A stretch of 64,000 nucleotides of DNA from Conyzicola nivalis (lineage in GTDB: Bacteria; Actinomycetota; Actinomycetes; Actinomycetales; Microbacteriaceae): the NCBI RefSeq assembly GCF_014639655.1, contig NZ_BMGB01000001.1:868001-932000 (forward strand), read 5' to 3'. Under the pieces are notes generated by a model that was not told where the DNA came from, did no database searches, and was given only the letters and a program-made list of their open reading frames with translations. Both the position numbers and the translations under genes were made by a program. This document shows positions 1-64,000 of the stretch, piece by piece. Within the stretch, counting starts at the first letter, position 1. Each line of letters opens with the position of its first letter.

Positions 1-635
1 ATGATCTTCTGGAAGTCGCGCACCATAGCGGGGAACGGGTGCGGGCCGGCGACGGTGCCGAAGATGTAGTTGGTCGTGTCGACGCTCGCGACCCACTCGC
101 GGTAGGCCTCGTTGATCGCGTCCTTGAGGGTGCGCGTTCCGGTCGTGACCGACACGACCTCGGCGCCGAGGAGGCGCATGCGGGCAACATTGAGGGCCTG
201 GCGGTCGGTGTCGACCTCACCCATGTAGATGACGCACTCGAGGCCGAAGAGGGCGGCGGCGGTGGCCGTGGCCACGCCGTGCTGGCCCGCGCCGGTCTCG
301 GCGATCACCCGGGTCTTGCCGATGCGCTTGGTGAGCAGCGCTTGGCCGAGCACGTTGTTGATCTTGTGCGAACCGGTGTGGTTGAGGTCCTCGCGCTTGA
401 GGATGATGCGGGCACCCCCCGCGTGCTCCGCGAAGCGGGGAACCTCGGTGATGATCGAGGGACGACCGGTGTAGGTCTTGTGCAGTGCCGACAGTTCGGC
501 GGCGAATTCGGGGTCGGACTTCGTGAGCTCGTACGCCGCGCTCAGTTCGTCGAGGGCGGCGACGAGGGACTCGGGAACGAATCGCCCGCCGAACTCGCCG
601 AAGTAGGGGCCGATCTCGTCGCGCAGGTGGGTCAT
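1..635 (-). CDS. trpB: Tryptophan synthase beta chain, N-terminal part (cut by window edge)
   Basis: Catalyses the PLP-dependent joining of indole and serine to make tryptophan, with TrpA as partner. The reading frame opens [20 protein letters not shown] and contains HTGSHKINN, where the lysine near residue 91 is the expected PLP Schiff-base lysine. Further family blocks [10 protein letters not shown] and [14 protein letters not shown] follow. About 211 residues are present and the rest lies beyond the left edge. The ATG overlaps the trpC stop by one base (TGATG), which implies translational coupling. Identification is secure; completeness of the C-terminal half cannot be judged. Confidence 0.97.
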
Positions 636-1405
636 CAGGAACCAAGGAATTCTGTGAGGGTGGCGACGGGATCGCCCGTGACGAGCGCTTCGCCGATGAG
701 GACCACGTCGGCGCCGGCCGCGCGGTAGTGGGCGACGTCGGCGGGCGTCTTGACCGCGGACTCCGCGACCCGGATGACTCCGGCGGGGATGCGGTCGGCG
801 AGGGTGCCGAAGAGGTTCTGGTCGAGTTCGAAGGTCGACAGGTTGCGCGCGTTGACACCGACGAGCTGCGCCCCCAGGTCGATCGCGCGGTCGAGCTCGT
901 CGGCCGTGTGGGTCTCGACCAGCGCAGTCATGCCGAGCTGGTTGATCAGGTCGTACAACTCGGTGAGAAGGGGGGTCTCGAGGGCCGCCACGATGAGCAG
1001 CACGAGGTCTGCTCCGGCGGCGCGCGCCTCGAACACCTGGTAGGGCTCGGCGACGAAGTCTTTGCGCAGCACCGGCAGCGACACCGCGGCGCGGACGGCC
1101 TCCAGGTCGGCGAGCGAACCGCCGAACTTACGCCCCTCGGTGAGCACGCTGATGACGCTCGCTCCCCCGGTTTCATAGGCGAGGGCGAGGGCAGCGGGAT
1201 CGGGGATCTCCGCGAGGGCACCGCGGGACGGGCTGGAGCGCTTGACCTCGGCGATGATCTTGACCCGGTCGGATGGCGCGAGTTGGGCGAGGGCGTCGAG
1301 GGCCGCCGGGCGCGCCAGAGCGGCCGACTCGACGTCGGCCAGACTGCGGATCGCCCGACGCTCCGAAGCGTCTGCGAGAGCTCCGGCTACGAGGGAGTCG
1401 AGCAC
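635..1405 (-). CDS. trpC: Indole-3-glycerol-phosphate synthase
   Basis: Converts carboxyphenylamino-deoxyribulose phosphate to indole-3-glycerol phosphate, a TIM-barrel step of tryptophan synthesis. The substrate-binding block [13 protein letters not shown] lies near residue 55, LRKDFV and LVGVNARNL follow, and the barrel end [13 protein letters not shown] is present. I chose the GTG at 1405 ([10 protein letters not shown], 256 aa): it lies just after the upstream stop (TAGAGTG) with GAAGG about 12 nt before it. An in-frame ATG at 1441 would add 12 residues inside the preceding gene and looks less likely. It ends in a one-base overlap with trpB. Confidence 0.95.
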
Positions 1406-1406
1406 T

Positions 1407-1637
1407 CTAGTCGTGTGCCTTCGGCGCGTACTTCGTGCCACCGACGCCGTAGCCGAGTCGCGCGAGGACGACGCCGGTCAGCAGACCGAGCACGGCGAGA
1501 ACGCCGGAGGCGACCACGAGCCACGGCAGGTCGAACCAGAAGAACAGGGTGCCGAGCAGGAAGGCGACCAGCATGATGATCACGGCAGTCCATGCGGCGG
1601 GCGAGTTGCCATGTCCGGAATCAGACTCGATGGTCAT
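1407..1637 (-). CDS. HGxxPAAW family small membrane protein
   Basis: A 76-residue protein with the signature GHGNSPAAW near residues 8-16, the defining motif of a small actinobacterial family usually found inside tryptophan operons. Two hydrophobic segments follow (AVIIMLVAFLLGTLFF and LVVASGVLAVLGLLTGVVLA), so it is an inner-membrane protein with short termini. It lies between the Trp-associated membrane protein gene and trpC. Its function is unknown. The location suggests a role tied to tryptophan synthesis or precursor handling, but the sequence shows nothing catalytic. Confidence 0.85.
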   Translation of the reverse strand: MTIESDSGHGNSPAAWTAVIIMLVAFLLGTLFFWFDLPWLVVASGVLAVLGLLTGVVLARLGYGVGGTKYAPKAHD

Positions 1638-1730
1638 GACGCTCCATTCGTTGTTGTTGCCATTGTTGTTTGGCGGTAAAACTCTATCGCGAGCGGGCGG
1701 GTGTCACCGACTCGGGGCCAGCGCGGCGCG

Positions 1731-2333
1731 CTAGTCGTTGGTGGTCGGGTCCTTGCCGCCGCTGAGCGAATCCCAGTCGTCGACGGAGGTGCGCTGGGCG
1801 TCCGCGGGTTCGAGACGCGCGGCCTGGTACTTGCGTGTCGCGGTGGGCCAGGTGCGGCTCGTCACGATGATCGCGACGCCGGCCAGGATGATCAGCACGC
1901 CGCAGACGATCACGAGCCACGGCCAGAAGCCGCCGTCGATGGTGTCGACGAGGTCGGCGACGGAACTGGCACCGGACACGCCGGTCGCGGTCGAGATGGC
2001 CGAGGCGGATGCGGCCACCGGGTCATCGGCCGCGAGAACCCCCGAGAACACTACGGCCACCCCGATGAGCGACTCGAGAGCGCCGAAGACGACCCGGAAT
2101 ACCGGTCCGGCGATGCTCAGCGCACCCACGAGCACGAGACTGGTGAGGGCGAGCGCGGAGAGCGCGGGTGCGGCGACCTGGCCGTCGACGTCGATCGTCG
2201 TGCCGTCGACCAGCGTGACACCGAACCACACCTGGGTCCACGACACGAGGGTCAGGATCGCGAGCACGGCGCTGGCCAGGATGACCATCGACTTGGTGCG
2301 GCGCGGAGCGCGCCGGGTCGGGGCGTCGGTCAC
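1731..2333 (-). CDS. Trp biosynthesis-associated membrane protein
   Basis: A 200-residue membrane protein of the family found next to trpE in actinobacteria. Hydrophobic helices include MVILASAVLAILTLVSW near the N terminus, LSALALTSLVLVGALSIAG, VVFGALESLIGVAVVFSGVL and WPWLVIVCGVLIILAGVAIIV. The motif SWTQVWF after the first helix and a polar tail (DDWDSLSGGKDPTTND) fit the family. It starts at a GTG that overlaps the trpE stop by 4 nt (GTGA); longer in-frame extensions run into trpE and are not real. The function is unknown; a transport or regulatory role in tryptophan supply is a guess. Confidence 0.85.
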   Translation of the reverse strand: MTDAPTRRAPRRTKSMVILASAVLAILTLVSWTQVWFGVTLVDGTTIDVDGQVAAPALSALALTSLVLVGALSIAGPVFRVVFGALESLIGVAVVFSGVLAADDPVAASASAISTATGVSGASSVADLVDTIDGGFWPWLVIVCGVLIILAGVAIIVTSRTWPTATRKYQAARLEPADAQRTSVDDWDSLSGGKDPTTND

Positions 2334-3868
2334 TGCACCCTCCGCATCGCGTTCGCCACGGCGACGGCACGCAGCGGAGCGGCGGCCTTGTTCTGCGACT
2401 CGAGGTGCTCGGCCGCGGGGTCGGAGTCGGCGACGAGGCCGGCCCCCGCCTGCACGCGCGCCATGCCGCCGACGATCGTCGTCGTGCGGATCGCGATGGC
2501 CAGGTCGAGGTCGCCGGCGAAGTCGAAGTAGCCGACGACTCCCCCGTAGACGCCACGCTGGGCGGGTTCCAGCTCGTCGATGATCTCGAGGGCGCGCGGC
2601 TTCGGCGCGCCCGAGAGCGTGCCGGCCGGGAAGGTGGCCGTGAAGACCTCGATCGGCGTGGCATCCGGCCTCAGGTTGCCCTCTACACTCGACACGAGGT
2701 GCATGATGTGGCTGAACCGCTCCACCTGCATGAACTCGGTCACCTCGACCGTGCCAGGCGTGCACACCTTCAGCAGGTCGTTGCGGGCCAGGTCGACGAG
2801 CATGAGGTGCTCGGAGCGTTCCTTCTCGTCGGCGAGCAGTTCGACGGCGAGTTCGAGGTCGCGTTCGATGTTCTCGGCGCGCGGGCGGGAACCGGCGATC
2901 GGGTGCATGTGCACGCGGCCGTCCTGCACCTTCACCAGCGCCTCGGGGCTGGAGCCGACGATCTGGTACGGCTCGCCGTCGGTGTCGACGAGCGTGAGCA
3001 GGTACATGTACGGCGAGGGGTTGAGGGTGCGCAGCACGCGGTACACGTCGATGGCGTCGGCGGTGATCTCGTGGTCGAACCGCTGCGAGACGACGACCTG
3101 GAAGACGTCGCCGTCGCGGATGTACTTCTTCGAACGCTCGATCGACTCGGCGTACTCGGCCTCGGTGGTGCGCGGGATCGGCTCGGCCTGGATCGACAGG
3201 TCGACCTCGGCGAGCCACGCCTCGCTCGGCTCGGCGAGGGTCGACTGCATGGCGTCGAGGCGTCGCTGCGCGCCGGTCCACGCGTCGTCGTTGCTCTCCG
3301 CGCCGTCGCCGAGGGCGGTCGCGATGAGCAGCACCGTGCCGTCGCGGTGGTCGATGACGACGAGCTCGGAGACGAAACTCAGCGCTTGGCCGGGCACGCT
3401 GAAGTCGGCCGGCGGCACGTTCTCCAGGTTCTCGATCTGGCGGATGGCCTCCCAGCCGATGAAGCCGACGAGTCCGCCGGTGAGCGGCGGGTGGCCGTCG
3501 ACGTGCGGGGTGCTCCAGCGTTCGTGCAGGTGGGCGAGCGCCGCGAGGGGGCCGACCGGCACCTCGGCGCCCACGAAGTCGGCGCCGAGGGCCCGCTCGG
3601 CGCTCATGCCGTAGTCGAGCCAGGAGAACCGCTGCTCGCGCTGCGTGAGCACACCGAAGCTCGCCGCACCGACGAATGAGAACCGCGACCAGATGCCGCC
3701 CTGCTCGGCGGACTCGAGCAGGAAGGTGCCCGGCTTGCCCGCCGCGAGCTTGCGGTAGATGCCGACGGGGGTCTCGCCGTCGGCGAAGAGCTCGCGGATG
3801 ACGGGCACGACCCGGTGGCCGGCGTCGAGGCGGGTGTCGAAGTCGGCGCGCGAGGTGGTGTTGGTCAT
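2330..3868 (-). CDS. trpE: Anthranilate synthase component I
   Basis: Makes anthranilate from chorismate, using ammonia from the glutamine amidotransferase subunit (not in this window). It is 512 residues, normal for TrpE. The tryptophan feedback-site motif LLESAEQGG lies near residues 50-58. The chorismate-binding core runs from about 240 to the end, with FQVVVSQRF, PYMYLL, PIAGSRPRA near 323 and LMLVDLARND near 355. The ATG overlaps the hisI stop (ATGA), so trpE is translated as a continuation of the his operon. No leader peptide or attenuator precedes it, so tryptophan control is probably by feedback or acts at the operon's distant promoter. Confidence 0.97.
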   Translation of the reverse strand: MTNTTSRADFDTRLDAGHRVVPVIRELFADGETPVGIYRKLAAGKPGTFLLESAEQGGIWSRFSFVGAASFGVLTQREQRFSWLDYGMSAERALGADFVGAEVPVGPLAALAHLHERWSTPHVDGHPPLTGGLVGFIGWEAIRQIENLENVPPADFSVPGQALSFVSELVVIDHRDGTVLLIATALGDGAESNDDAWTGAQRRLDAMQSTLAEPSEAWLAEVDLSIQAEPIPRTTEAEYAESIERSKKYIRDGDVFQVVVSQRFDHEITADAIDVYRVLRTLNPSPYMYLLTLVDTDGEPYQIVGSSPEALVKVQDGRVHMHPIAGSRPRAENIERDLELAVELLADEKERSEHLMLVDLARNDLLKVCTPGTVEVTEFMQVERFSHIMHLVSSVEGNLRPDATPIEVFTATFPAGTLSGAPKPRALEIIDELEPAQRGVYGGVVGYFDFAGDLDLAIAIRTTTIVGGMARVQAGAGLVADSDPAAEHLESQNKAAAPLRAVAVANAMRRVQ

Positions 3869-4245
3869 TGCGCGTGTCCGATCTTCGGAGCGAGGGCGTC
3901 GACGTCGAAGCAGGCGTGCGCGCCGGTGTGGCAGGCGGGGCCGATCTGGTCGACGGTGACGAGCAGTGTGTCGGCGTCGCAGTCGAGCGCGGCTCCGCGC
4001 ACGAACTGCACGTTGCCGCTCGTGTCGCCCTTGCGCCAGTACTCCTGACGGCTGCGCGACCAGTAGGTCACGCGGCCCTCGGTGAGGGTGCGGCGCAGCG
4101 CCTCGGCGTCCATGTAGCCGAGCATGAGGACCTCTTTCGAGTCCCACTGCTGCACGATCGCCGGCATCAGCCCGCCGTCTTTGAAGGCGGCACGCTCGAT
4201 CACGGCTTCCACGGTCTCCGCCGTGAGTTCGATCGAACCGGTCAT
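3865..4245 (-). CDS. hisI: Phosphoribosyl-AMP cyclohydrolase
   Basis: Opens the purine ring of PR-AMP, the third step of histidine synthesis. It is 126 residues and monofunctional, since HisE is encoded separately upstream. Visible family blocks are [29 protein letters not shown] and the metal-ligand region [21 protein letters not shown], with the conserved cysteines and aspartates that bind Zn and Mg. The ATG overlaps the hisF stop, and its own TGA overlaps trpE (ATGA at both ends), so it sits in a tightly coupled hisF-hisI-trpE string. Confidence 0.97.
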
Positions 4246-5003
4246 CTCGTCACCACTCCGCTCTCGGCCAGCGCGCGCTTCACGTCGGCGACTGTCAATT
4301 CTCCATTGTGGAAGACGGATGCCGCCAGAACCGCGTCGGCGCCGGCCGCAATGGCCGGGGCGAAGTGTTCGAGCTTGCCTGCTCCGCCGCTCGCGATGAC
4401 GGGCACCCGGCTGATCTCGCGCATCGCGGTGATCAGCTCGAGGTCGTACCCCGTCTTCATGCCGTCGGCGTCGATCGAGTTGACCAGCAGCTCGCCCGCC
4501 CCGCGTTCGATCGCCTCGACCGCCCAGGCGAGCGCGTCGATCGTCGTCTCGGTGCGGCCGCCGTGGGTCGTGACCACAAAACCGCTCGGAACGGTGGTGC
4601 TGCGCTTGACGTCGAGGCTGAGCACGACGCACTGCGCGCCGAACCGGTCGGCGATCTCGTCGATCAGGCCGGGTCGGGCGATCGCGGCGCTGTTGACGCC
4701 GACCTTGTCGGCACCGCTCGCCTGCAGCCGTGACACGTCTTCGGTGGATCGCACGCCTCCACCGACGGTGAGCGGGATGAACACCTGCTCGGCCGTGGCC
4801 CGCACGACGTCGTACATCGTGTCGCGGTTGTCGACGGTGGCCTTCACGTCGAGGAAGGTGATCTCGTCGGCGCCCTGCTCGTAGTAGGTCCGCGCCAGTT
4901 CGATCGGGTCGCCGGCGTCACGCAGGTTGAGGAAGTTGACGCCCTTGACCACGCGCCCGGCCGCGACGTCGAGGCATGGGATGACCCGCACTGCCACGCC
5001 CAC
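4242..5003 (-). CDS. hisF: Imidazole glycerol phosphate synthase cyclase subunit
   Basis: Cyclase half of IGP synthase; with HisH (not in this window) it closes the imidazole ring. It is a 253-residue TIM barrel with both catalytic aspartates in place: RVIPCLDV near residue 10 and VVLSLDV near 130. Phosphate-binding motifs [22 protein letters not shown] and [13 protein letters not shown] are present. Several in-frame GTG codons cluster at the start. The GTG at 5003 has GAGGA 7 nt upstream and overlaps the hisG stop region, so it is preferred over 4997 or 4991. Confidence 0.95.
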
Positions 5004-5005
5004 GG

Positions 5006-5845
5006 TCAGATCCTCGCGGCGTGGATCGAGCTGACGAGGATGGCCCGCGCGCCCAGGTCGTAGAGCGCGTCCATCACGTGGTTGGTGTCGGCCCGGTTCA
5101 CCATCGCCCGCACGGCGACCCACTCGGGGTCGTGCAGCGGCGAGATGGTCGGGCTCTCGAGCCCCGGGGTGATCGCCGTGGCGGCCTCGACGAGCGCGAC
5201 GGGAACGTCGTAGTCGACGAGCACGAACTGGCGGGCCACGAGGACACCCTGCAGGCGGCGCTGCAGCGTCGCGATGGCCGCGAGGTCGCTCTTGGCGCTG
5301 ATGAGAACCGCCGTCGACTCGAGGATCACCGGGCCGAAGATTTCGAGACCCTGGGCGCGCAGGGTGGAACCGGTGCTCACGACGTCGGCGACGGCATCCG
5401 CAACACCGAGTTTGATGGCCGACTCGACGGCCCCGTCGAGGCTGACCAGTTTGGCGGTGACACCGTGCTTGGCGAGGAAGTCGCCGACGAGACCGGGGTA
5501 GCTGGTCGCGACACGCACCCCCTCGAGGTCGCCCAGTTCGGCGAAGGCGCCGGGGCGGCCGGCGAAACGGAACGTGGAGCCGCCGAAGTCGAGGGCTGCG
5601 ATCTCCGCCGCCTCCGAGCCGGAGTCGAGCAGCAGGTCACGGCCGGTGATGCCGACGTCGAGGGCACCCGAGCCCACGTAGGTGGCGATGTCGCGGGGAC
5701 GCAGGTAGAAGAACTCCACGTCGTTGCGCGGGTCGCTCGCGCTCAGCGCGCGGGGGTCGCGGCGGCCGAGGTAGCCGGCCTCGAGCAGCATCTCTGCGGC
5801 AGTTTCGCTCAGTGAACCCTTGTTGGGCACTGCAATTCTCAGCAT
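5006..5845 (-). CDS. hisG: ATP phosphoribosyltransferase, long form
   Basis: Commits ATP and PRPP to histidine synthesis. At 279 residues it is the long HisG form, with two periplasmic-binding-like lobes ([14 protein letters not shown] at the start, [20 protein letters not shown] for the PRPP loop) and a C-terminal ACT-like regulatory domain of about 75 residues that binds histidine for feedback inhibition. No HisZ is needed for this form. It follows hisE after 45 nt and precedes hisF by about 2 nt, in one operon. Confidence 0.96.
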
Positions 5846-5890
5846 GGTCGAGCCTTTGTCTGGTGGTGGATGGCGCGGAGGAGGCGGGTT

Positions 5891-6154
5891 CTACAGATGT
5901 CGGTAGACATCGGCGGGGCTCAGACCCTTCGCGATCATCATCACCTGGAGGTGGTAGATGAGCTGCGAGATCTCCTCGGCGGCCTCGTCGTTCGACTGGA
6001 ATTCGGCGGCCATCCACACTTCAGCGGCCTCTTCGACGATCTTCTTGCCGATCGCGTGCACGCCGGCGTCGAGTTCTGCGACCGTGCCCGATCCCTCGGG
6101 ACGCGACACGGCCTTCTCGCTCAGCTCGGCAAACAGGTCGTCGAAAGTTTTCAC
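5891..6154 (-). CDS. hisE: Phosphoribosyl-ATP pyrophosphatase
   Basis: Second step of histidine synthesis: removes pyrophosphate from PR-ATP. It is 87 residues, typical of the all-alpha MazG-like HisE fold, with [14 protein letters not shown] and [13 protein letters not shown] carrying the acidic Mg-binding residues. The GTG giving [16 protein letters not shown] is chosen; the frame stays open 15 codons further upstream. TACCCT ends 7 nt before this GTG, which points to a leaderless transcript. It is the first gene of the his-trp operon and diverges from the luciferase-like gene. Confidence 0.94.
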
Positions 6155-6216
6155 GTGGTCAAGGGTACTAGGCGTGACGCCCGCTCCGCGCACGGTCACG
6201 GGGATAGAGTGCCAGC
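6155..6216. promoter_or_regulatory. Divergent promoter region, hisE / luciferase-like gene
   Basis: A 62-bp gap between divergent genes. On the minus strand TACCCT (6162-6167) ends 7 nt before the hisE GTG. On the plus strand TAGAGT (6205-6210) ends 6 nt before the oxidoreductase ATG. Both fit the TANNNT -10 pattern and place transcription starts at or within a base of the start codons, so both mRNAs are predicted leaderless. No ribosome binding site is visible for either gene. No convincing -35 was found. Confidence 0.5.
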
Positions 6217-7170
6217 ATGCTCAACGACCGCGCACTGGGTGTCTCCCTCCCCCGCAATCTGGCCGCCGACCGCATCGTCGACTTCGCCGAGGCGGCCGAG
6301 CGTCTCGGCTTCGACGAACTGTGGATCGTGGAGGACTGCTTCTTCCGCGGCGGCATCGCGCAGGCATCCGTCGCGCTCGCCGTCACCTCGACGATCCACG
6401 TCGGCATCGGCATCATGCCGGCCGCCGCGCGCAACGCGGCGTTCGCGACGCTCGAGGCCAACACCCTCGCCGAACTCTTTCCGGGCCGGGTGACGATCGG
6501 CGTCGGGCACGGCATGCCGGCCTGGATGCGACAGGTCGGCGCGTGGCCGGCGAGCCCGCTGACGATGCTCGAGGAGACGATCGTCGCGATGCGGTCGCTG
6601 CTGCACGCCGAGCGGGTGTCGGTCGAGGGACGCTACGTCCGCCTGCGCGACGTCGAACTGGAGAGCCCCGCCGCCGAGCCGCCACTGGTCGTTGCCGGGG
6701 TGCGTGGTCCGAAGTCGCTCGCGCTGTCGGGCCGGGTGGCCGACGGCACGGCGCTGGCGGAACCGGTCACCCCCGAGTATCTCGAAACGGTGCGCCGCCA
6801 GATCGCCGCGAGCCGGCCGCACCGCATCGTCGCGTACAACGTGGCGGCGGTTCATCCGGAGCCCTCCGTCGCGCGGGATCTGGCCCGCACCCGGCTGGAC
6901 TGGGTGGGCGAACCGGACGGCCGGGTGCACATCGAACCGTTGCCGTTCGCCGAGGAGTTCTTCGCCCTGCGTGCGTCGGTGGCGTCTCCGGAAGCCTTCG
7001 CGGCCGCCCTTCCCGACGAGTGGGTGGATCAGCTCGCGGTCGTCGGCACGGTCGAGGCGGCACGGTCACGGCTCGACGAGCTGTACGCGGCGGGGGCGGA
7101 CAGCGTCGTGCTGCTGCCTGCCGGTGACGACCCGTTCCAGGCGATCGAAGCGCTGGCGCAGCTGGTCTGA
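6217..7170 (+). CDS. LLM-class flavin-dependent oxidoreductase
   Basis: A 317-residue member of the bacterial luciferase-like (F420- or FMN-dependent) oxidoreductase superfamily, a TIM barrel. Blocks include [18 protein letters not shown] near residue 22, the strand [30 protein letters not shown] and [19 protein letters not shown] near 90-105, and [26 protein letters not shown] near 160-185. Whether it uses F420 or FMN and what it oxidises cannot be told from the sequence. It is monocistronic, diverges from the his operon and is followed by a hairpin shared with the convergent FKBP gene. Confidence 0.85.
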
Positions 7171-7192
7171 CGGACGTCGGCTTAACGAGCGA

Positions 7193-7218
7193 GGGCCCGC
7201 CGATTTCTCGACGGGCCC
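7193..7218. terminator. Bidirectional hairpin between convergent genes
   Basis: Arms GGGCCCGCCGA (7193-7203) and TCGACGGGCCC (7208-7218) flank a TTTC loop, pairing 10 of 11. The single mismatch is C-A on the plus strand and a G-U wobble on the minus strand. There is no long T run on either side. It lies between the ends of the oxidoreductase and the FKBP gene, a sensible place for a shared terminator. Confidence 0.5.
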
Positions 7219-7231
7219 GCGTGCGGTTCTG

Positions 7232-7606
7232 CTACTTCGTGCCGAGCAGGTCGATCACGAAGGTGAGGGTGCGACCCGAGAGGCGGTGTCCGCCGCCGAC
7301 GGGGCCGTAGGCGAGCTCGGGCGGGCAGATCAGCTGGCGACGTCCGCCGACCTTCATGCCGGGGATGCCCTGCTGCCAGCCGGCGATGAGGCTGCCGAGC
7401 GGGAAGTTGATGCTCTGGCCGCGGCTCCAGCTGGAGTCGAACTCTTCGCCGCTCTCGAAGTCGACGCCGAGGTAGTGCACGTCGACGGTCGCGCCGGGCT
7501 GAGCCTCCGCGCCGGTTCCCTCTTCGATGTCGATGATCACGAGCTCGGTGGGCTCGGGGCCCTCGTAGAACTCGACTTCTGGCTTGGTCTTCGGTGAATC
7601 AGTCAT
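7232..7606 (-). CDS. FKBP-type peptidyl-prolyl cis-trans isomerase
   Basis: A 124-residue cytosolic FKBP that speeds proline isomerisation during folding. The FKBP fold covers residues 20-124: DVHYLGVDFESGEEFDSSW, the INFPLGSLIAGWQQGIPGMKVGGRRQLICPP core and a C-terminal LTFVIDLLGTK strand. No signal peptide is seen. I chose the ATG giving MTDSPKTKPEVEF; longer frames run into the repeat-rich intergenic DNA upstream. It is a lone gene with the palindrome array upstream and a hairpin downstream. Confidence 0.93.
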   Translation of the reverse strand: MTDSPKTKPEVEFYEGPEPTELVIIDIEEGTGAEAQPGATVDVHYLGVDFESGEEFDSSWSRGQSINFPLGSLIAGWQQGIPGMKVGGRRQLICPPELAYGPVGGGHRLSGRTLTFVIDLLGTK

Positions 7607-7687
7607 GGGTCCATCCAAGCAGATTCGCAGCGCGCGACGCACGGGTTGCGCGCGGGTACGCCCACGGCGCAATCGGTGGGCGTTGAC

Positions 7688-7783
7688 TCTCGCAACTCAG
7701 GCAGGAACAGCGGGCGGATGACTCGGGGCCCGGAAACCCGCGGGTGTGCGGCCGCGGCTCGGGTTTCTGCCTGAGTTGCGAGA
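7688..7783. repeat. Palindromic element IR1, copy A
   Basis: A 96-bp element bounded by perfect 16-bp inverted repeats: TCTCGCAACTCAGGCA at 7688-7703 and its reverse complement at 7768-7783. The GC-rich interior has the block CGGAAACCCGCGG, also found in the copies near 60.4 kb. It can fold as one long hairpin. It may be a REP- or MITE-like element or a transcript-end structure; no transposase lies nearby. Confidence 0.8.
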
Positions 7784-7810
7784 TCACGCCGCCTGATCCT
7801 CGGGCGGGCG

Positions 7811-7907
7811 ATCATCATTCAGGACGGATGCCCGCCCGCGCGGCTCGTCGCGCGTAATGGCGCGGGATCGTGCTGGCCGCGGGCGCATCCGCCCTGAATC
7901 ACGAACG
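7811..7907. repeat. Palindromic element IR2, locus 1
   Basis: A second palindrome between IR1 copies A and B. Inner arms ATTCAGGACGGATGC (7817-7831) and GCATCCGCCCTGAAT (7885-7899) match 14 of 15 when paired. Flanking bases extend the symmetry imperfectly to TTCGTGATTCAGG. The same core appears in the middle element of the second array (TTCGTGCTTCAGG at 60461), so IR2 is a repeated family of its own. Confidence 0.65.
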
Positions 7908-7912
7908 TGGGC

Positions 7913-8008
7913 TCTCGCAACTCAGGCAGGAACAGCGGGCGGGTGACTCGGGGCCCGGAAACCCGCGGGTGTGCGGCCGCGGCTCGGGATTCTGCCTGAG
8001 TTGCGAGA
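7913..8008. repeat. Palindromic element IR1, copy B
   Basis: A near-identical copy of element A, same 96-bp length and orientation, with the perfect 16-bp termini TCTCGCAACTCAGGCA (7913-7928) and reverse complement (7993-8008). The interior differs from copy A by only a couple of bases. It ends 30 nt downstream of the deaminase stop codon, so as RNA it would form a long hairpin at the 3' end of the salvage operon. Confidence 0.8.
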
Positions 8009-8037
8009 TCGGCGCGGGGTGGGCGGCGCAGCGGTGG

Positions 8038-9444
8038 TCAGGCGACGCCGGCGCGCTCGGCGAGGGCCGAGGCCGCACGGGTCGCCGTACGGGCGACGGT
8101 GCGCTCGTCGACGCGGGTGAGCTCGCCGTCGGCGACAACCGTGCGGCCGTGCACGAAGAGCCGGGTGACCGGCGGCTGGGCGCCCAGGGTGAGCGCCGCG
8201 ACGGGGTCGGCGATTCCGGCGTGCTCGACGCCGTCGACCCGCCAGAGCACGAGGTCGGCCAGCTTGCCGACCTCGATCGAGCCGATCTCGTTCTGGCGTC
8301 CGAGCACACGGGCGCCGCCCATCGTCGCGATGTAGAGGCCCTGCCTCCCGGTCATGCCGTCTGCGCCCGCCCGCAGGCGGTTCATCAGCACGGCGTTGCG
8401 GATCTCGCTGCCGAGCTGCCCCGACTCGTTCGACGCCGAACCGTCGACGCCGAGGCCCACGGGCACCCCTGCGGCGAGAAGCTGCGGCACGGGCGCGATG
8501 CCCGCGGCGAGACGGGCGTTGGACGACGGGCAGTGCGCGACCCCCGTGCCCGTTGCGGCGAAGCGGTCGATCGCGTGCTCGTCGAGGTGTACGCAGTGCG
8601 CCATCCACACGTCGTCGCCCAACCACCCGAGGTCGTCGAGGTACTGGGTGGGAGTCTTGCCCCACTTCTCGAGGCAGAACGCGTCCTCCTCCACGGTCTC
8701 CGACCCGTGCGTGTGCAGGCGCACGTCCATCGAGCGGGCGAGCACCGCCGCCTCGGAGAGCAGGTCGGATGTCACGGAGAACGGCGAACACGGCGCGATC
8801 GCGATCTGCACCATCGCCTCCCGCGCGGGGTCGTGGTACTTCTCGACGGCGTCGGCGCTCGCCTGCAGGGCCGCCGACGTGGTCTCCACGGCGAAGTCCG
8901 GCGGCAGCCCGCCCTGCGAGCGGCCGAGGTCCATCGAGCCGCGGGTGCCGTGCAGCCGCACCCCGACGCGTGAGGCGGCCGCGATGATCCCGCCGAGGAT
9001 GTCGCCCGATCCGGCCGGGAACACGTAGTGGTGGTCGGCAACGGTCGTGCACCCCGAGCGGGCGAGCACGGCGATGGCCGCTTCGGCGCCCGCCTCGACG
9101 AGGTCGGCGTCGATCATCGACCACGCCGGGTAGAGCGCGACGAGCCAGTCGAACAGGATCGAGTCCTGCGCCCAGCCGCGGGTGAGCCACTGGTAGAGGT
9201 GGTGGTGGGTGTTGACGAGTCCGGGAGTGAGCAGGTGGCCGGCACCGTCGATCAGCTCGACCGTGGGCGGCGAGGCCAGCCTCTCCCCCGACGGCCCGAG
9301 GCCGCGCACGGCCCACTCCGGCGCCAGCCCGTCGCCGACCCCGACGATCTCGGCGTCGTCGAACGCGACCCAGCCGGTCGGGTACTCGGTGCCGTGGGTG
9401 TCGACGGTGGCGATCGTGGCGCCGCTGATTATGGTGCGGATCAT
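8038..9444 (-). CDS. Amidohydrolase, probable 8-oxoguanine deaminase
   Basis: A 468-residue amidohydrolase of the guanine/8-oxoguanine/chlorohydrolase group, which hydrolyses an amino group from a purine or triazine ring. Metal motif LVNTHHHLYQW lies near residue 78. HTHGS (about 245), MAHCVHL (about 280) and GVDGSASNE (about 330) supply the other ligands and catalytic residues. The DHHYVFP block resembles 8-oxoguanine deaminases. It follows a nucleoside phosphorylase and a nucleoside hydrolase, which supports a purine-base substrate. The exact substrate is inferred, and other purine or pterin amines are possible. Confidence 0.75.
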   Translation of the reverse strand: MIRTIISGATIATVDTHGTEYPTGWVAFDDAEIVGVGDGLAPEWAVRGLGPSGERLASPPTVELIDGAGHLLTPGLVNTHHHLYQWLTRGWAQDSILFDWLVALYPAWSMIDADLVEAGAEAAIAVLARSGCTTVADHHYVFPAGSGDILGGIIAAASRVGVRLHGTRGSMDLGRSQGGLPPDFAVETTSAALQASADAVEKYHDPAREAMVQIAIAPCSPFSVTSDLLSEAAVLARSMDVRLHTHGSETVEEDAFCLEKWGKTPTQYLDDLGWLGDDVWMAHCVHLDEHAIDRFAATGTGVAHCPSSNARLAAGIAPVPQLLAAGVPVGLGVDGSASNESGQLGSEIRNAVLMNRLRAGADGMTGRQGLYIATMGGARVLGRQNEIGSIEVGKLADLVLWRVDGVEHAGIADPVAALTLGAQPPVTRLFVHGRTVVADGELTRVDERTVARTATRAASALAERAGVA

Positions 9445-9460
9445 CGAACTTCGCTTTCCG

Positions 9461-10225
9461 CTAGAGGTCGAGGCTGACGGCGGTCTCGAGGGCGACCTCG
9501 ATGCTACGCATCCAGCCCTCCTTCATAGCCGCATTCTTGTCGGAGTACAGGGACGCGCCGTCGACCAGGTTGCTGGAGGCGGCGCAGATCATGCCGGCGC
9601 GCAGGCCGCGCAGTCGCGCGACGACGTAGAGGGCCGAGCTCTCCATCTCGACGTTGAGGATGCCGAGCCGGTTGAGTTCGCTGATCCACTCCGGGCCTTC
9701 GGCGTAGAAGGCGTCGTCGCTGGCGTTGATTCCGGAGAAAACCTTTGTCGACGAGCCGGCCGAGAGTTCGAGGGCTATGCGATGCAGCTCGACCGCGATC
9801 TTTAGGTCGGGAACGGCCGGGAACCCGTGGTGCGCGTACGCGGCCGTCGTGCCGTCGTTGCGCAGTGTGCCCTCGCTGACGAGCAGGTCGCCCGGTTCGA
9901 TACCCGCCTGCAGTCCGGCCGAGCTGCCGACGCGGATGAACGACGTGACACCCACGCGGGCGAGTTCCTCGACCGCGATGGCGGTCGAGGGGCAACCCAT
10001 CCCGGTCGACGTCGCCGTGATGTGCTTGCCCTTGTAGTACCCGGTCATGGTGCGGTGCTCGCGCTGATGCGCGATGTCTTTCACGTCGGTCAGGAACTCG
10101 GCGATCATGGGCACCCGGAACGGGTCGCCCGGCAGCAGCGCGACCGAGCTCACCTCGCCCGGCGCGATACCGATGTGGTACTGGCGGACGCCCTGTCCTT
10201 CGGAGTTCTTGTCGACGACGGTCAT
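9461..10225 (-). CDS. Nucleoside phosphorylase, uridine phosphorylase type
   Basis: A 254-residue PNP/UDP family phosphorylase that splits a nucleoside with phosphate into base and ribose 1-phosphate. SSVALLPGDPFRVPMIAEF near residue 25 is the phosphate-binding GDP block. VGSSAGLQ near 100 and NVEMESSALYVVARLRGL near 195 (ribose-binding Glu-Met-Glu region) are in place. Length and motifs fit uridine phosphorylase better than trimeric PNP, but a purine substrate cannot be excluded. It lies 12 nt after the nucleoside hydrolase and 16 nt before the deaminase, in one operon. Confidence 0.8.
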   Translation of the reverse strand: MTVVDKNSEGQGVRQYHIGIAPGEVSSVALLPGDPFRVPMIAEFLTDVKDIAHQREHRTMTGYYKGKHITATSTGMGCPSTAIAVEELARVGVTSFIRVGSSAGLQAGIEPGDLLVSEGTLRNDGTTAAYAHHGFPAVPDLKIAVELHRIALELSAGSSTKVFSGINASDDAFYAEGPEWISELNRLGILNVEMESSALYVVARLRGLRAGMICAASSNLVDGASLYSDKNAAMKEGWMRSIEVALETAVSLDL

Positions 10226-10237
10226 GACTGTCCTATC

Positions 10238-11215
10238 TCAAGCGGTGAGCAGTTTGGCGAGCAGGGTCGGTGCGAAGTCGTCGTCGAGTTCGAGCACGAC
10301 GCGCGCGTGGGCGCCGGACTGTTCCGGGAAGCCGTTGTACATGCCGCGCAGGTCGCAGATGGTCTGGCCGCGGCCGGGGCCGTCGGTGTGGTCGACGAGC
10401 ACACGCACCACCGGGGCGGTCTTCAGCCCGACCTCGCCGAGCGCGACCGCCACGGCGAGCGGGTCGTGCAGCGCCGAGGCGCGGTGGCCGTAGACGCCCA
10501 CGTAGAACTCGAAGTAGTAGTCGAGCATGTGGCCGAGGGCGACCGCGACGGGCCGGCCCGACTCGATGAGCGCCTCGCGGTGGTGCTCGAGGAAGACGTT
10601 GGGCATGGTCACGTCGAGGGGCACCATCGTGATGAACCAGTCGGCCGCGAAGACTTCCGCCGCGGCATCCGCATCGTTGGCGATATTCGCCTCGGCGACG
10701 GGCGTGATGTTGCCGGGCACGTTCGCGGCTCCGCCCATGAGCGTGAGTTCCTTGACCAAGCCGGGCAGCGCGGGATCGAGGCGCAGGGCGGCGGCGATGT
10801 TGGTGAGCGGGCCGATCGCGATGACGCGCAGCTCGCCCTCGTGCTCGTGGGCCAGGCGGACGAGCATCTGTTCCGCGGATTCGCCGTCGACGACGGATGA
10901 CACGGACTTCGCTATCGCGACGTCGCCGATTCCGTTCGCCCCGTGCACGTGCGGGGCACCGCCGCGGAAGCTGCCCACCTGGGGGTCGTGCGCACCGACG
11001 GCCACCGGGATGTCGTCGCGGCCGGAGAGCGCGATCAGGTCGAGCGTGTTGTGGGCGCCGACGCTGGCGGAGACATTGCCGCTCACGCTTCCGATGCCGA
11101 CGATCTCGATGCCGTTCGACTCGTCGGCGGCGGCCGCGAGGAGGTACGCGACCGCGAGGGCGTCGTCGATTCCGGTGTCGCAGTCGAGGTAGTAGGGGAC
11201 GCGTGCGGTGGTCAT
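10238..11215 (-). CDS. Inosine/uridine-preferring nucleoside hydrolase
   Basis: A 325-residue nucleoside N-ribohydrolase that cleaves ribonucleosides to base and ribose. The calcium-binding signature DCDTGIDDALA near residues 11-21 is exact, and further family blocks are GPLTNIAAAL, LMGGA and EANIANDADAA. The ATG has GGAG about 4 nt upstream. It is the first gene of the salvage trio. A TAGCAT -10 candidate sits at 11249-11254 on this strand. Confidence 0.88.
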   Translation of the reverse strand: MTTARVPYYLDCDTGIDDALAVAYLLAAAADESNGIEIVGIGSVSGNVSASVGAHNTLDLIALSGRDDIPVAVGAHDPQVGSFRGGAPHVHGANGIGDVAIAKSVSSVVDGESAEQMLVRLAHEHEGELRVIAIGPLTNIAAALRLDPALPGLVKELTLMGGAANVPGNITPVAEANIANDADAAAEVFAADWFITMVPLDVTMPNVFLEHHREALIESGRPVAVALGHMLDYYFEFYVGVYGHRASALHDPLAVAVALGEVGLKTAPVVRVLVDHTDGPGRGQTICDLRGMYNGFPEQSGAHARVVLELDDDFAPTLLAKLLTA

Positions 11216-11248
11216 GGTGCTCCGGTGGTTCTGAGGGTGGACGTGCCG

Positions 11249-11254
11249 ATGCTA
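11249..11254 (-). promoter_or_regulatory. Candidate -10 box of the nucleoside salvage operon
   Basis: TAGCAT fits TANNNT and would start transcription about 25-30 nt before the nucleoside hydrolase ATG, leaving room for its GGAG ribosome binding site. No good -35 was seen, so this is tentative. Confidence 0.3.
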
Positions 11255-11293
11255 GCCGCGGAGTGTTTCCGGGCTGTTGCGGTGCCGGGTCGG

Positions 11294-11953
11294 CTAGTGC
11301 ACGTGGGCCGCAGCGGCGGCGCGCAACGAGGCGATATTGTCGGCGGGCTCGCCGCGGAAGACGCTGGAACCGGCGACGAAGGTGTCGGCGCCCGCCTCGG
11401 CGGCGATCACGATCGTGTCGGCCGTGATGCCGCCGTCGACCTGGAGCCAGACGTCGAGGCCGGTCCTGGTCACCGCCTCGCGCAGCAGGCCGAGTTTGGG
11501 CATGGTCTCGGCCATGAAGCTCTGGCCGCCGAAGCCGGGCTCGACGGTCATCACGAGCACCTGGTCGAACTCGGGCAGCAGCTCGAGGAACGGCTCCACG
11601 GGTGTGCCCGGCTTGAGGGCGATGCCGGCGCGGGCACCGATGTCGCGCAGTTGACGTGCGAGGGAGACCGCGTCTTTCGCCGCCTCGGCGTGGAAGGTGA
11701 CGGAGAAGGCGCCGAGTTCCGCGTATCCGGGCGCCCAGCGGTCGGGGTCGTCGATCATGAGGTGCACGTCGAGCGGGATGGCCGACAGCTCCTGCAGGCG
11801 CTCGGTCATCGTCGGCCCGAAGGTGAGGTTCGGCACGAAGTGGTTGTCCATGATGTCGACGTGCACGAGGTCGGCGGTCTGGATGCGCCCGAGTTCGCGC
11901 TCGAAGTTGGCGAAGTCGGCGGCGAGGATGCTGGGGTTGATACGCGCGGGCAT
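11294..11953 (-). CDS. rpe: Ribulose-phosphate 3-epimerase
   Basis: Interconverts ribulose 5-phosphate and xylulose 5-phosphate in the pentose phosphate pathway. It is a 219-residue TIM barrel with INPSILAADFANFERELG at the start, HVDIMDNHFVPNLTFGP near 32 (metal-binding His and Asp), VMTVEPGFGGQSF near 137 and VDGGI near 172. The ATG follows the rsmB stop by 2 nt, so it is the distal gene of the priA-fmt-rsmB-rpe string, an order seen in many actinobacteria. Confidence 0.96.
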   Translation of the reverse strand: MPARINPSILAADFANFERELGRIQTADLVHVDIMDNHFVPNLTFGPTMTERLQELSAIPLDVHLMIDDPDRWAPGYAELGAFSVTFHAEAAKDAVSLARQLRDIGARAGIALKPGTPVEPFLELLPEFDQVLVMTVEPGFGGQSFMAETMPKLGLLREAVTRTGLDVWLQVDGGITADTIVIAAEAGADTFVAGSSVFRGEPADNIASLRAAAAAHVH

Positions 11954-11955
11954 GG

Positions 11956-13317
11956 CTAGACCTTACTGATGAGCTGGATGAACATGGCGTCGGTACCGTG
12001 GCGGTGCGGCCAGAGCTGCGCGTGGGGGGCATCGGGAAGATCGAGGGTCGCTTCGGTGACCGTCGCGAGCACCGCCGGGGTGTCGAGGCGCTCGATCGCG
12101 GCGCCCCACTTCTTGACGGCGCCCTCGACGATCACCTTCGACTCGGCGAGGTGCGGCGAGCACGTGACGTAGGCGAGCACACCGCCGGGCTTGAGCGCGG
12201 TGATCGCGGCGTTCAGGAGGTTCGACTGCAGCCCGGAGAGGTGGGCGACGTCGCGCGGCGACTTGCGCCAGCGCGCCTCGGGCCGACGACGCAGGGCGCC
12301 GAGACCGGTGCAGGGGGCGTCGATCAGGATGCGGTCGAACTCGTCGGCATGGTCGTCGCCGACGGTCGTGCCGTCGAGTTCCCACACCTCGGGGGCGGGT
12401 TCGAAGACCGCGAGGGCCTTGCGCACGAGCTCGGCGCGGGCCCGCACGACCTCGTTCGCGATGAGGGTGGCGCCGCCCTCCGAGGCCTCCGCGGCGAGCA
12501 GCGCGGCCTTGCCGCCCGGGCCCGCGCACAGGTCGAGCCAGCGCTCGCCCCTCTGGATAGGGCGCACCCGGCTGAGGGCGAGGGCGGCGAGCTGCGAGCC
12601 CTCGTCCTGCACCCGGGCGCGACCGGCGCGCACCGCCTCGAGCTGCAACGGGTCTCCCCCGTCGAGCACGGCACCTACCGGCGAGTAGGCGGCGGCGTAC
12701 GCGTCGAGTTCGGCGACGGTGGACTCGCCGGGAAGTGCGACCAGGCTCACCCGCGGCGCGACGTTGTCGGCCTCGAGCAGTTCGTCGAGTTCGGCGTCCC
12801 GGCCCTCGGCGGCGAGGGCGGAGCGGAAGGCCCGGATGATCCAGACCGGGTGCGAGTACAGCACGGCGAGTCGCTCGTCGGCGTTCTTCGCGGCGTCGAG
12901 GGCCCGTTGCTGCCACTCGGCGGCCGGCGTGCGGGTGATGGTGCGCAGCACTCCGTTGACGAAGCCGGTGGCCGAGTTGGAGCCCACCGTCTTGGCGAGC
13001 TGCACCGACTCGTCCACGGCCGCGTGCTGGGCGACGCGCATCGACAGCAGCTGGTGGCAGGCGAGACGCAGGACGTCGAGGATGGCCGGATCGATCTTCT
13101 CCACCGGGCGTCCGGCCGCGAGGGCGATCACGGCGTCGTAGTAGCCCTGGCGGCGCAGCGTGCCGTAGGTCAGTTCGGTCGCGAGACCGGCGTCGGCTTC
13201 GGAGAGCTTAGCCCGCTGGAGCCGCACGGGCAGGAGGAGGTTCGCGTAGGCATCCGATTCACGCACCGCCAGGATGACGTCGAGCGCGATGCGGCGCGCG
13301 GGCTGCACGGCGCTCAC
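11956..13317 (-). CDS. rsmB: RsmB/NOP-family rRNA cytosine methyltransferase with NusB domain
   Basis: A 453-residue SAM-dependent RNA m5C methyltransferase, probably acting on 16S rRNA. Residues 1-140 form a NusB-like RNA-binding domain (ALDVILAVRES, FVNGVLRTI). The methyltransferase domain has the SAM motif LDLCAGPGGKAALLA near 280, and the two catalytic cysteines in DAPCTGLGALRRRP near 345 and YVTCSPHLAES near 395. The start is the GTG overlapping the fmt stop (GTGA); a longer frame upstream is part of fmt. Confidence 0.92.
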   Translation of the reverse strand: MSAVQPARRIALDVILAVRESDAYANLLLPVRLQRAKLSEADAGLATELTYGTLRRQGYYDAVIALAAGRPVEKIDPAILDVLRLACHQLLSMRVAQHAAVDESVQLAKTVGSNSATGFVNGVLRTITRTPAAEWQQRALDAAKNADERLAVLYSHPVWIIRAFRSALAAEGRDAELDELLEADNVAPRVSLVALPGESTVAELDAYAAAYSPVGAVLDGGDPLQLEAVRAGRARVQDEGSQLAALALSRVRPIQRGERWLDLCAGPGGKAALLAAEASEGGATLIANEVVRARAELVRKALAVFEPAPEVWELDGTTVGDDHADEFDRILIDAPCTGLGALRRRPEARWRKSPRDVAHLSGLQSNLLNAAITALKPGGVLAYVTCSPHLAESKVIVEGAVKKWGAAIERLDTPAVLATVTEATLDLPDAPHAQLWPHRHGTDAMFIQLISKV

Positions 13318-14261
13318 TCGGCCACCGCCGGGGCGTCGACGACGGTCGCGGCGTCGGCCGGGCGACCACGCCACCAGTCGCCGGCGTTCATGGCCTTGCG
13401 CCCGGCCGGATGGACCGTCACGAGCTGCACGGGGTCTGTTGCTGTTCCAACGAGGATGAGCTTGCCTTCCTGGGCGAAGTGGCCGGGGGCGAGGCGCGGT
13501 GCGTCCCTCGCGATCGCGGCATCGATGATCTTGAGGCGCGCCCCGTCGAGCGTGGTGAAGGCTCCGGGCTCGGGGGTGACGCCGCGGACGAGGTTGACGA
13601 CGTCGTGTGCGGGGCGGGTGAAGTCGACGAGCCCGTCGGCGAGGGTCAGTTTGGGGGCGAGGGTGACGTCGCCGACCTGCGGTTCGGCCCTGGCGTCGCC
13701 CTCGGCGATCGCGTCGACGACGGCCGCGAGCAATTCGGCGCCGCTCACGGCGAGCGAGTCGAGCAGGTGGCCCGCCGTCTCGTGGCCGCCGATCGACTGC
13801 GTGAACTGCCCGAAGACGTCTCCCGCGTCGAGTTCCGGAACCAGCTGGAAGACCGTCGCCCCGGTGAGATCGTCGCCCGCGATGATCGAACGCTGCACGG
13901 GAGCGGCACCCCGCCAGCGCGGCAGCAGCGAGAAGTGCAGGTTGATCCAGCCGTACTTCGGCGCGCTCAGCAGCGGCTCCCGCACGAGGCCGCCGTAGGC
14001 GACGATGACGCCGAGGTCGGGGCGCAGCGCGGTGATCGCCTCGGTCGCGTCGCCCGCGAGGCGGTTGGCCTTGATGGTCGGGATCCCGAGCTCGTCGGCG
14101 AGGCTCGCGACGGGGGTCGGGGTCAGGATGCCGCGGCGCCCCTGGGGCGAATCCTCACGGGTGACGACGGCGGCGACCTCGTGCCGTCCGGCGGCGAGGG
14201 CCGAGAGGCTCGGCACGGCGGCGGCGGGGCTGCCCGCGAAGACGAGGCGCAGAGAAGTCAT
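13314..14261 (-). CDS. fmt: Methionyl-tRNA formyltransferase
   Basis: Transfers a formyl group from 10-formyl-THF to initiator Met-tRNA. It is 315 residues. The formyltransferase domain covers about 1-190, with INLHFSLLPRWRGAAPVQ near 105-122 (catalytic Asn and His) and the aspartate of TVFQLVPELDAGDV near 145. The C-terminal OB-like domain holds PGAFTTLDGARLKI. The ATG giving MTSLRLVFAGSP has GGGGGAG about 9 nt upstream. An upstream in-frame ATG (MGENDL) overlaps that site and is less likely. Confidence 0.95.
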   Translation of the reverse strand: MTSLRLVFAGSPAAAVPSLSALAAGRHEVAAVVTREDSPQGRRGILTPTPVASLADELGIPTIKANRLAGDATEAITALRPDLGVIVAYGGLVREPLLSAPKYGWINLHFSLLPRWRGAAPVQRSIIAGDDLTGATVFQLVPELDAGDVFGQFTQSIGGHETAGHLLDSLAVSGAELLAAVVDAIAEGDARAEPQVGDVTLAPKLTLADGLVDFTRPAHDVVNLVRGVTPEPGAFTTLDGARLKIIDAAIARDAPRLAPGHFAQEGKLILVGTATDPVQLVTVHPAGRKAMNAGDWWRGRPADAATVVDAPAVAE

Positions 14262-14293
14262 TAGGTCATTCTCCCCCATCCGTGGATCTAGCT

Positions 14294-14375
14294 GGTTGAG
14301 TAGGTCGCTCAGCGACCGCATCGAAGCCCCGCCCAGGTCTCGATGCAGGCCGCAGGCGGCCCTACTCGACCGGCC
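14294..14375. repeat. Inverted pair of GAGTAGG-type intergenic repeats
   Basis: Two head-to-head copies of a short palindrome. The first reads GGTTGAGTAGGTCGCTCAGC then GACC and CATCGAAGCC. The second, on the opposite strand, has the same GGTCGAGTAGG...TGCATCGAGACC frame with a different inner stem (GGCCGCCTGCGGCC). Related single copies are at 32004 and 35577. The pair lies between priA and fmt and could end or slow transcription, or act as a REP site. Confidence 0.7.
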
Positions 14376-14380
14376 GCGCG

Positions 14381-16384
14381 CTACTGCTCGAGGAAGGGCT
14401 CGACGTCGTCGAAGCGCACCTTGAGGCTCACCGGCACGGGACCGCGGGCGGCCTTGCCGAGCGCGCGCCGCCGGTTGGCCGCCGACTTGACGACCTCGGC
14501 GCGCAGCGCGGCGGCGATCTCGGCGCCGCGGGCATAGTCGAAGCGCACGATGGTGCGCACTCCCCCGCCCTCGACGTCGACCGGGCCGAGGATGTCGGGA
14601 CCGTCGACTCCGAGCGTCGCCACGGCGTCGGCGACCGCCTGCACCGTGCCCGTGACGGTGGCGACGCGCACGGCGGGCGGGAAGCGCAGCGCCCGCCGGT
14701 CGGCCAGTTCGGAGCGCGCGAAGTCGGCCTGCCGCCAGGTCACGAAGGCGGACGCCAGAGCGCCGCCCACTCCGACGAGCACGATGGGTGCGCGGCGCGC
14801 GGCGAGGGCGGCGGCGTTCGACCACCAGCGCAGACAGTCCTCGGCGACCCGCAGGCTCTCGCGGGCGATCATGCTCTCGCCGTCGAGCAGCAGCACGGCG
14901 CGATACCCGCCGGCCGCGATCGGCTCGGCGCCGCGGGTGGCGATGATCAGCGCCGGCTCGGCACCGACCGTGAGGATGGGGCGTTCGCCGTCGGCCACGA
15001 TGACCCGCACGCCCGGGAAGGCGCGGCCGAGGTCTTCGGCGGTTCGCCCGGCGCCGGAACCGACGAAGCGCAGCCGTTCCCCGTCGCAGTTGGCGCATCT
15101 CCAGTCGACCGCGAGAGCACCGCACCAGTTGCAGGCGGGCGTCGACCGCGAGGTCTTCTGGCCGAGCGGGCCCTCACACTTCATGCACCTGGCGCTGCGC
15201 TTGCAGTCCGCGCAGGAGAGCTTGGGCGCGTAGCCCGGCCGCGCGACCTGGACGAGCACCGGCCCGAACTCGAGCGCGGCACGCGCCTCGCGCCACGCGG
15301 TGGAGGGGATGCGGGCCTGCGCCGCGAGCCGGTCTTCCGACGACTGCTGCGCCGTGGGGACGACCTTGGGCAGGACCGCCGGTTGCGGCGCGAAAACGCG
15401 CACCCAGTGCACCTCGACGAGGCGCTCGACCTCGGTGCTGCGGGCGTGGCCGAGGAACATCAGCGCGCAGCCGCTCTGTTCCTGCCGCACGAGCGCGGCG
15501 TCGCGCGTGTGCACGTACGGGCTGAGCGGCTCGCTGTGCAGCGGGTCGCCGTCGTCGAACAGCGCGACGAGACCGAGGTTCGCGGCAGGGGCGTACACGA
15601 CCGACCGGTTGCCGATGATCACGACGGGATCGTCGCTCAGGCAGCGCAGGAACGCCCGGTAGCGGTCGGGGTTGGACTGCTTCGCGTCGAGACGGATGAC
15701 ACGTTGCGCCGGCAGAACCGCGGCGAGGGCCGAGGCCAGCTGCTCCTGGTCGCGGTAGTCGGGCACGGCGAGAATGGCCGTCGCCCCTCCGGCGAGTGTC
15801 GCGGCCGCCGCGGCCGCCATGGTGACGGCCCACTCGCCCACCCACACGCCCGGCGTCACCTCGGCCACGAGAGGTATGGCGTCGACCGCGAACCGCGAGC
15901 GCGCGGCGATGGCGGTCTCGATCACCCCGTCGCCGTAGCCCTGCACCCGCGCCGGGGGGTGCAGCGGGGCGAGCGGCGTCTGAACTTCGGCGGCGAGGTA
16001 GGCCTTCTCGACACGCACCTGCCGGTTCGGCACGGCCAGGCGGACGATGTCGTTGGCGTTGCCCGCGGCGCGCTCCGAGACCTTGCGGGCGAGCGCCCAG
16101 ACCTCGGGCGTGAGCACGGGCACGGCGGAGACGACCTCTTCGAGCTCGCTCAACACCCCGACGTAGTCGCCCGGCGGCGCGATCTCGACGATGAAGCCGT
16201 CGGCGACCCTACCCGCCGAGCGCAGCGGAACGCGCACCCGCACCCCGGCGACGGCCTGCTCGCGCAGCGCCTCGGGAATGCCGTAGTCGAAGAGCCGGTC
16301 GAGTTGTGGCAGGGGCGAGTCGATGAGCACCCGGGCGATGGGGCGCTGGCCGTGCTGAGCCGGGCCAGGCGACGCCGTGCTCAT
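14381..16384 (-). CDS. priA: Primosomal protein N' (PriA), actinobacterial form lacking helicase motifs
   Basis: Replication-restart protein of 667 residues. The N-terminal 3'-DNA-binding region is seen in RVLIDSPLPQLDRLFDYGIPE. Eight cysteines at about 391, 394, 400, 403, 418, 421, 430 and 433 (CADC, CMKC, CNWC, CANC) form the zinc-binding domain. The Walker A segment near residue 190 is an alanine run with no GKT, and the DEEH box near 276 reads FDDGD. This matches the actinobacterial PriA group, which is noted as having no detectable helicase domain. It probably loads or scaffolds rather than unwinds. Confidence 0.92.
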   Translation of the reverse strand: MSTASPGPAQHGQRPIARVLIDSPLPQLDRLFDYGIPEALREQAVAGVRVRVPLRSAGRVADGFIVEIAPPGDYVGVLSELEEVVSAVPVLTPEVWALARKVSERAAGNANDIVRLAVPNRQVRVEKAYLAAEVQTPLAPLHPPARVQGYGDGVIETAIAARSRFAVDAIPLVAEVTPGVWVGEWAVTMAAAAAATLAGGATAILAVPDYRDQEQLASALAAVLPAQRVIRLDAKQSNPDRYRAFLRCLSDDPVVIIGNRSVVYAPAANLGLVALFDDGDPLHSEPLSPYVHTRDAALVRQEQSGCALMFLGHARSTEVERLVEVHWVRVFAPQPAVLPKVVPTAQQSSEDRLAAQARIPSTAWREARAALEFGPVLVQVARPGYAPKLSCADCKRSARCMKCEGPLGQKTSRSTPACNWCGALAVDWRCANCDGERLRFVGSGAGRTAEDLGRAFPGVRVIVADGERPILTVGAEPALIIATRGAEPIAAGGYRAVLLLDGESMIARESLRVAEDCLRWWSNAAALAARRAPIVLVGVGGALASAFVTWRQADFARSELADRRALRFPPAVRVATVTGTVQAVADAVATLGVDGPDILGPVDVEGGGVRTIVRFDYARGAEIAAALRAEVVKSAANRRRALGKAARGPVPVSLKVRFDDVEPFLEQ

Positions 16385-16413
16385 CGCTGCAGCATCCGTC
16401 TCGAAGAGGGCTT

Positions 16414-17610
16414 CTATAGCTTCGCGGCGGCGCGCAGGGCGTCGACGCGATCGAGTCGCTCCCAGGTGAAGTTCGGCAGTTCGCGGCCGAAGTGACCGTA
16501 GGTTGCCGTCTCGGCGTAGATCGGACGCAGCAGGTCGAGCTCGCTGATGATCTTGCTCGGTCGCAGGTCGAAGACCGACTGGATCGAGTCGATGATCGTG
16601 TCTTCGCCCACGTGGGCGGTGCCGAAGGTCTCGACGTAGAGGCCGACCGGCGAAGCCTTGCCGATCGCGTAGGCCACCTGCACCTCGAGACGGTCGGCGA
16701 ACCCGGCGGCGACGGCGTTCTTGGCGACCCAGCGGAGCGCATAGGCGGCCGAGCGGTCGACCTTCGACGGGTCTTTGCCGCTGAAGGCCCCTCCGCCGTG
16801 ACGGGCGGCGCCGCCGTAGGTGTCAACGATGATCTTGCGGCCGGTGAGGCCGGCGTCGCCCTGGGGGCCGCCGATGTGGAATACGCCGGTGGGGTTGATG
16901 AGCACGCGCACGTTGTTCGAGTCGAGGTCGATCGTGGAGAGCACCGGGCGGATGACGATCTCTTCGATCTCTTTGCGCAGCTGCTGCGTGCTGATCGACG
17001 GCGCGTGCTGGGTGGAGACGACGACGGTCTCGACGGTGCGCGGGATGGCGCCGTCGTAGCCGATGGTGACCTGGGTCTTGCCGTCGGGTCGCAGGTAGTC
17101 GACGAGACCCGACTTGCGCACGAAGGCGAGGCGCTCGGCGAGGCGATGCGCGAGCCAGACGGGAAGGGGCATGAGCTCGGGGGTCTCGATGGTGGCGTAC
17201 CCGAACATGATGCCCTGGTCTCCTGCACCCTGGAGGTCGTCGGCGTCGCCGCTCGACTCTTCGCGGGTCTCTTGCGCATGGTCGACGCCGGCCGCGATGT
17301 CGGGCGATTGCCCGCCGATCGAGACGGAGACGCCGCACGAGCGGCCGTCGAACCAGACGTCGGACGAGTTGTAGCCGATCTCGGAGATGCGCTTGCGCAC
17401 GATCGTGGGGATGTCGACGTAGCCGCTCGTGGTGACCTCGCCCGCGACGTGGACGAGTCCGGTGGTGACGAGGGTCTCGACGGCGACACGGGCTTGCGGG
17501 TCGACCTCGAGCAGGGCGTCGAGGATGCTGTCAGAGATCTGGTCGCAGATCTTGTCGGGGTGGCCTTCTGTCACTGATTCGGACGAGAAAAGACGCAGTG
17601 CGGAACTCAT
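16414..17610 (-). CDS. metK: S-adenosylmethionine synthetase
   Basis: Makes SAM from methionine and ATP. It is 398 residues with the N-terminal signature [20 protein letters not shown]. The ATP-binding block [12 protein letters not shown] lies near residue 127, the [16 protein letters not shown] phosphate loop near 273, and [19 protein letters not shown] near 315. No SAM riboswitch is seen in the 35-bp gap upstream. AGAGG lies about 7 nt before the ATG. It sits between coaBC and priA. Confidence 0.97.
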
Positions 17611-17645
17611 TGATTAGCCTCTGGCTGGGAGATAAGTGGAAAGAA

Positions 17646-18839
17646 TTAGAGCAGCAGGTCGAGGATACGTTCGGCCACCGACGCCTTGCTGCCGCTCGCC
17701 TCGCTCACTATATCCCCGGCCCTGTCGAGCACGATCACGGCGTTGCCGTCTGTGGCGAAACCCTCCGTCCAGCCCACCCTGTTGAGGACGAGATAGTCGG
17801 CACCCTTGCGGGCGATCTTGGCCCGGCCGAGCTCGACGAGCGCGTCGCGCTGCTGTTCCGTCTCTGCGGCGAAGCCGATGATCAGCTGACCGGGCGCACG
17901 CGTCGCGGCGAGGCCGACGAGGATGTCGGGGTTCTTGACCAGGGTGAGCTGCAGGGTGTCGCCCTGCGTCTCCTTCTTGATCTTGCTCTGGGCCACGGAA
18001 TCCGGACGATAGTCGGCGACCGCGGCGGCCATGATGACGACGTCTGCATCCGGCGCGGCGGTCGTGACGGCGGCCTCGAGCTCCAGGGTGGATCCGACGT
18101 GGACGACGCTGAGGGATTCGGTTGCCGCGGCGTGCACTTCGAGGTTCGCCCCGATGAGCGTGACGCTGGCACCGCGCGCGGCGGCGGCGCGGGCGATGGC
18201 CAGTCCCTGCTTCCCGCTCGAGCGGTTGCCGATGTAGCGCACGGGATCGAGGGCTTCGCGGGTGCCTCCCGCTGTGACGAGGATGCGCTTGCCGGCGAGG
18301 TTTTTCACTGCGACCACGGCGAGGGCGGCGGCGACGATGTCGTCGGGTTCGGACAGTCGCCCCGGCCCGCTGTCTTTGCCGGTGAGCTGGCCGACGGCCG
18401 GGCCGACGACGTGCACTCCACGCGAACGCAGGAGCGCGACATTGGCGACGGTGGCCGGGTTCTGCCACATCTCGGTGTGCATCGCCGGGGCAATGACGAC
18501 GGGCGCGGTCGACGCGAGCACCGTGTTGCCCAGCAGGTCGTCGGCGATGCCGGCCGCGAGCTTCGCGATCGAGTTGGCGGTGGCCGGTGCGATCACGATC
18601 AGGTCCGCGGCCTGACCGATCGCCACGTGACGGACCTCGGCGACACCCTCGTAGAGGTCGGTGTGCACGGTATTGCGGCTGATGGCCTCGAGGGTTGGCT
18701 TGCCCACGAACTTGAGCGCGGCATCCGTCGCGACGACATGCACGTCGTGCCCCGCGAGGACCAGGGCCCGGACGACAGAAACCGCCTTGTACGCCGCGAT
18801 ACCGCCGGTTATTCCGACGACGACGTTCAAGACGGTCAC
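17646..18839 (-). CDS. coaBC: Bifunctional CoaBC: phosphopantothenoylcysteine synthetase/decarboxylase
   Basis: Carries out two successive steps of coenzyme A synthesis. The N-terminal flavin-dependent decarboxylase (CoaC, about 1-185) shows GITGGIAAYKAV, the catalytic histidine in EVRHVAIGQAAD, and APAMHTEMWQNPA. The C-terminal CTP-dependent ligase (CoaB, about 190-397) shows ILVTAGGTREALDPVRYIGN, the cysteine-free AAAVADYRP block and DYLVLNRVGW. It is 397 residues and lies 20 nt after rpoZ. Confidence 0.96.
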   Translation of the reverse strand: MTVLNVVVGITGGIAAYKAVSVVRALVLAGHDVHVVATDAALKFVGKPTLEAISRNTVHTDLYEGVAEVRHVAIGQAADLIVIAPATANSIAKLAAGIADDLLGNTVLASTAPVVIAPAMHTEMWQNPATVANVALLRSRGVHVVGPAVGQLTGKDSGPGRLSEPDDIVAAALAVVAVKNLAGKRILVTAGGTREALDPVRYIGNRSSGKQGLAIARAAAARGASVTLIGANLEVHAAATESLSVVHVGSTLELEAAVTTAAPDADVVIMAAAVADYRPDSVAQSKIKKETQGDTLQLTLVKNPDILVGLAATRAPGQLIIGFAAETEQQRDALVELGRAKIARKGADYLVLNRVGWTEGFATDGNAVIVLDRAGDIVSEASGSKASVAERILDLLL

Positions 18840-18859
18840 TGGGTGATTCTTACGGGTGA

Positions 18860-19120
18860 TTACTCGCCCGACAGTCTCTTGAGCTCGAGCTTGTCGTTGT
18901 TGATCTCGCGGAGAGCGACCGACAGCGGCTTGTCTTCGATGGTCGAGTCGACGAGCGGTCCGACGTTGTCGAAGAGGCTGCCCTCGTGCAGGTCGGCGTA
19001 GTAGTTGTTGATCTGTCGGGCACGCTTCGACGCGAAGATCACGAGCTGGTACTTGGAGTCGACTTTCGACAGCAGTTCGTCGATGGGCGGGTCAATGATT
19101 CCGCTGTTCTTGTCAGCCAT
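18860..19120 (-). CDS. rpoZ: RNA polymerase omega subunit
   Basis: An 86-residue omega subunit that helps assemble RNA polymerase around beta prime. [30 protein letters not shown] is the conserved N-terminal helix set, and [10 protein letters not shown] is the C-terminal block. A clear AAGGAG lies 5-6 nt before the ATG. It follows the mIHF-gmk fusion after a 49-bp gap and precedes coaBC, the usual actinobacterial gmk-rpoZ-coaBC order. Confidence 0.96.
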
Positions 19121-19169
19121 TAGTGCTCCTTTGTAGGGGGAATTGTGAAAAGTAGGCGCGCGCGAACCC

Positions 19170-20066
19170 CTATGGGGAAACGGGCACTGCCATCAACTCT
19201 ACGACTTCTCGCGCCGCTTCGCTGACGTCGCGGTTGACCACCTTGACGTCGAACTCGTCTTGGGCGGCCAATTCGACCTTGGCGGTCTCGAGTCGGCGGG
19301 ACTGTTCCGCCGCGTCTTCGGTGCCGCGGCCGATGAGCCGGCGCACCAGTTCTTCCCAGGTGGGCGGAAGCAGGAACACGAGAATGGCCTCGGGCATCGC
19401 CCGGCGGACGAGCCGCGCGCCCTGCAGGTCGATCTCGAGCAACACCCGGCGGCCGGCGCCCAGGGCGGCGTCGATCGGGGGCCGGGGTGTGCCGTAGCGG
19501 TAGGAGTTGTGCACGATCGCCCACTCGAGCAGTTCGTCCGCCGCGATCATGCGGTCGAACTCCTCGTCGCTGACGAAGTAGTAGTGCACACCGTCGATCT
19601 CGCCGGCACGCGGCTTGCGGGTGGTGGCCGAGACACTGAGCAGCACGTCGGGATAGTTTTCGCGGATGTACGCGGAGACCGTGCCCTTGCCGACCGCGGT
19701 GGGACCGGCGAGCACGACGAGTCGTGCCGGTTCGCCGCCCGCGCGTGTCACGAGGTAGTCGCGCAGCTTCACCCGCTGCCGCGTGCCCAGCCCGCCGACG
19801 CGCTTTCTGTCGGAGATCGCGAGGGTCTGCATGAGGCGTGCGACGCGCGTGGGGCCGAGGGTCGGGATGCTCGTGAGGAGTTCGGTCACGCGAAGCGATG
19901 CCTCGGCGGTGTGGGGCTGCGCCCACGCGGTCTCGGCGACGTCGAGGGCGGTGCGTGACCGGTCGGCGACGGATTTCTTGACGGCGGCACGGGCGCGTCG
20001 GGCGGCGACCGCCGCCTGCGCTGCGGCCACCCGGTCGACCTCGGGCGGGGTGGGACGGGGGCTCAT
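19170..20066 (-). CDS. gmk: Guanylate kinase with fused N-terminal mIHF-like DNA-binding domain
   Basis: A 298-residue two-domain protein. Residues 115-298 are guanylate kinase (GMP to GDP): P-loop GPTAVGKGT at 121-129, [21 protein letters not shown] for GMP binding, and LLEIDLQGA. Residues 1-107 match the actinobacterial integration host factor: a basic alanine/arginine-rich helix ([12 protein letters not shown]), then [23 protein letters not shown] and [16 protein letters not shown]. In mycobacteria mihF is a separate gene just before gmk; here the two are fused with no stop or internal start evident. The ATG overlaps the pyrF stop (ATGA). Confidence 0.92.
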
Positions 20067-20907
20067 GCGAACACCCCCGCGATCTCGGCACTCTGCGCGC
20101 CGATAGCCGCATCGATACCCGAGGGGCCGGCGGCGAGGATGCTGCGCGAGGCGCTCACGATGACGCCGGAGGAGGCTCCCCCGAACAGCGTGCCCACGTC
20201 GGAGACGAGCGCACCCTGGTGGCCGAAGCCGGGCGCGAGGATCGGCGTGCCGGCGAGCGACCGCGGCGTGATGCCGTAGTCGCCGAGGGCGACGGTGGCG
20301 CCGATGACGACACCCGTCGAACCGAGGCCCGTCTCGAGCTGATTCCAGTCGTGCACGTCAGCGACGATACTCGCGGCCACCGAGGTTCCGGCAGTGGGTC
20401 CCGCAGTCACGGTCGCCGTCTGCAACGTCGCGGCCTCGGGGTTCGAGGTCGCGGCGAGCACGAACAGTCCTTTGCCGTGGGCGGTGGCCAGATCGTGCGG
20501 GGCCTGGATCGACCCCACGCCCTGGAAGGCGCTGATCGTCATCGCGTCGGACTCGAGCGGCGAACCAGGCGTGAGCCAGGCCTCACCGTAGGCCGCGACG
20601 CTCGTGCCCACGTCGCCGCGCTTGACGTCGGCGATCACGATCAGGCCGGCGTCGCGCGCCGCGCCGAGAACGGCCTCGAGCGCGGCGTATCCGGCCGAGC
20701 CGTGACGCTCGAAGAACGCGACCTGCGGCTTCACGATTCCGGCACGCCCGACGGTGGCCTCGACGACACGCAGCCCGAATTCACGCGCACCCCGCGCGTC
20801 ATCCGAAAGCCCCCACTGTCCGAGCAGGTAGGCGTGCGGGTCGATGCCCACGCACAACCGGCCCGCGGTCGCGAACGTCGACGTCAGGCGTGCACCGAAC
20901 GTCGGCG

Positions 20908-20911
<4 letters not shown>
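20063..20911 (-). CDS. pyrF: Orotidine 5'-phosphate decarboxylase, type 2
   Basis: Final step of UMP synthesis. It is 282 residues of the longer type-2 subfamily common in actinobacteria. [17 protein letters not shown] lies near residue 19, [12 protein letters not shown] near 63 and the catalytic [14 protein letters not shown] near 90-103. The start is the ATG that overlaps the carB stop (ATGA); a much longer open frame upstream is only the antisense-phase shadow of carB. It ends in a 4-nt overlap with gmk. Confidence 0.95.
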
Positions 20912-24209
<3,298 letters not shown>

Positions 24210-24210
<1 letters not shown>

Positions 24211-25388
24211 TAGTTGTTTTCCTCGCTGGTAGAGCTCGTCGAAATCTCGGCGTTCGCCGCCTGCTTAGCCACGACGGCATCACGGAACCGGTCGAACAGG
24301 TAGTTGGAGTCGTGCGGGCCCGCCGCGGCCTCCGGGTGGTACTGCACGCTGAAGGCGGGGATGTCGAGGGCGTTGAGGCCCTCCACCACGTTGTCGTTGA
24401 GGTTCACGTGGCTCACCTCGACGCGGCCGAACCCGGCGGGCGACTCGGTGATCTCGCCGATGGGCGCGTCGACCGCGAAGCCGTGGTTGTGGCTGGTGAT
24501 CTCGGTGCGGCCGGTCGACACGTCGACGACGGGCTGGTTGATGCCGCGGTGGCCGAACGGCAGCTTGTACGTGCCGAAGCCGAGTGCGCGCCCCAGAAGC
24601 TGGTTGCCGAAGCAGATGCCGAAGAACGGCAGGCCCTCGCGCAGGATCCCCTGCAGCAGGTCGACATGCTGGTCGGATGCGCCAGGGTCGCCGGGGCCGT
24701 TCGAGTAGAACGCGCCGACGGGTTCGATCGCCAGCACCTCGTCGAGCGTCACGCTCTGCGGGAGCACGTGCACGTCGAAGCCACGTTGCGAGAGGTAGCT
24801 CAGCGTCGAGGTCTTCACGCCCAGGTCGAGCACCGCGAGGTTGCCGATCTTCTCGCCGATGGCGGGGACGACGTAGGCCTCCCGCGTCGACACCTCGCTG
24901 GAGAGGTTGAGGCCGCGCATGTCTCGCCCGGCGCGCACGATGTCGAGCTGCTCGTCGTCGCCCAGGTCGGTGTCGGTGCCGGAGAAGATGCCGGCGCGCA
25001 TGGCACCGGAGTCGCGCAGGCGGCGGGTGACGGCGCGGGTGTCGATGCCGCTGATTCCGACGATGCCCTGCTCGACGAGATCGTCGTCGAGGGAGCGCTG
25101 GGAGCGGTGGTTGGAGACCACCCGGGAGGGGTCGCGCACGACGAATCCGGCGACCCAGATGCGGCCCGACTCGAGGTCTTCGTCGTTCATTCCCGTGTTG
25201 CCGATGTGGGGCGCGGTCATGAGCACGATCTGGCCGGCGTAGCTCGGGTCGGTCAGGGTCTCCTGGTAGCCGGTCATGCCGGTCGCGAAGACCGCCTCAC
25301 CGAGCGTGCGGCCGAGGGCACCGTAGGCGCGGCCGGTGAAGCGCGTTCCGTCTTCGAGCACGAGGACGGCGGGAGTGGGGATGCTCAT
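24210..25388 (-). CDS. carA: Carbamoyl-phosphate synthase small (glutaminase) subunit
   Basis: Releases ammonia from glutamine for CarB. It is 392 residues. The N-terminal CPSase domain shows [20 protein letters not shown] and [18 protein letters not shown]. The class I amidotransferase domain shows [16 protein letters not shown], with the nucleophilic cysteine near residue 273, and the His-Glu pair in [13 protein letters not shown]. The start is the ATG that overlaps the upstream gene (ATGA); the longer open frame is not used. Confidence 0.97.
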
Positions 25389-25885
25389 TTCGAGTCCCTT
25401 TCTGTGGGTGAGAGAGCGAGAGACTTCGCGGCGGCGAGGAACGCCTCCGAGTTCTCCGCGCGGAAATAGCTTTCGACCTCGGTGTCGGCGAGTGCCCACG
25501 CGATCATGGTGAGCCCGTCGGTTTCGACGACCCGGTCGATGGTCCAGGTGGCGCGGTCGACGAGCGCGATGTCGCCCCGCGGGATGAAGATGTCGGGTTG
25601 GCCGGCGATCGGCACGACGATGCCGGCCTCGGCGACGACCACGGTGCTCTTCGCCCGGAAGCCCAACCCGTGCACGGCGACGCGGTTGAAGCGGTCGTTC
25701 GCGAGGGTCGTGGCGACGTAGAAGCCCGGAAACTCGCCGAATACGGCGCCGAGATGCGCGGGCGGCTGCTGGGGGGCCGCGATGCCGCGCTGGCGGCGTT
25801 TACGGCTGTACCAGCCGAGCGCGATGAGCGCGAGGAACACGACGAGGGCCCCGAGCACGATCGCGGCCAGACCGAACCTATCCAC
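25385..25885 (-). CDS. PH-like domain membrane protein in the pyr operon
   Basis: A 166-residue protein with one N-terminal transmembrane helix ([20 protein letters not shown]) followed by a basic stop-transfer (YSRKRRQR). The cytoplasmic domain of about 125 residues ([24 protein letters not shown] onwards) resembles the actinobacterial PH-like family found between pyrC and carA, including in mycobacteria. The start is a GTG overlapping the end of pyrC by 8 nt, and the stop overlaps carA by 4 nt, so it is translated with the pyrimidine enzymes. Function is unknown; a membrane tether or sensor is a guess. Confidence 0.75.
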
Positions 25886-27203
25886 GGGCGACCCCGGCGT
25901 GCTCGGCGACCAGGCCGGCGTCGACCAGCACTCCGTCGAGCACGGTGGCGTAGCCGTCGTGGATGGTCGCGATGACCTGTCCGGGCAGGGATCGATCCAG
26001 GTAGGGCGAGTTGACGCTTTTGCCGTGCAACTCGTCCACCGAGAATCGGCGGGTGACCGTGGGGTCGTAGAGGGTGAAGTTCGCGTGGTCGCCCACACCG
26101 AAGGCCGTGGAGTATCCGGCCAGCCGACCGATTTCCGCCGGCTTCGACGAGAGCACTCGCGCGACATCCGCGAAGCCGATGAGTCCGGTGTCGACCATCG
26201 CGGCCTGCACGACGCTGAGCGCCGACTCGAGGCCGACCATTCCGTTGGCCGCCTCGTCCCACGCGCACTCCTTCGCCTCGAGCGGGTGCGGGGCGTGGTC
26301 GGTCGCGACGATGTCGATCGTGCCGTCGGCGAGGGCCGCGCGGAGTGCGAGCACGTCCTCCTCGCGGCGCAGCGGCGGGTTCACCTTGAAGCGCGAGTCG
26401 TAGCCGCGCACGAGCTGCTCGGTGAGCAGCAGGTGGTGCGGCGTGACCTCCGCGGTCACATCGATACCACGGGCCTTGGCCCAGCGGATCACGTCGACCG
26501 AGCCTGCCGTGGAGACGTGGCACACGTGCAGGCGGGCGCCGACGTGCTGGGCCAGAAGCACGTCGCGCGCGATGATGGATTCCTCGGCGACGGCGGGCCA
26601 GCCGGCGAGCCCGAGCTCGCTCGACAGGGCTCCCTCGTTCATCTGGGCGCCCTCCGTGAGGCGCGGGTCTTGCGAGTGCTGGGCGATGACGCCGTCGAAC
26701 GTCTTCACGTACTCGAGGGCGCGGCGCATCAGCAGCGGGTCGGAGACGCAGATGCCGTCGTCGGAGAAGACGCGCACCTTCGCCCGGGAGCCGGCCATGG
26801 CGCCGATCTCGCTGAGCGCCTTGCCGGCGAGTCCCGTGGTGACGGCGCCGATCGGGCGCACCGTGACGTAGCCGTGCTCGGCACCGAGCGAGGCGACCTG
26901 TTCGACGACGCCGGCGGTGTCGGACACGGGGCTCGTGTTGGCCATGGCGAAGACGCTGGTGAAGCCGCCGATCGCGGCGGCGCGCGAACCGGTGAGAACG
27001 GTCTCGCTCTGCTCGAAGCCGGGCTCGCGCAGGTGGGTGTGCAGGTCGACGAGGCCGGGCAGGGCGAGGAGGCCGTTCGCGTCGACGACCGTGGCGCCGG
27101 CCGAACTGAGGCCGGAACCCACCTCGGTGATGACTCCCCCGTCGACGACAAAGTCGGTGGTCGAACCGTTGGGCAGAGTCGCGCCCGTGATGACGATGGT
27201 CAT
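25878..27203 (-). CDS. pyrC: Dihydroorotase
   Basis: Cyclises carbamoyl aspartate to dihydroorotate. It is 441 residues, the long class I type. The metal motif LVDLHTHLREPGFEQSET lies near residue 56, and later ligands are IAQHSQD, LHVCHVST and IVATDHAPH near 300. The ATG at 27203 is preferred: GGAG lies 11 nt upstream. A GTG at 27212 overlapping the pyrB stop is possible but too close to that site. Confidence 0.96.
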   Translation of the reverse strand: MTIVITGATLPNGSTTDFVVDGGVITEVGSGLSSAGATVVDANGLLALPGLVDLHTHLREPGFEQSETVLTGSRAAAIGGFTSVFAMANTSPVSDTAGVVEQVASLGAEHGYVTVRPIGAVTTGLAGKALSEIGAMAGSRAKVRVFSDDGICVSDPLLMRRALEYVKTFDGVIAQHSQDPRLTEGAQMNEGALSSELGLAGWPAVAEESIIARDVLLAQHVGARLHVCHVSTAGSVDVIRWAKARGIDVTAEVTPHHLLLTEQLVRGYDSRFKVNPPLRREEDVLALRAALADGTIDIVATDHAPHPLEAKECAWDEAANGMVGLESALSVVQAAMVDTGLIGFADVARVLSSKPAEIGRLAGYSTAFGVGDHANFTLYDPTVTRRFSVDELHGKSVNSPYLDRSLPGQVIATIHDGYATVLDGVLVDAGLVAEHAGVARG

Positions 27204-27208
27204 ATTTC

Positions 27209-28156
27209 TCACAACTCCACAGTTCCGGACAGCAGCAGATACAGAACGGCCATCCTTATCGACACCCCGTTGGCCACCTGCTCCAGCACCGTCGACTGCG
27301 CGGAGTCGGCGGCCTTCGACGAGATTTCCAGTCCGCGGTTCATCGGCCCGGGGTGCATAACCAGACTAGCCGCAGGCAGGTGCGCGAGCCTCGCGTCGTC
27401 GAGGCCCCACTGGCGCGCGTACTCCCGCGCGTTGGGGAAGAACGCGGCGTTCATGCGTTCGCCCTGGATGCGCAGCATCATCACGACGTCGGGGTCGGCG
27501 GCGATGGCCGCGTCGAGGTCGTAGCCGACGGTGACCGGCCAGCCCTCGATGCCGAGCGGCACGAGGGTCGCCGGTGCCACGAGATGCACGCGCGCGCCGA
27601 GCGTGGTGAGCAGCCAGACGTTCGACCTGGCCACCCGCGAGTGCAGGATGTCACCGATGATCGTGACGGTGACGCCGTCGAGGTCGCGGCCGCGCGCGGC
27701 GGCGCCGTGCAGGCGGCGGCGGATGGTGAAGGCGTCGAGGAGGGCCTGGGTGGGGTGTTCGTGGGTTCCATCGCCCGCGTTGACGATTCCGGCGTCGATC
27801 CAGCCGCTCTGGGCCAGCACGCTCGGGGCTCCGGAGGCCGGGTGCCGAACGACGACGGCGTCGGCCCCCATGGCAGCGAGGGTCTGGGCGGTGTCCTTGA
27901 GGCTTTCGCCCTTCGAAACGCTGGATCCCTTCGCGGAGAAATTGATGACATCCGCGCTGAGGCGTTTGGCCGCGGCCTCGAACGAGATGCGCGTGCGCGT
28001 GGAGTCCTCGAAGAACAGGTTCACGACGGTCTTGCCGCGCAGTGCGGGCAGCTTCTTGACCTCGCGGCCAGCGACGTCGGCCATGTCTTCGGCGACGTCG
28101 AGGATGGCGACGGCCTCGTCGCGGCCGAGGTCCTTGGTGGAAAGGAGGTGGCGCAT
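27209..28156 (-). CDS. pyrB: Aspartate carbamoyltransferase catalytic subunit
   Basis: Joins carbamoyl phosphate and aspartate, the committed pyrimidine step. It is 315 residues. The carbamoyl-phosphate loop [13 protein letters not shown] lies near residue 50, the SSVSKGES loop near 78, [11 protein letters not shown] near 130 and LRIQGER near 225. The ATG at 28156 has GGGGGAG with 5-nt spacing; the GTG at 28162 in the pyrR overlap has no room for a ribosome binding site. No pyrI regulatory gene follows. Confidence 0.96.
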
Positions 28157-28158
28157 GC

Positions 28159-28692
28159 TCACTCCCCCTCGATCGTGATCTCGTCGACGCCGTCGACCTC
28201 GACCAGTCGCACGTTGATGCGCTCGCTCGCCGCTGTCGGCAGGTTCTTGCCCACGAAGTCGGCGCGGATGGGCAGCTCGCGGTGGCCGCGGTCGACGAGT
28301 GCGGCCAGGCGCACGGCGCGCGGCCGGCCGATGTCGTTCAGCGCGTCGAGGGCGGCCCGGATGGTGCGGCCCGAGTAGAGCACGTCGTCGACGAGCACGA
28401 CGGTCTTGCCGTCGATGCCACCGGCGGGAATCTGCGTCGGGCGCGGCGCGCGGGTGGGGTTCTTGGCGAGGTCGTCGCGGTACATCGTGACGTCGAGGAA
28501 CCCGACGGTGCCGGTACCCGGCTCGATCGAGTCGAGGATCTCGCCGATGCGACGGGCGAGAACGACACCGCGGGTCGGAATGCCGAGGAGGACGAGATCG
28601 CTGGCTCCGCGATTGGACTCCAGGATCTCGTGGGAGATGCGGGTCAACGCTCGGGTGATGTCAGCCGATTGCAGCACGAGGCGTGCAGTCAT
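28159..28692 (-). CDS. pyrR: PyrR, pyrimidine operon regulator / uracil phosphoribosyltransferase
   Basis: An RNA-binding repressor of the pyr operon that senses UMP/UTP and often retains uracil phosphoribosyltransferase activity. It is 177 residues of phosphoribosyltransferase fold with [13 protein letters not shown] near residue 37, the basic [11 protein letters not shown] segment used for RNA binding, the PRPP loop [21 protein letters not shown] near 100 and [19 protein letters not shown]. First gene of the pyrR-pyrB-pyrC-PH-carA-carB-pyrF-gmk operon. A PyrR-type RNA sequence overlaps its own ribosome binding site. Confidence 0.96.
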
Positions 28693-28695
28693 TCT

Positions 28696-28720
28696 GACCT
28701 CCTTCCCCGCCTCTCTGGAC
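28696..28720 (-). promoter_or_regulatory. Probable PyrR-binding RNA element over the pyrR ribosome binding site
   Basis: Read on the minus strand, the leader contains GTCCAGAGAGGC followed by GGGGAAGGAGGTC, ending 3 nt before the pyrR ATG. The CCAGAGAGGC stretch matches the conserved PyrR binding-loop sequence described for Bacillus and mycobacteria, and the AAGGAGG that follows is the ribosome binding site. Binding here would block initiation, the translational-repression mode reported for Mycobacterium smegmatis. There is no terminator/antiterminator pair, so classical attenuation is unlikely. Confidence 0.7.
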
Positions 28721-28747
28721 GGAACTTAAAGGAAATCTGTTTCGCCA

Positions 28748-28753
28748 ACTATA
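28748..28753 (-). promoter_or_regulatory. -10 box of the pyr operon
   Basis: TATAGT, a strong -10 match, overlaps the 3' end of the neighbouring membrane-protein gene. It would start transcription near 28741 and give a leader of about 49 nt, just long enough to hold the PyrR element. No clear -35 was recognised. Confidence 0.55.
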
Positions 28754-29336
28754 GCGGAGCGTTCTGCGGTGCCCGCGCGCGGCTGTGCGCTGCGAGGTAG
28801 CCGATGAAGCATCCGGCGAGGATCGACCCCGCCGTGCCTGCGGCGAGATCGCCGATCGTGTCGTTGTAGGCCACGAAGATCGTGGGGTCGACGAAGTTGT
28901 GGCCCGCCCACTCGGCCATCTCCCACACCACCGCGGCGGCCATACCGAACGCGGTGGTGAACACGACGCCCTGTGCCTTCGTGGCACCTGCGGGAACGAC
29001 GAGCAGGCGCTGGGCGATGACGAACAGCGCCGCCGCGAGAAGCCCCGTGGCGACGAAGTGCACCAGCAGGTCCCAGCCGGCGATCGAGGTGTACAGGCCG
29101 AGCACGCTGCTCCACGAGGCGACGATGAGCGTCGCCCCCAGGGCGATGTCGAACGCCGGGCGCACACCGAGAAATCGGGAGGCGTAGACCCCGAGCAGCG
29201 AGAGGGCGCTGACCCAGAAGGCGACCGGCCCCCACCCGATGCCGGCCACGACGACTCCCGCGGTACCGATCACGCGCACGCCGTCGGCTGCCCATTCGGC
29301 GCGTCCGACCGGTGGCCGCAGGAAGTTCTCGATCAC
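28749..29336 (-). CDS. Polytopic membrane protein, YjdF/DUF2238-like
   Basis: A 195-residue integral membrane protein with about five hydrophobic helices. Conserved polar motifs lie at helix ends: WDLLVHFVATG near 88, VWEMAEWAGHNF near 137 and YNDTIGDLAAGTAGSILAG near 157-175. The His, Glu and paired Asp in these motifs resemble the YjdF/DUF2238 group, whose function is unknown. It ends at the pyr promoter and is not obviously part of another operon. Confidence 0.6.
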   Translation of the reverse strand: MIENFLRPPVGRAEWAADGVRVIGTAGVVVAGIGWGPVAFWVSALSLLGVYASRFLGVRPAFDIALGATLIVASWSSVLGLYTSIAGWDLLVHFVATGLLAAALFVIAQRLLVVPAGATKAQGVVFTTAFGMAAAVVWEMAEWAGHNFVDPTIFVAYNDTIGDLAAGTAGSILAGCFIGYLAAHSRARAPQNAPL

Positions 29337-29403
29337 CCCACGAGCCTATTCGGACGCGGTGGCGAGCGCAGGCTGGCCCCGCGGCCGATCATCGGCGGGC
29401 CGG

Positions 29404-29991
29404 TCACTCCGAAGGCGGCCGGTCGTACACCGCGATACCCGCCGCGACCGCCGCGTCACGGTAGGCGTGCGCGAGGCTGTCGACCGTCTCGTGCGCGTTG
29501 AGCCCGCTAGGGTTCGGCACTACCCAGAGCGCCGCGCCGCCCAGCCGCTCGGCCTGCGGTCCGACCGCCGTCTTCGGTCGGGCGAAGGCGGAACGGTACG
29601 CGGTGATCCCCAGCATCGCGACGACCGCGGGGGCCAGCGCCGTGACGCGGGTCTCGAGCAGCGCGGCACCCTCGACCAGCTGCTCCTTCGTGAGCTCGTC
29701 GGCCCGACGTGTGGCGGCGGCGACCAGGCTGGTGATGCCGATCCCCCGCGCGAAAAGGTGAGCACGGTCGTCGTCGTGCAGACCGGCAGACGCGTCGATG
29801 ACGCGGTCGGTGATACCCGCGCGGTAGAGGGCGGAATAGAAGCGGTTGCCGCGGAGGGCGAAGGGCGCCTGCACCGCGACCGTGTGCAGGCCGGGATTGA
29901 TGCCGACGAAGAGCAGCTTCAGGCCCGGTCCTACCGTGTCGGGCAGCGTGCGTCCGTAGAGGGCTGCGTCTTCGGAGGGTGTGCGGGCCAT
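29404..29991 (-). CDS. mug: Mismatch-specific uracil/thymine DNA glycosylase (Mug/TDG family)
   Basis: Removes uracil or damaged pyrimidines opposite guanine to start base-excision repair. It is 195 residues of the UDG superfamily, with LLFVGINPGLHTVA near residue 26 (catalytic Asn in GINPG), NRFYSALYRAGI near 48 and the insertion-loop motif VVPNPSGLNAHE near 160. The ATG overlaps the stop of the upstream EEP hydrolase by one base (TGATG), so they are co-translated. Confidence 0.9.
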   Translation of the reverse strand: MARTPSEDAALYGRTLPDTVGPGLKLLFVGINPGLHTVAVQAPFALRGNRFYSALYRAGITDRVIDASAGLHDDDRAHLFARGIGITSLVAAATRRADELTKEQLVEGAALLETRVTALAPAVVAMLGITAYRSAFARPKTAVGPQAERLGGAALWVVPNPSGLNAHETVDSLAHAYRDAAVAAGIAVYDRPPSE

Positions 29992-30848
29992 CAGGCGTGG
30001 GACGTGGCGGCAGCTGGAGCGGGCGAGGTAGACACGGCGCGCATCCGCAGCACGGCCTGCACCGGCTCGTGGTCGGACGGCGCTGCGCCCTCGAAGCGCG
30101 CCGTGTTGATGCCCATCGCCTTCACCTCGATGCCGCCCTTCACCAGCAGCCAGTCGATGCGCTTGCCGCCGACCTTCGGCGGGTGGTAGTTCGAGAAGGT
30201 GGTGAAGTCGTCGGAGAGCCGACGGTTGGGCATCAGCCAGGCGTCGACGAGGCCCGCGTTGTACATCAGCTCGCGGTACGGCGCCGAGTCGACGTCGGCG
30301 TTCGCGTCGCCGGTGACGATGACGGGCCCGCTCGCCTGACGGACAAGCCGGGTGAGCATCCGGGCCGACTGCAACCGGGCGGCGGCCGACAGGTGGTCGA
30401 AGTGGGTGTTGAAGGCGCGGAACTCGACGCCCGTGGCCAGGTCGCGGAACTCGGCCTGCACGACGGCCCGCGGCACGCGGTTGCCCCACGAGCGCGAACC
30501 GGGAACGAGCGGCGTGTTCGACAGCGCGAACTGGTGCCAGTCGACGAGCTCGAGCCGGGCGGAGTCGTAGAAGATCGGACTCGCCTCGCCCTCGCGGTTG
30601 GCGTTACGGCCGTGACCGACGCGTGCGTACGACGGGCCGAGGCACTCGCCCACGAACCGCGACTGGTCGAGCAGCGCCTCCTGCACGCCGAGCAGGGAGG
30701 GCAGCTCCGCCTGGAGCAGCGCGGCAATGAGGTGCTTGCGCCCGGACCACGCGTCCCGGCTGCGTCGCGGGAGCCGCGGCATCCGTCGCCTTATGTTGTA
30801 GCTCATAACGTGCAGGTCGGGAGGGGCGGTGGGCCCGATGAACGTCAT
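29991..30848 (-). CDS. Endonuclease/exonuclease/phosphatase (EEP) family protein
   Basis: A 285-residue DNase I-like metal-dependent phosphohydrolase. Family blocks are LHVMSYNIRRR (Asn), LLGVQEAL (catalytic Glu near 56), EFRAFNTHFDHLS (His), VIVTGDANADVDS (Asp-Asn pair near 175), KRIDWLLVKGG and the terminal SDHEPVQAVLR (Asp-His). All catalytic residues are present. No signal peptide is seen. Coupling to mug hints at DNA repair, but members also hydrolyse phosphoesters of lipids or sugars, so the substrate is open. Confidence 0.85.
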   Translation of the reverse strand: MTFIGPTAPPDLHVMSYNIRRRMPRLPRRSRDAWSGRKHLIAALLQAELPSLLGVQEALLDQSRFVGECLGPSYARVGHGRNANREGEASPIFYDSARLELVDWHQFALSNTPLVPGSRSWGNRVPRAVVQAEFRDLATGVEFRAFNTHFDHLSAAARLQSARMLTRLVRQASGPVIVTGDANADVDSAPYRELMYNAGLVDAWLMPNRRLSDDFTTFSNYHPPKVGGKRIDWLLVKGGIEVKAMGINTARFEGAAPSDHEPVQAVLRMRAVSTSPAPAAATSHA

Positions 30849-30868
30849 GGCCCCAGAGTAGGCTGCGG

Positions 30869-30956
30869 TTTCGGAAATTCAGGATGCCGCGACGGAAACA
30901 GCCCGCCACGGCCCGCACATCGGGCTGGGGCGGGCTGACTTCCTGAGTTTCCGAAA
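30869..30956. repeat. Solo palindrome related to IR1/IR2
   Basis: An 88-bp element between nusB and the EEP gene. Termini TTTCGGAAATTCAGGA (30869-30884) and TCCTGAGTTTCCGAAA (30941-30956) pair 15 of 16. A nested pair AGCCCGCC/GGCGGGCT lies inside. The core AATTCAGG resembles the AACTCAGG of IR1 and ATTCAGG of IR2. It sits 14 nt past the nusB stop and may act as its terminator. Confidence 0.7.
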
Positions 30957-30970
30957 GGTGCCGGCGGGGG

Positions 30971-31384
30971 CTACGCGCGGGTCTGCGCGATGCGCCCGAG
31001 CAGACCGTTGATGAAGCCGGCCGAGTCCTCGGTGGAGAGCACCGCGGCGGCCTCAACCGCCTCGGAGATCGCGACGCCGTCGGGGATCTGCTCGTTGAAC
31101 AGCAGCTCCCAGATGCCGATGCGCACGATGGCGCGGTCGACGGCCGGCATGCGGTTGATCGTCCACCCCTGGGCGTAGGTCTCGATCAGTTCGTCGATCT
31201 CGTCACCGTGCTCGGTGATGCCGACGACGATCTCGCGGGCGTACGGCCACGACGAGCCGCGCTTGGGGTCGGCATCGGCTCGTGCCTGCTCGGTGGCGAG
31301 GGCCGTGTTGATGGATTCTTCACGGACGTCTGCCCCGTAGAGCAGGTCGAGGGCGCGCTTGCGCGCCTTGGTGCGGGCACTCAT
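30971..31384 (-). CDS. nusB: Transcription antitermination factor NusB
   Basis: A 137-residue all-helical RNA-binding protein that joins NusE (S10) on boxA RNA to support rRNA antitermination. Conserved blocks are ARTKARKRALDLLYGADVR, WTINRMPAVDRAIVRIGIWEL and EAVEAAAVLSTEDSAGFINGLLGRIA. It follows efp after 11 nt, the common efp-nusB pairing. The ATG giving MSARTKARKRAL is used; a longer open frame overlaps efp. Confidence 0.95.
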   Translation of the reverse strand: MSARTKARKRALDLLYGADVREESINTALATEQARADADPKRGSSWPYAREIVVGITEHGDEIDELIETYAQGWTINRMPAVDRAIVRIGIWELLFNEQIPDGVAISEAVEAAAVLSTEDSAGFINGLLGRIAQTRA

Positions 31385-31395
31385 ATCGGCGGCGC

Positions 31396-31959
31396 CTAGT
31401 CGGTGACGCGGCCGAGGTAGCTGCCGTCGCGCGTGTCGACCTTGACCTTGGTGCCGATGTCGAGGAAGAGGGGAACCTGAATCTCGTAGCCGGTCTCGAC
31501 GGTGGCGGGCTTGGTTCCGCCGGTCGAGCGGTCGCCCTGCAGGCCGGGCTCGGTGTAGGTGATCTCGAGCGTGACGGAGGCGGGCAGCTCGACGTAGAGG
31601 GGGGCCTCGTTGTGCAGCGCGATCGTGACGTTCTGGTTCTCGAGCATGAAGTTGACGGCGTCGCCGACCTGGGCCGCCGAGAGGGTGATCTGGTCGTAGT
31701 TGCCGAGGTCCATGAACACGAAGTTCTCGCCGTCGGCGTAGAGGTACTGGTAGTCGGCGCGGTCGACGGTCTCGGTCTCGATCTTGGCACCGGCGTTGAA
31801 CGTGCGGTCGACGACCTTGCCGCTCATGACGTTCTTGACCTTGGTGCGCACGAAGGCGCCGCCCTTGCCCGGCTTCACGTGCTGGAACTCGATGACGGTC
31901 CACAGCTGGCCATCCATGTTGAGAACGACGCCGTTCTTGATGTCAGAGGTAGAAGCCAT
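31396..31959 (-). CDS. efp: Elongation factor P
   Basis: Relieves ribosome stalling at polyproline stretches. It is 187 residues with the three-domain EF-P fold. The tip loop in domain I reads [17 protein letters not shown], with the usually modified lysine position (PGKGGA) near 32. Domains II and III show [27 protein letters not shown] and [24 protein letters not shown]. No dedicated modification enzyme is in the window. It precedes nusB. Confidence 0.97.
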
Positions 31960-32003
31960 GCGAAAGAAGTCCGTTCAGATAAGGGAGAGGAGTGCAGGCC
32001 ATC

Positions 32004-32032
32004 GTAGGTCGCTCAGCGACCGTATCGAAACC
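32004..32032. repeat. GAGTAGG-type intergenic palindrome (truncated copy)
   Basis: Reads GTAGGTCGCTCAGCGACC followed by GTATCGAAACC. It is the same inner stem (GGTCGCTCAGCGACC) as the copy at 14294, with the left GGTTGA part missing. It sits between aroQ and efp. As RNA the GGTCGC/GCGACC arms form a short hairpin. Confidence 0.65.
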
Positions 32033-32051
32033 AGAAAGCGATTCTACCGGT

Positions 32052-32492
32052 TCAGCTCTTGATCCGACCAACGGCGACGAGGGCGAGCAGGTAGGAGTCG
32101 AAGCCGAAGCCCGCGATCACGCCCGTGGCGATGCCGGAGATCACGCTGGTGTGGCGGAACTCCTCGCGGGCGTGCGGGTTCGAAATGTGCACCTCGACGA
32201 GCGGGATTCCGGCCTTGGTGACGAGAGCCGCGGCATCCCGCAGCCCGTAGGAATAGTGCGTGAACGCCGCCGGGTTCAGGATGACCGGGGTCGCCGTGTC
32301 GACGGCCTCGTGCAGCCAGCCGATGAGTGTGCCTTCGTCGTCGGTCTGGCGCAGGTCGATCGTGGTGCCCTCGGGAGCCTCGGCCTCGAGCAGTACGCGC
32401 AGCGCCGGGAGGTCTTGATTGCCGTAGACGTCGGGCTCGCGGGAACCGAGACGGCCGAGGTTGGGACCATTGAGAACCAGCACGTTTTTCAC
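32052..32492 (-). CDS. aroQ: 3-dehydroquinate dehydratase, type II
   Basis: Third step of the shikimate pathway. It is 146 residues, the small dodecameric type II enzyme. [21 protein letters not shown] at the start carries the catalytic Arg and Tyr, and [15 protein letters not shown] near 75 and [16 protein letters not shown] near 100 carry the catalytic His and substrate-binding residues. It starts with GTG. It is the last of the aroE-aroC-aroK-aroB-SHOCT-aroQ series. Confidence 0.96.
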
Positions 32493-32513
32493 GTGCCCCA
32501 GTGTATCGAGGCG

Positions 32514-32729
32514 CTACTCGCGCAGAATCACGGCGCGCGCCTCGGCATGCTCGGCCTGGGAGATGGCGCCGTTCGCGAGCAGGGAGTCGAGCTTGGCCAA
32601 GCGTTCGGCCTTGCTGCGCGGTTTGCGGACGCGCAGTACGGCGCCGACGACGACGAGCACGAAGACAACCGTCAGAATCAGCCCGACAATAGCGAAGATG
32701 GGACCGAAGGCCCAGTTCCCTTGAGACAT
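32514..32729 (-). CDS. Small SHOCT-type membrane protein
   Basis: A 71-residue protein: one transmembrane helix near residues 9-33 (FGPIFAIVGLILTVVFVLVVVGAVL), a basic linker (RVRKPRSK), then a SHOCT-like helical hairpin, AERLAKLDSLLANGAISQAEHAEARAVILRE. SHOCT tails are short oligomerisation modules of unclear role. It lies between aroB and aroQ with gaps of 10 and 21 nt, so it is probably co-transcribed, but no link to the shikimate pathway is evident. Confidence 0.75.
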   Translation of the reverse strand: MSQGNWAFGPIFAIVGLILTVVFVLVVVGAVLRVRKPRSKAERLAKLDSLLANGAISQAEHAEARAVILRE

Positions 32730-32739
32730 GCTCTACAAC

Positions 32740-33816
32740 CTAGACGCCGACCTCCTGGTAGGCGAGGAACAGCATCGACTCGTCGGGCGCCTCGAGCACC
32801 GTCGGCAGCGCGAGGTCGTCGAGCACGATGAAGCGCAGCATGCCGGCGCGGGTCTTCTTGTCGCGCTGCATGGTGGCGAGGAGGGTCTGCCAGCGCCCGA
32901 CCGGGTAGTCGATGGGCAGGGTGAGCGAAGAGAGGATGCTGCGGTGGCGGTCGACCACCTCATCGCTCAATGACCCGGTGAGCCGCGCGAGTTCCGCGGC
33001 GAACACCATGCCGACCGAGATCGCGGCACCGTGACGCCAGCGGTAGCGTTCGGCGTGCTCGATCGCGTGCCCGAGGGTGTGCCCGTAGTTGAGGATCTCC
33101 CGCAGGCCGGACTCCTTGAAGTCCGCACCGACGACACGCGCCTTGAGCGCGATCGCGAGCTCGACGACGCGGCGGAACTCCGGCGTGGTCGGGTCGGTGA
33201 CGCGGTCGACGTCGGCCTCGATGATGTCGAGGATCTCGGGCTCGGCGATGAAACCGGCCTTCACGATCTCGGCGAAACCCGCGAGGATCTCGTTGCGCGG
33301 GATGGTGTCGAGCGTGTCCAGGTCGACGACGACGGCGGCGGGAGCGTAGAACGAGCCGACGAGGTTCTTGCCCTCCGAGGTGTTGATGCCCGTCTTGCCG
33401 CCGATCGAGGCGTCGACCATGCCGAGCACGCTCGTCGGGACCTGGATGAGCTTCACGCCGCGCAACCAGGTGGCGGCGACGAAGCCGGCGATGTCGGTGG
33501 TGGCTCCCCCGCCGAGGCCGATGACGGCGTCGGTGCGGGTGAAGTCGGTCTGGCCCATGATCTGCCAGCAGAACGCGGCGACCTCGACGCGTTTGGCGTC
33601 CTCGGCGTCCGGCACCTCGGCGAGCAGCACCTCGTAGCGGTCGGCGAGGCTCTCGCGCAGGGCGTTGGCTTTCGCGCCCAGCGTCGGCGGGTGGACGATG
33701 AGCACCTTTGCGACCTTGTTGCCGAGCTGGTCGCCGAGGCCCCCGAGCAGGCCGCGGCCGATGAGGATGTCGTACGGGTCGAGCCCCGCGACGGTGACGA
33801 TTGTGGTGTCGGTCAT
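32740..33816 (-). CDS. aroB: 3-dehydroquinate synthase
   Basis: Second shikimate-pathway step, an NAD- and metal-dependent cyclisation of DAHP. It is 358 residues. The nucleotide-binding GLGGGATTDIAGFVAATWLRG lies near 100, GGKTGINTSEGKNLVGSFYAP near 138, and the metal ligands are in FAEIVKAGF (Glu), NYGHTLGHAIE (His) and RHGAAISVGM (His). The ATG overlaps the aroK stop (ATGA). Confidence 0.97.
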   Translation of the reverse strand: MTDTTIVTVAGLDPYDILIGRGLLGGLGDQLGNKVAKVLIVHPPTLGAKANALRESLADRYEVLLAEVPDAEDAKRVEVAAFCWQIMGQTDFTRTDAVIGLGGGATTDIAGFVAATWLRGVKLIQVPTSVLGMVDASIGGKTGINTSEGKNLVGSFYAPAAVVVDLDTLDTIPRNEILAGFAEIVKAGFIAEPEILDIIEADVDRVTDPTTPEFRRVVELAIALKARVVGADFKESGLREILNYGHTLGHAIEHAERYRWRHGAAISVGMVFAAELARLTGSLSDEVVDRHRSILSSLTLPIDYPVGRWQTLLATMQRDKKTRAGMLRFIVLDDLALPTVLEAPDESMLFLAYQEVGV

Positions 33817-34337
33817 TCTGACGTCTCCTGGATCCAGCCGACGATGTCGGCGGCGATGTGGTCGATCGGAAGGCTCGAGGTGTCGAACGTGCGCTGCGCG
33901 AGCCGGTCGTAGATCGGGCGGCGGGTGTCGACGAGCGCCGACCACGCTTCGACACCGTCGACGAGCGGCCGCTTGCCGCCGGTGATGCGTTTGGCCACGG
34001 CCTCCGCGGTCACGGTGAGCTGCACGACGCGATGATCGGCGAGGTCGCGCTGGGTGTTCTCGTCGAGCACCGCTCCCCCGCCGAGCGCCACGACGGCGCC
34101 CTCGCGGAGGGCCGCGGCCACGTGCTCCCGTTCGATCGCGCGGAAATGAGGCTCGCCGTGCTCGGCAAACAGGTCGGCTATCGACCCGTGCTCGGCCACG
34201 ATGCGCTTGTCGGTGTCGACGAACGGTACGTCGAGCAGCTTCGCGACGCGTTTGCCGAGACGGGACTTGCCCGCGCCGGGCGCGCCGATCAGCACGAGGA
34301 CCGGCCGGGCGGATGCCGCCGGGTCAGGCTCGTTCAT
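33813..34337 (-). CDS. aroK: Shikimate kinase
   Basis: Phosphorylates shikimate with ATP. It is 174 residues with the P-loop [17 protein letters not shown] near 16, the shikimate-binding [12 protein letters not shown] near 40, FRAIEREHV and the [11 protein letters not shown] block near 87. The LID arginines lie in GGKRPLVDG near 125. Its start lies inside the end of aroC (14-nt overlap), and its stop overlaps aroB. Confidence 0.95.
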
Positions 34338-35532
34338 CGTAGGTCTGTGCCGTGCGCTGCGCCGCCGGGATGGACGCGAGGTAGCTCTCGAGGTTGCGGG
34401 CGGTCTCGGGGACCGAGTCGCCGCCGAACTTCTCGATCACCGAGTTGGCGAGCACGAGCGCCACCATCGCCTCGGCCACGACGCCGGCAGCCGGGACGGC
34501 GCACACGTCGGAACGCTGGTGGTGTGCCTCGGCCGCCTGGCCGGTGGCGACGTCGACGGTGCGCAGGGCGTGCGGCACAGTGGCGATCGGCTTCATGCCG
34601 GCGCGCACGCGCAGCACGGTGCCGGTGGACATACCGCCCTCGGTTCCGCCCGCCTTGTCGCTGAGCCGGGAGATGAGCGAGCCGTCGGTGACCAGTTCGT
34701 CGTGCGCCTGCGAGCCGGGGCGGGTGGTGGTGAGGAAGCCGTCGCCGACCTCGACGCCCTTGATCGCCTGGATGCCCATGAGCGCGGCCGCGAGCTGCGA
34801 ATCGAGCCGGCGGTCCCAGTGCACGTAAGACCCGAGACCGGGCGGCACGCCGTAGGCGAGAACCTCGACGACACCGCCGAGGGTGTCGCCGTCCTTCTGC
34901 GCACCGTCGATGAGGGTGACCATTCGGGCGGATGTCGCGGGGTCGAAGCAGCGCACGAGGTCGGCGTCGAGCGTGGCGACGTCGGTGGGCGTGGGCAGGT
35001 CGGAACCCTCGGGCACGCGCACGGTACCGATCGACAGGGTGTGGCTCACGAGCGTGATGCCGAGCTCTCCGAGGAACTTGCGCGCCACGGCGCCGAGGGC
35101 GACCCGGGCGGCGGTCTCGCGGGCGCTCGCGCGCTCGAGCACGTTGCGGGCCTCGTCGAAGCCGTACTTCTGCATACCGACGAGGTCGGCGTGGCCCGGA
35201 CGGGGACGGGTCAGGGGCGCGCCGCGACCCTTGGGCAGGCTCTCGACGTCGACGGGAGACGCACTCATCACGTCGACCCAGCGCGGCCACTCGGTGTTGC
35301 CGATGCGGATGGCGATCGGGCTGCCCATCGTCTCGCCGAAGCGCACGCCGCCCGAGATGGTGAGCTCGTCCTCCTCGAACTTCATACGCGCGCCACGGCC
35401 GTAACCGAGTTTGCGTCTGGCCAGATCGGCGCGGATGTCGTCGAGGCTCACGGGGACGCCGGCGGGCAGGCCCTCCATGATCGCGATCAATTCCGGGCCG
35501 TGGGACTCACCTGCGGTCAACCAACGAAGCAT
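34324..35532 (-). CDS. aroC: Chorismate synthase
   Basis: Last shikimate-pathway step: makes chorismate from EPSP using reduced FMN. It is 402 residues. Conserved blocks include [15 protein letters not shown] at the start, [37 protein letters not shown] (residues about 39-75), [19 protein letters not shown] near 125 and the C-terminal [21 protein letters not shown]. The ATG giving [12 protein letters not shown] is the conventional start; ten more in-frame codons upstream are not used. Confidence 0.97.
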
Positions 35533-35576
35533 AGGAGAATCCTCCCACACCCCGAGGCACACTCTTTCGGACAGCC

Positions 35577-35611
35577 GGTCGAGTGGGTCGCGCAGCGACC
35601 GTATCGAGACC
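35577..35611. repeat. GAGTGGG-type intergenic palindrome
   Basis: Reads GGTCGAGTGGGTCGCGCAGC then GACC and GTATCGAGACC, a 35-bp member of the family at 14294 and 32004. The inner stem is GGTCGC/GCGACC. It lies in the gap between aroE and aroC and touches the aroE stop codon. It may form a hairpin that trims aroE-aroC read-through. Confidence 0.7.
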
Positions 35612-36450
35612 TATCCGGCGACGGCAGCGCGCATCGCGGCCAGCACGTCGTCTTCACCCGGCAACGTCGCATCCGGAGCACCGTTCACGAAGATCCTGAT
35701 CTGCGCGACTGCCTGGTGCAGCAGCATCTCGAGGCCCGAGATCACGGTTCCTCCCGCGGCGAGCCACGATGCGGCGAGTTCGGACGGCCAGGGGTCGTAG
35801 GCGACATCGAAGAGAACGGATGCCGCGCGGATCGGCTCGGCGAAGGCGAGGCCGTGCGCCCCGTGGCCGGGGATGGTGCTGACGACGGCGTCCGGCACGG
35901 CGAACGGGCGGTCGGGCGCGCCGAACTGCCGCACGGCGACCTCGACGCCGAGCAGCTCGCCGAGGGCCACCAGATCGGCGGCCTTGGCCGGTGTGCGCAC
36001 GGAGACGATGGCGCGGGACGCCCCCAGCTCGCCCGCCGCCACCAAGGCCGACGCCGCGGTCGCGCCGCCACCGAGGATCTCGACCGAGTCGAGGCCGCCG
36101 ACGCCCGCCTCGCGGAAGGCCTCGGTCACCCCGTAGACGTCCGTGTTGTAGCCGCGCAGCTGCAGCGCGCCGGTCGAGCGGTCGAAGAGGACCGTGTTCG
36201 CGGCGCGGGTGAGGGTGGCCGTGTCATCCGCCCAGTCCAACAGCGGAAGCACGTCGCGCTTGAGCGGCATCGTCAACGACAGCCCGCGCCACGATGCGTC
36301 GCGGCCGGCCACGAAGCCGTGCAGGGCCCCCTCGGTCACGTCGACGGCGTCGTACTGCCAGTCGAGCCCGAGGGCACGGTAGGCCGCCGCGTGCAGCAGG
36401 GGCGACTTGGAGTGGGCGATCGGCGAGCCGAGAACGGCGAGCCGGGTCAC
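35611..36450 (-). CDS. aroE: Shikimate dehydrogenase
   Basis: NADPH-dependent reduction of 3-dehydroshikimate. It is 279 residues. The substrate site LAVLGSPIAHSKSPLLHAAAYRALG lies at residues 3-28, the catalytic lysine in SLTMPLKRDVLPLL near 65, NTDVYG near 100, the nucleotide fold VEILGGGATAASALVAA near 123 and GLEMLLHQAVAQ near 243. The GTG overlaps the mltG stop (GTGA). No basic NADP-specific arginine right after the glycine motif is obvious. Confidence 0.92.
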   Translation of the reverse strand: MTRLAVLGSPIAHSKSPLLHAAAYRALGLDWQYDAVDVTEGALHGFVAGRDASWRGLSLTMPLKRDVLPLLDWADDTATLTRAANTVLFDRSTGALQLRGYNTDVYGVTEAFREAGVGGLDSVEILGGGATAASALVAAGELGASRAIVSVRTPAKAADLVALGELLGVEVAVRQFGAPDRPFAVPDAVVSTIPGHGAHGLAFAEPIRAASVLFDVAYDPWPSELAASWLAAGGTVISGLEMLLHQAVAQIRIFVNGAPDATLPGEDDVLAAMRAAVAG

Positions 36451-37721
36451 CCGCCCGTGTCCCAGTCGGGGTTGTCGCGCACCCACTGCTGCCAGACCTT
36501 CACCGCGGCGTTGTGCTCCGCGGCCGTGGTCGAGAACACGGTCTCGCCCGTCTCGCCGTTGACCAGCACGAAGAACAGCCACGGGCCGTCGACCGGGTTC
36601 AGCACGGCCTGGATCGCGGCGTCACCGGGGGCGGAGATCGGGCCGATCGGCAGCCCGGGGTTGGCGTAGGTGTTGTAGGGGTTCGACGCGTCGGCGCGTT
36701 CCTCGTCTTCAGTGAAGATCGAACCGTTGCCTGTTCCGTAGCTGACGGTGGCGTCGGACTGAAGGTTCATACCGATGTCGAGGCGGTTCTGGAAGACGCG
36801 CGCGACCTTGGGGAAGTCGGTGGCCGGGCCGCCCTCTTTCTGGATGAGCCCCGCCATCGTCAGCACGCGGTGGCGGTCTGCGACCGCGACGCCGGCGGCG
36901 TCGAGCCGGGTGAACGTCTCGGTGACCAGGCGCTGCAGGATGTCGTGCGCAGTCTGGCCGGGCTGGAACTCGTAGGTGGCCGGGAACAGGTAGCCCTCGA
37001 GGCTCGGTGCCTCGGCCGGCAGCCCGAAGCTGGCGAGGTCGGTCGACGCGGCTTGGAAGTCCGCGAGCGGGATGCCCGTGCCCTCAGCGAGGTTCTCGAG
37101 CGCCGTCGGCAGCGTCGTGCCCTCGATGATGAGGGCGGAGGAGACGACGTGGTTCGCCGGGTCCTGCAGCGCGGTGAGCGCGGCGCGCGCGCTCATTTCC
37201 TTCTGCAGCGTATAGGTGCCCGGCATGAACGTCGGCTCTTCGGCGACGAGCAGGTCGTAGAACGCCTGGCTGGTCATGGTGACCCCGGCGTCGTGCAGCG
37301 TGTTCGCGATGTCCGATCCGATGTCGCCGTCGGCGATGACGATGTTCACCGCTTCACCGTTGCCGGAGCCCTCGTAGTCGATGGGCAGCTGCCAGCCGAG
37401 GGCCTCGCGCACCTGCGGTTCGAAGAGCGTCCAGGCCGCGAAGGCCGCACCACCGGCGAGAACGACCAGCGTCAGCAGCGCCCAGAGCCAGCCGAGGCGG
37501 CGCTTGCGCTTCGGGATGCCACGGAACTCTCCCCCGCCGTCGCGCCCGCGCTTCGGCGGCTTGCCGCCACCCTGGGCGACGGGCTCCTGCTCGGGGCGCT
37601 CGCGCTCGCGGCCCTCCGCCTCGCGCAGCTGGCGGCGGGTGAGCGGCTCGGCCGACGGCTGCGCGGCGGCGCTCGAGGGCTGGGAGGTGAAGATCTCGTC
37701 CCAGCTGGGATCGTTGGTCAC
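36447..37721 (-). CDS. mltG: Endolytic murein transglycosylase
   Basis: Cleaves nascent peptidoglycan glycan strands and is thought to set their length. It is 424 residues. A cytoplasmic basic, low-complexity N-terminal tail of about 95 residues is followed by one transmembrane helix (LGWLWALLTLVVLAGGAAFAAW). The extracellular YceG-like domain shows FMPGTYTLQKEM, LEGYLFPATYEF, the catalytic glutamate in LTMAGLIQKEGGPATDFPKVARVFQNRL and NPYNTYANPGLPIGPISAPG. It starts with GTG overlapping the ruvX stop (GTGA). Confidence 0.95.
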   Translation of the reverse strand: MTNDPSWDEIFTSQPSSAAAQPSAEPLTRRQLREAEGRERERPEQEPVAQGGGKPPKRGRDGGGEFRGIPKRKRRLGWLWALLTLVVLAGGAAFAAWTLFEPQVREALGWQLPIDYEGSGNGEAVNIVIADGDIGSDIANTLHDAGVTMTSQAFYDLLVAEEPTFMPGTYTLQKEMSARAALTALQDPANHVVSSALIIEGTTLPTALENLAEGTGIPLADFQAASTDLASFGLPAEAPSLEGYLFPATYEFQPGQTAHDILQRLVTETFTRLDAAGVAVADRHRVLTMAGLIQKEGGPATDFPKVARVFQNRLDIGMNLQSDATVSYGTGNGSIFTEDEERADASNPYNTYANPGLPIGPISAPGDAAIQAVLNPVDGPWLFFVLVNGETGETVFSTTAAEHNAAVKVWQQWVRDNPDWDTGG

Positions 37722-38185
37722 TGTTGCAGTCCTTTGTCCGGGTCAACGACGACGCCAGGCGAACGCTCGCTGGAGCGCTCGAAGTCGAGGGCATGTTGCA
37801 AAATTATAACGGCGGCGACCTGATCGATGACGTGACGCGTCTGTTTCGTCGATTTCCCCGAACTACGCACGGCGTTCTGCGCCGACACCGTCGAGAGCCG
37901 CTCGTCGACGAGACGCACCTCCACGTCCACCACGGCCGAGAGTCGCTCGGCGAATCCGACGGCGTCCTCGGTTGATGCGGTGCGGCGTCCGGACAGCGCG
38001 AGCGGCAGCCCGACGATGATCTCGAACGCGTCGATCTCCGCGGCCACCGCTACGATCCGGGCGATATCGCCGTCCCCGCGCGGCACGGTCTCCACCGGGG
38101 TGGCGAGCATGCCGTGCAGGTCGCTGCGCGCCACGCCGATGCGCACGGTGCCGACATCGATGCCGAGCCGGACTCCCGAACGCAC
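37718..38185 (-). CDS. ruvX: Putative Holliday junction resolvase / pre-16S rRNA nuclease (YqgF)
   Basis: A 155-residue RNase H-fold nuclease. LGIDVGTVRIGVARSD near residue 7 holds the first catalytic aspartate, VGLPLALSGRRTAS near 58 the substrate loop, VRLVDERLSTVSAQ near 90 the catalytic glutamate and VIDQVAAVIILQHALD near 120 the last aspartate. Family members mature 16S rRNA ends and may also cut Holliday junctions. It starts with GTG 3 nt after the alaS stop. Confidence 0.92.
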   Translation of the reverse strand: MRSGVRLGIDVGTVRIGVARSDLHGMLATPVETVPRGDGDIARIVAVAAEIDAFEIIVGLPLALSGRRTASTEDAVGFAERLSAVVDVEVRLVDERLSTVSAQNAVRSSGKSTKQTRHVIDQVAAVIILQHALDFERSSERSPGVVVDPDKGLQQ

Positions 38186-38188
38186 GCG

Positions 38189-40843
38189 CTAGCCCGCGAC
38201 GGAGGCGCTGATGGCGTCGAGCGCCGCGCCGATCGCGGAGACGTCGGAGCCGCCACCCTGTGCGATGTCGTCCTTGCCGCCTCCGCCGCCGCCGAGAACG
38301 CCGGCGGCGAGCTTGGCGAGCGCGCCGGCCTTGGCACCCGCGGTACGTGCCGCGTCGTTGGTGGCGACGATGACCGCGGGCTTGCCGGAGACGTCGGCCG
38401 CGAGGGCGACGACGGCCGCGACGTTGCCCAGCCGCTCGCGCACGCTCGTCACCAGCGAACGCAGTTCGTCGCTCGAGGCGACGCTTCCCACGTTCTGCGC
38501 CACGAGGGTCACTGAGCCGACGGTGTGGCCGCTGGCCACGAGCGCGGGAACCCGCTCCGAGAGCGCTGCCGCCTCGAACTGGGCGATGCGCTTCTCCGCC
38601 GCCTTGAGGCTCGCGAGCAGGTCGCCGACGCGGGCACCGAGCTGGTCGCGCGGGGTCTTCAGGTTGCTCGACAGCTCGTTCACGATGGCGCGCTCGGCGG
38701 CCAGGTCGCGGAAGGCCTCGTAGCCGACGAGCGACTCGATGCGGCGATTGGCGGAGCCGACCGAGGTCTCGCTCACGAGGTTAATGAGCCCGATCTCCGA
38801 CGACCGCGAGACGTGGGTGCCCGCGCAGAGCTCGAGCGACCACGGGCCGCCGATCTGCACGACGCGCACCGTCTCGCCGTACTTCTCACCGAACAGGGCC
38901 ATCGCGCCGAGCGACTTGGCCTCGTCGAGGTTCATGATCTTGGTATCGACCTCGAGGTTCTCGCGCACCTTGAGGTTCGCGATCTCTTCGATCTCGCTGC
39001 GGGTCTCGGGCGATAGCGCCTGGTTCCAGCTGAAGTCGAGCCGCATGTAGCCGGCCTTGTTGTACGAGCCGCTCTGGTGGGCTTCCTGCCCGAGCACCTG
39101 GCGCACGGCCGCGTGGATGAGATGGGTCGCCGAGTGCGCCTGCGTGGCTCCGCGGCGCCATTCCTGGTCGACGATGGTGGTGGCGGGGGCGCCTACGGAC
39201 ACTTCGCCGGTGGTCACCTGCACCTTGTGGCTGGTGAGGCCCTTGACCGGGCGCTGAACGTCCAGAACCTCGAGCTCGTAGCCGTTTCCGACGATCGTGC
39301 CCGCGTCGGCCTCCTGGCCGCCCGACTCGGCGTAGAGCGAGGTCTCGGCGAGGATCACTTCGGCGATCTGCCCGACGCTCGCGCTCGTCACCGAAACGCC
39401 GTCGACGATGAGGCCGAGGATCGTGCTCTCGCTCTGCAGGTACTCGTAGCCGGTGAACACCGTCTCGCCGAGCGCGCGGAAGTCGCCGTAGACCGATAGG
39501 TCGGCGAGCGTCGACTTCTTCGACTTCGCGTCGGCCTTGGCCATGGTGCGCTGCTGCGTCATAAGCGCGTCGAACGCGTCACGGTCGACGGTGAGGCCGG
39601 CCTCCTCCGCCATCTCCAGTGTGAGGTCGATCGGGAAACCGAAGGTGTCGTGCAGCAGGAAGGCGGTGTCGCTCGCGAGCGCCGGTGCCCCCTCGCTCTT
39701 GGTCTTCGCGACCGCGAGGTCGAGGATGCTCGTGCCGCTCGCGAGGGTGCGCAGGAACGCCTCCTCCTCGGCAAGCGCGAGGCGCTCGATGCGGTGGTAC
39801 TCGGTCTCCACCTCGGGGTACGAGTTCTTCATGGCGTCGCGCGACGCGGGGAACAGCTCCGCGAAGCTGGGAGCGTCGACGCCGAGGAGGCGCATGGAGC
39901 GGATGGTGCGACGCATCAGGCGACGCAGGATGTACCCGCGGCCCTCGTTCGACGGGGTGACCCCGTCGGACATCAGCATGAGCGACGAGCGGACGTGGTC
40001 GGCGATCACGCGCATGCGCACGTCGTCTTCGTGATCCGCACCGTACCGGCGGCCCGACAGTTCGGCCGCGCGGTCGAGCACGGGGCGCACCTGGTCGGTC
40101 TCGTACATGTTCTCGACGCCCTGCTTGAGGAACGCGACGCGCTCCATGCCCATGCCGGTGTCGATGTTCTTCTTCGGCAGTTCGCCGAGGATCTCGAAGT
40201 TCTTGCCCGCGCCCTCGCCGCGCAGGTACTGCATGAAGACGAGGTTCCAGATCTCGACGTAGCGGTCGTCGTCGGTCGCCGGGCCACCGTCCCGCCCGTA
40301 CGCCGCTCCGCGGTCGAAGAAGATCTCGGAGCAGGGGCCGGCCGGCCCGGGCTGGCCTGTCGACCAGTAGTTGGTGTCCATGTCGAGCCGCTGGATGCGC
40401 TCGTCGGGAAGACCGGCGGTCTTCTTCCAGAAGTTGATCGCCTCGTCGTCGTCTTTGTAGACGGTGACCCAGAGGTCCTTCTCCTGGAAGCCGAGCCCGC
40501 CGTCGGACTCCGACGACGTGAGCAGCTCCCAGGCGTACTCGATCGCCTGCTCCTTGAAGTAGTCGCCGAACGAGAAGTTGCCGTTCATCTGGAAGAACGT
40601 GCCGTGGCGCGGGGTCTTTCCGACCTCTTCGATGTCGAGGGTTCTGATGCACTTCTGAACGCTCGTCGCACGCGGGTACGGCGCGGGCACCAGCCCGGTG
40701 AGATAGGGCACGAACGGGACCATGCCGGCGACCGTGAAGAGCAGGGTCGGGTCTTCACTCACGAGCGAGGCGGAGGGAACGACGGTGTGTCCGCGGTCTC
40801 CGAAGTAGGTGAGCCAGCGGCGTTGAATTTCTGCGGTCTGCAT
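38189..40843 (-). CDS. alaS: Alanyl-tRNA synthetase
   Basis: Charges tRNA-Ala. It is 884 residues. The class II catalytic domain (about 1-360) shows RRWLTYFGDRGHTVVPSASL, FFQMNGNFSFGDYFKEQAI and GMGMERVAF. The editing domain has the zinc site HSATHLIHAAVR near 560 and CAGTHVSRSSEIG near 660. The C-terminal C-Ala domain ends in a glycine-rich LGGGGGGKDDIAQGGG, the expected DHHA1 loop. The 65-bp upstream gap has a GC hairpin (40865-40883) but no T-box. Confidence 0.98.
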   Translation of the reverse strand: MQTAEIQRRWLTYFGDRGHTVVPSASLVSEDPTLLFTVAGMVPFVPYLTGLVPAPYPRATSVQKCIRTLDIEEVGKTPRHGTFFQMNGNFSFGDYFKEQAIEYAWELLTSSESDGGLGFQEKDLWVTVYKDDDEAINFWKKTAGLPDERIQRLDMDTNYWSTGQPGPAGPCSEIFFDRGAAYGRDGGPATDDDRYVEIWNLVFMQYLRGEGAGKNFEILGELPKKNIDTGMGMERVAFLKQGVENMYETDQVRPVLDRAAELSGRRYGADHEDDVRMRVIADHVRSSLMLMSDGVTPSNEGRGYILRRLMRRTIRSMRLLGVDAPSFAELFPASRDAMKNSYPEVETEYHRIERLALAEEEAFLRTLASGTSILDLAVAKTKSEGAPALASDTAFLLHDTFGFPIDLTLEMAEEAGLTVDRDAFDALMTQQRTMAKADAKSKKSTLADLSVYGDFRALGETVFTGYEYLQSESTILGLIVDGVSVTSASVGQIAEVILAETSLYAESGGQEADAGTIVGNGYELEVLDVQRPVKGLTSHKVQVTTGEVSVGAPATTIVDQEWRRGATQAHSATHLIHAAVRQVLGQEAHQSGSYNKAGYMRLDFSWNQALSPETRSEIEEIANLKVRENLEVDTKIMNLDEAKSLGAMALFGEKYGETVRVVQIGGPWSLELCAGTHVSRSSEIGLINLVSETSVGSANRRIESLVGYEAFRDLAAERAIVNELSSNLKTPRDQLGARVGDLLASLKAAEKRIAQFEAAALSERVPALVASGHTVGSVTLVAQNVGSVASSDELRSLVTSVRERLGNVAAVVALAADVSGKPAVIVATNDAARTAGAKAGALAKLAAGVLGGGGGGKDDIAQGGGSDVSAIGAALDAISASVAG

Positions 40844-40908
40844 GGAGTCCTGAAATTAGAAGGAACCGGCCGCGCAGGCCGGTCGAGGTGGAGAGGGAGG
40901 AGGTGGGT

Positions 40909-41103
40909 CTAGTTGATGTCGTCGATGGCGGCGCGGAGTTCTGCCTCGCGCTGCTTGTACCCGTCGACCACGGCGTCGCTGAAGTCGTGCGCCTTGGCAT
41001 TCACGTCGTCGAAGAACTTCTTACCGCCGGAGGTCTTGGCGATCTGGTGAGCCGCCACAAATCCGACGCCCACGCCGACGACGAGCCACAGTACTTTTTT
41101 CAC
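40909..41103 (-). CDS. Small single-pass membrane protein
   Basis: A 64-residue protein of unknown function. A single N-terminal transmembrane helix (VLWLVVGVGVGFVAAHQIA) is followed by a charged helical tail (KKFFDDVNAKAHDFSDAVVDGYKQREAELRAAIDDIN). It lies 29 nt after the DUF948 gene and 65 nt before alaS. Topology and length resemble other envelope-associated small proteins in this position in related genomes, so it may work with the DUF948 protein. Confidence 0.7.
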   Translation of the reverse strand: MKKVLWLVVGVGVGFVAAHQIAKTSGGKKFFDDVNAKAHDFSDAVVDGYKQREAELRAAIDDIN

Positions 41104-41132
41104 GGGTTTCTCCCTAGAGATCGGTGTTCAGC

Positions 41133-41507
41133 TTACTTCTTGGCCCGTCGACGCCCGGTGCCCGGGAGTCCGCCGAAAGCGGCGCGCACGCCGGCGGAGA
41201 ACGCGGCGACCTTGATGAGCGGGCCGCCGACGGATGCTGCGAAGAGCGAGACGAGGGCGGTCAGGTTGCCCGTGGTTTCCGCGATATCGCCGGTGATGGT
41301 GTCGAGCCGGCCGAGCTGCTTGTTCGACTCGCTGATGGTCGTCGTCGCCTCCTCGAGGAGGGGTGTGACGTTCTCGCCGAGGTCCTTGATCGCCTTGCTC
41401 GTCTCGTCGAAGACCCGGCCGAGCTTGATGAGTGGCACGGCGAGGAGTCCGACGAGGATCGCGAAGATTCCTGCCGCGATGAGGCCAGCGATGTCTCCAC
41501 CAGTCAT
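41133..41507 (-). CDS. DUF948 family membrane protein
   Basis: A 124-residue protein with an N-terminal transmembrane helix (IAGLIAAGIFAILVGLLAVPLIKLG) and a long amphipathic helix with heptad-like spacing (FDETSKAIKDLGENVTPLLEEATTTISESNKQLGRLDTITGDIAETTGNL), the pattern of DUF948. The tail is basic (GTGRRRAKK). Function is unknown; such proteins can resemble chemoreceptor or apolipophorin-type helices. First gene of the stretch leading into alaS. Confidence 0.8.
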   Translation of the reverse strand: MTGGDIAGLIAAGIFAILVGLLAVPLIKLGRVFDETSKAIKDLGENVTPLLEEATTTISESNKQLGRLDTITGDIAETTGNLTALVSLFAASVGGPLIKVAAFSAGVRAAFGGLPGTGRRRAKK

Positions 41508-41610
41508 TGTGTGTCTCCTTGAGCTCGTGGCGATGTGCCGACATTTACCCTAACGGGAGAAGCCAGCACCCGTCGTCGTATTGCGCGAGCCCCGCCACAT
41601 CCGAGGGGTC

Positions 41611-41645
41611 AAAAAAGGGGCCGTGGCGAAAGCCACGACCCCTTT
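41611..41645 (-). terminator. Rho-independent terminator of rpsD
   Basis: On the minus strand GGGGTCGTGGC, loop TTTC and GCCACGGCCCC form an 11-bp stem with one G-U or mismatch position, followed directly by six Ts (41611-41616). It begins about 20 nt after the rpsD stop. This is the clearest intrinsic terminator in the window. Confidence 0.9.
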
Positions 41646-41664
41646 CAGATGAGTATCTGAATAC

Positions 41665-42294
41665 TTAGCGAGCTGCGTAGTACTCGACGACGAGCTGGAC
41701 TTCACACGTCACGGGGACCTCGACGCGCTTGGGGCGACGCACGAGGCGGGCCTGCAGCTTGTCGAGTTCGACCTCGAGGTACGGGGGAAGCTTCGGCAGG
41801 AGGTCGACGTGACCGCCGGCTGCTGCGACCTGGAAGGGCTCGAGGCCTTCGCTCTTCTCGTGCACGTGCACGAGCTGGCCGGGCTTGACGCGGAACGACG
41901 GGCGGTCGACGCGCTGGCCGTCGACCAGGATGTGGCGGTGAACGATCAGCTGGCGTGCCTGAGCGGTCGTACGGGCGATCGCCGAACGGACGAGGATCGC
42001 GTCGAGACGCATCTCGAGCTGCTCGACCAGGTTCTCACCGGTCAGTCCGGCGGCACGACGTGCCTCTTCGAACTGGATCTTGAGCTGGGCCTCGCGGATG
42101 CCGTACTGGGCGCGCAGGCGCTGCTTCTCGCGCAGACGGACGGCGTAGTCGCTGTCCTGCTTGCGCTTGGTGCGGCCGTGCTCACCCGGAGCGTACGGAC
42201 GCTTCTCGAGGTACTTGGCGGCCTTCGGCGTGAGGGCGATGCCCAGAGCGCGCGACAGGCGGGTCTTGCTACGGGTACGTGACTTAGTAGACAC
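41665..42294 (-). CDS. rpsD: 30S ribosomal protein S4
   Basis: Primary 16S rRNA-binding assembly protein of 209 residues. It starts at a GTG (VSTKSRTRSKTRLSRALGIALTPKAAKYLEKRPYAPGEHG) with AGGA about 5 nt upstream. The S4 RNA-binding domain covers about 95-160 (MRLDAILVRSAIARTTAQARQLIVHRHILVDGQRVDRPSF). The N-terminal zinc-binding cysteines seen in some S4 proteins are absent (cysteine-free form). It is monocistronic, with a strong terminator and a long leader. Confidence 0.97.
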   Translation of the reverse strand: MSTKSRTRSKTRLSRALGIALTPKAAKYLEKRPYAPGEHGRTKRKQDSDYAVRLREKQRLRAQYGIREAQLKIQFEEARRAAGLTGENLVEQLEMRLDAILVRSAIARTTAQARQLIVHRHILVDGQRVDRPSFRVKPGQLVHVHEKSEGLEPFQVAAAGGHVDLLPKLPPYLEVELDKLQARLVRRPKRVEVPVTCEVQLVVEYYAAR

Positions 42295-42484
42295 AGTGTC
42301 CTTTTCTTCGTAAATCCAACGTGGAAAACCGGCTGCTCGCGAACACGCATGCGCGCGCAAAACAGGACCGATGAAAGTAGAGGGATTTGCCGCGGAGACC
42401 GGTCGGCTACAGACCAGAGGCTCCTTGACCGGGAGTTCGCAGCAGCCGTGCGCGAACAACCGATATCAGGCGGGGTCAAGATTA
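42295..42484 (-). promoter_or_regulatory. Candidate promoter and long leader of rpsD
   Basis: TAATCT (42479-42484, within GTGCTAATCT) is a good -10 candidate. It would give rpsD an untranslated leader of about 180 nt. The leader is GC-mixed, with several short complementary arms (for example ACCGG/CCGGT). S4 is a known autogenous regulator in other bacteria, so a structured leader would make sense, but I do not recognise a published S4 leader motif. Confidence 0.35.
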
Positions 42485-42506
42485 GCACGAACGTCGCGCC
42501 TGGCGG

Positions 42507-43931
42507 TCATTTGCCGCGGATGATCCGCCGCAGCTTCGCCCACCGCGCGAATACCTCGCGCTCGTTGCCGTGTTCGGTGGGCTCGTAGTACTTCGCCCCC
42601 AGCAGCTCGGTCGGCGGATACTGCTGCTGCACCACCCCGATGTCGTAGTCGTGGGGATACAGGTAGCCCTTGCCGTGGCCGAGTTTCTTAGCGCCCGCGT
42701 AGTGCGCGTCACGGATCGGCTTGGGCACGCGGCCGATCTTGCCGGCCCGCACGTCGGCGATGGCCTTGTCGATGCCGATGTACGAGGCCGGCGACTTCGG
42801 AGCGGTCGCGAGGTAGACCACGGCCTGCGCGAGCGGGATGCGCCCCTCCGGCATGCCGATGAACTGCACGGCGTCGGCGGCGGCGACCGCGATCACGAGC
42901 GCCTGCGGGTCGGCGAGGCCAATGTCTTCCGACGCGCTGATGATGATGCGGCGGGCGATGAACCTCGGGTCTTCCCCGGCCTCGATCATGCGCGCTAGGT
43001 AGTGCAGGGCGGCGTCGGCGTCGGAACCCCGGATCGACTTGATGAACGCGCTGATGACGTCGTAATGCTCGTCGCCCTGGCGGTCGTAGCGCAGCAGGGC
43101 ACGGTCGACCGCCCGCGACACGGTGTCACCCGTGACGATCGGCAACTCCCGCGCGGGGGCCGCCGGCGTGTCATCCGCGTCTTCGTCTTCGTCTTCGTTT
43201 TCGTATTCGAGCGTCGCCGTCTCGCGGTCGTACTCGGCCTGCGCTGCGACGGACTCCCCGGAGGCGCTGAGCGCGGATGCCTCGAGTGCGGTGAGCGCGC
43301 GCCTCGCGTCGCCGGAAGCGAGGCGGATGATCGCTTCGCGCCCGCTGGGGTCGAGCACGACACTGCCGTCGAGGCCGCGCGGGTCGGAGACCGCACGGTC
43401 GATGACGGCCCCGAGATCGTCGTCGGTGAGCTGCTCGAGCGTGAGCAGGAGCGACCGGGACAGCAACGGCGAGATCACTGAGAACGACGGGTTCTCGGTG
43501 GTGGCGGCGACGAGGATCACCCAGCCGTTCTCGACACCGGGCAGCAAAGCGTCTTGCTGCGCCTTGGTGAAGCGGTGGATCTCGTCGAGGAAGAGCACGG
43601 TGGAGATGCCGTACAGGTCGCGGCGCGAGAGCGCCTCCTCCATGACCTGGCGCACGTCACGCACGCCGGCCGTGACGGCCGACAACTCGACGAAGTTGCG
43701 ACCCGAGCTGTGGGCGACGAGTTTGGCCAGCGTCGTTTTGCCGGTTCCGGGAGGCCCCCACAGGATGATCGAGACCGACCCCTGTTCGCCGGACTTGTCG
43801 GTGGCGAGGCTGACGAGGGGCGAGCCGGGCCGCAGCAGGTGGCGCTGACCGGCCACTTCGTCGAGGGAGGTGGGACGCATGCGCACCGCGAGAGGCGTCG
43901 CCCCGCTGCGAAGTCCTGGCTGGGCGCTCAT
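42507..43931 (-). CDS. rarA: Replication-associated recombination protein A (MgsA/RarA)
   Basis: An AAA+ ATPase acting at stalled forks. It is 474 residues. Walker [10 protein letters not shown] lies near 59-67, Walker [11 protein letters not shown] near 110, sensor 1 ATTENPSF near 143 and the arginine-finger/sensor 2 block [12 protein letters not shown] near 220. The C-terminal tetramerisation part has [15 protein letters not shown] and [19 protein letters not shown]. An acidic insert near 255 ([12 protein letters not shown]) comes from a GTCTTC hexamer run. TAGCAT ends 7 nt before the ATG, suggesting a leaderless mRNA. Confidence 0.95.
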
Positions 43932-43938
43932 GTGCACA

Positions 43939-43944
43939 ATGCTA
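43939..43944 (-). promoter_or_regulatory. -10 box for leaderless rarA transcript
   Basis: TAGCAT on the minus strand, with 7 nt before the rarA ATG. No ribosome binding site fits the remaining space. Confidence 0.45.
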
Positions 43945-43965
43945 ACCGCGCCCGGCGACACGCAT

Positions 43966-43995
43966 TTGGCCGGTGCGCGCCCGCCACCGTAAAGT
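43966..43995 (+). promoter_or_regulatory. Promoter of the membrane cyclophilin gene
   Basis: TTGGCC (43966-43971), 18 nt, TAAAGT (43990-43995): a fair sigma-70-type pair. It would give a leader of about 36 nt that includes TAGGAG ahead of the GTG start. Confidence 0.5.
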
Positions 43996-44037
43996 TCATC
44001 GAGGCATCGGGCCGTCGAACGTTCTGTAGGAGAAATT

Positions 44038-44826
44038 GTGGCTTCGAACAAAAACCAGGAACGCGAGGCACGCGAGGCACGCGAGCGCCTGAAGCTCTAC
44101 AACGCCCGACAGGGCGTGCACGAGCACCGGGTCAAGCGCCGCCGTCGCGACAACATCATCGCCGTTCTCGGAGCCCTCGTCGTCATCGCCCTCGCGGCCG
44201 CCACGCAGATCTTCTACTTCTCCGCGGGCCCCGGCGTTCCCGAAGCCACGCCGAGCGCCAGCGCCACCCCCGAAGCCACGGGTGAGAACGTCGGCGACGT
44301 GCCGGCCGCCGACACCGCCGAGGCGCGCACCTGGACCGGCGAGATGACCCTCAACGACATCCCGCTCGGTATCTCCCTCGACGGCGCCCTCGCCCCGCAG
44401 GCCGCGGCCTCGCTCATCGGCGACATCCGAAACGGCTACCTCGTCGGCAAGACCTGCCACCGCCTCGCGGACAGCGACAGCTTCAAGGTGTTGCAGTGCG
44501 GCTCGCTCGATGGAACGGGCGCCAGCGATGCATCCTATTCATTCGGTCCGATCGAAAACGCGCCGGCCGACGAGGTCTACCCGACGGGCACCATCGCCAT
44601 GGCCCGTGTCGGTGAGGACGCCTACAGCAACGGCCACCAGTTCTTCATCGTCTTCGGCGACACGACGATTCCCTCCGACAGCGCGGGTGGCTACACGGTG
44701 GTCGGTCTGGTGACCAGCGGACTCGACCAGCTGCAGACCGGCATCGTCGACGGTGGCATCGTCGACGGCGCGGCCGACGGCGCTCCCGTCGTCCCGACCA
44801 CGATCACCGCCGCAACAATCCAATAA
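44038..44826 (+). CDS. Membrane-anchored cyclophilin-type peptidyl-prolyl isomerase
   Basis: A 262-residue protein: a charged cytoplasmic N terminus (residues 1-38), one transmembrane helix ([23 protein letters not shown]), an Ala/Pro/Thr-rich linker to about 95, and an extracytoplasmic cyclophilin domain. Active-site blocks are recognisable though divergent: [18 protein letters not shown] (Arg, Phe, Gln) near 140 and [13 protein letters not shown] near 198. It starts with GTG and has TAGGAG upstream. It likely folds secreted proteins. Similar membrane cyclophilins sit next to rel/DUF349 genes in other actinobacteria. Confidence 0.88.
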
Positions 44827-44864
44827 GAACCGTTCTCGCATCTTTCCGCGCTATGCGAGTGGCA

Positions 44865-44870
44865 TAGGCT
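44865..44870 (+). promoter_or_regulatory. -10 box before the DUF349 gene
   Basis: TAGGCT with 5 nt before the ATG of a 12-codon upstream ORF. A start at the usual distance would fall on that ATG, making a leaderless mRNA that opens with the small ORF. Confidence 0.4.
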
Positions 44871-44875
44871 GGAAC

Positions 44876-44914
44876 ATGGTCAGTCAGCAGCTACTGGCAC
44901 GAGAAGCAAGGTGA
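44876..44914 (+). CDS. Possible leaderless upstream ORF (12 codons)
   Basis: Encodes MVSQQLLAREAR and a TGA. The stop falls within the AAGGTGA stretch that would also serve as ribosome binding site for the GTG of the DUF349 gene 6 nt later. It is unsupported by homology. The case rests on the -10 box placed just upstream and on the reinitiation-type geometry. It has no run of a single regulatory amino acid. Confidence 0.35.
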   Translation: MVSQQLLAREAR

Positions 44915-44920
44915 AATCAC

Positions 44921-46153
44921 GTGGCATCAAACGATCAGGCTCCCTGGGGACGCGTCGACGAGACAGGCACTGTCTACGTCCGCGAAGAATCAGGCGAGCG
45001 CGCCGTAGGTCAGTACCCCGACGGCAGCCCAGAAGAAGCACTCGCGTACTTCGAGCGTAAGTACGTCGAGCTGGCCGGCCAGGTGACGCTGCTCGAACAA
45101 CGCACCAAGCGCGCCGCGTCGGCCGCCGACGTCTCGAAGGCGGTCAAGGCGCTGTCGTCGACGATCGCGACAGCCAACGCCGTGGGCGACCTCGCGTCGC
45201 TGCAGCGCCGCCTCGAGGCCCTCAGCGGCACCGTGAGCGAGCTGACCGAGAAGCAGAACGAGGAGAGCAAGGCCGCCGTCGCCGCAGCCGTCGCCGAACG
45301 CACCGCCATCGTCGTCGAGGCCGAGACGCTTGCCGCGCAAGACCCGGCCAAGGCGCAGTGGAAGCAGGTGACCGCGGCGATCGACGAGATCTTCGCACGC
45401 TGGCAGAAGCACCAGGCCGACGGCCCCCGCCTCCCCAAGAACGAGAGCAACGAGCTGTGGAAGCGGTTCCGCGCCGCCCGCTCGACCATCGACACGCACC
45501 GCAAGGCGTTCTTCTCCGAACTCGACGCCGTGCACCGCGACGCGCGCACCCGCAAGCAGGAGCTCGTCGAGAAGGCGGAAGCCCTCGTCAGCAAGGGCGT
45601 CGACGGCATCCCCGCCTACCGCGGTCTGCTCGACGAGTGGAAGCTCGCCGGTCGTGCCGGCAAGAAGCTCGACGACTCGCTCTGGGCCAAGTTCAAGGCC
45701 GCCGGCGACGAGCTCTACTCGGCCAAGTCCGAGGTGGAGGCCGTCGACAACGTCGAGTTCGAGGCGAACCTCGCCCTCAAGCTCGAGCTGCTCGAGGAAG
45801 CCGAGCCCCTGCTCACCGCGACCGACCGGGTGAAGGCCAAAGAGACCCTTACCTCGGTGCAGCGCCGTTGGGACAAGATCGGCAAGGTTCCGCGCGACAA
45901 GGTCAAGACGGTCGACGACCGCCTGCGCAAGGTCGAAGCGGCCGTGCGCAAGCTCGACGAGGACCACTGGCAGAAGAGCAACCCCGAGAAGCAGGCTCGT
46001 TCCGAAGGACTCGCGAGCCAGCTGCAGGATGCCATCGCCAAGCTCGAACGCGAACTCGCGGACGCGCAGGCCAGCGGAGACAAGAAGAAGATCGCCGACG
46101 CGCAGGAAGCGCTGGATGCCCGCAAGCTCTGGTTGGGCGCGATCAAGAACTAG
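44921..46153 (+). CDS. DUF349 domain-containing protein
   Basis: A 410-residue, highly charged, helical protein with repeated DUF349 units. Signature-like blocks recur: WKQVTAAIDEIFARWQKHQ with LWKRFRAARSTIDTHRKAFFSELD near 150-205, YRGLLDEWKLAGRAGKKLDDSLWAKFKAAGDELYSAK near 230-265, and TLTSVQRRWDKIGKVPRDKVKTVDDRLRKVEAAVRKL near 310-345. A coiled-coil region lies near 45-115. Function is unknown. In actinobacteria it commonly neighbours rel and a cyclophilin gene, as here. It starts with GTG. Confidence 0.85.
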   Translation: MASNDQAPWGRVDETGTVYVREESGERAVGQYPDGSPEEALAYFERKYVELAGQVTLLEQRTKRAASAADVSKAVKALSSTIATANAVGDLASLQRRLEALSGTVSELTEKQNEESKAAVAAAVAERTAIVVEAETLAAQDPAKAQWKQVTAAIDEIFARWQKHQADGPRLPKNESNELWKRFRAARSTIDTHRKAFFSELDAVHRDARTRKQELVEKAEALVSKGVDGIPAYRGLLDEWKLAGRAGKKLDDSLWAKFKAAGDELYSAKSEVEAVDNVEFEANLALKLELLEEAEPLLTATDRVKAKETLTSVQRRWDKIGKVPRDKVKTVDDRLRKVEAAVRKLDEDHWQKSNPEKQARSEGLASQLQDAIAKLERELADAQASGDKKKIADAQEALDARKLWLGAIKN

Positions 46154-46245
46154 CGGTTAGACGGCCGCGATATCCACAGACGGCACCTTCGCACCGATCA
46201 CCAGAACGGGGGCGAGTCGACATCCACCGGTAGCACTATCGGTTC

Positions 46246-46800
46246 ATGTCTCGACTCGCCCCCGTTCTGCATGCGGGAGACCTCCCCCTTGCAGAACTCT
46301 GCGCCGCCCGGCTCGACGGCGAACTCTTCGGCGCCGACGAGGCGTTCCTGCCGATCGACGTCGGGGTCGGCCCGCTCGAACGGGCAACGGCCGCCGGGCG
46401 GTTCTGGCCGGGGCGGCTCATTGCCGAGCGTGCCACCGCGGCCTGGATCTGGGGCGCGATGCCCGATCCGCCGCTGCGCCACCAGCTGTGCGCCAGCAAA
46501 GACGCACGTGCCCGCCCTCCGGTGCCGGCGCGCAGCACCGTACGCGAGGTGACGATAGCGCCCGACGAGTATGCGTACGTCGCGACTCTGCGGGTCACCA
46601 CTCCCCTGCGCACGCTCGTCGACCTGGCGCGTTTCGGCGACGACTACACCGACGCCGACCGCGGGATCGCCCGGGCGCTGATCGCACTCGACGACCTCAC
46701 GGTGGCACACTGCCGTCAGGCGCTCGACCGGAGACGCAACCTGCCGGCCAAGAAGCTGGCCTGGTCGCGCCTCCTGTCGGTGTTCGCTAGCCCGAGTTGA
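46246..46800 (+). CDS. AbiEi-like (type IV antitoxin family) orphan protein
   Basis: A 184-residue protein resembling actinobacterial proteins annotated as AbiEi-family antitoxins. It has an N-terminal portion ending RATAAWIWGAMPDPP near 62, and a middle segment (VTTPLRTLVDLARF near 125) followed by IARALIALDDL. No partner toxin of the AbiEii nucleotidyltransferase type lies beside it. The last 14 nt overlap the convergent rel gene. Its real role is unknown, and the family name should not be taken as proof of toxin-antitoxin function. Confidence 0.5.
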   Translation: MSRLAPVLHAGDLPLAELCAARLDGELFGADEAFLPIDVGVGPLERATAAGRFWPGRLIAERATAAWIWGAMPDPPLRHQLCASKDARARPPVPARSTVREVTIAPDEYAYVATLRVTTPLRTLVDLARFGDDYTDADRGIARALIALDDLTVAHCRQALDRRRNLPAKKLAWSRLLSVFASPS

Positions 46801-49039
46801 CGCGGTAGACGTCGTAGACCGCGTCGATTCGGCGCACGGCGTTGAGCACGCGGTCGAGGTGCGTCGTGTCGCCCATCTCGAACACGAAGCGCGAGATCGC
46901 GAGCCGCTGGTTCGAGGTGGAGACGGTCGCCGACAGGATGTTGACGTGGTTCTCGCTGAGTACCCGGGTGACGTCTGACAGCAGCCCGGAACGGTCGAGG
47001 GCCTCGACCTGGATCTGCACGAGGAACAGGCTCTTCGACGACGGCGCCCACTCCACGTCGATCATGCGCTCGGGCTCGGTCATGAGCTCTTTGACGTTCT
47101 TGCAGTCGGCGCGGTGCACCGAGACGCCGGCGCCGCGCGTGACGAAGCCGACGATGGTGTCGCCGGGCACGGGCGTGCAGCACTTCGCGAGCTTGACGAG
47201 GATGTCGGGAGCGCCTCGCACCAGAACGCCGGAGTCGGCGTTGCGGATCTTGCTCGAGCGGCGCTGCGAGGCGAAGGTGACCTCGGAATCCTCGTTGTCG
47301 ACCTCGGTCGCGATGGCCGCGAGTACCTTCTCGATCACCGACTGCGTGGAGACGTGCCCCTCGCCGACGGCGGCGTACAGCGCCGAGACGTCTTCGTAGC
47401 GCATCTGGGCCGCGACGTCGTTGAACGAGTCCTGGCTCATCAGCTTCTGCAGCGGCAGGTTCTGCTTGCGCATGGCTCGGGCGATCGCGTCGCGGCCCTG
47501 CTCGATGGCCTCGTCGCGGCGTTCCTTCGTGAACCAGCCGCGGATCTTGCTGCGCGCCCGGGGCGACTTGACGAAGTTCAGCCAGTCCTGGCTCGGGCCG
47601 GAGTCGGGGTTCTTCGAGGTGAAGACCTCGACGGAGTCGCCGCTGTGCAGTTCGCTCTCGAGCGGGACCAGCCTGCCGTTGACCTTCGCACCCATCGTGC
47701 GGTGGCCGATCTCGGTGTGCACGGCGTACGCGAAGTCGACGGGGGTCGCGCCGGCGGGCAGTCCGATGACCTTGCCCTTCGGAGTGAAGACGTAGACCTC
47801 TTTGGCACCGATCTCGAAGCGCAGGGAGTCGAGGAATTCGTCGGGGTCGCTCGTCTCGGCTTCCCAGTCGGAGATGTGCGCGAGCCAGGCCATGTCGCCG
47901 TCGTCCTGCAGAGCGGTGGACGCGCCGCGGCCGCCGTTGACCCGCTCCTTGTACTTCCAGTGCGCGGCGACGCCGAACTCGGCGCGCTGGTGCATCTCCT
48001 GCGTGCGGATCTGGATCTCGACAGGTCGCCCCTGCGGTCCGATGACCGTGGTGTGCAACGACTGGTAGAGGTTGAACTTCGGCGTCGCGATGTAGTCCTT
48101 GAACCGGCCAGGGATCGGATTCCAGCGCGCGTGGATCGATCCGAGCACGGCGTAGCAGTCGCGCACCGAGTTGACGAGGACACGGATGCCGACGAGGTCG
48201 TAGATCTCGTCGAACTCGCGGCCGCGCACGATCATCTTCTGGTAGATCGAGTAGTACTGCTTCGGCCGACCCGCGACCGATCCCTTGATCTTCGACGCCT
48301 TGAGGTCGTCGTTGACCGACTCGATGACCTGCTGCACGAACTCCTCGCGCTGCGGCGTGCGCTGACGCACCAGGCTCTCGATCTCGACGTAGAGCTTGGG
48401 GTAGAGCACCGAGAACGAGAGGTCTTCGAGCTCCCACTTGATGGTCTGGATGCCGAGACGGTGCGCGAGGGGCGCGTAGATCTCAAGCGTCTCCTTCGCC
48501 TTGCGGGTCGCCGTCTCTTCGCTCACGAAGCCCCAGGTGCGGGCGTTGTGCAGGCGGTCGGCGAGCTTGATCACGAGCACGCGGATGTCTTTCGACATGG
48601 CGACGACCATCTTGCGCACGGTCTCTGCCTGAGCGCTGTCGCCGTACTTCAGCTTGTCGAGTTTTGTGACGCCGTCGACGAGCATCGCGATTTCTTCGCC
48701 GAAGTCGTGGCGCAGGGTCTCGAGCGCGTAGTCGGTGTCTTCGACGGTGTCGTGCAGCAGCGCCGCAGCGACGGTCTTCGACCCGATGCCCAGATCGGCG
48801 AGGATCTGCGCGACCGCGACCGGGTGGGTGATGTAGGGCTCGCCGCTGCGTCGCTTCTGTCCGCGATGCGCGAGTTCCGCCGCCGCGTAGGCGCGCTCGA
48901 TGAGCGCGATATCGGCCTTCGGATGGTGCAACCGCACCGTCTTGATGAGACGGTCGACCGCGCCGGCGGGCTGAGCCCGGGAGAAGATCCTCGGGATGAG
49001 GCTGCGCAAAGACGCCGTCGTGTTGGATGTCTCGGTCAT
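46787..49039 (-). CDS. relA: Bifunctional (p)ppGpp synthetase/hydrolase
   Basis: Stringent-response enzyme of 750 residues (Rel). The HD hydrolase domain has AALLHDTVEDTDY near 95-108, so hydrolysis is probably active. The synthetase domain has RFKDYIATPKFNLYQSLHTTVIG near 310 and VEIQIRTQEMHQRAEFGVAAHWKYK near 335. The TGS domain spans about 390-455, and a zinc-finger-like region (KCCTPVPGD) and the ACT domain close the protein. The ATG at 49039 has GAGG 5 nt upstream; a TTG at 49057 would add six residues and is less likely. It lies 31 nt after secF. Confidence 0.95.
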   Translation of the reverse strand: MTETSNTTASLRSLIPRIFSRAQPAGAVDRLIKTVRLHHPKADIALIERAYAAAELAHRGQKRRSGEPYITHPVAVAQILADLGIGSKTVAAALLHDTVEDTDYALETLRHDFGEEIAMLVDGVTKLDKLKYGDSAQAETVRKMVVAMSKDIRVLVIKLADRLHNARTWGFVSEETATRKAKETLEIYAPLAHRLGIQTIKWELEDLSFSVLYPKLYVEIESLVRQRTPQREEFVQQVIESVNDDLKASKIKGSVAGRPKQYYSIYQKMIVRGREFDEIYDLVGIRVLVNSVRDCYAVLGSIHARWNPIPGRFKDYIATPKFNLYQSLHTTVIGPQGRPVEIQIRTQEMHQRAEFGVAAHWKYKERVNGGRGASTALQDDGDMAWLAHISDWEAETSDPDEFLDSLRFEIGAKEVYVFTPKGKVIGLPAGATPVDFAYAVHTEIGHRTMGAKVNGRLVPLESELHSGDSVEVFTSKNPDSGPSQDWLNFVKSPRARSKIRGWFTKERRDEAIEQGRDAIARAMRKQNLPLQKLMSQDSFNDVAAQMRYEDVSALYAAVGEGHVSTQSVIEKVLAAIATEVDNEDSEVTFASQRRSSKIRNADSGVLVRGAPDILVKLAKCCTPVPGDTIVGFVTRGAGVSVHRADCKNVKELMTEPERMIDVEWAPSSKSLFLVQIQVEALDRSGLLSDVTRVLSENHVNILSATVSTSNQRLAISRFVFEMGDTTHLDRVLNAVRRIDAVYDVYRVNSG

Positions 49040-49070
49040 GCGCGCCTCATTTGCCAATAGTAGTCGCGCG

Positions 49071-50105
49071 TTAGCTGGCCGTCTCGACCGTGCTGACCGG
49101 CGTCTTCACGCTGGCGGCACGAGCCGTCTGCAGGCGCTTGGTCTGCTTCAGGATGGCGGGCTCGTTCTCGCGCAGCTGCGCGTAGAGCGGGGCGGCGATG
49201 AAGATGGTCGAGTAGGTGCCGATCAGGATGCCGATGAACAGCGACAGGGCGATGTCGCGCAGGGTCCCGGCACCGAGCACGACCGCTCCGATGAAGAGGA
49301 TCGCGCCGACGGGCAGCGCGGCGACGACACCGGTGTTGATCGAGCGCACGAGGGTCTGGTTGACCGCGAGGTTGACGGATTCGCCGAAGGTGCGGCTGGA
49401 GGCCGGACCGTCTTCCGCCGTGTTCTCGCGGATCTTGTCGAACACCACCACCGTGTCGTACAGCGAGTAGCCGAGGATCGTGAGGAATCCGATCACCGCC
49501 GACGGCGTGATCTCGAACCCGAGGATGCCGTAGACACCCGCGGTGATGATGATGTCGTGCAGCAGCGAGACGATCGCCGCGACCGACATCTTCCAGGTGC
49601 GGAAGTAGAGCGCCATCACGATCGCGGCGAGGATGATGAACACCACGAGCGCGCGCACGGCCGACGTCGTGATGTCGGCACCCCACGACGGGCCGATGAA
49701 CGAGGCGGTCACCTGGGTGGCCGGAACGTCGAATGTCTCCGCGAGGGCGCCGGCGAGGGTGTCGGACTCTTCCTGGGTGAGCTGTTCGGTCTGAACCCGG
49801 ATACCGCTGTCACCGACGGTCGTAACGCGGGGCGAAGCATCCGGGACTATGGATTCGACCGTGGCCGTCGCCGTGTCCTGGTTCGCGATGGGGTCGGTGT
49901 CGAGGTTCGCGATGTCGGAGACCTGGAACTCGGATCCGCCGCGGAACTCGATGCCGAACACGAACCCGCCACGGAGCGCGGGGCCCACGATCGACGCGAG
50001 GATCATCACGGCGGCGATGATGTACCAGAGGCGACGCTTGCCGACGAAGTTGAACGACCGCTCCCCCGTGTAGAGGTCATTGCCGAACTTGGCGAAGCCG
50101 CCCAT
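49071..50105 (-). CDS. secF: Protein translocase subunit SecF
   Basis: Proton-motive-force-coupled accessory subunit that helps pull proteins through SecYEG. It is 344 residues with six predicted helices. The first is near residue 28 (WYIIAAVMILASIVG) with a periplasmic domain after it (FGIEFRGGSEFQV), and the others lie in 145-320, including SLLHDIIITAGVYGI and GYSLYDTVVVFDKIREN. The ATG overlaps the secD stop by one base (TGATG). Confidence 0.96.
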   Translation of the reverse strand: MGGFAKFGNDLYTGERSFNFVGKRRLWYIIAAVMILASIVGPALRGGFVFGIEFRGGSEFQVSDIANLDTDPIANQDTATATVESIVPDASPRVTTVGDSGIRVQTEQLTQEESDTLAGALAETFDVPATQVTASFIGPSWGADITTSAVRALVVFIILAAIVMALYFRTWKMSVAAIVSLLHDIIITAGVYGILGFEITPSAVIGFLTILGYSLYDTVVVFDKIRENTAEDGPASSRTFGESVNLAVNQTLVRSINTGVVAALPVGAILFIGAVVLGAGTLRDIALSLFIGILIGTYSTIFIAAPLYAQLRENEPAILKQTKRLQTARAASVKTPVSTVETAS

Positions 50106-51835
50106 CAGGAGTCCTTCCGATCAACGTTGCTATCGCTCGAGGCGCCGGCGAGCTCTGCGGCCTTGCGTTCGGCGATCGTCTGGCGGCGGGCAGCCTCCTT
50201 GGCGGCACCGGCCTTGGACGTGGCGGGGGTGGGGGTGCGGAACTGGGCGCGACCGCGGTAGACGGCGCCGAGGGCGTTCGGGTCGAGGCCGCTCATCGGG
50301 TGGCCCGACGAGAAGTACTTGGTGGTGGCGAGCAGCTGTAGCACCGGGTGGGTGAAGAGCACCACGATTATGACGTCGATGATCGTCGTGACACCGAGGG
50401 TCAGCGCGAATCCACGCACGTTGCCGACCGCGAGGATGAAGAGCACCACGGCAGACAGCAGGTTGACGGCCTTGGCGGCGAAGATCGTGCGGAGGGCACG
50501 CTTCCAGCCGGCCTCGACCGCGGAGACGAGCGCTCGGCCGTCGCGCAGTTCGTCACGGATTCTCTCGAAGTAGACGATGAACGAGTCGGCCGTGAAACCG
50601 ATGGCCACGATCAGACCGGCGACACCGGCGAGCGACAGGCGGTAGCCCTCGCGCCAGGACATGATCACGATCACGAAGTAGGTGACTATCGCGGCCACGA
50701 CGAGCGAGGCGACGGTGACCAGGCCGAGCAGCCGGTACTGGAAGAGCGAGTAGCCGAACACGAGGATGAGGCCGATGAGACCGGCGATGAGGCCGCTCTG
50801 CAACTGCGACGAACCGAGGGTCGACGAGATGACCTCGGAGCTCTGCACCTCGAAGCCGATGGGCAGCGCGCCGAACTTCAGCTGGTCGGCGAGGGTCTTG
50901 GCGGTCTCCTGGTCGAACGACCCGCTGATCTGCGGCTTGCCGTCGGTGATCGCGGCGTTCGTGGACGGTGCCGAGATGACACGGCCGTCGAGCACGATGG
51001 CGAACTGGTTGCGCACGTCCCCGACGCCGTAGCCGAAGAGGCGCGTCGTGACGTCGGCGAACTGCTCGGTGCCTTCGGCGTCGAACACGATGTTGACGCC
51101 CCACGCACCGGTGCTGACGCCCTGGCTGTTGAGCACCAGTCCGCTGGTCGCGTCGCTGATGGTCGAACCGGCGACCTCGGTCGGGCCGAGGATGTACTTG
51201 TACGTGCCAGTCGAGTCGCACGTGACGAGCGGCTGGTCGGCGGGCGCCACGTTCGCGCCCTCCGCGTCGAGGTTCGCGCAGTCGAAGTTGGTGTACTGGT
51301 CGGCGAGAGCCGGCGTGATCCAGTTGGCGTCGCTCGCGTCGGTGGGCGAGACGCTCGGCGTTGACTCGAGCGACGGGCTCGCGGCGTCAGTGGGAGTCGG
51401 CGTGGCGGTCGAGCCGTCGTCGCCGACGGCCGAGGTGGCCGCCGCTTCGGTCGACAGCACCGGGCGGAACTCGAGCTTGGCCGACGACTGGATGCGGTCG
51501 AGGGTGGCCTTGTCGGGGGTGCCGGGGATCGAGACGACGACGTTCTGGTCGCCCTGGGTGGTGATCTCGGCCTCGGAAACACCGCTGGCGTCGATGCGGT
51601 CGCGGATGATCGACACGGCCTGGTTCAACTGTTCGGGCGTGACATCCTGCCCGTCTTCCAGCTGAGGCGCGAGGATGATCTGCGTGCCGCCCTCGAGGTC
51701 GAGGGCAAGCTTCGGCGTCCACGACCAGTTGGCCCACGCGACACCGGCTCCGTTGATGCCCACTAGCAGAGCAATGATGACGGTGAGCCAGGCCAGCGAA
51801 CGCCAGGCCTTCTTTACCGGGGTGGTTCTTGCCAC
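50105..51835 (-). CDS. secD: Protein translocase subunit SecD
   Basis: Partner of SecF. It is 576 residues from the chosen GTG (VARTTPVKKAWRSLAW). The first helix is followed by LALDLEGGTQIILAP near 45, the conserved SecD motif. The P1 periplasmic domain holds a low-complexity Ser/Thr/Pro insert near 150-185 (STATPTPTDAASPSLES). LKFGALPIGFEV near 325 precedes five helices, with GFTADSFIVYFERIRDELR near 415. A GTG at 51880 would add 15 residues and cannot be excluded; neither site has a strong ribosome binding site. Confidence 0.95.
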   Translation of the reverse strand: MARTTPVKKAWRSLAWLTVIIALLVGINGAGVAWANWSWTPKLALDLEGGTQIILAPQLEDGQDVTPEQLNQAVSIIRDRIDASGVSEAEITTQGDQNVVVSIPGTPDKATLDRIQSSAKLEFRPVLSTEAAATSAVGDDGSTATPTPTDAASPSLESTPSVSPTDASDANWITPALADQYTNFDCANLDAEGANVAPADQPLVTCDSTGTYKYILGPTEVAGSTISDATSGLVLNSQGVSTGAWGVNIVFDAEGTEQFADVTTRLFGYGVGDVRNQFAIVLDGRVISAPSTNAAITDGKPQISGSFDQETAKTLADQLKFGALPIGFEVQSSEVISSTLGSSQLQSGLIAGLIGLILVFGYSLFQYRLLGLVTVASLVVAAIVTYFVIVIMSWREGYRLSLAGVAGLIVAIGFTADSFIVYFERIRDELRDGRALVSAVEAGWKRALRTIFAAKAVNLLSAVVLFILAVGNVRGFALTLGVTTIIDVIIVVLFTHPVLQLLATTKYFSSGHPMSGLDPNALGAVYRGRAQFRTPTPATSKAGAAKEAARRQTIAERKAAELAGASSDSNVDRKDS

Positions 51836-51925
51836 GTACGGACTCAGCTTTCTATGGAGACGCGGAATTGCGCCTGACACTCAGATGGCGCCCTCGCGGA
51901 CGCCAGCACCCAGGGGTAGTAGTTG

Positions 51926-52441
51926 TTACTCGTCGACCTTTTTGGTGGACGCACGACGCACGGGCTTCTTGACCGGCTCGCCATCGACGGCGGGCTCTTC
52001 GACGACGGGCTCGACGACGATGATCTCCTCGGCCGGCTTCTCTGCGGGCTCGGCGAGCTCGCCGAATTCGGGGTTCGCGGCCTTCTCGCGGGCCTCGGCC
52101 TCGCGGTTCGCGATCTCCATGGCCTCTTCGACCGAGCGCGGCTCGCCGGTGCTGACGCCGCTGACGGTGGAGTCGGCCTCGGTCACGACCTTCGCGAGGG
52201 TCTGGCGGTGCACGCGCACGATGTTGCCGGGCGATACCTCGAGCTCGGCCACGTTGCTGACCTCGTCGACGGAGACGAGCGTGCCGAACAGTCCGAAGTT
52301 CGTCATGACCTCGACGCCGGGAACGATCTGCGCCTTGAGCTCCTCCTGCTTGGCCTTGTTCTTGCGGCTGTTGCGGAACGCGTAGATGACAAAGAGCGCC
52401 AGTACTACGACGAGGGCGATGTTAAGGAAGGTGTCGTTCAT
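51926..52441 (-). CDS. yajC: Preprotein translocase subunit YajC
   Basis: A 171-residue Sec accessory protein. One N-terminal helix (FLNIALVVVLALFVIYAF) is followed by a basic patch (RNSRKNKAKQ). The YajC core is KAQIVPGVEVMTNFGLFGTLVSVDEVSNVAELEVSPGNIVRVHRQTLAKVV. The C-terminal tail (about 95-171) is acidic and proline/valine rich, longer than in E. coli, as in other actinobacteria. It lies upstream of secD-secF. Confidence 0.92.
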   Translation of the reverse strand: MNDTFLNIALVVVLALFVIYAFRNSRKNKAKQEELKAQIVPGVEVMTNFGLFGTLVSVDEVSNVAELEVSPGNIVRVHRQTLAKVVTEADSTVSGVSTGEPRSVEEAMEIANREAEAREKAANPEFGELAEPAEKPAEEIIVVEPVVEEPAVDGEPVKKPVRRASTKKVDE

Positions 52442-52508
52442 GGGAAAACCTCTCGGAAAGCGTGGGGGCCGGGTCAGTCTAGGGGAGTCAAGCTGAGGGG
52501 CCACCCAA

Positions 52509-52514
52509 ATTATA
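52509..52514 (-). promoter_or_regulatory. Candidate -10 box for yajC-secD-secF
   Basis: A perfect TATAAT overlapping the ruvB stop codon on the minus strand, about 60 nt before the yajC ATG. Such a sequence is rare in this GC-rich DNA. A second possibility is TAGACT at 52476-52481. No clear -35 was found. Confidence 0.4.
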
Positions 52515-53553
52515 GTTCATCGCCGAACAGCGGCTGGTTGTGCGTGCCCGCTTCGTGTTTGGTCAGTCCGAAGTGCTTCCAGGCCTCCCGGGTCGCGACG
52601 CGACCGCGCGGGGTGCGAATGAGCAGGCCGATGCGAACCAGGAAGGGCTCGACGACCGCCTCGATCGTCTCGGCTTCCTCTCCGACGGATACGGCCAGCG
52701 TGTTGAGTCCCACCGGTCCCCCGTCGAAACGGTTCAGCACGATGTTCATCACGGCGCGGTCGAGCCGGTCGAGCCCGAGTTCGTCGACGTCGTACAACTC
52801 GAGCGCCGCATTCACCGCGTCGATGCCCGCGCCCTTGCCCGTGACGATGGCGTAATCGCGCACGCGGCGCAGCAGCCGGTTAGCGATGCGCGGGGTTCCG
52901 CGGCTGCGACCGGCGATCTCGGCGAGGGCGGGGCGCTCGATGTCGAGCTGCAGCATGTGCGCGGCGCGGACGAGCACCTGCTCGAGCTCGCTGGATTCGT
53001 AGAACTCGAGGTGTGCCGTGAAGCCGAACCGGTCGCGCAGCGGGTTGGGCAGCATGCCGGAACGGGTGGTCGCGCCGACGAGGGTGAAGGGCGCGAGGTC
53101 GAGCGGGATCGACGTCGCGCCGGCGCCCTTGCCCACCATGATGTCGATGCGGAAGTCTTCCATCGCCAGGTAGAGCATCTCTTCCGCGGAGCGTGCCATG
53201 CGGTGGATCTCGTCGATGAACAACACCTCGCCGGGGACGAGCGAGGACAGCACGGCGGCGAGGTCTCCGGCGTGCTGGATGGCGGGCCCGCTCGACATGC
53301 GCAGCGGGCGTCCGCTCTCGTGCGCCACGATCATCGCGAGTGTGGTCTTGCCGAGGCCGGGGGGTCCGGCGAACAGGATGTGGTCTGCCGTGCGTCCCTG
53401 CATCGAGGCGGCCTGCAGCAGGAGTTGCAGCTGGCCGCGGACCTTCTGCTGGCCGACGAACTCGGCGAGCGACTGCGGTCGCAACGCTCCCTCGAAGGCG
53501 AGTTCGGCATCCGATTCTGGTTCGACGCTGATGATGTCGTCGGCGGGAGTCAC
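52510..53553 (-). CDS. ruvB: Holliday junction branch migration ATPase RuvB
   Basis: Hexameric AAA+ motor that drives branch migration with RuvA. It is 347 residues. [12 protein letters not shown] lies near 25, Walker [19 protein letters not shown] near 62, Walker [11 protein letters not shown] near 110, sensor 1 [11 protein letters not shown] and the arginine finger PLRDRFG near 165-180. The C-terminal winged helix has [18 protein letters not shown]. It starts with a GTG overlapping the ruvA stop (GTGA). Confidence 0.97.
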
Positions 53554-54161
53554 TTCGTCGCCCCCTGTGGTCCGAGCTGGGCGAGGGCGATGCGCAGCAG
53601 GCTCGGCATGGTTTCGCGTTCCAGGTCGGTGGCGGCGAGCATCGCCTCGTCGACGGCGACGACGGCGGAGCGTTCGGGCCAGCCGAGGCCCATGAGCGCG
53701 AGCAGCACGCTGTCGCGGACGGGCGCGGCGGCGGGGCGCGCGGCGGCCTGGGACTGCGGCACGACGGCGAGCTTGCCCGCGAGCGACACCACGATGAGCT
53801 TGGCGGTCTTCGGCCCGATGCCCGACACCTTGCGGAAGGCCGCGTCGTCTTCGGCGGCGATCGCACGCGCGATCTCGTTGGGGTCGAGCGCGGCGAGCAC
53901 CCCCATGGCGCTGCGCGGGCCGACACCGGTGACGCTGCGGAGGAGGTCGAACACGGCGAGTTCTTCGGCGTCGGCGAAGCCGTAGAGGCTGAGGTCGTCT
54001 TCGCGCACGATGAGGGTGGTGCGAAGGGTCGCCTCGTGACCGACGCGCAGGCCGATCGCCTGTTGCGGCGTCACCTGCACGGCGAGGCCCACTCCCCCGA
54101 CCTCGATGACCGCGGTGGAACCCTGGGCTGCGAGCACTGTGCCTCGCACGGAAGAAATCAT
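53550..54161 (-). CDS. ruvA: Holliday junction DNA-binding subunit RuvA
   Basis: Tetrameric junction-binding protein of 203 residues. The N-terminal OB fold is [31 protein letters not shown]. The tandem helix-hairpin-helix motifs are [20 protein letters not shown] near 72-90 and [16 protein letters not shown] near 110. The C-terminal domain III binds RuvB ([22 protein letters not shown]). The ATG overlaps the ruvC stop. Confidence 0.96.
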
Positions 54162-54766
54162 GCTCCCAGCCTACGTTTGGCCGCCGACTCGGCCGCGCGC
54201 CACGCGCTCTGCGCTGGCGTGAGAGAGCCGGATGCCACGGCGCCCGTCTTCCCGGGGCCGGCGCCCGCGCGGCTGGCCGCCGTTGCGACTCCCCCGCGCC
54301 ACGCGTGGCAGATGGCCAGCGCAAGCGCGTCAGCGGCGTCCGCGGGTTTCGGCACGTCGTCGAGTCCGAGGATCTTCGCGACCATCAGGCCGACCTGGGC
54401 CTTTTCCGCGGCGCCGTACCCGGTGACGGCCGCCTTCACCTCGCTGGGTGTGTGCAGGCCGACGGCGAGGCCGCGCGAGGCCGCCATGTGCATGGCGACG
54501 CCGCTGGCCTGCGCGGTTCCCATCACGGTGCGCACGTTGTGCTGGGCGAACACCCGCTCGAGCGCCACCGCGTGCGGCGCGTGCTCGTCGATCAGCTCGG
54601 CGAGTTGCGTGCCGATGATGAGCAGGCGCTGCTCGAGCGGCATCTCCGGCGGTGTGCGGATGACCCCGTAGTGCACCAGCGACGCCTTGCGCGTCGACGT
54701 GACATCCACCACACCGACGCCGCACCGGGTCAAGCCTGGGTCGATGCCCAGCACCCGGAGCGTCAT
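54158..54766 (-). CDS. ruvC: Holliday junction endonuclease RuvC
   Basis: Dimeric resolvase of 202 residues. Acidic catalytic residues are visible in [17 protein letters not shown] (Asp near 7), [21 protein letters not shown] (Glu near 68) and [14 protein letters not shown] (Asp pair near 138-141). The C-terminal tail beyond 150 is alanine rich and poorly conserved. It lies 6 nt after yebC and starts the ruvC-ruvA-ruvB block. Confidence 0.96.
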
Positions 54767-54772
54767 CGGTGT

Positions 54773-55531
54773 CTAGTCTTCGTCCAGCTGGGCCTGGACC
54801 TCGGGAGTGATCTCGAAGTTGGCGAAGATGTTCTGCACGTCGTCGGAATCCTCGAGCGCGTCGATGAGTCGGAAGATCTTGCGGGCGGTCTCGGCGTCGA
54901 CCTCGATGGTGAGGTTGGGCACGAACTCGAGCTCCGAGGAGTCGTAGTCGATGCCGGCGTCTTGAAGGGCCTTGCGCGAGGAGACGAGGTGCGACGGGTC
55001 GGTGATGACCTCGAAGCCGCCGCCGTGGTTCTTCACTTCTTCGGCGCCGGCGTCGAGCACGGCCTCGAGGATGTCGTCTTCGCTGACACCGTCGGTCGCG
55101 GCGATCGAGATGACGCCCTTGCGGTTGAAGTTGTAGGCGACGCTGCCCGGGTCGGCGAGGGCTGCACCGTTGCGCGTCATGATGGCGCGCACGTCGGCGG
55201 CCGCGCGGTTCTTGTTGTCGGTGAGACACTCGATGAGCATCGCGACGCCGTTGGCTCCGTAGCCTTCGTAGATGATGGTCGTGTACTCGACCGACTCGCC
55301 GCTGAGTCCGGCACCACGCTTGACGGCGCGGTCGATGTTGTCGTTGGGTACCGAGGTCTTCTTGGCCTTCTGGATGGCGTCGACCAGGGTCGGGTTACCC
55401 GAGAGGTCTGCACCGCCCATCTTGGCTGCGACTTCGATGTTCTTGATGAGTTTGGCGAACGACTTTGCACGGCGCGAATCGGTGATCGCCTTCTTGTGCT
55501 TGGTGGTTGCCCATTTGGAGTGGCCTGACAT
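54773..55531 (-). CDS. yebC: YebC/PmpR-family protein
   Basis: A 252-residue YebC family protein, a group reported as transcriptional regulators and, more recently, as helpers of polyproline translation. [36 protein letters not shown] is the invariant N terminus. Other blocks are [28 protein letters not shown] and [22 protein letters not shown]. It sits between the membrane protein gene and ruvC, the usual actinobacterial pdxT-yebC-ruvC order. Confidence 0.95.
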
Positions 55532-55575
55532 GCTGAATATTCTAGCCAACCGGCGCGGGCGGGGCCGCCATATCC

Positions 55576-56178
55576 TCAGGTGAGCCGAACTCCCGACGAC
55601 TTGAGTTCGAGCGCCGCGAGCGACCGCATCACGGCCTCGTCGCCCCGTCGCCACGCGGCCATCGGATCGGCGTCGATGGCGCCTAGCGTCGTGAGGCGCT
55701 GCGTCGTGAGCGCCCGCAGCGCGAGCAGGTCGAGACCGGCACCGGCCGACACGAGGCGCCGTGCCGTGGCCGCCCGGCGAGCGAACCGCAGGCGCGGCAC
55801 CAGCCAGAGCACGAGGATCGCGAGCACGGGGAGCACCGCGATGCCCAGACCGAGTCCCAGGGCGAGGTTCTGCACCGCCACCTGCTGGCTGGCGCCGGCC
55901 GCCTCGAGCGTCGCACCCGCGACGCTCGCGTTGTCGAACGGGCCGCGGATGCCGCCGCCGATGAGGGGCACTCCCCCGAGGTTCTCGCCCACGTCAGTCA
56001 TCGTCTCGCGGAAGCCGGCACCCGCCTGCTCCATCTGCACGCCGAAATCGGTCAGCCCGATCACGAGCGAGTGCACGAACACCCCGAGCCAGATCCACGC
56101 CGCCATAAAGGCGATTGCGAGCACGTCGACGGTGATCTGGCGGGAACGCTGGGCGGCAAAGTCTGAGTAGAACTTCAT
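55576..56178 (-). CDS. Two-helix membrane protein of unknown function
   Basis: A 200-residue protein with a transmembrane helix near 17-40 ([26 protein letters not shown]), an extracytoplasmic loop of about 60 residues rich in Gly and Ala, and a second helix near 108-128 ([20 protein letters not shown]). The C-terminal cytoplasmic tail is basic ([15 protein letters not shown]) and ends helical ([13 protein letters not shown]). Similar proteins lie between pdxT and yebC in other Microbacteriaceae, as far as I recall. No catalytic motif is seen. Confidence 0.65.
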
Positions 56179-56198
56179 ACGCCCACTGTCGCACGCCG

Positions 56199-56795
56199 TC
56201 AGACCCGGGCGCGCACCTTCTCGACGAAGTACTCGTGGAACCGCGTCTCCCCCGTGATCTCCGGGTGGAACGAGGTGCCGAGCAGGTTGCCCTGCTCCAC
56301 CGCGACGATGCGGCCGTCGTCGAGTGCCGACAACACCGTCACGCCCTCGCCGACGGTCTCGACCACCGGCGCGCGGATGAACACCGCGTGCACGGGCTCG
56401 TCGCCCAGCACCGGCACGTCGAGGTCGGTCTCGAAGGAGTCGAGCTGCGACCCGAAGGCGTTGCGCCGCACCACGACGTCGAACCCGCCGATGGTCTGCT
56501 GTCCGTCGATCGCGTCGCGCACGGTGTCGGCAAGCATGATCAGTCCCGCGCAGGTCCCGTAGACGGGCAGACCGGATGCCACGGCCGCCTTGAGCGGTCC
56601 GGCAAGACCGAACAGGCGGCTGAGCTTGTCCATCACGGTCGACTCGCCGCCCGGAATGACGAGCCCCGCCACCCGCTCCAGGTCTTCGGGGCGGCGCACG
56701 GAGACGGCCTCGACCCCGAGTTCCCCGAACATCGCCAGGTGTTCGCGGAAATCGCCCTGCAGGGCCAGAACGCCTATCGGCCGGTCAGTCGTCAC
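56199..56795 (-). CDS. pdxT: Pyridoxal 5'-phosphate synthase glutaminase subunit
   Basis: Supplies ammonia to PdxS. It is a 198-residue class I-like amidotransferase. [16 protein letters not shown] lies at the start, [19 protein letters not shown] near 46, the nucleophile in [13 protein letters not shown] near 80, and the His-Glu pair in [15 protein letters not shown] near 175. It is separated from pdxS by 12 nt. Confidence 0.96.
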
Positions 56796-56807
56796 GCTCA
56801 GCGTTGC

Positions 56808-57710
56808 CTACCAGCCGCGCTCTGCGAGGCGGTGCGGGGCCGCGAGGTCGGACACGTTGATGCCGACCATCGCCTCGCCGAGTCCGCGCGACGCGTCGGC
56901 GATCACGGCGGCGTCGTCGAAGAACGTCGTCGCGCGCACGATGGCGGCGGCACGCTTGGCCGGGTCGCCCGACTTGAAGATGCCCGAGCCGACGAACACG
57001 CCGTCGGCGCCGAGCTGCATCATCAGGGCGGCGTCGGCCGGGGTCGCGACTCCGCCGGCGGTGAACAGCACCACGGGGAGCTTTCCGGTGCGGGCGATCT
57101 CGAGCACGAGGTCGTAGGGCGCCTGCAGTTCTTTTGCCGCGACGTAGAGCTCGTCGTGCGTCTTGGCCGAGAGGGCCGCGATCTCGCCCTTGATGGTGCG
57201 GATGTGCTTGGTGGCCTCCGAGACGTCGCCGGTTCCGGCCTCGCCCTTCGAGCGGATCATGGCGGCACCCTCGGTGATGCGGCGCAGCGCTTCGCCCAGG
57301 TTGGTGGCGCCGCAGACGAACGGCACGTCGAACTTCCACTTGTCGATGTGGTTGACGTAGTCGGCGGGGCTGAGCACCTCGGACTCGTCGATGTAGTCGA
57401 CCTTGAGCGCCTCGAGCACCTGGGCCTCGACGAAGTGGCCGATGCGGGCCTTGGCCATCACGGGGATGGAAACGGCGGAGATGATGCCGTCGATGAGGTC
57501 GGGGTCGCTCATGCGGGCGACGCCGCCCTGCGAACGGATGTCGGCGGGGACGCGCTCGAGGGCCATGACGGCGACGGCGCCGGCGTCTTCGGCGATCTTC
57601 GCCTGCTCGGCGTTGACGACGTCCATGATGACGCCGCCCTTCAGCATTTCGGCGAGTCCGCGCTTGACGCGGCTGGTGCCCTGCTGGTCTGTCGTTTCGC
57701 TAGTGCTCAT
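56808..57710 (-). CDS. pdxS: Pyridoxal 5'-phosphate synthase lyase subunit
   Basis: Builds PLP from ribose 5-phosphate, glyceraldehyde 3-phosphate and ammonia. It is a 300-residue TIM barrel. [23 protein letters not shown] lies near 16, [12 protein letters not shown] near 50, the ribose lysine region [18 protein letters not shown] near 82, the second lysine in [12 protein letters not shown] near 155 and [30 protein letters not shown] near 215-245. The ATG giving [10 protein letters not shown] is used. Confidence 0.97.
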
Positions 57711-57750
57711 GGTCCCTAATTCTACTGGTGCTGTGGAGGGGTGGTGCGGC

Positions 57751-58308
57751 TCACGCGGGCCACGCCGCGGCGACCTCGGCACGCACGTCGCCGAGGAGAC
57801 GGGGCAGCGCCTTGGTACCGGCGATGATCGGGAAGAAGTTCGAGTCGTGCGCCCAGCGGGGAACGACGTGCTGGTGCAGGTGGTCGGCGATGCCCGCGCC
57901 GGCCAGCTGGCCCTGGTTCATGCCGATGTTGAAACCGTTCGCGCCCGAGGTGGCGGTGAGCACGCGCATCGCCTTCTGGGTGAGGCTCGCGATCTCGGCG
58001 ACCTCGGCGTCGGTCGCCTCGTCGTAGGTCGACACGTGCCGGTACGGGCACACGAGCAGGTGGCCGCTGTTGTACGGGAACAGGTTGAGCAGCACGAAGG
58101 CGTGCTCGCCGCGCGCCACGATGAGCGCCTGCTCGTCGCTCAGCGTCGGAGCGACGCAGAACGGGCACGAGTCCTTCGCCGGCTGCTGTCCGCTCTCGAT
58201 GTAGGCGATGCGGTGGGGCGTCCACAGCCGCTGGAAGGCGTCCGGGACCGCGGCGAAACCGTCGACCGACTCGACGTTGTCGTACTCGGTTCCGTCGTAG
58301 TCTTTCAT
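57751..58308 (-). CDS. HIT-family nucleotide hydrolase/phosphorylase
   Basis: A 185-residue histidine-triad protein, probably cleaving AMP-linked nucleotides such as Ap4A or adenylylated compounds. CPFCVAP near 48 suggests a zinc site. [18 protein letters not shown] near 77 and the catalytic triad [12 protein letters not shown] near 143-154 are intact. The ATG overlaps the thrS stop (TGATG), a pairing common in actinobacteria, where the neighbour is often a phospholipid synthase gene; here pdxS follows. Confidence 0.9.
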
Positions 58309-60287
58309 CAGACCTGCGCCTTCGTGCGGATCGACTCGAGGATGCGTTCGACGGCCTCGTCCACGGGGATGCCGTTCTCCTGGTGTCCGTCGCGGAAGCG
58401 GAAGCTGACGGCGTTGTTCGCGCGGTCGTCTTCGCCGGCGATGAGCTGGAACGGGATCTTCTGCAGCGTGGCGTTGCGGATCTTCTTGGGCATGCGGTCG
58501 CTCGACGAGTCGAGTTCGACGCGGACGCCGTGCGACTTGAGCTTCGCGAGGACCTCCCACAGGTAGTCCTCGTACTGCTCGGCCACGGGGATGCCGATGA
58601 CCTGCACGGGCGACAGCCAGACGGGGAACGCGCCCGCGTAGTGCTCGAGCAGGATGGCGAAGAAGCGCTCGATCGAACCGAGCAGGGCACGGTGGATCAT
58701 CACCGGCTGCTGCCGGTTGCCGTCGGAGGCCGTGTACTCGAGGTCGAACAGTTCGGGCTGGTTGAAGTCGAGCTGCACGGTCGAGAGCTGCCACGTGCGG
58801 CCGATCGCGTCGCGCGCTTGCACCGAGATCTTGGGGCCGTAGAACGCGGCACCGCCCGGGTCGGCGACGAGTTCGAGACCGGAGGCCTCGGCCACCTCGC
58901 GCAGGGTGTCCGTCGCAATCTCCCACTGATCGTCGGTGCCGACCGACTTCGCGGGGTCGCGGGTGGACAGCTCGAGGTAGAAGTCGGTGAGCCCGTAGCC
59001 GCGCAGGGTCTCGAAGACGAACTCGAGCTGGCTCGCGACCTCCTCCTTGACCTGGTCCTGCGTCACGTAGATGTGGGCGTCGTCCTGGGTGAGACCGCGT
59101 ACGCGCGTGAGTCCCTGCAGGGTGCCGCTCTTCTCGTAGCGGTACACGGTGCCGAACTCGGCGAGGCGGAGCGGCAGCTCGCGGTAGCTGCGACCGCGTG
59201 CCTTGAAGATCAGGTTGTGCATCGGGCAGTTCATGGGCTTCAGGTAGTAGTCCTGGCCCTGACGCGTGACGTTGCCCTCGGCGTCGACCTCCTCGTCGAG
59301 GTGCATGGGCGGGAACATGCCCTCGCGGTACCAGTTGAGGTGCTGGCTGGTCTCGAACAGGTGGCCCTTGGTGATGTGCGGGGTGTTGACGAGGTCGTAG
59401 CCGTTCGCGAGCAGACGCTCGCGCATGTAGTTCTCGATCTCGGCGCGGATGATGCCGCCCTTGGGGTGGAAGACCGCGAGCCCCGAGCCGATCTCCTCGG
59501 GGAAGGAGAAGAGGTCGAGCTCCTGGCCGAGCTTGCGGTGGTCGCGCTTGGCGGCCTCCTCGAGTCGCGACTGGTATGCGCGCAGTTCGTCCTTCGTCGG
59601 CCACGCCGTGCCGTAGATGCGCTGCAGCTGCTTGTTCTTCTCCGAGCCGCGCCAGTAGGCGGCGGCGGTGCGCTGCAGCGACCAGCCGTTGCCGATGAGG
59701 CGGGTGGAGGGCAGGTGCGGGCCGCGGCACAGGTCGCTCCAGTAGACCTCGCCGGTCTTCGCGTCGACGTTGTCGTAGATCGTGAGCTCGGCACCGCCGA
59801 CCTCGACGCTCTCGTTGTCGGCGCCCAGCTCGATGGCCTCGGCCGCACCGTCGGCACCGCCCTTGAGGCCGATGAGCTCGAGCTTGTACGGCTCGTCCGC
59901 GAGCTCTGCGCGAGCCGCGTCATCCGTCACGACCCGGCGCTGGAAACGCTGGCCCTGCTTGATGATGCGCTCCATGGCCTTGTCGATGGCCTTCACGTCT
60001 TCGGGCGTGAACGGCGTCTCGACGTCGAAGTCGTAGTAGAAACCGTCGGTCACGGGCGGGCCGATGCCGAGCTTCGCCTCGGGGTTGATCGACTGTACCG
60101 CCTGCGCCATCACGTGCGCGGCGGAGTGGCGCAGGATGTTCAGGCCGTCGGGGCTCGAGATCTCGACAGGCTCGACCGTGTCGGACTCGCTGACGGTGCT
60201 CGCCAGATCCCTCAACTCGCCATTGACGCGCATGGCAACGATGCTGCGCTCGGTGAACAGGTCGAATCCGGTTTTCTGGTCAGTCAT
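58308..60287 (-). CDS. thrS: Threonyl-tRNA synthetase
   Basis: Charges tRNA-Thr. It is 659 residues. The usual TGS domain is short or missing: the protein begins [15 protein letters not shown] and soon enters the editing domain ([13 protein letters not shown] near 52, the HxxxH zinc-like motif; [13 protein letters not shown] near 190). The class II core has [11 protein letters not shown] near 345, [31 protein letters not shown] near 375 and a C-terminal anticodon-binding domain with [25 protein letters not shown] ends 7 nt before the ATG, so the mRNA is probably leaderless. Confidence 0.96.
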
Positions 60288-60294
60288 TCTGACA

Positions 60295-60300
60295 ACTTTA
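60295..60300 (-). promoter_or_regulatory. -10 box for leaderless thrS transcript
   Basis: TAAAGT on the minus strand followed by TGTCAGA and the thrS ATG. The 7-nt spacing puts the transcription start at the ATG. No T-box or attenuator can fit. Confidence 0.5.
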
Positions 60301-60336
60301 GTGCCGCCCGATGCCCCCTTCCGCCCGCCCTGCCCG

Positions 60337-60443
60337 TCTCGCAACTCAGGCAGAAAAAGCGGGCCGGATGCCCGGGGTGCGGAAACCCGCGGCCCTCGCG
60401 TCGCAGGCGCCGCGGCATCCGAAAATCTGCCTGAGTTGCGAGA
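60337..60443. repeat. Palindromic element IR1, copy C
   Basis: A 107-bp element with the same perfect 16-bp termini as copies A and B: TCTCGCAACTCAGGCA (60337-60352) and its reverse complement (60428-60443). The interior shares CGGAAACCCGCGG with copies A and B and is about 95% identical to copy D. It lies about 35 bp upstream of the thrS -10 box. Confidence 0.8.
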
Positions 60444-60457
60444 AGGAGCGACGCTCT

Positions 60458-60558
60458 GTGTTCGTGCTTCAGGACGATTCACCGGCCGGGCCGTCACACC
60501 CGTGCATCTGCGGGGGCGGCTCCGCGGTCGCGGGCGATCGGTCCGGAATCGTGAACAC
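60458..60558. repeat. Palindromic element IR2, locus 2
   Basis: The middle palindrome of the array. Left end GTGTTCGTGCTTCAGGAC (60458-60475) and the reverse complement of the right end (60541-60558) agree at 14 of 18. The core TTCGTGCTTCAGGACG matches the outer arm of the IR2 element near 7.9 kb. Confidence 0.6.
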
Positions 60559-60562
60559 CCGC

Positions 60563-60669
60563 CTCCGCAACTCAGGCGGAAAAAGCGGGGCGGATGCCCG
60601 GGGTGCGGAAACCCGCGGCCCTCGCGTCCCGGGCGCCGCGGCATCCGAGAATCTGCCTGAGTTGCGAGA
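60563..60669. repeat. Palindromic element IR1, copy D
   Basis: A slightly decayed IR1: left end TCCGCAACTCAGGCGGA, right end TCTGCCTGAGTTGCGAGA, with two or three mismatches between arms. The interior is nearly identical to copy C, which points to recent duplication or conversion. Confidence 0.75.
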
Positions 60670-60718
60670 GGGAGCGACCGCCAGACGGCCGGGCTAAACC
60701 GACGGTCGAGTTAAGCAG

Positions 60719-60743
60719 AAAAGGCCCCGAACTCGTCGGGGCC
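60719..60743 (-). terminator. Terminator of the tRNA Gly-Cys-Val operon
   Basis: On the minus strand GGCCCCGA, loop CGAGT, TCGGGGCC, then TTTT. A perfect 8-bp stem begins 12 nt after the tRNA-Val 3' end. Confidence 0.85.
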
Positions 60744-60754
60744 AATTCTTCGTG

Positions 60755-60826
60755 TGAGCGATACTGGGATCGAACCAGCGACCTCTTCCGTGTCAGGGAA
60801 GCGCGCTACCGCTGCGCCAATCGCTC
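60755..60826 (-). tRNA. tRNA-Val (anticodon GAC)
   Basis: A cloverleaf with acceptor GAGCGAT/ATCGCTC, anticodon arm CTTCC-CTGACAC-GGAAG and T arm containing GGTTCGATCC. The 7-nt loop gives anticodon GAC, which reads GUC/GUU. CCA is not encoded. Last of three tRNAs on this strand. Confidence 0.95.
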
Positions 60827-60851
60827 ATGCTTTATTCGGTTATATCTTACG

Positions 60852-60922
60852 AGGTGAAGACGGGATTCGAACCCGTGTAGACGGCTTTGCAGGCCGCTGC
60901 CTAGCCTCTCGGCCACTCCACC
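60852..60922 (-). tRNA. tRNA-Cys (anticodon GCA)
   Basis: Acceptor GGTGGAG/CTTCACC (one G-U), anticodon loop CTGCAAA giving GCA, T arm GGGTTCGAATCCC. The discriminator is U, as expected for tRNA-Cys. It lies between tRNA-Gly and tRNA-Val. Confidence 0.95.
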
Positions 60923-60963
60923 AGAGGCGGGAAAGCCTCCGGCGGACCGACTGCTCCCACTCG

Positions 60964-61035
60964 AGCGGATGACGAGATTCGAACTCGCGACCCCAACCTT
61001 GGCAAGGTTGTGCGCTACCACTGCGCCACATCCGC
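60964..61035 (-). tRNA. tRNA-Gly (anticodon GCC)
   Basis: Acceptor GCGGATG/CATCCGC, anticodon loop TTGCCAA giving GCC, T arm GAGTTCGAATCTC. First tRNA of the minus-strand unit. A TATAGT -10 box lies about 29 nt before its 5' end. Confidence 0.95.
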
Positions 61036-61063
61036 ATTTGCGCGCATTTCTGCGTGCTTTGAA

Positions 61064-61069
61064 ACTATA
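61064..61069 (-). promoter_or_regulatory. -10 box of the tRNA Gly-Cys-Val operon
   Basis: TATAGT on the minus strand, about 29 nt before the mature tRNA-Gly 5' end. The -35 region 17-18 nt upstream reads TTCGCG or TCGCGC, a weak match. Confidence 0.5.
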
Positions 61070-61267
61070 ACCAATAGATTCTCGTCGCGCGAATCCACGA
61101 CACGCGTACCGGCTCAGATTACGCGGGCGAGCGCGGAGTTTCCAGCGAACTCGAGGCGAATATCTGCCGAATAAAAGTTTGAGCGCGTTCAATCCCGTGA
61201 TTTCCGGGCGGATATGCAAGGCGATACGGGGGTGTTGGCGTGCGCGCGAGGGGCGTCGAAAACCCGA

Positions 61268-61273
61268 TATGAT
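61268..61273 (+). promoter_or_regulatory. -10 box of tRNA-Val(CAC)
   Basis: TATGAT, 30 nt before the tRNA 5' end. No strong -35 at 16-18 nt. The rest of the 268-bp gap between the two tRNA units shows nothing else I can name. Confidence 0.45.
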
Positions 61274-61303
61274 CGTTGTCGCTGGTCGTCAAGACCGGCA
61301 CGA

Positions 61304-61376
61304 GGGCGATTGGCGCAGTTGGTAGCGCGCTTCGTTCACACCGAAGAGGTCATCGGTTCGAGTCCGGTATCGCCCA
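61304..61376 (+). tRNA. tRNA-Val (anticodon CAC)
   Basis: Acceptor GGGCGAT/ATCGCCC, anticodon arm CTTCG-TTCACAC-CGAAG giving CAC, which reads GUG. T arm CGGTTCGAGTCCG. Monocistronic and opposite in strand to the tRNA-Val(GAC) unit 0.5 kb away. Confidence 0.95.
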
Positions 61377-61387
61377 CCCTCGCTGAA

Positions 61388-61418
61388 GGCCCGAGATCGT
61401 TCCGATCCCGGGCCTTTG
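61388..61418 (+). terminator. Terminator of tRNA-Val(CAC)
   Basis: Arms GGCCCGAGATCG and CGATCCCGGGCC pair 11 of 12 around a TTC loop and are followed by TTTG. It lies 11 nt after the tRNA 3' end. Confidence 0.7.
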
Positions 61419-61447
61419 TGGTTCCCTCCCTCACCTACGATGAGCGC

Positions 61448-62251
61448 ATGCCCTCGACGACCTCGCCTCGCCCCCGGTTCATCTCCCGCTATCTCGGCGG
61501 GGTGCGGCTGCTCGGTTCGGGCCTCAGGATGTGGCTTACCGACCCGCGCATCATGCTGATGGGCGCTATCCCCGCGCTGATCGTCACGGCGGTCTACCTG
61601 GCCGGCATCGTCGCCCTCGCGAGCAACATCGACGGGCTGGCGGCCTGGGCCACCCCCTTCGCCGACGACTGGGACGAGACCGGGCGCACCGTCGTGCGCG
61701 CGGTCGCCTCGCTCGCGATGCTCGCGGCCGCCCTGCTCGTTTTCGTGTACACCTTCGCGGCAATCACCCTCGCCGTCGGGAGCCCGTTCTACGAGAAGAT
61801 CTCGCGCAAGGTCGAGGAGCGACTCGGCGGCATCGACTCCCCCGTCGAGGTGCCCTTCTGGCGCGGCGCCGGGCGCGGGCTGGTCGACGCCGTGCGCGTG
61901 CTCGCGACCACCCTCGTGATCGCGGTCGTGCTGCTGGTGCTCGGCTTCATCCCGGTGATCGGGCAGACGGTCGTGCCGGTACTCGGCGCGACCGCCGGCG
62001 GGTGGCTGCTGGCGCTCGAACTCACCGGCTTCTCGTTCGAAGCGCGTGGCCTCGACGGCTCGGCTAAGCGCCGCGCTCTCGGCGTCGACCGGGCGCGGAC
62101 GCTCGGCTTCGGTATGGCCACCTACCTCGTATTCTTCATCCCGTTCGCCGCCGTCGTCATCATGCCCGCCGCGGTCGCCGGCGGCACGATGCTCGCGCGT
62201 TCCGCAACCGGGACCGCGACCGGCACGCGCGAGGTCAGCCCAGCGGGTTGA
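61448..62251 (+). CDS. EI24/CysZ-like membrane protein
   Basis: A 267-residue polytopic membrane protein of the EI24 domain family (related to CysZ sulfate-uptake proteins). Helices lie near 33-57 ([23 protein letters not shown]), 80-105, 150-175 ([26 protein letters not shown]) and 225-250. The motif [16 protein letters not shown] near 113 and [17 protein letters not shown] near 195 fit EI24. The ATG giving [11 protein letters not shown] has TACGAT 6 nt upstream and no ribosome binding site, so it looks leaderless. The 3' end overlaps the convergent ATPase gene by 17 nt. Confidence 0.82.
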
Positions 62252-63014
62252 GCAGGCGGTGCAGGAACTGCTTCGTGCGTTCCTGCGTCGGCTCGACGAG
62301 GATCTGCGACGGCGCCCCGCGTTCCACCACGACGCCGCCGTCCATAAACACGACCTCGGTCGCCACCTGGCGGGCGAAGGCCAGTTCGTGGGTGACGACG
62401 ACCATGGTCCAGCCCTCGTCGGCGAGCTCCTTGATGACCGCGAGCACGTCGCCGACCAGTTCGGGGTCGAGCGAGGAGGTCGGTTCGTCGAACAGCAGCA
62501 GGTCGGGCTTCAACGCGAGCGCGCGCACGATGCCGACGCGCTGCTGCTGCCCGCCCGACAGCTCGAACGGGTAGCTGTCGCGCCTGTCGAGCAGCCCCAC
62601 GCGGTCGAGCAGCCGCTCGGCGTCGGCCTTCGCCACCGCGACCGCGACCTTCTGCACCTGCACGGGTCCCTCGATTATGTTCTCGATCACCGTCTTGTGC
62701 GGGAACAGGTTGTAGTGCTGGAACACCATGGCCGACCGGTCGCGGAGCGCGAGCAGGTCGCGCTTCGACACGGGCTGGGTGAAGTCGACACTGAGGCCGC
62801 TGGCGAAGGCGACCGTGCCGCCGTCCGGCACGGCGAGGGCGTTCAGGCTGCGCAATACCGTGGTTTTGCCCGAGCCCGACGGTCCGATGAGCGCGACGAC
62901 CTCGCCGCGGCGCACCTCGAAGTCGATGCCCCGCAGCACCTCGTTGTCACCGAACGACTTGCGGAGGCCGTGCACGGCGACGAGCGGCGGGCCGGTCGGA
63001 TCAGTGGGCGACAT
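62235..63014 (-). CDS. Polar amino-acid ABC transporter ATP-binding protein
   Basis: A 259-residue ATPase of the polar amino-acid uptake group (GlnQ/HisP type). Walker [10 protein letters not shown] near 45, Q-loop [11 protein letters not shown] near 95, signature LSGGQQQRV near 152, Walker [15 protein letters not shown] near 172 and switch histidine [10 protein letters not shown]. The [19 protein letters not shown] and [10 protein letters not shown] blocks are typical of amino-acid systems. It overlaps the permease stop by 14 nt. Substrate unknown. Confidence 0.93.
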
Positions 63015-63669
63015 AGCGGTCCAATCTCTTCTCGAGCACGTTCTGGCCGCTCGACAGCACGAGGCAGATGAGCCAGTAGACGAGCGCCGCCTCGAGGTAG
63101 AGCAGCATGAACTCGTTGCTGAAGGTGGCGATCTGCTGGGCGCGTCGGAACAGCTCGGTCACCAGGATGAGCGAGGCGAGCGAGGTGTCCTTGACGAGGC
63201 TGATGAACGTGTTCGACAGGGGCGGCACCGAAACACGCGCCGCCTGCGGCAGGATGATCCGGCGCAGCGTCTGCGCGCGCGACATACCGATCATGTGACC
63301 GGCCTCCCACTGGCCGACCGGAACGCTCAGGATCGCGGCGCGGATGACCTCGGCCGCGTAACCGCCGACGTTGAGGGCGAACGCGATGATCGCGCTCGGC
63401 CAGGGGTCGATCAGCAGCCCGAGCGAAGGGAGCCCGTAGAAGATCACGAAGAGCTGCACCAGCAGCGGCGTGCCCCTGATGATCGAGATGTACACGCGCG
63501 CGGCCCCCGACACCACCCGCACCCGCGACAGGCGGGCGAGGGCGACGCCGAGGGCGATCGCCAGTCCGAGCACGAAGCTGGTCAGCGCCAGCGGGATCGT
63601 GCCGGTGAGCGCACCGGACACGATCGGCCCGAGCGACGTCCAGAGCAGCTCCCACTGGGATTCGGTCAC
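63001..63669 (-). CDS. Polar amino-acid ABC transporter permease
   Basis: A 222-residue HisM/GlnP-type permease with about five helices. The first is [23 protein letters not shown]; the coupling EAA motif is [39 protein letters not shown] near 120-155; [12 protein letters not shown] precedes it. It starts with GTG ([10 protein letters not shown]) overlapping the binding-protein stop (GTGA); a longer open frame upstream belongs to another phase of that gene. Confidence 0.93.
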
Positions 63670-64000
63670 TCGGTGACGTCTTCCCCGAAGTACTTCTCCG
63701 AGATCTCGGCGAGCGTACCGTCGGCGCGGAGTTCGACGAGCGCGTCGTTGACGGCCTCGATGAGCGCCGATTCGCCCTTCTTGACGACGAAGGCGTTGCG
63801 GGAGGGATCGTCGGTCTCGGCAGCGATCTTCAGTCCAGCTGCTCCGGCCGCATCCGTCTCCTTGTAATCGAGGAAGGTCAGCTTGTCGTTGATCGTCGCG
63901 TCGACGCGGCCCTGTTCGAGCAGCGCGACGGCCTGCGCCCACCCCTCGACCGATTCGACGTTGGCGCCGTTGGCAACCGCGAGTTCGTACCAGTTGCTCG
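63666..64000 (-). CDS. Amino-acid ABC transporter substrate-binding protein, C-terminal part
   Basis: The last 110 residues of a family 3 solute-binding protein; the N terminus, with its expected lipoprotein signal, lies beyond the right edge. Visible blocks are [80 protein letters not shown], where the AISEKYFG-type ending is characteristic. First gene of the transporter operon as read on the minus strand. The ligand cannot be predicted from this fragment. Confidence 0.92.
   Translation of the reverse strand, partial: SNWYELAVANGANVESVEGWAQAVALLEQGRVDATINDKLTFLDYKETDAAGAAGLKIAAETDDPSRNAFVVKKGESALIEAVNDALVELRADGTLAEISEKYFGEDVTE

Follow-up and report, generated by a model that had tools for sequence, protein, structure and literature searches.

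The window, by which we mean the whole 64,000-nucleotide stretch of the Conyzicola nivalis genome that was analyzed, contains short inverted-repeat elements of three families, which we term IR1, IR2 and IR3. One array of these elements is located between an FKBP gene (7232-7606, minus strand) and a run of amidohydrolase, nucleoside phosphorylase and nucleoside hydrolase genes (8038-11215, minus strand). An initial annotation of this DNA described three consecutive elements in the order IR1-IR2-IR1 at 7688-8008, between the FKBP gene and the salvage genes, and the coordinates bear this out. IR1 element A (7688-7783; 96 bp) has 15-bp arms that bound 7690-7781, which corresponds to a 92-bp class, and IR1 element B (7913-8008) is of the same class and shares 98% identity with A over 96 bp; the two copies are 96% identical over a 105-bp repeat. 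Their inverted ends, TCTCGCAACTCAGGCAG, are indeed perfect as was originally proposed, but measure 17 bp and not 16 bp. The IR2 element that lies between them (7810-7906; about 97 bp) has TTCGTSATTCAGG-type arms of which the left one is imperfect, with one mismatch between ATTCAGGACGGATGC and GCATCCGCCCTGAAT. A second array at 60337-60669 has the same order as the first and comprises an IR1 element at 60339-60441 from a 103-bp class that is about one helical turn longer, an IR2 element at 60461-60555 with four mismatches in its arms, and a second IR1 copy of the 103-bp class at 60565-60667. No strand is assigned to any of these elements.

The array is beyond what is expected by chance, since the genome has 47 occurrences of CGCAACTCAGGCRG when at most one mismatch is allowed, as compared with 12 for a reversed control. 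The genome-wide copy search that the initial annotation recommended additionally indicates that the array is not confined to two loci, with IR1 present at 16 loci (22 elements in the genome) and IR2 present either alone or next to IR1. The elements are built from two conserved inverted arms with a core of AYTCAGG that surround a variable interior, and in this genus they also have a central dyad. Covariance models R1 and R2, built from the IR1 and IR2 elements and run on six genomes of the genus, match four and five of the six genomes, respectively, at an E-value of 0.1, and this uncovered IR3, whose arms are TTCGGAAATTCAGGA. The window itself has a further element of this type that is absent from the initial annotation, an 86-bp IR3 element (30870-30955, no strand assigned) with TTCGGAAATTCAGGA arms that lies between called minus-strand genes at 29991-30848 and 31396-31959. 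We gathered 106 elements across five genomes of this genus (31 IR1, 29 IR2 and 46 IR3), allowing at most three mismatches per arm and four in total, as a set drawn from fetched loci and not a full census.

The array elements belong to a dispersed class of short repeats that spans several genera of one bacterial family. For example, in genome G276 the 10-mer CAACTCAGGA occurs 114 times versus 0 times for its reverse, and most of the 100 listed occurrences belong to regular double elements located across the chromosome. The number of elements also differs between related genomes, as individual genomes of genus g65 have anywhere between 0 and 53 matches to one exact pattern. A literature search for CAACTCAGGA together with "Microbacteri" gave no match.

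Several other repeats were observed in the course of this analysis. A fourth family with arms CCAAATGMAGGAGA has a constant length of 79-80 bp and an interior that is conserved more strongly (GAGTCACACG in several members), with elements in contig G000:C1 of this genome at 1628291, 1710176, 2025599, 2025795, 2111244, 2277843 and 2279663. There are also inverted pairs of motifs like GAGCCTGTCGAA near positions 1367569, 1377588, 1534854, 1704860 and 2146028 of the same contig, which are apparently an unrelated repeat. Loci L312 and L313 (genomes G091 and G249) have nested palindromes in which CAACTCAGGA arms recur about 21 bp apart, so that the arm is the same but its arrangement differs.

Length ladder and pairing of the elements

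Element lengths form a ladder of 54, 65, 76, 87, 98 and 107 bp, with a step of about 10.8 bp. Among the 106 elements, IR1 is 92-93, 102-104 or 113 bp long, IR2 is 93-96 or 106 bp long with one element of 89 bp, and IR3 is 86-87, 96-98 or 109 bp long with one element of 84 bp. Classes about one turn apart, which were drawn post hoc, accommodate 31 of 31 IR1, 28 of 29 IR2 and 45 of 46 IR3 elements. Because covariance models could favor their own length, we used plain free-gap patterns in which the gap could take 31 values. Among 398 genomes from the family, a short pattern (CAACTCAGG...CCTGAGTTG, outer length 52-82 bp) matches 36, in 13 of 85 genera, with a reversed control giving 0 matches, and a longer-range pattern matches 7. 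The places listed are the first ones in each genome, such that their length counts sample the matches; 91 places for the short pattern have lengths of 54, 64-66 or 75-78 bp with one of 61 bp (52-82 bp being allowed), and 21 places for the longer-range pattern have lengths of 85-87, 97-98 or 107 bp with one of 80 bp. The pooled lengths have a best period of 10.84, and when each genus contributes a single length per class (n=23), no uniform draw out of 5000 is equally periodic. In named genomes the long pattern is present in 16 stretches, of which nine are from Microbacteriaceae (six from two MAGs, and one each from Microcella, Yonghaparkia and Schumannella, with the Schumannella length off the ladder). 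The remaining seven stretches are from outside this family and have scattered lengths that we read as chance.

Phasing is also evident in the position of a dyad-symmetric centre (GGCCGCGGGATCCCGCGGCC once symmetrised), which is located in the exact middle of 79 of 86 elements of standard length. Thirteen long elements are informative in this regard, as the matrix was trained on standard-length elements and had not seen the long ones. In 12 of these 13, both arm-to-centre distances are 46-49 or 56-60, with the extra turn located on one side of the centre, or on both sides when the element is 113 bp in length; the exception (2459064) has distances of 48 and 54. The centre is mostly indistinct in seven short elements, and the 89-bp IR2 element is out of phase. 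One reading offered in the initial annotation, that of a protein-binding array, gains support from this helical phasing of arms and centre, with binding itself being a prediction.

The elements do not exhibit the pairing that is expected of a folded structure. Interior pairing within versus between elements is 0.335 versus 0.387 for IR1, 0.345 versus 0.384 for IR2 and 0.380 versus 0.355 (p 0.07) for IR3, so that the term palindrome used in the initial annotation describes the arms and, across the genus, a short centre, but not the whole element, whose interior pairs no better than that of unrelated elements. Compensatory changes in the arms, which had been put forward as a check, are not seen in IR1 and IR2, where complementarity within an element is no higher than across elements, and are present as a slight excess within elements in IR3 (0.873 versus 0.856, p 0.0045). 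Because the extra turns are one-sided, the interiors are unpaired and the IR1 and IR2 arms do not covary, the elements look like sites on double-stranded DNA and not like hairpins.

Orthologous gaps and genomic setting

The proposal that the array could be a non-autonomous mobile unit is supported by two observations, which are that dispersed copies match over the element and not over the flanks, and that an orthologous gap exists in three states. Eight hand-picked pairs of the most similar dispersed copies have element identities of 0.77-0.93 and flank identities of 0.35-0.70, except in one pair, where one flank (0.73-0.90) includes the neighboring IR2. The comparison of orthologous gaps that had been called for reveals filled and empty states that differ between species, with the FKBP gap containing IR1-IR2-IR1 in this genome (G000), one 98-bp IR3 element in G001 and only 33 bp of element-free DNA in G005. 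Within a locus some units are tandem copies with interiors that are up to 0.98 identical, while other neighboring pairs are unrelated (0.56-0.63). Between loci the interiors appear unrelated (IR3 mean of 0.58), though the arms are near perfect. IR3 pairs from orthologous gaps are no more similar than random pairs and thus give no support for vertical descent of single elements. No target-site duplication was found among the 106 elements when lengths of 2-10 were assayed at seven offsets in three families (189 tests; largest z of 2.6).

In 1.254 contiguous Mb of G000 there are 18 intergenic loci, of which 10 are between tandem genes, 8 between convergent genes and 0 between divergent genes, as compared with 190 tandem, 77 convergent and 91 divergent gaps among the 358 background gaps of at least 100 bp in the same segment. 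Four further loci of the segment lie inside ORF calls; one of these calls is over-extended and another locus (1418273) looks divergent from the sequence. At loci L125 and L139, G000 and G001 share the gene upstream of an IR1 element, but the genes downstream of it differ by eye, so that synteny is broken at the element or close to it.

Several other contexts for the elements were considered and rejected. Viral contigs have 0 matches to the IR1 and IR3 patterns, and the three viral contigs that match the short pattern do so at lengths of 70, 80 and 60 that are off the ladder and that we read as chance, which argues against carriage by phages. An integron attC cassette array does not fit the clustered IR3 elements, as they sit among core genes (including what we take to be dnaG, glyS and recO) without cassette genes between the sites. 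They also do not resemble matS/Ter terminus sites, as in G001 and G000 the IR3 clusters are about 180-340 kb away from the position that lies opposite dnaA, in a test where the G000 contig order was inferred and the strand profile was noisy.

A nuclease gene bordered by elements

Three loci from two genera have homologous ORFs that lie between elements, and a tblastn search over 360 fetched loci places this gene in 11 separate locations, two each in G000 and G001 and one each in G005, G003, G276, the BP_162 contig, G254, G346 and G184. None of 40 grid samples, each 15 kb long and taken from G000 and G001, contains it. Elements are present on both sides of the gene in 9 of the 11 locations and on a single side in G005 and G346, with one flank given by construction since all 11 loci were fetched for elements or weak relatives of them. 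In several locations the called ORF extends slightly into an element. A nuclease gene flanked by elements was not anticipated in the initial annotation. The flanking arms are those of the genome's own family. In each of G000 and G001 one gene has IR2 arms around it and the other has IR3 arms, and the flanks carry TTTCGCAACTCAGGA-type dyads in G276, CGTCGGCAACTCAGG in G254 and GGTTCACAAYTCAGG in G184. Among 7042 ORFs in the 1.254-Mb stretch of G000 (38% of the genome) there are two members, both flanked on two sides; these are the two known locations, which the stretch took in, and the scan is thus no blind test. No member away from elements was found in this stretch. About 4 of the 1128 called genes in the G000 segment are flanked on each side by an element no more than 250 bp away, and these are a dsbA-like gene, a glyS-like gene, the IR2 gene and the IR3 gene, the last of which was added to the count by hand as its ORF call overruns an element. 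The IR3 gene occupies the same gap in four species, between neighbors that we recognize from their sequences as presumably dsbA and glyS.

IR3 elements are crowded near their own nuclease gene at 1074-1136 kb of G000:C1 and at 1755-1840 kb of G001:C1, the G001 stretches having been selected by matches. In the G000 segment, which starts merely 13 kb to the left of the gene, 16 of the 19 IR3 elements are no more than 60 kb from the IR3 gene. This crowding suggests local spread. A search for a gene cognate to IR1 at the 16 IR1 loci, throughout the window and across the scanned 38% of the genome yielded nothing, and none of the nuclease genes is located beside the 2025-kb pair of the fourth family, which was the sole neighborhood of that family inspected. 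The protein encoded by the IR2 gene of G000 has no match in plasmids (E 1e-10) or phages (E 1e-5), and the nuclease part has 13 distant relatives on viral contigs, which are without inverted pairs of element arms.

Domain matches and catalytic residues indicate that the protein is a DUF559/Vsr-like PD-(D/E)XK nuclease that is predicted to cleave DNA. Pfam DUF559 is above the cut-off in 5 of the 11 proteins, and the restriction-enzyme-like MTES_1575 is detected below the cut-off in 10 of 11. Residues D238, D250, H255, D264 and D268 are invariant across 11 sequences and E248 is nearly so. A protein profile matches PDB entry 3hrl, an endonuclease-like protein, with an E-value of 6e-5. The structural model of the BP_162 protein has a pLDDT of 52 overall and about 80 in the C-terminal domain, with an N-terminal half that is too low in confidence for use. 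The modeled C-terminal domain resembles 3hrl (Z 8.9, 1.9 A over 79 residues), the homing endonuclease I-Bth0305I (Z 8.1) and Vsr (Z 6.5), where a Z below 8 may reflect a common arrangement. There are also weak signs of an AbiEi-like winged helix, as AbiEi_4 is above the cut-off in 1 of 11 proteins, below it in 3 and unseen in 7 (3 of which were scanned only to an E-value of 0.01). NCBIfam gave no name for any of the five proteins scanned. None of the titles and abstract openings of the papers that matched DUF559 concerns repeats, and among the literature matches listed there is nothing on a system of elements plus nuclease.

A candidate element-nuclease system

Taken together, we think it probable, although well short of certain, that the array is part of a two-component system that resembles REPIN/RAYT, with mobile phased inverted repeats and a cognate winged-helix/DUF559-Vsr-like nuclease. 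In this system, the array would consist of short non-autonomous mobile inverted-repeat elements, with the arms, and the central dyad in this genus, providing predicted binding sites on double-stranded DNA. The cognate enzyme would combine an AbiEi-like winged helix, which we infer for most members, with a DUF559/Vsr-like PD-(D/E)XK nuclease whose gene bears elements at its borders, and binding of the arms by this protein is suggested by domain homology and by the flanking pattern. Each arm may take one monomer, with bridging over a short loop possible only if the arms share a helix face, a constraint that would give length steps of about 10.8 bp. The nuclease domain would then cut, and the element would be copied or moved by a homing-like repair or by excision. 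A more specific version, in which a winged-helix plus Vsr/EDxHD-type nuclease spreads phased elements of 54-113 bp by homing-like cut-and-repair, with several diverging enzyme-element pairs per genome and convergence with RAYTs on looped double-stranded DNA, is tentative, and we consider it less likely than not.

Aspects of this proposal have parallels in known systems. Vsr, the EDxHD enzyme I-Bth0305I and the DUF559 protein 3hrl share the predicted C-terminal fold, but here there is no intron or mismatch context and short repeats border the gene. The BIME (RIP) elements of E. coli are also about 100 bp long, with inverted ends around a central protein site at the 3' ends of transcription units, but involve REP ends, IHF or gyrase, and a RAYT. 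Operators of AbiE type IV toxin-antitoxin systems (AbiEi, Rv2827c) have inverted arms at a fixed spacing and a possibly related winged helix, with AbiEi described as binding 11-bp inverted arms separated by N27, one monomer being proposed per arm (PMC3985639), and with AbiEi-type boxes of 23 bp described as 3 or 13 bp apart in two systems (PMC7319586). These are operators that precede an operon, whereas here there are many dispersed copies and a nuclease-like domain. A length period of about 10 bp is reported for Paramecium internal eliminated sequences, where the authors interpret it as indicating that double-stranded DNA is looped in an excision complex and draw by analogy on helical-twist experiments with transposon ends (PMC3464196); those sequences differ in being eukaryotic and excised by a domesticated piggyBac transposase.

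The most serious competing view is that the nuclease-like protein does bind the elements, but as regulatory or architectural sites (its own operators plus a dispersed regulon or nucleoid sites) that are selected in place without movement. This would fit with near-perfect arms whose interiors differ as much as those of unrelated elements, with orthologous-gap pairs that are no more alike than random pairs, with the IR3 gene and several IR3-bearing gaps being common to G000 and G001, and with the report that AbiEi autoregulates via inverted arms (PMC3985639, PMC7319586). It would also fit with divergent gaps accounting for 0 of 18 intergenic loci versus 91 of 358 gaps, one divergent-looking locus (1418273) being inside an ORF call. 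We nevertheless judge it unlikely, as dispersed copies are alike over the element only, sites are either empty or filled, the g65 genomes have such different numbers of matches to one exact pattern, and the conserved nuclease core would be left unexplained. The elements could alternatively be ordinary MITEs of a DDE transposase that was lost or not found here, with the DUF559 gene as a passenger. Inverted ends, lengths of 54-113 bp and copies that are alike only over the element would all agree with this, as would the phasing reported for short transposons (PMC3464196), but the elements have no target duplication and members of the one protein family have different arm families at their borders, with elements on both sides of the gene in 9 of 11 locations, which makes this explanation quite improbable.

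Two further explanations would have the arms fold. Genuine REPINs, in which hairpin-forming REP doublets are moved by a Y1 HUH transposase, are likewise inverted doublets with a variable spacer that are intergenic, located in tandem and convergent gaps and found at the borders of their own gene (PMC3116915, PMC3733652), with several families in a genome, every one of which is close to a nuclease gene of its own (PMC3116915, PMC8049555, PMC3733652). The resemblance to the REPIN/RAYT systems of Pseudomonas and enterobacteria thus includes both the doublet and a nuclease gene bordered by its own family. However, Y1_Tnp is present in 0 of 30 genomes, with controls that are positive in 6 of 14 cases including E. 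coli, IR1 and IR2 lack the compensatory changes of a hairpin, lengths follow a helical ladder, and the DUF559/Vsr-like protein is of another enzyme class. We therefore reject membership in REPIN/RAYT and give such a mechanism very little credence. Similarly, a structured 3' RNA or terminator, which was another proposal of the initial annotation, could draw on arms that are able to pair and on intergenic loci that are all tandem (10) or convergent (8), but the unpaired interiors and the IR1 and IR2 arms without covariation (IR3 having its slight excess) lead us to reject an RNA hairpin, and the change by a whole turn on one side of the centre also opposes an RNA, such that we consider this reading extremely unlikely.

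A dedicated enzyme that accompanies dispersed palindromic repeats is known for RAYTs; here the protein class is unrelated and is annotated as of "unknown function" (DUF559). Under the proposed two-component system, DUF559 proteins would gain a candidate substrate. Additionally, the natural length ladder across genera would constitute a ready-made helical-twist experiment on a bacterial nucleoprotein complex.
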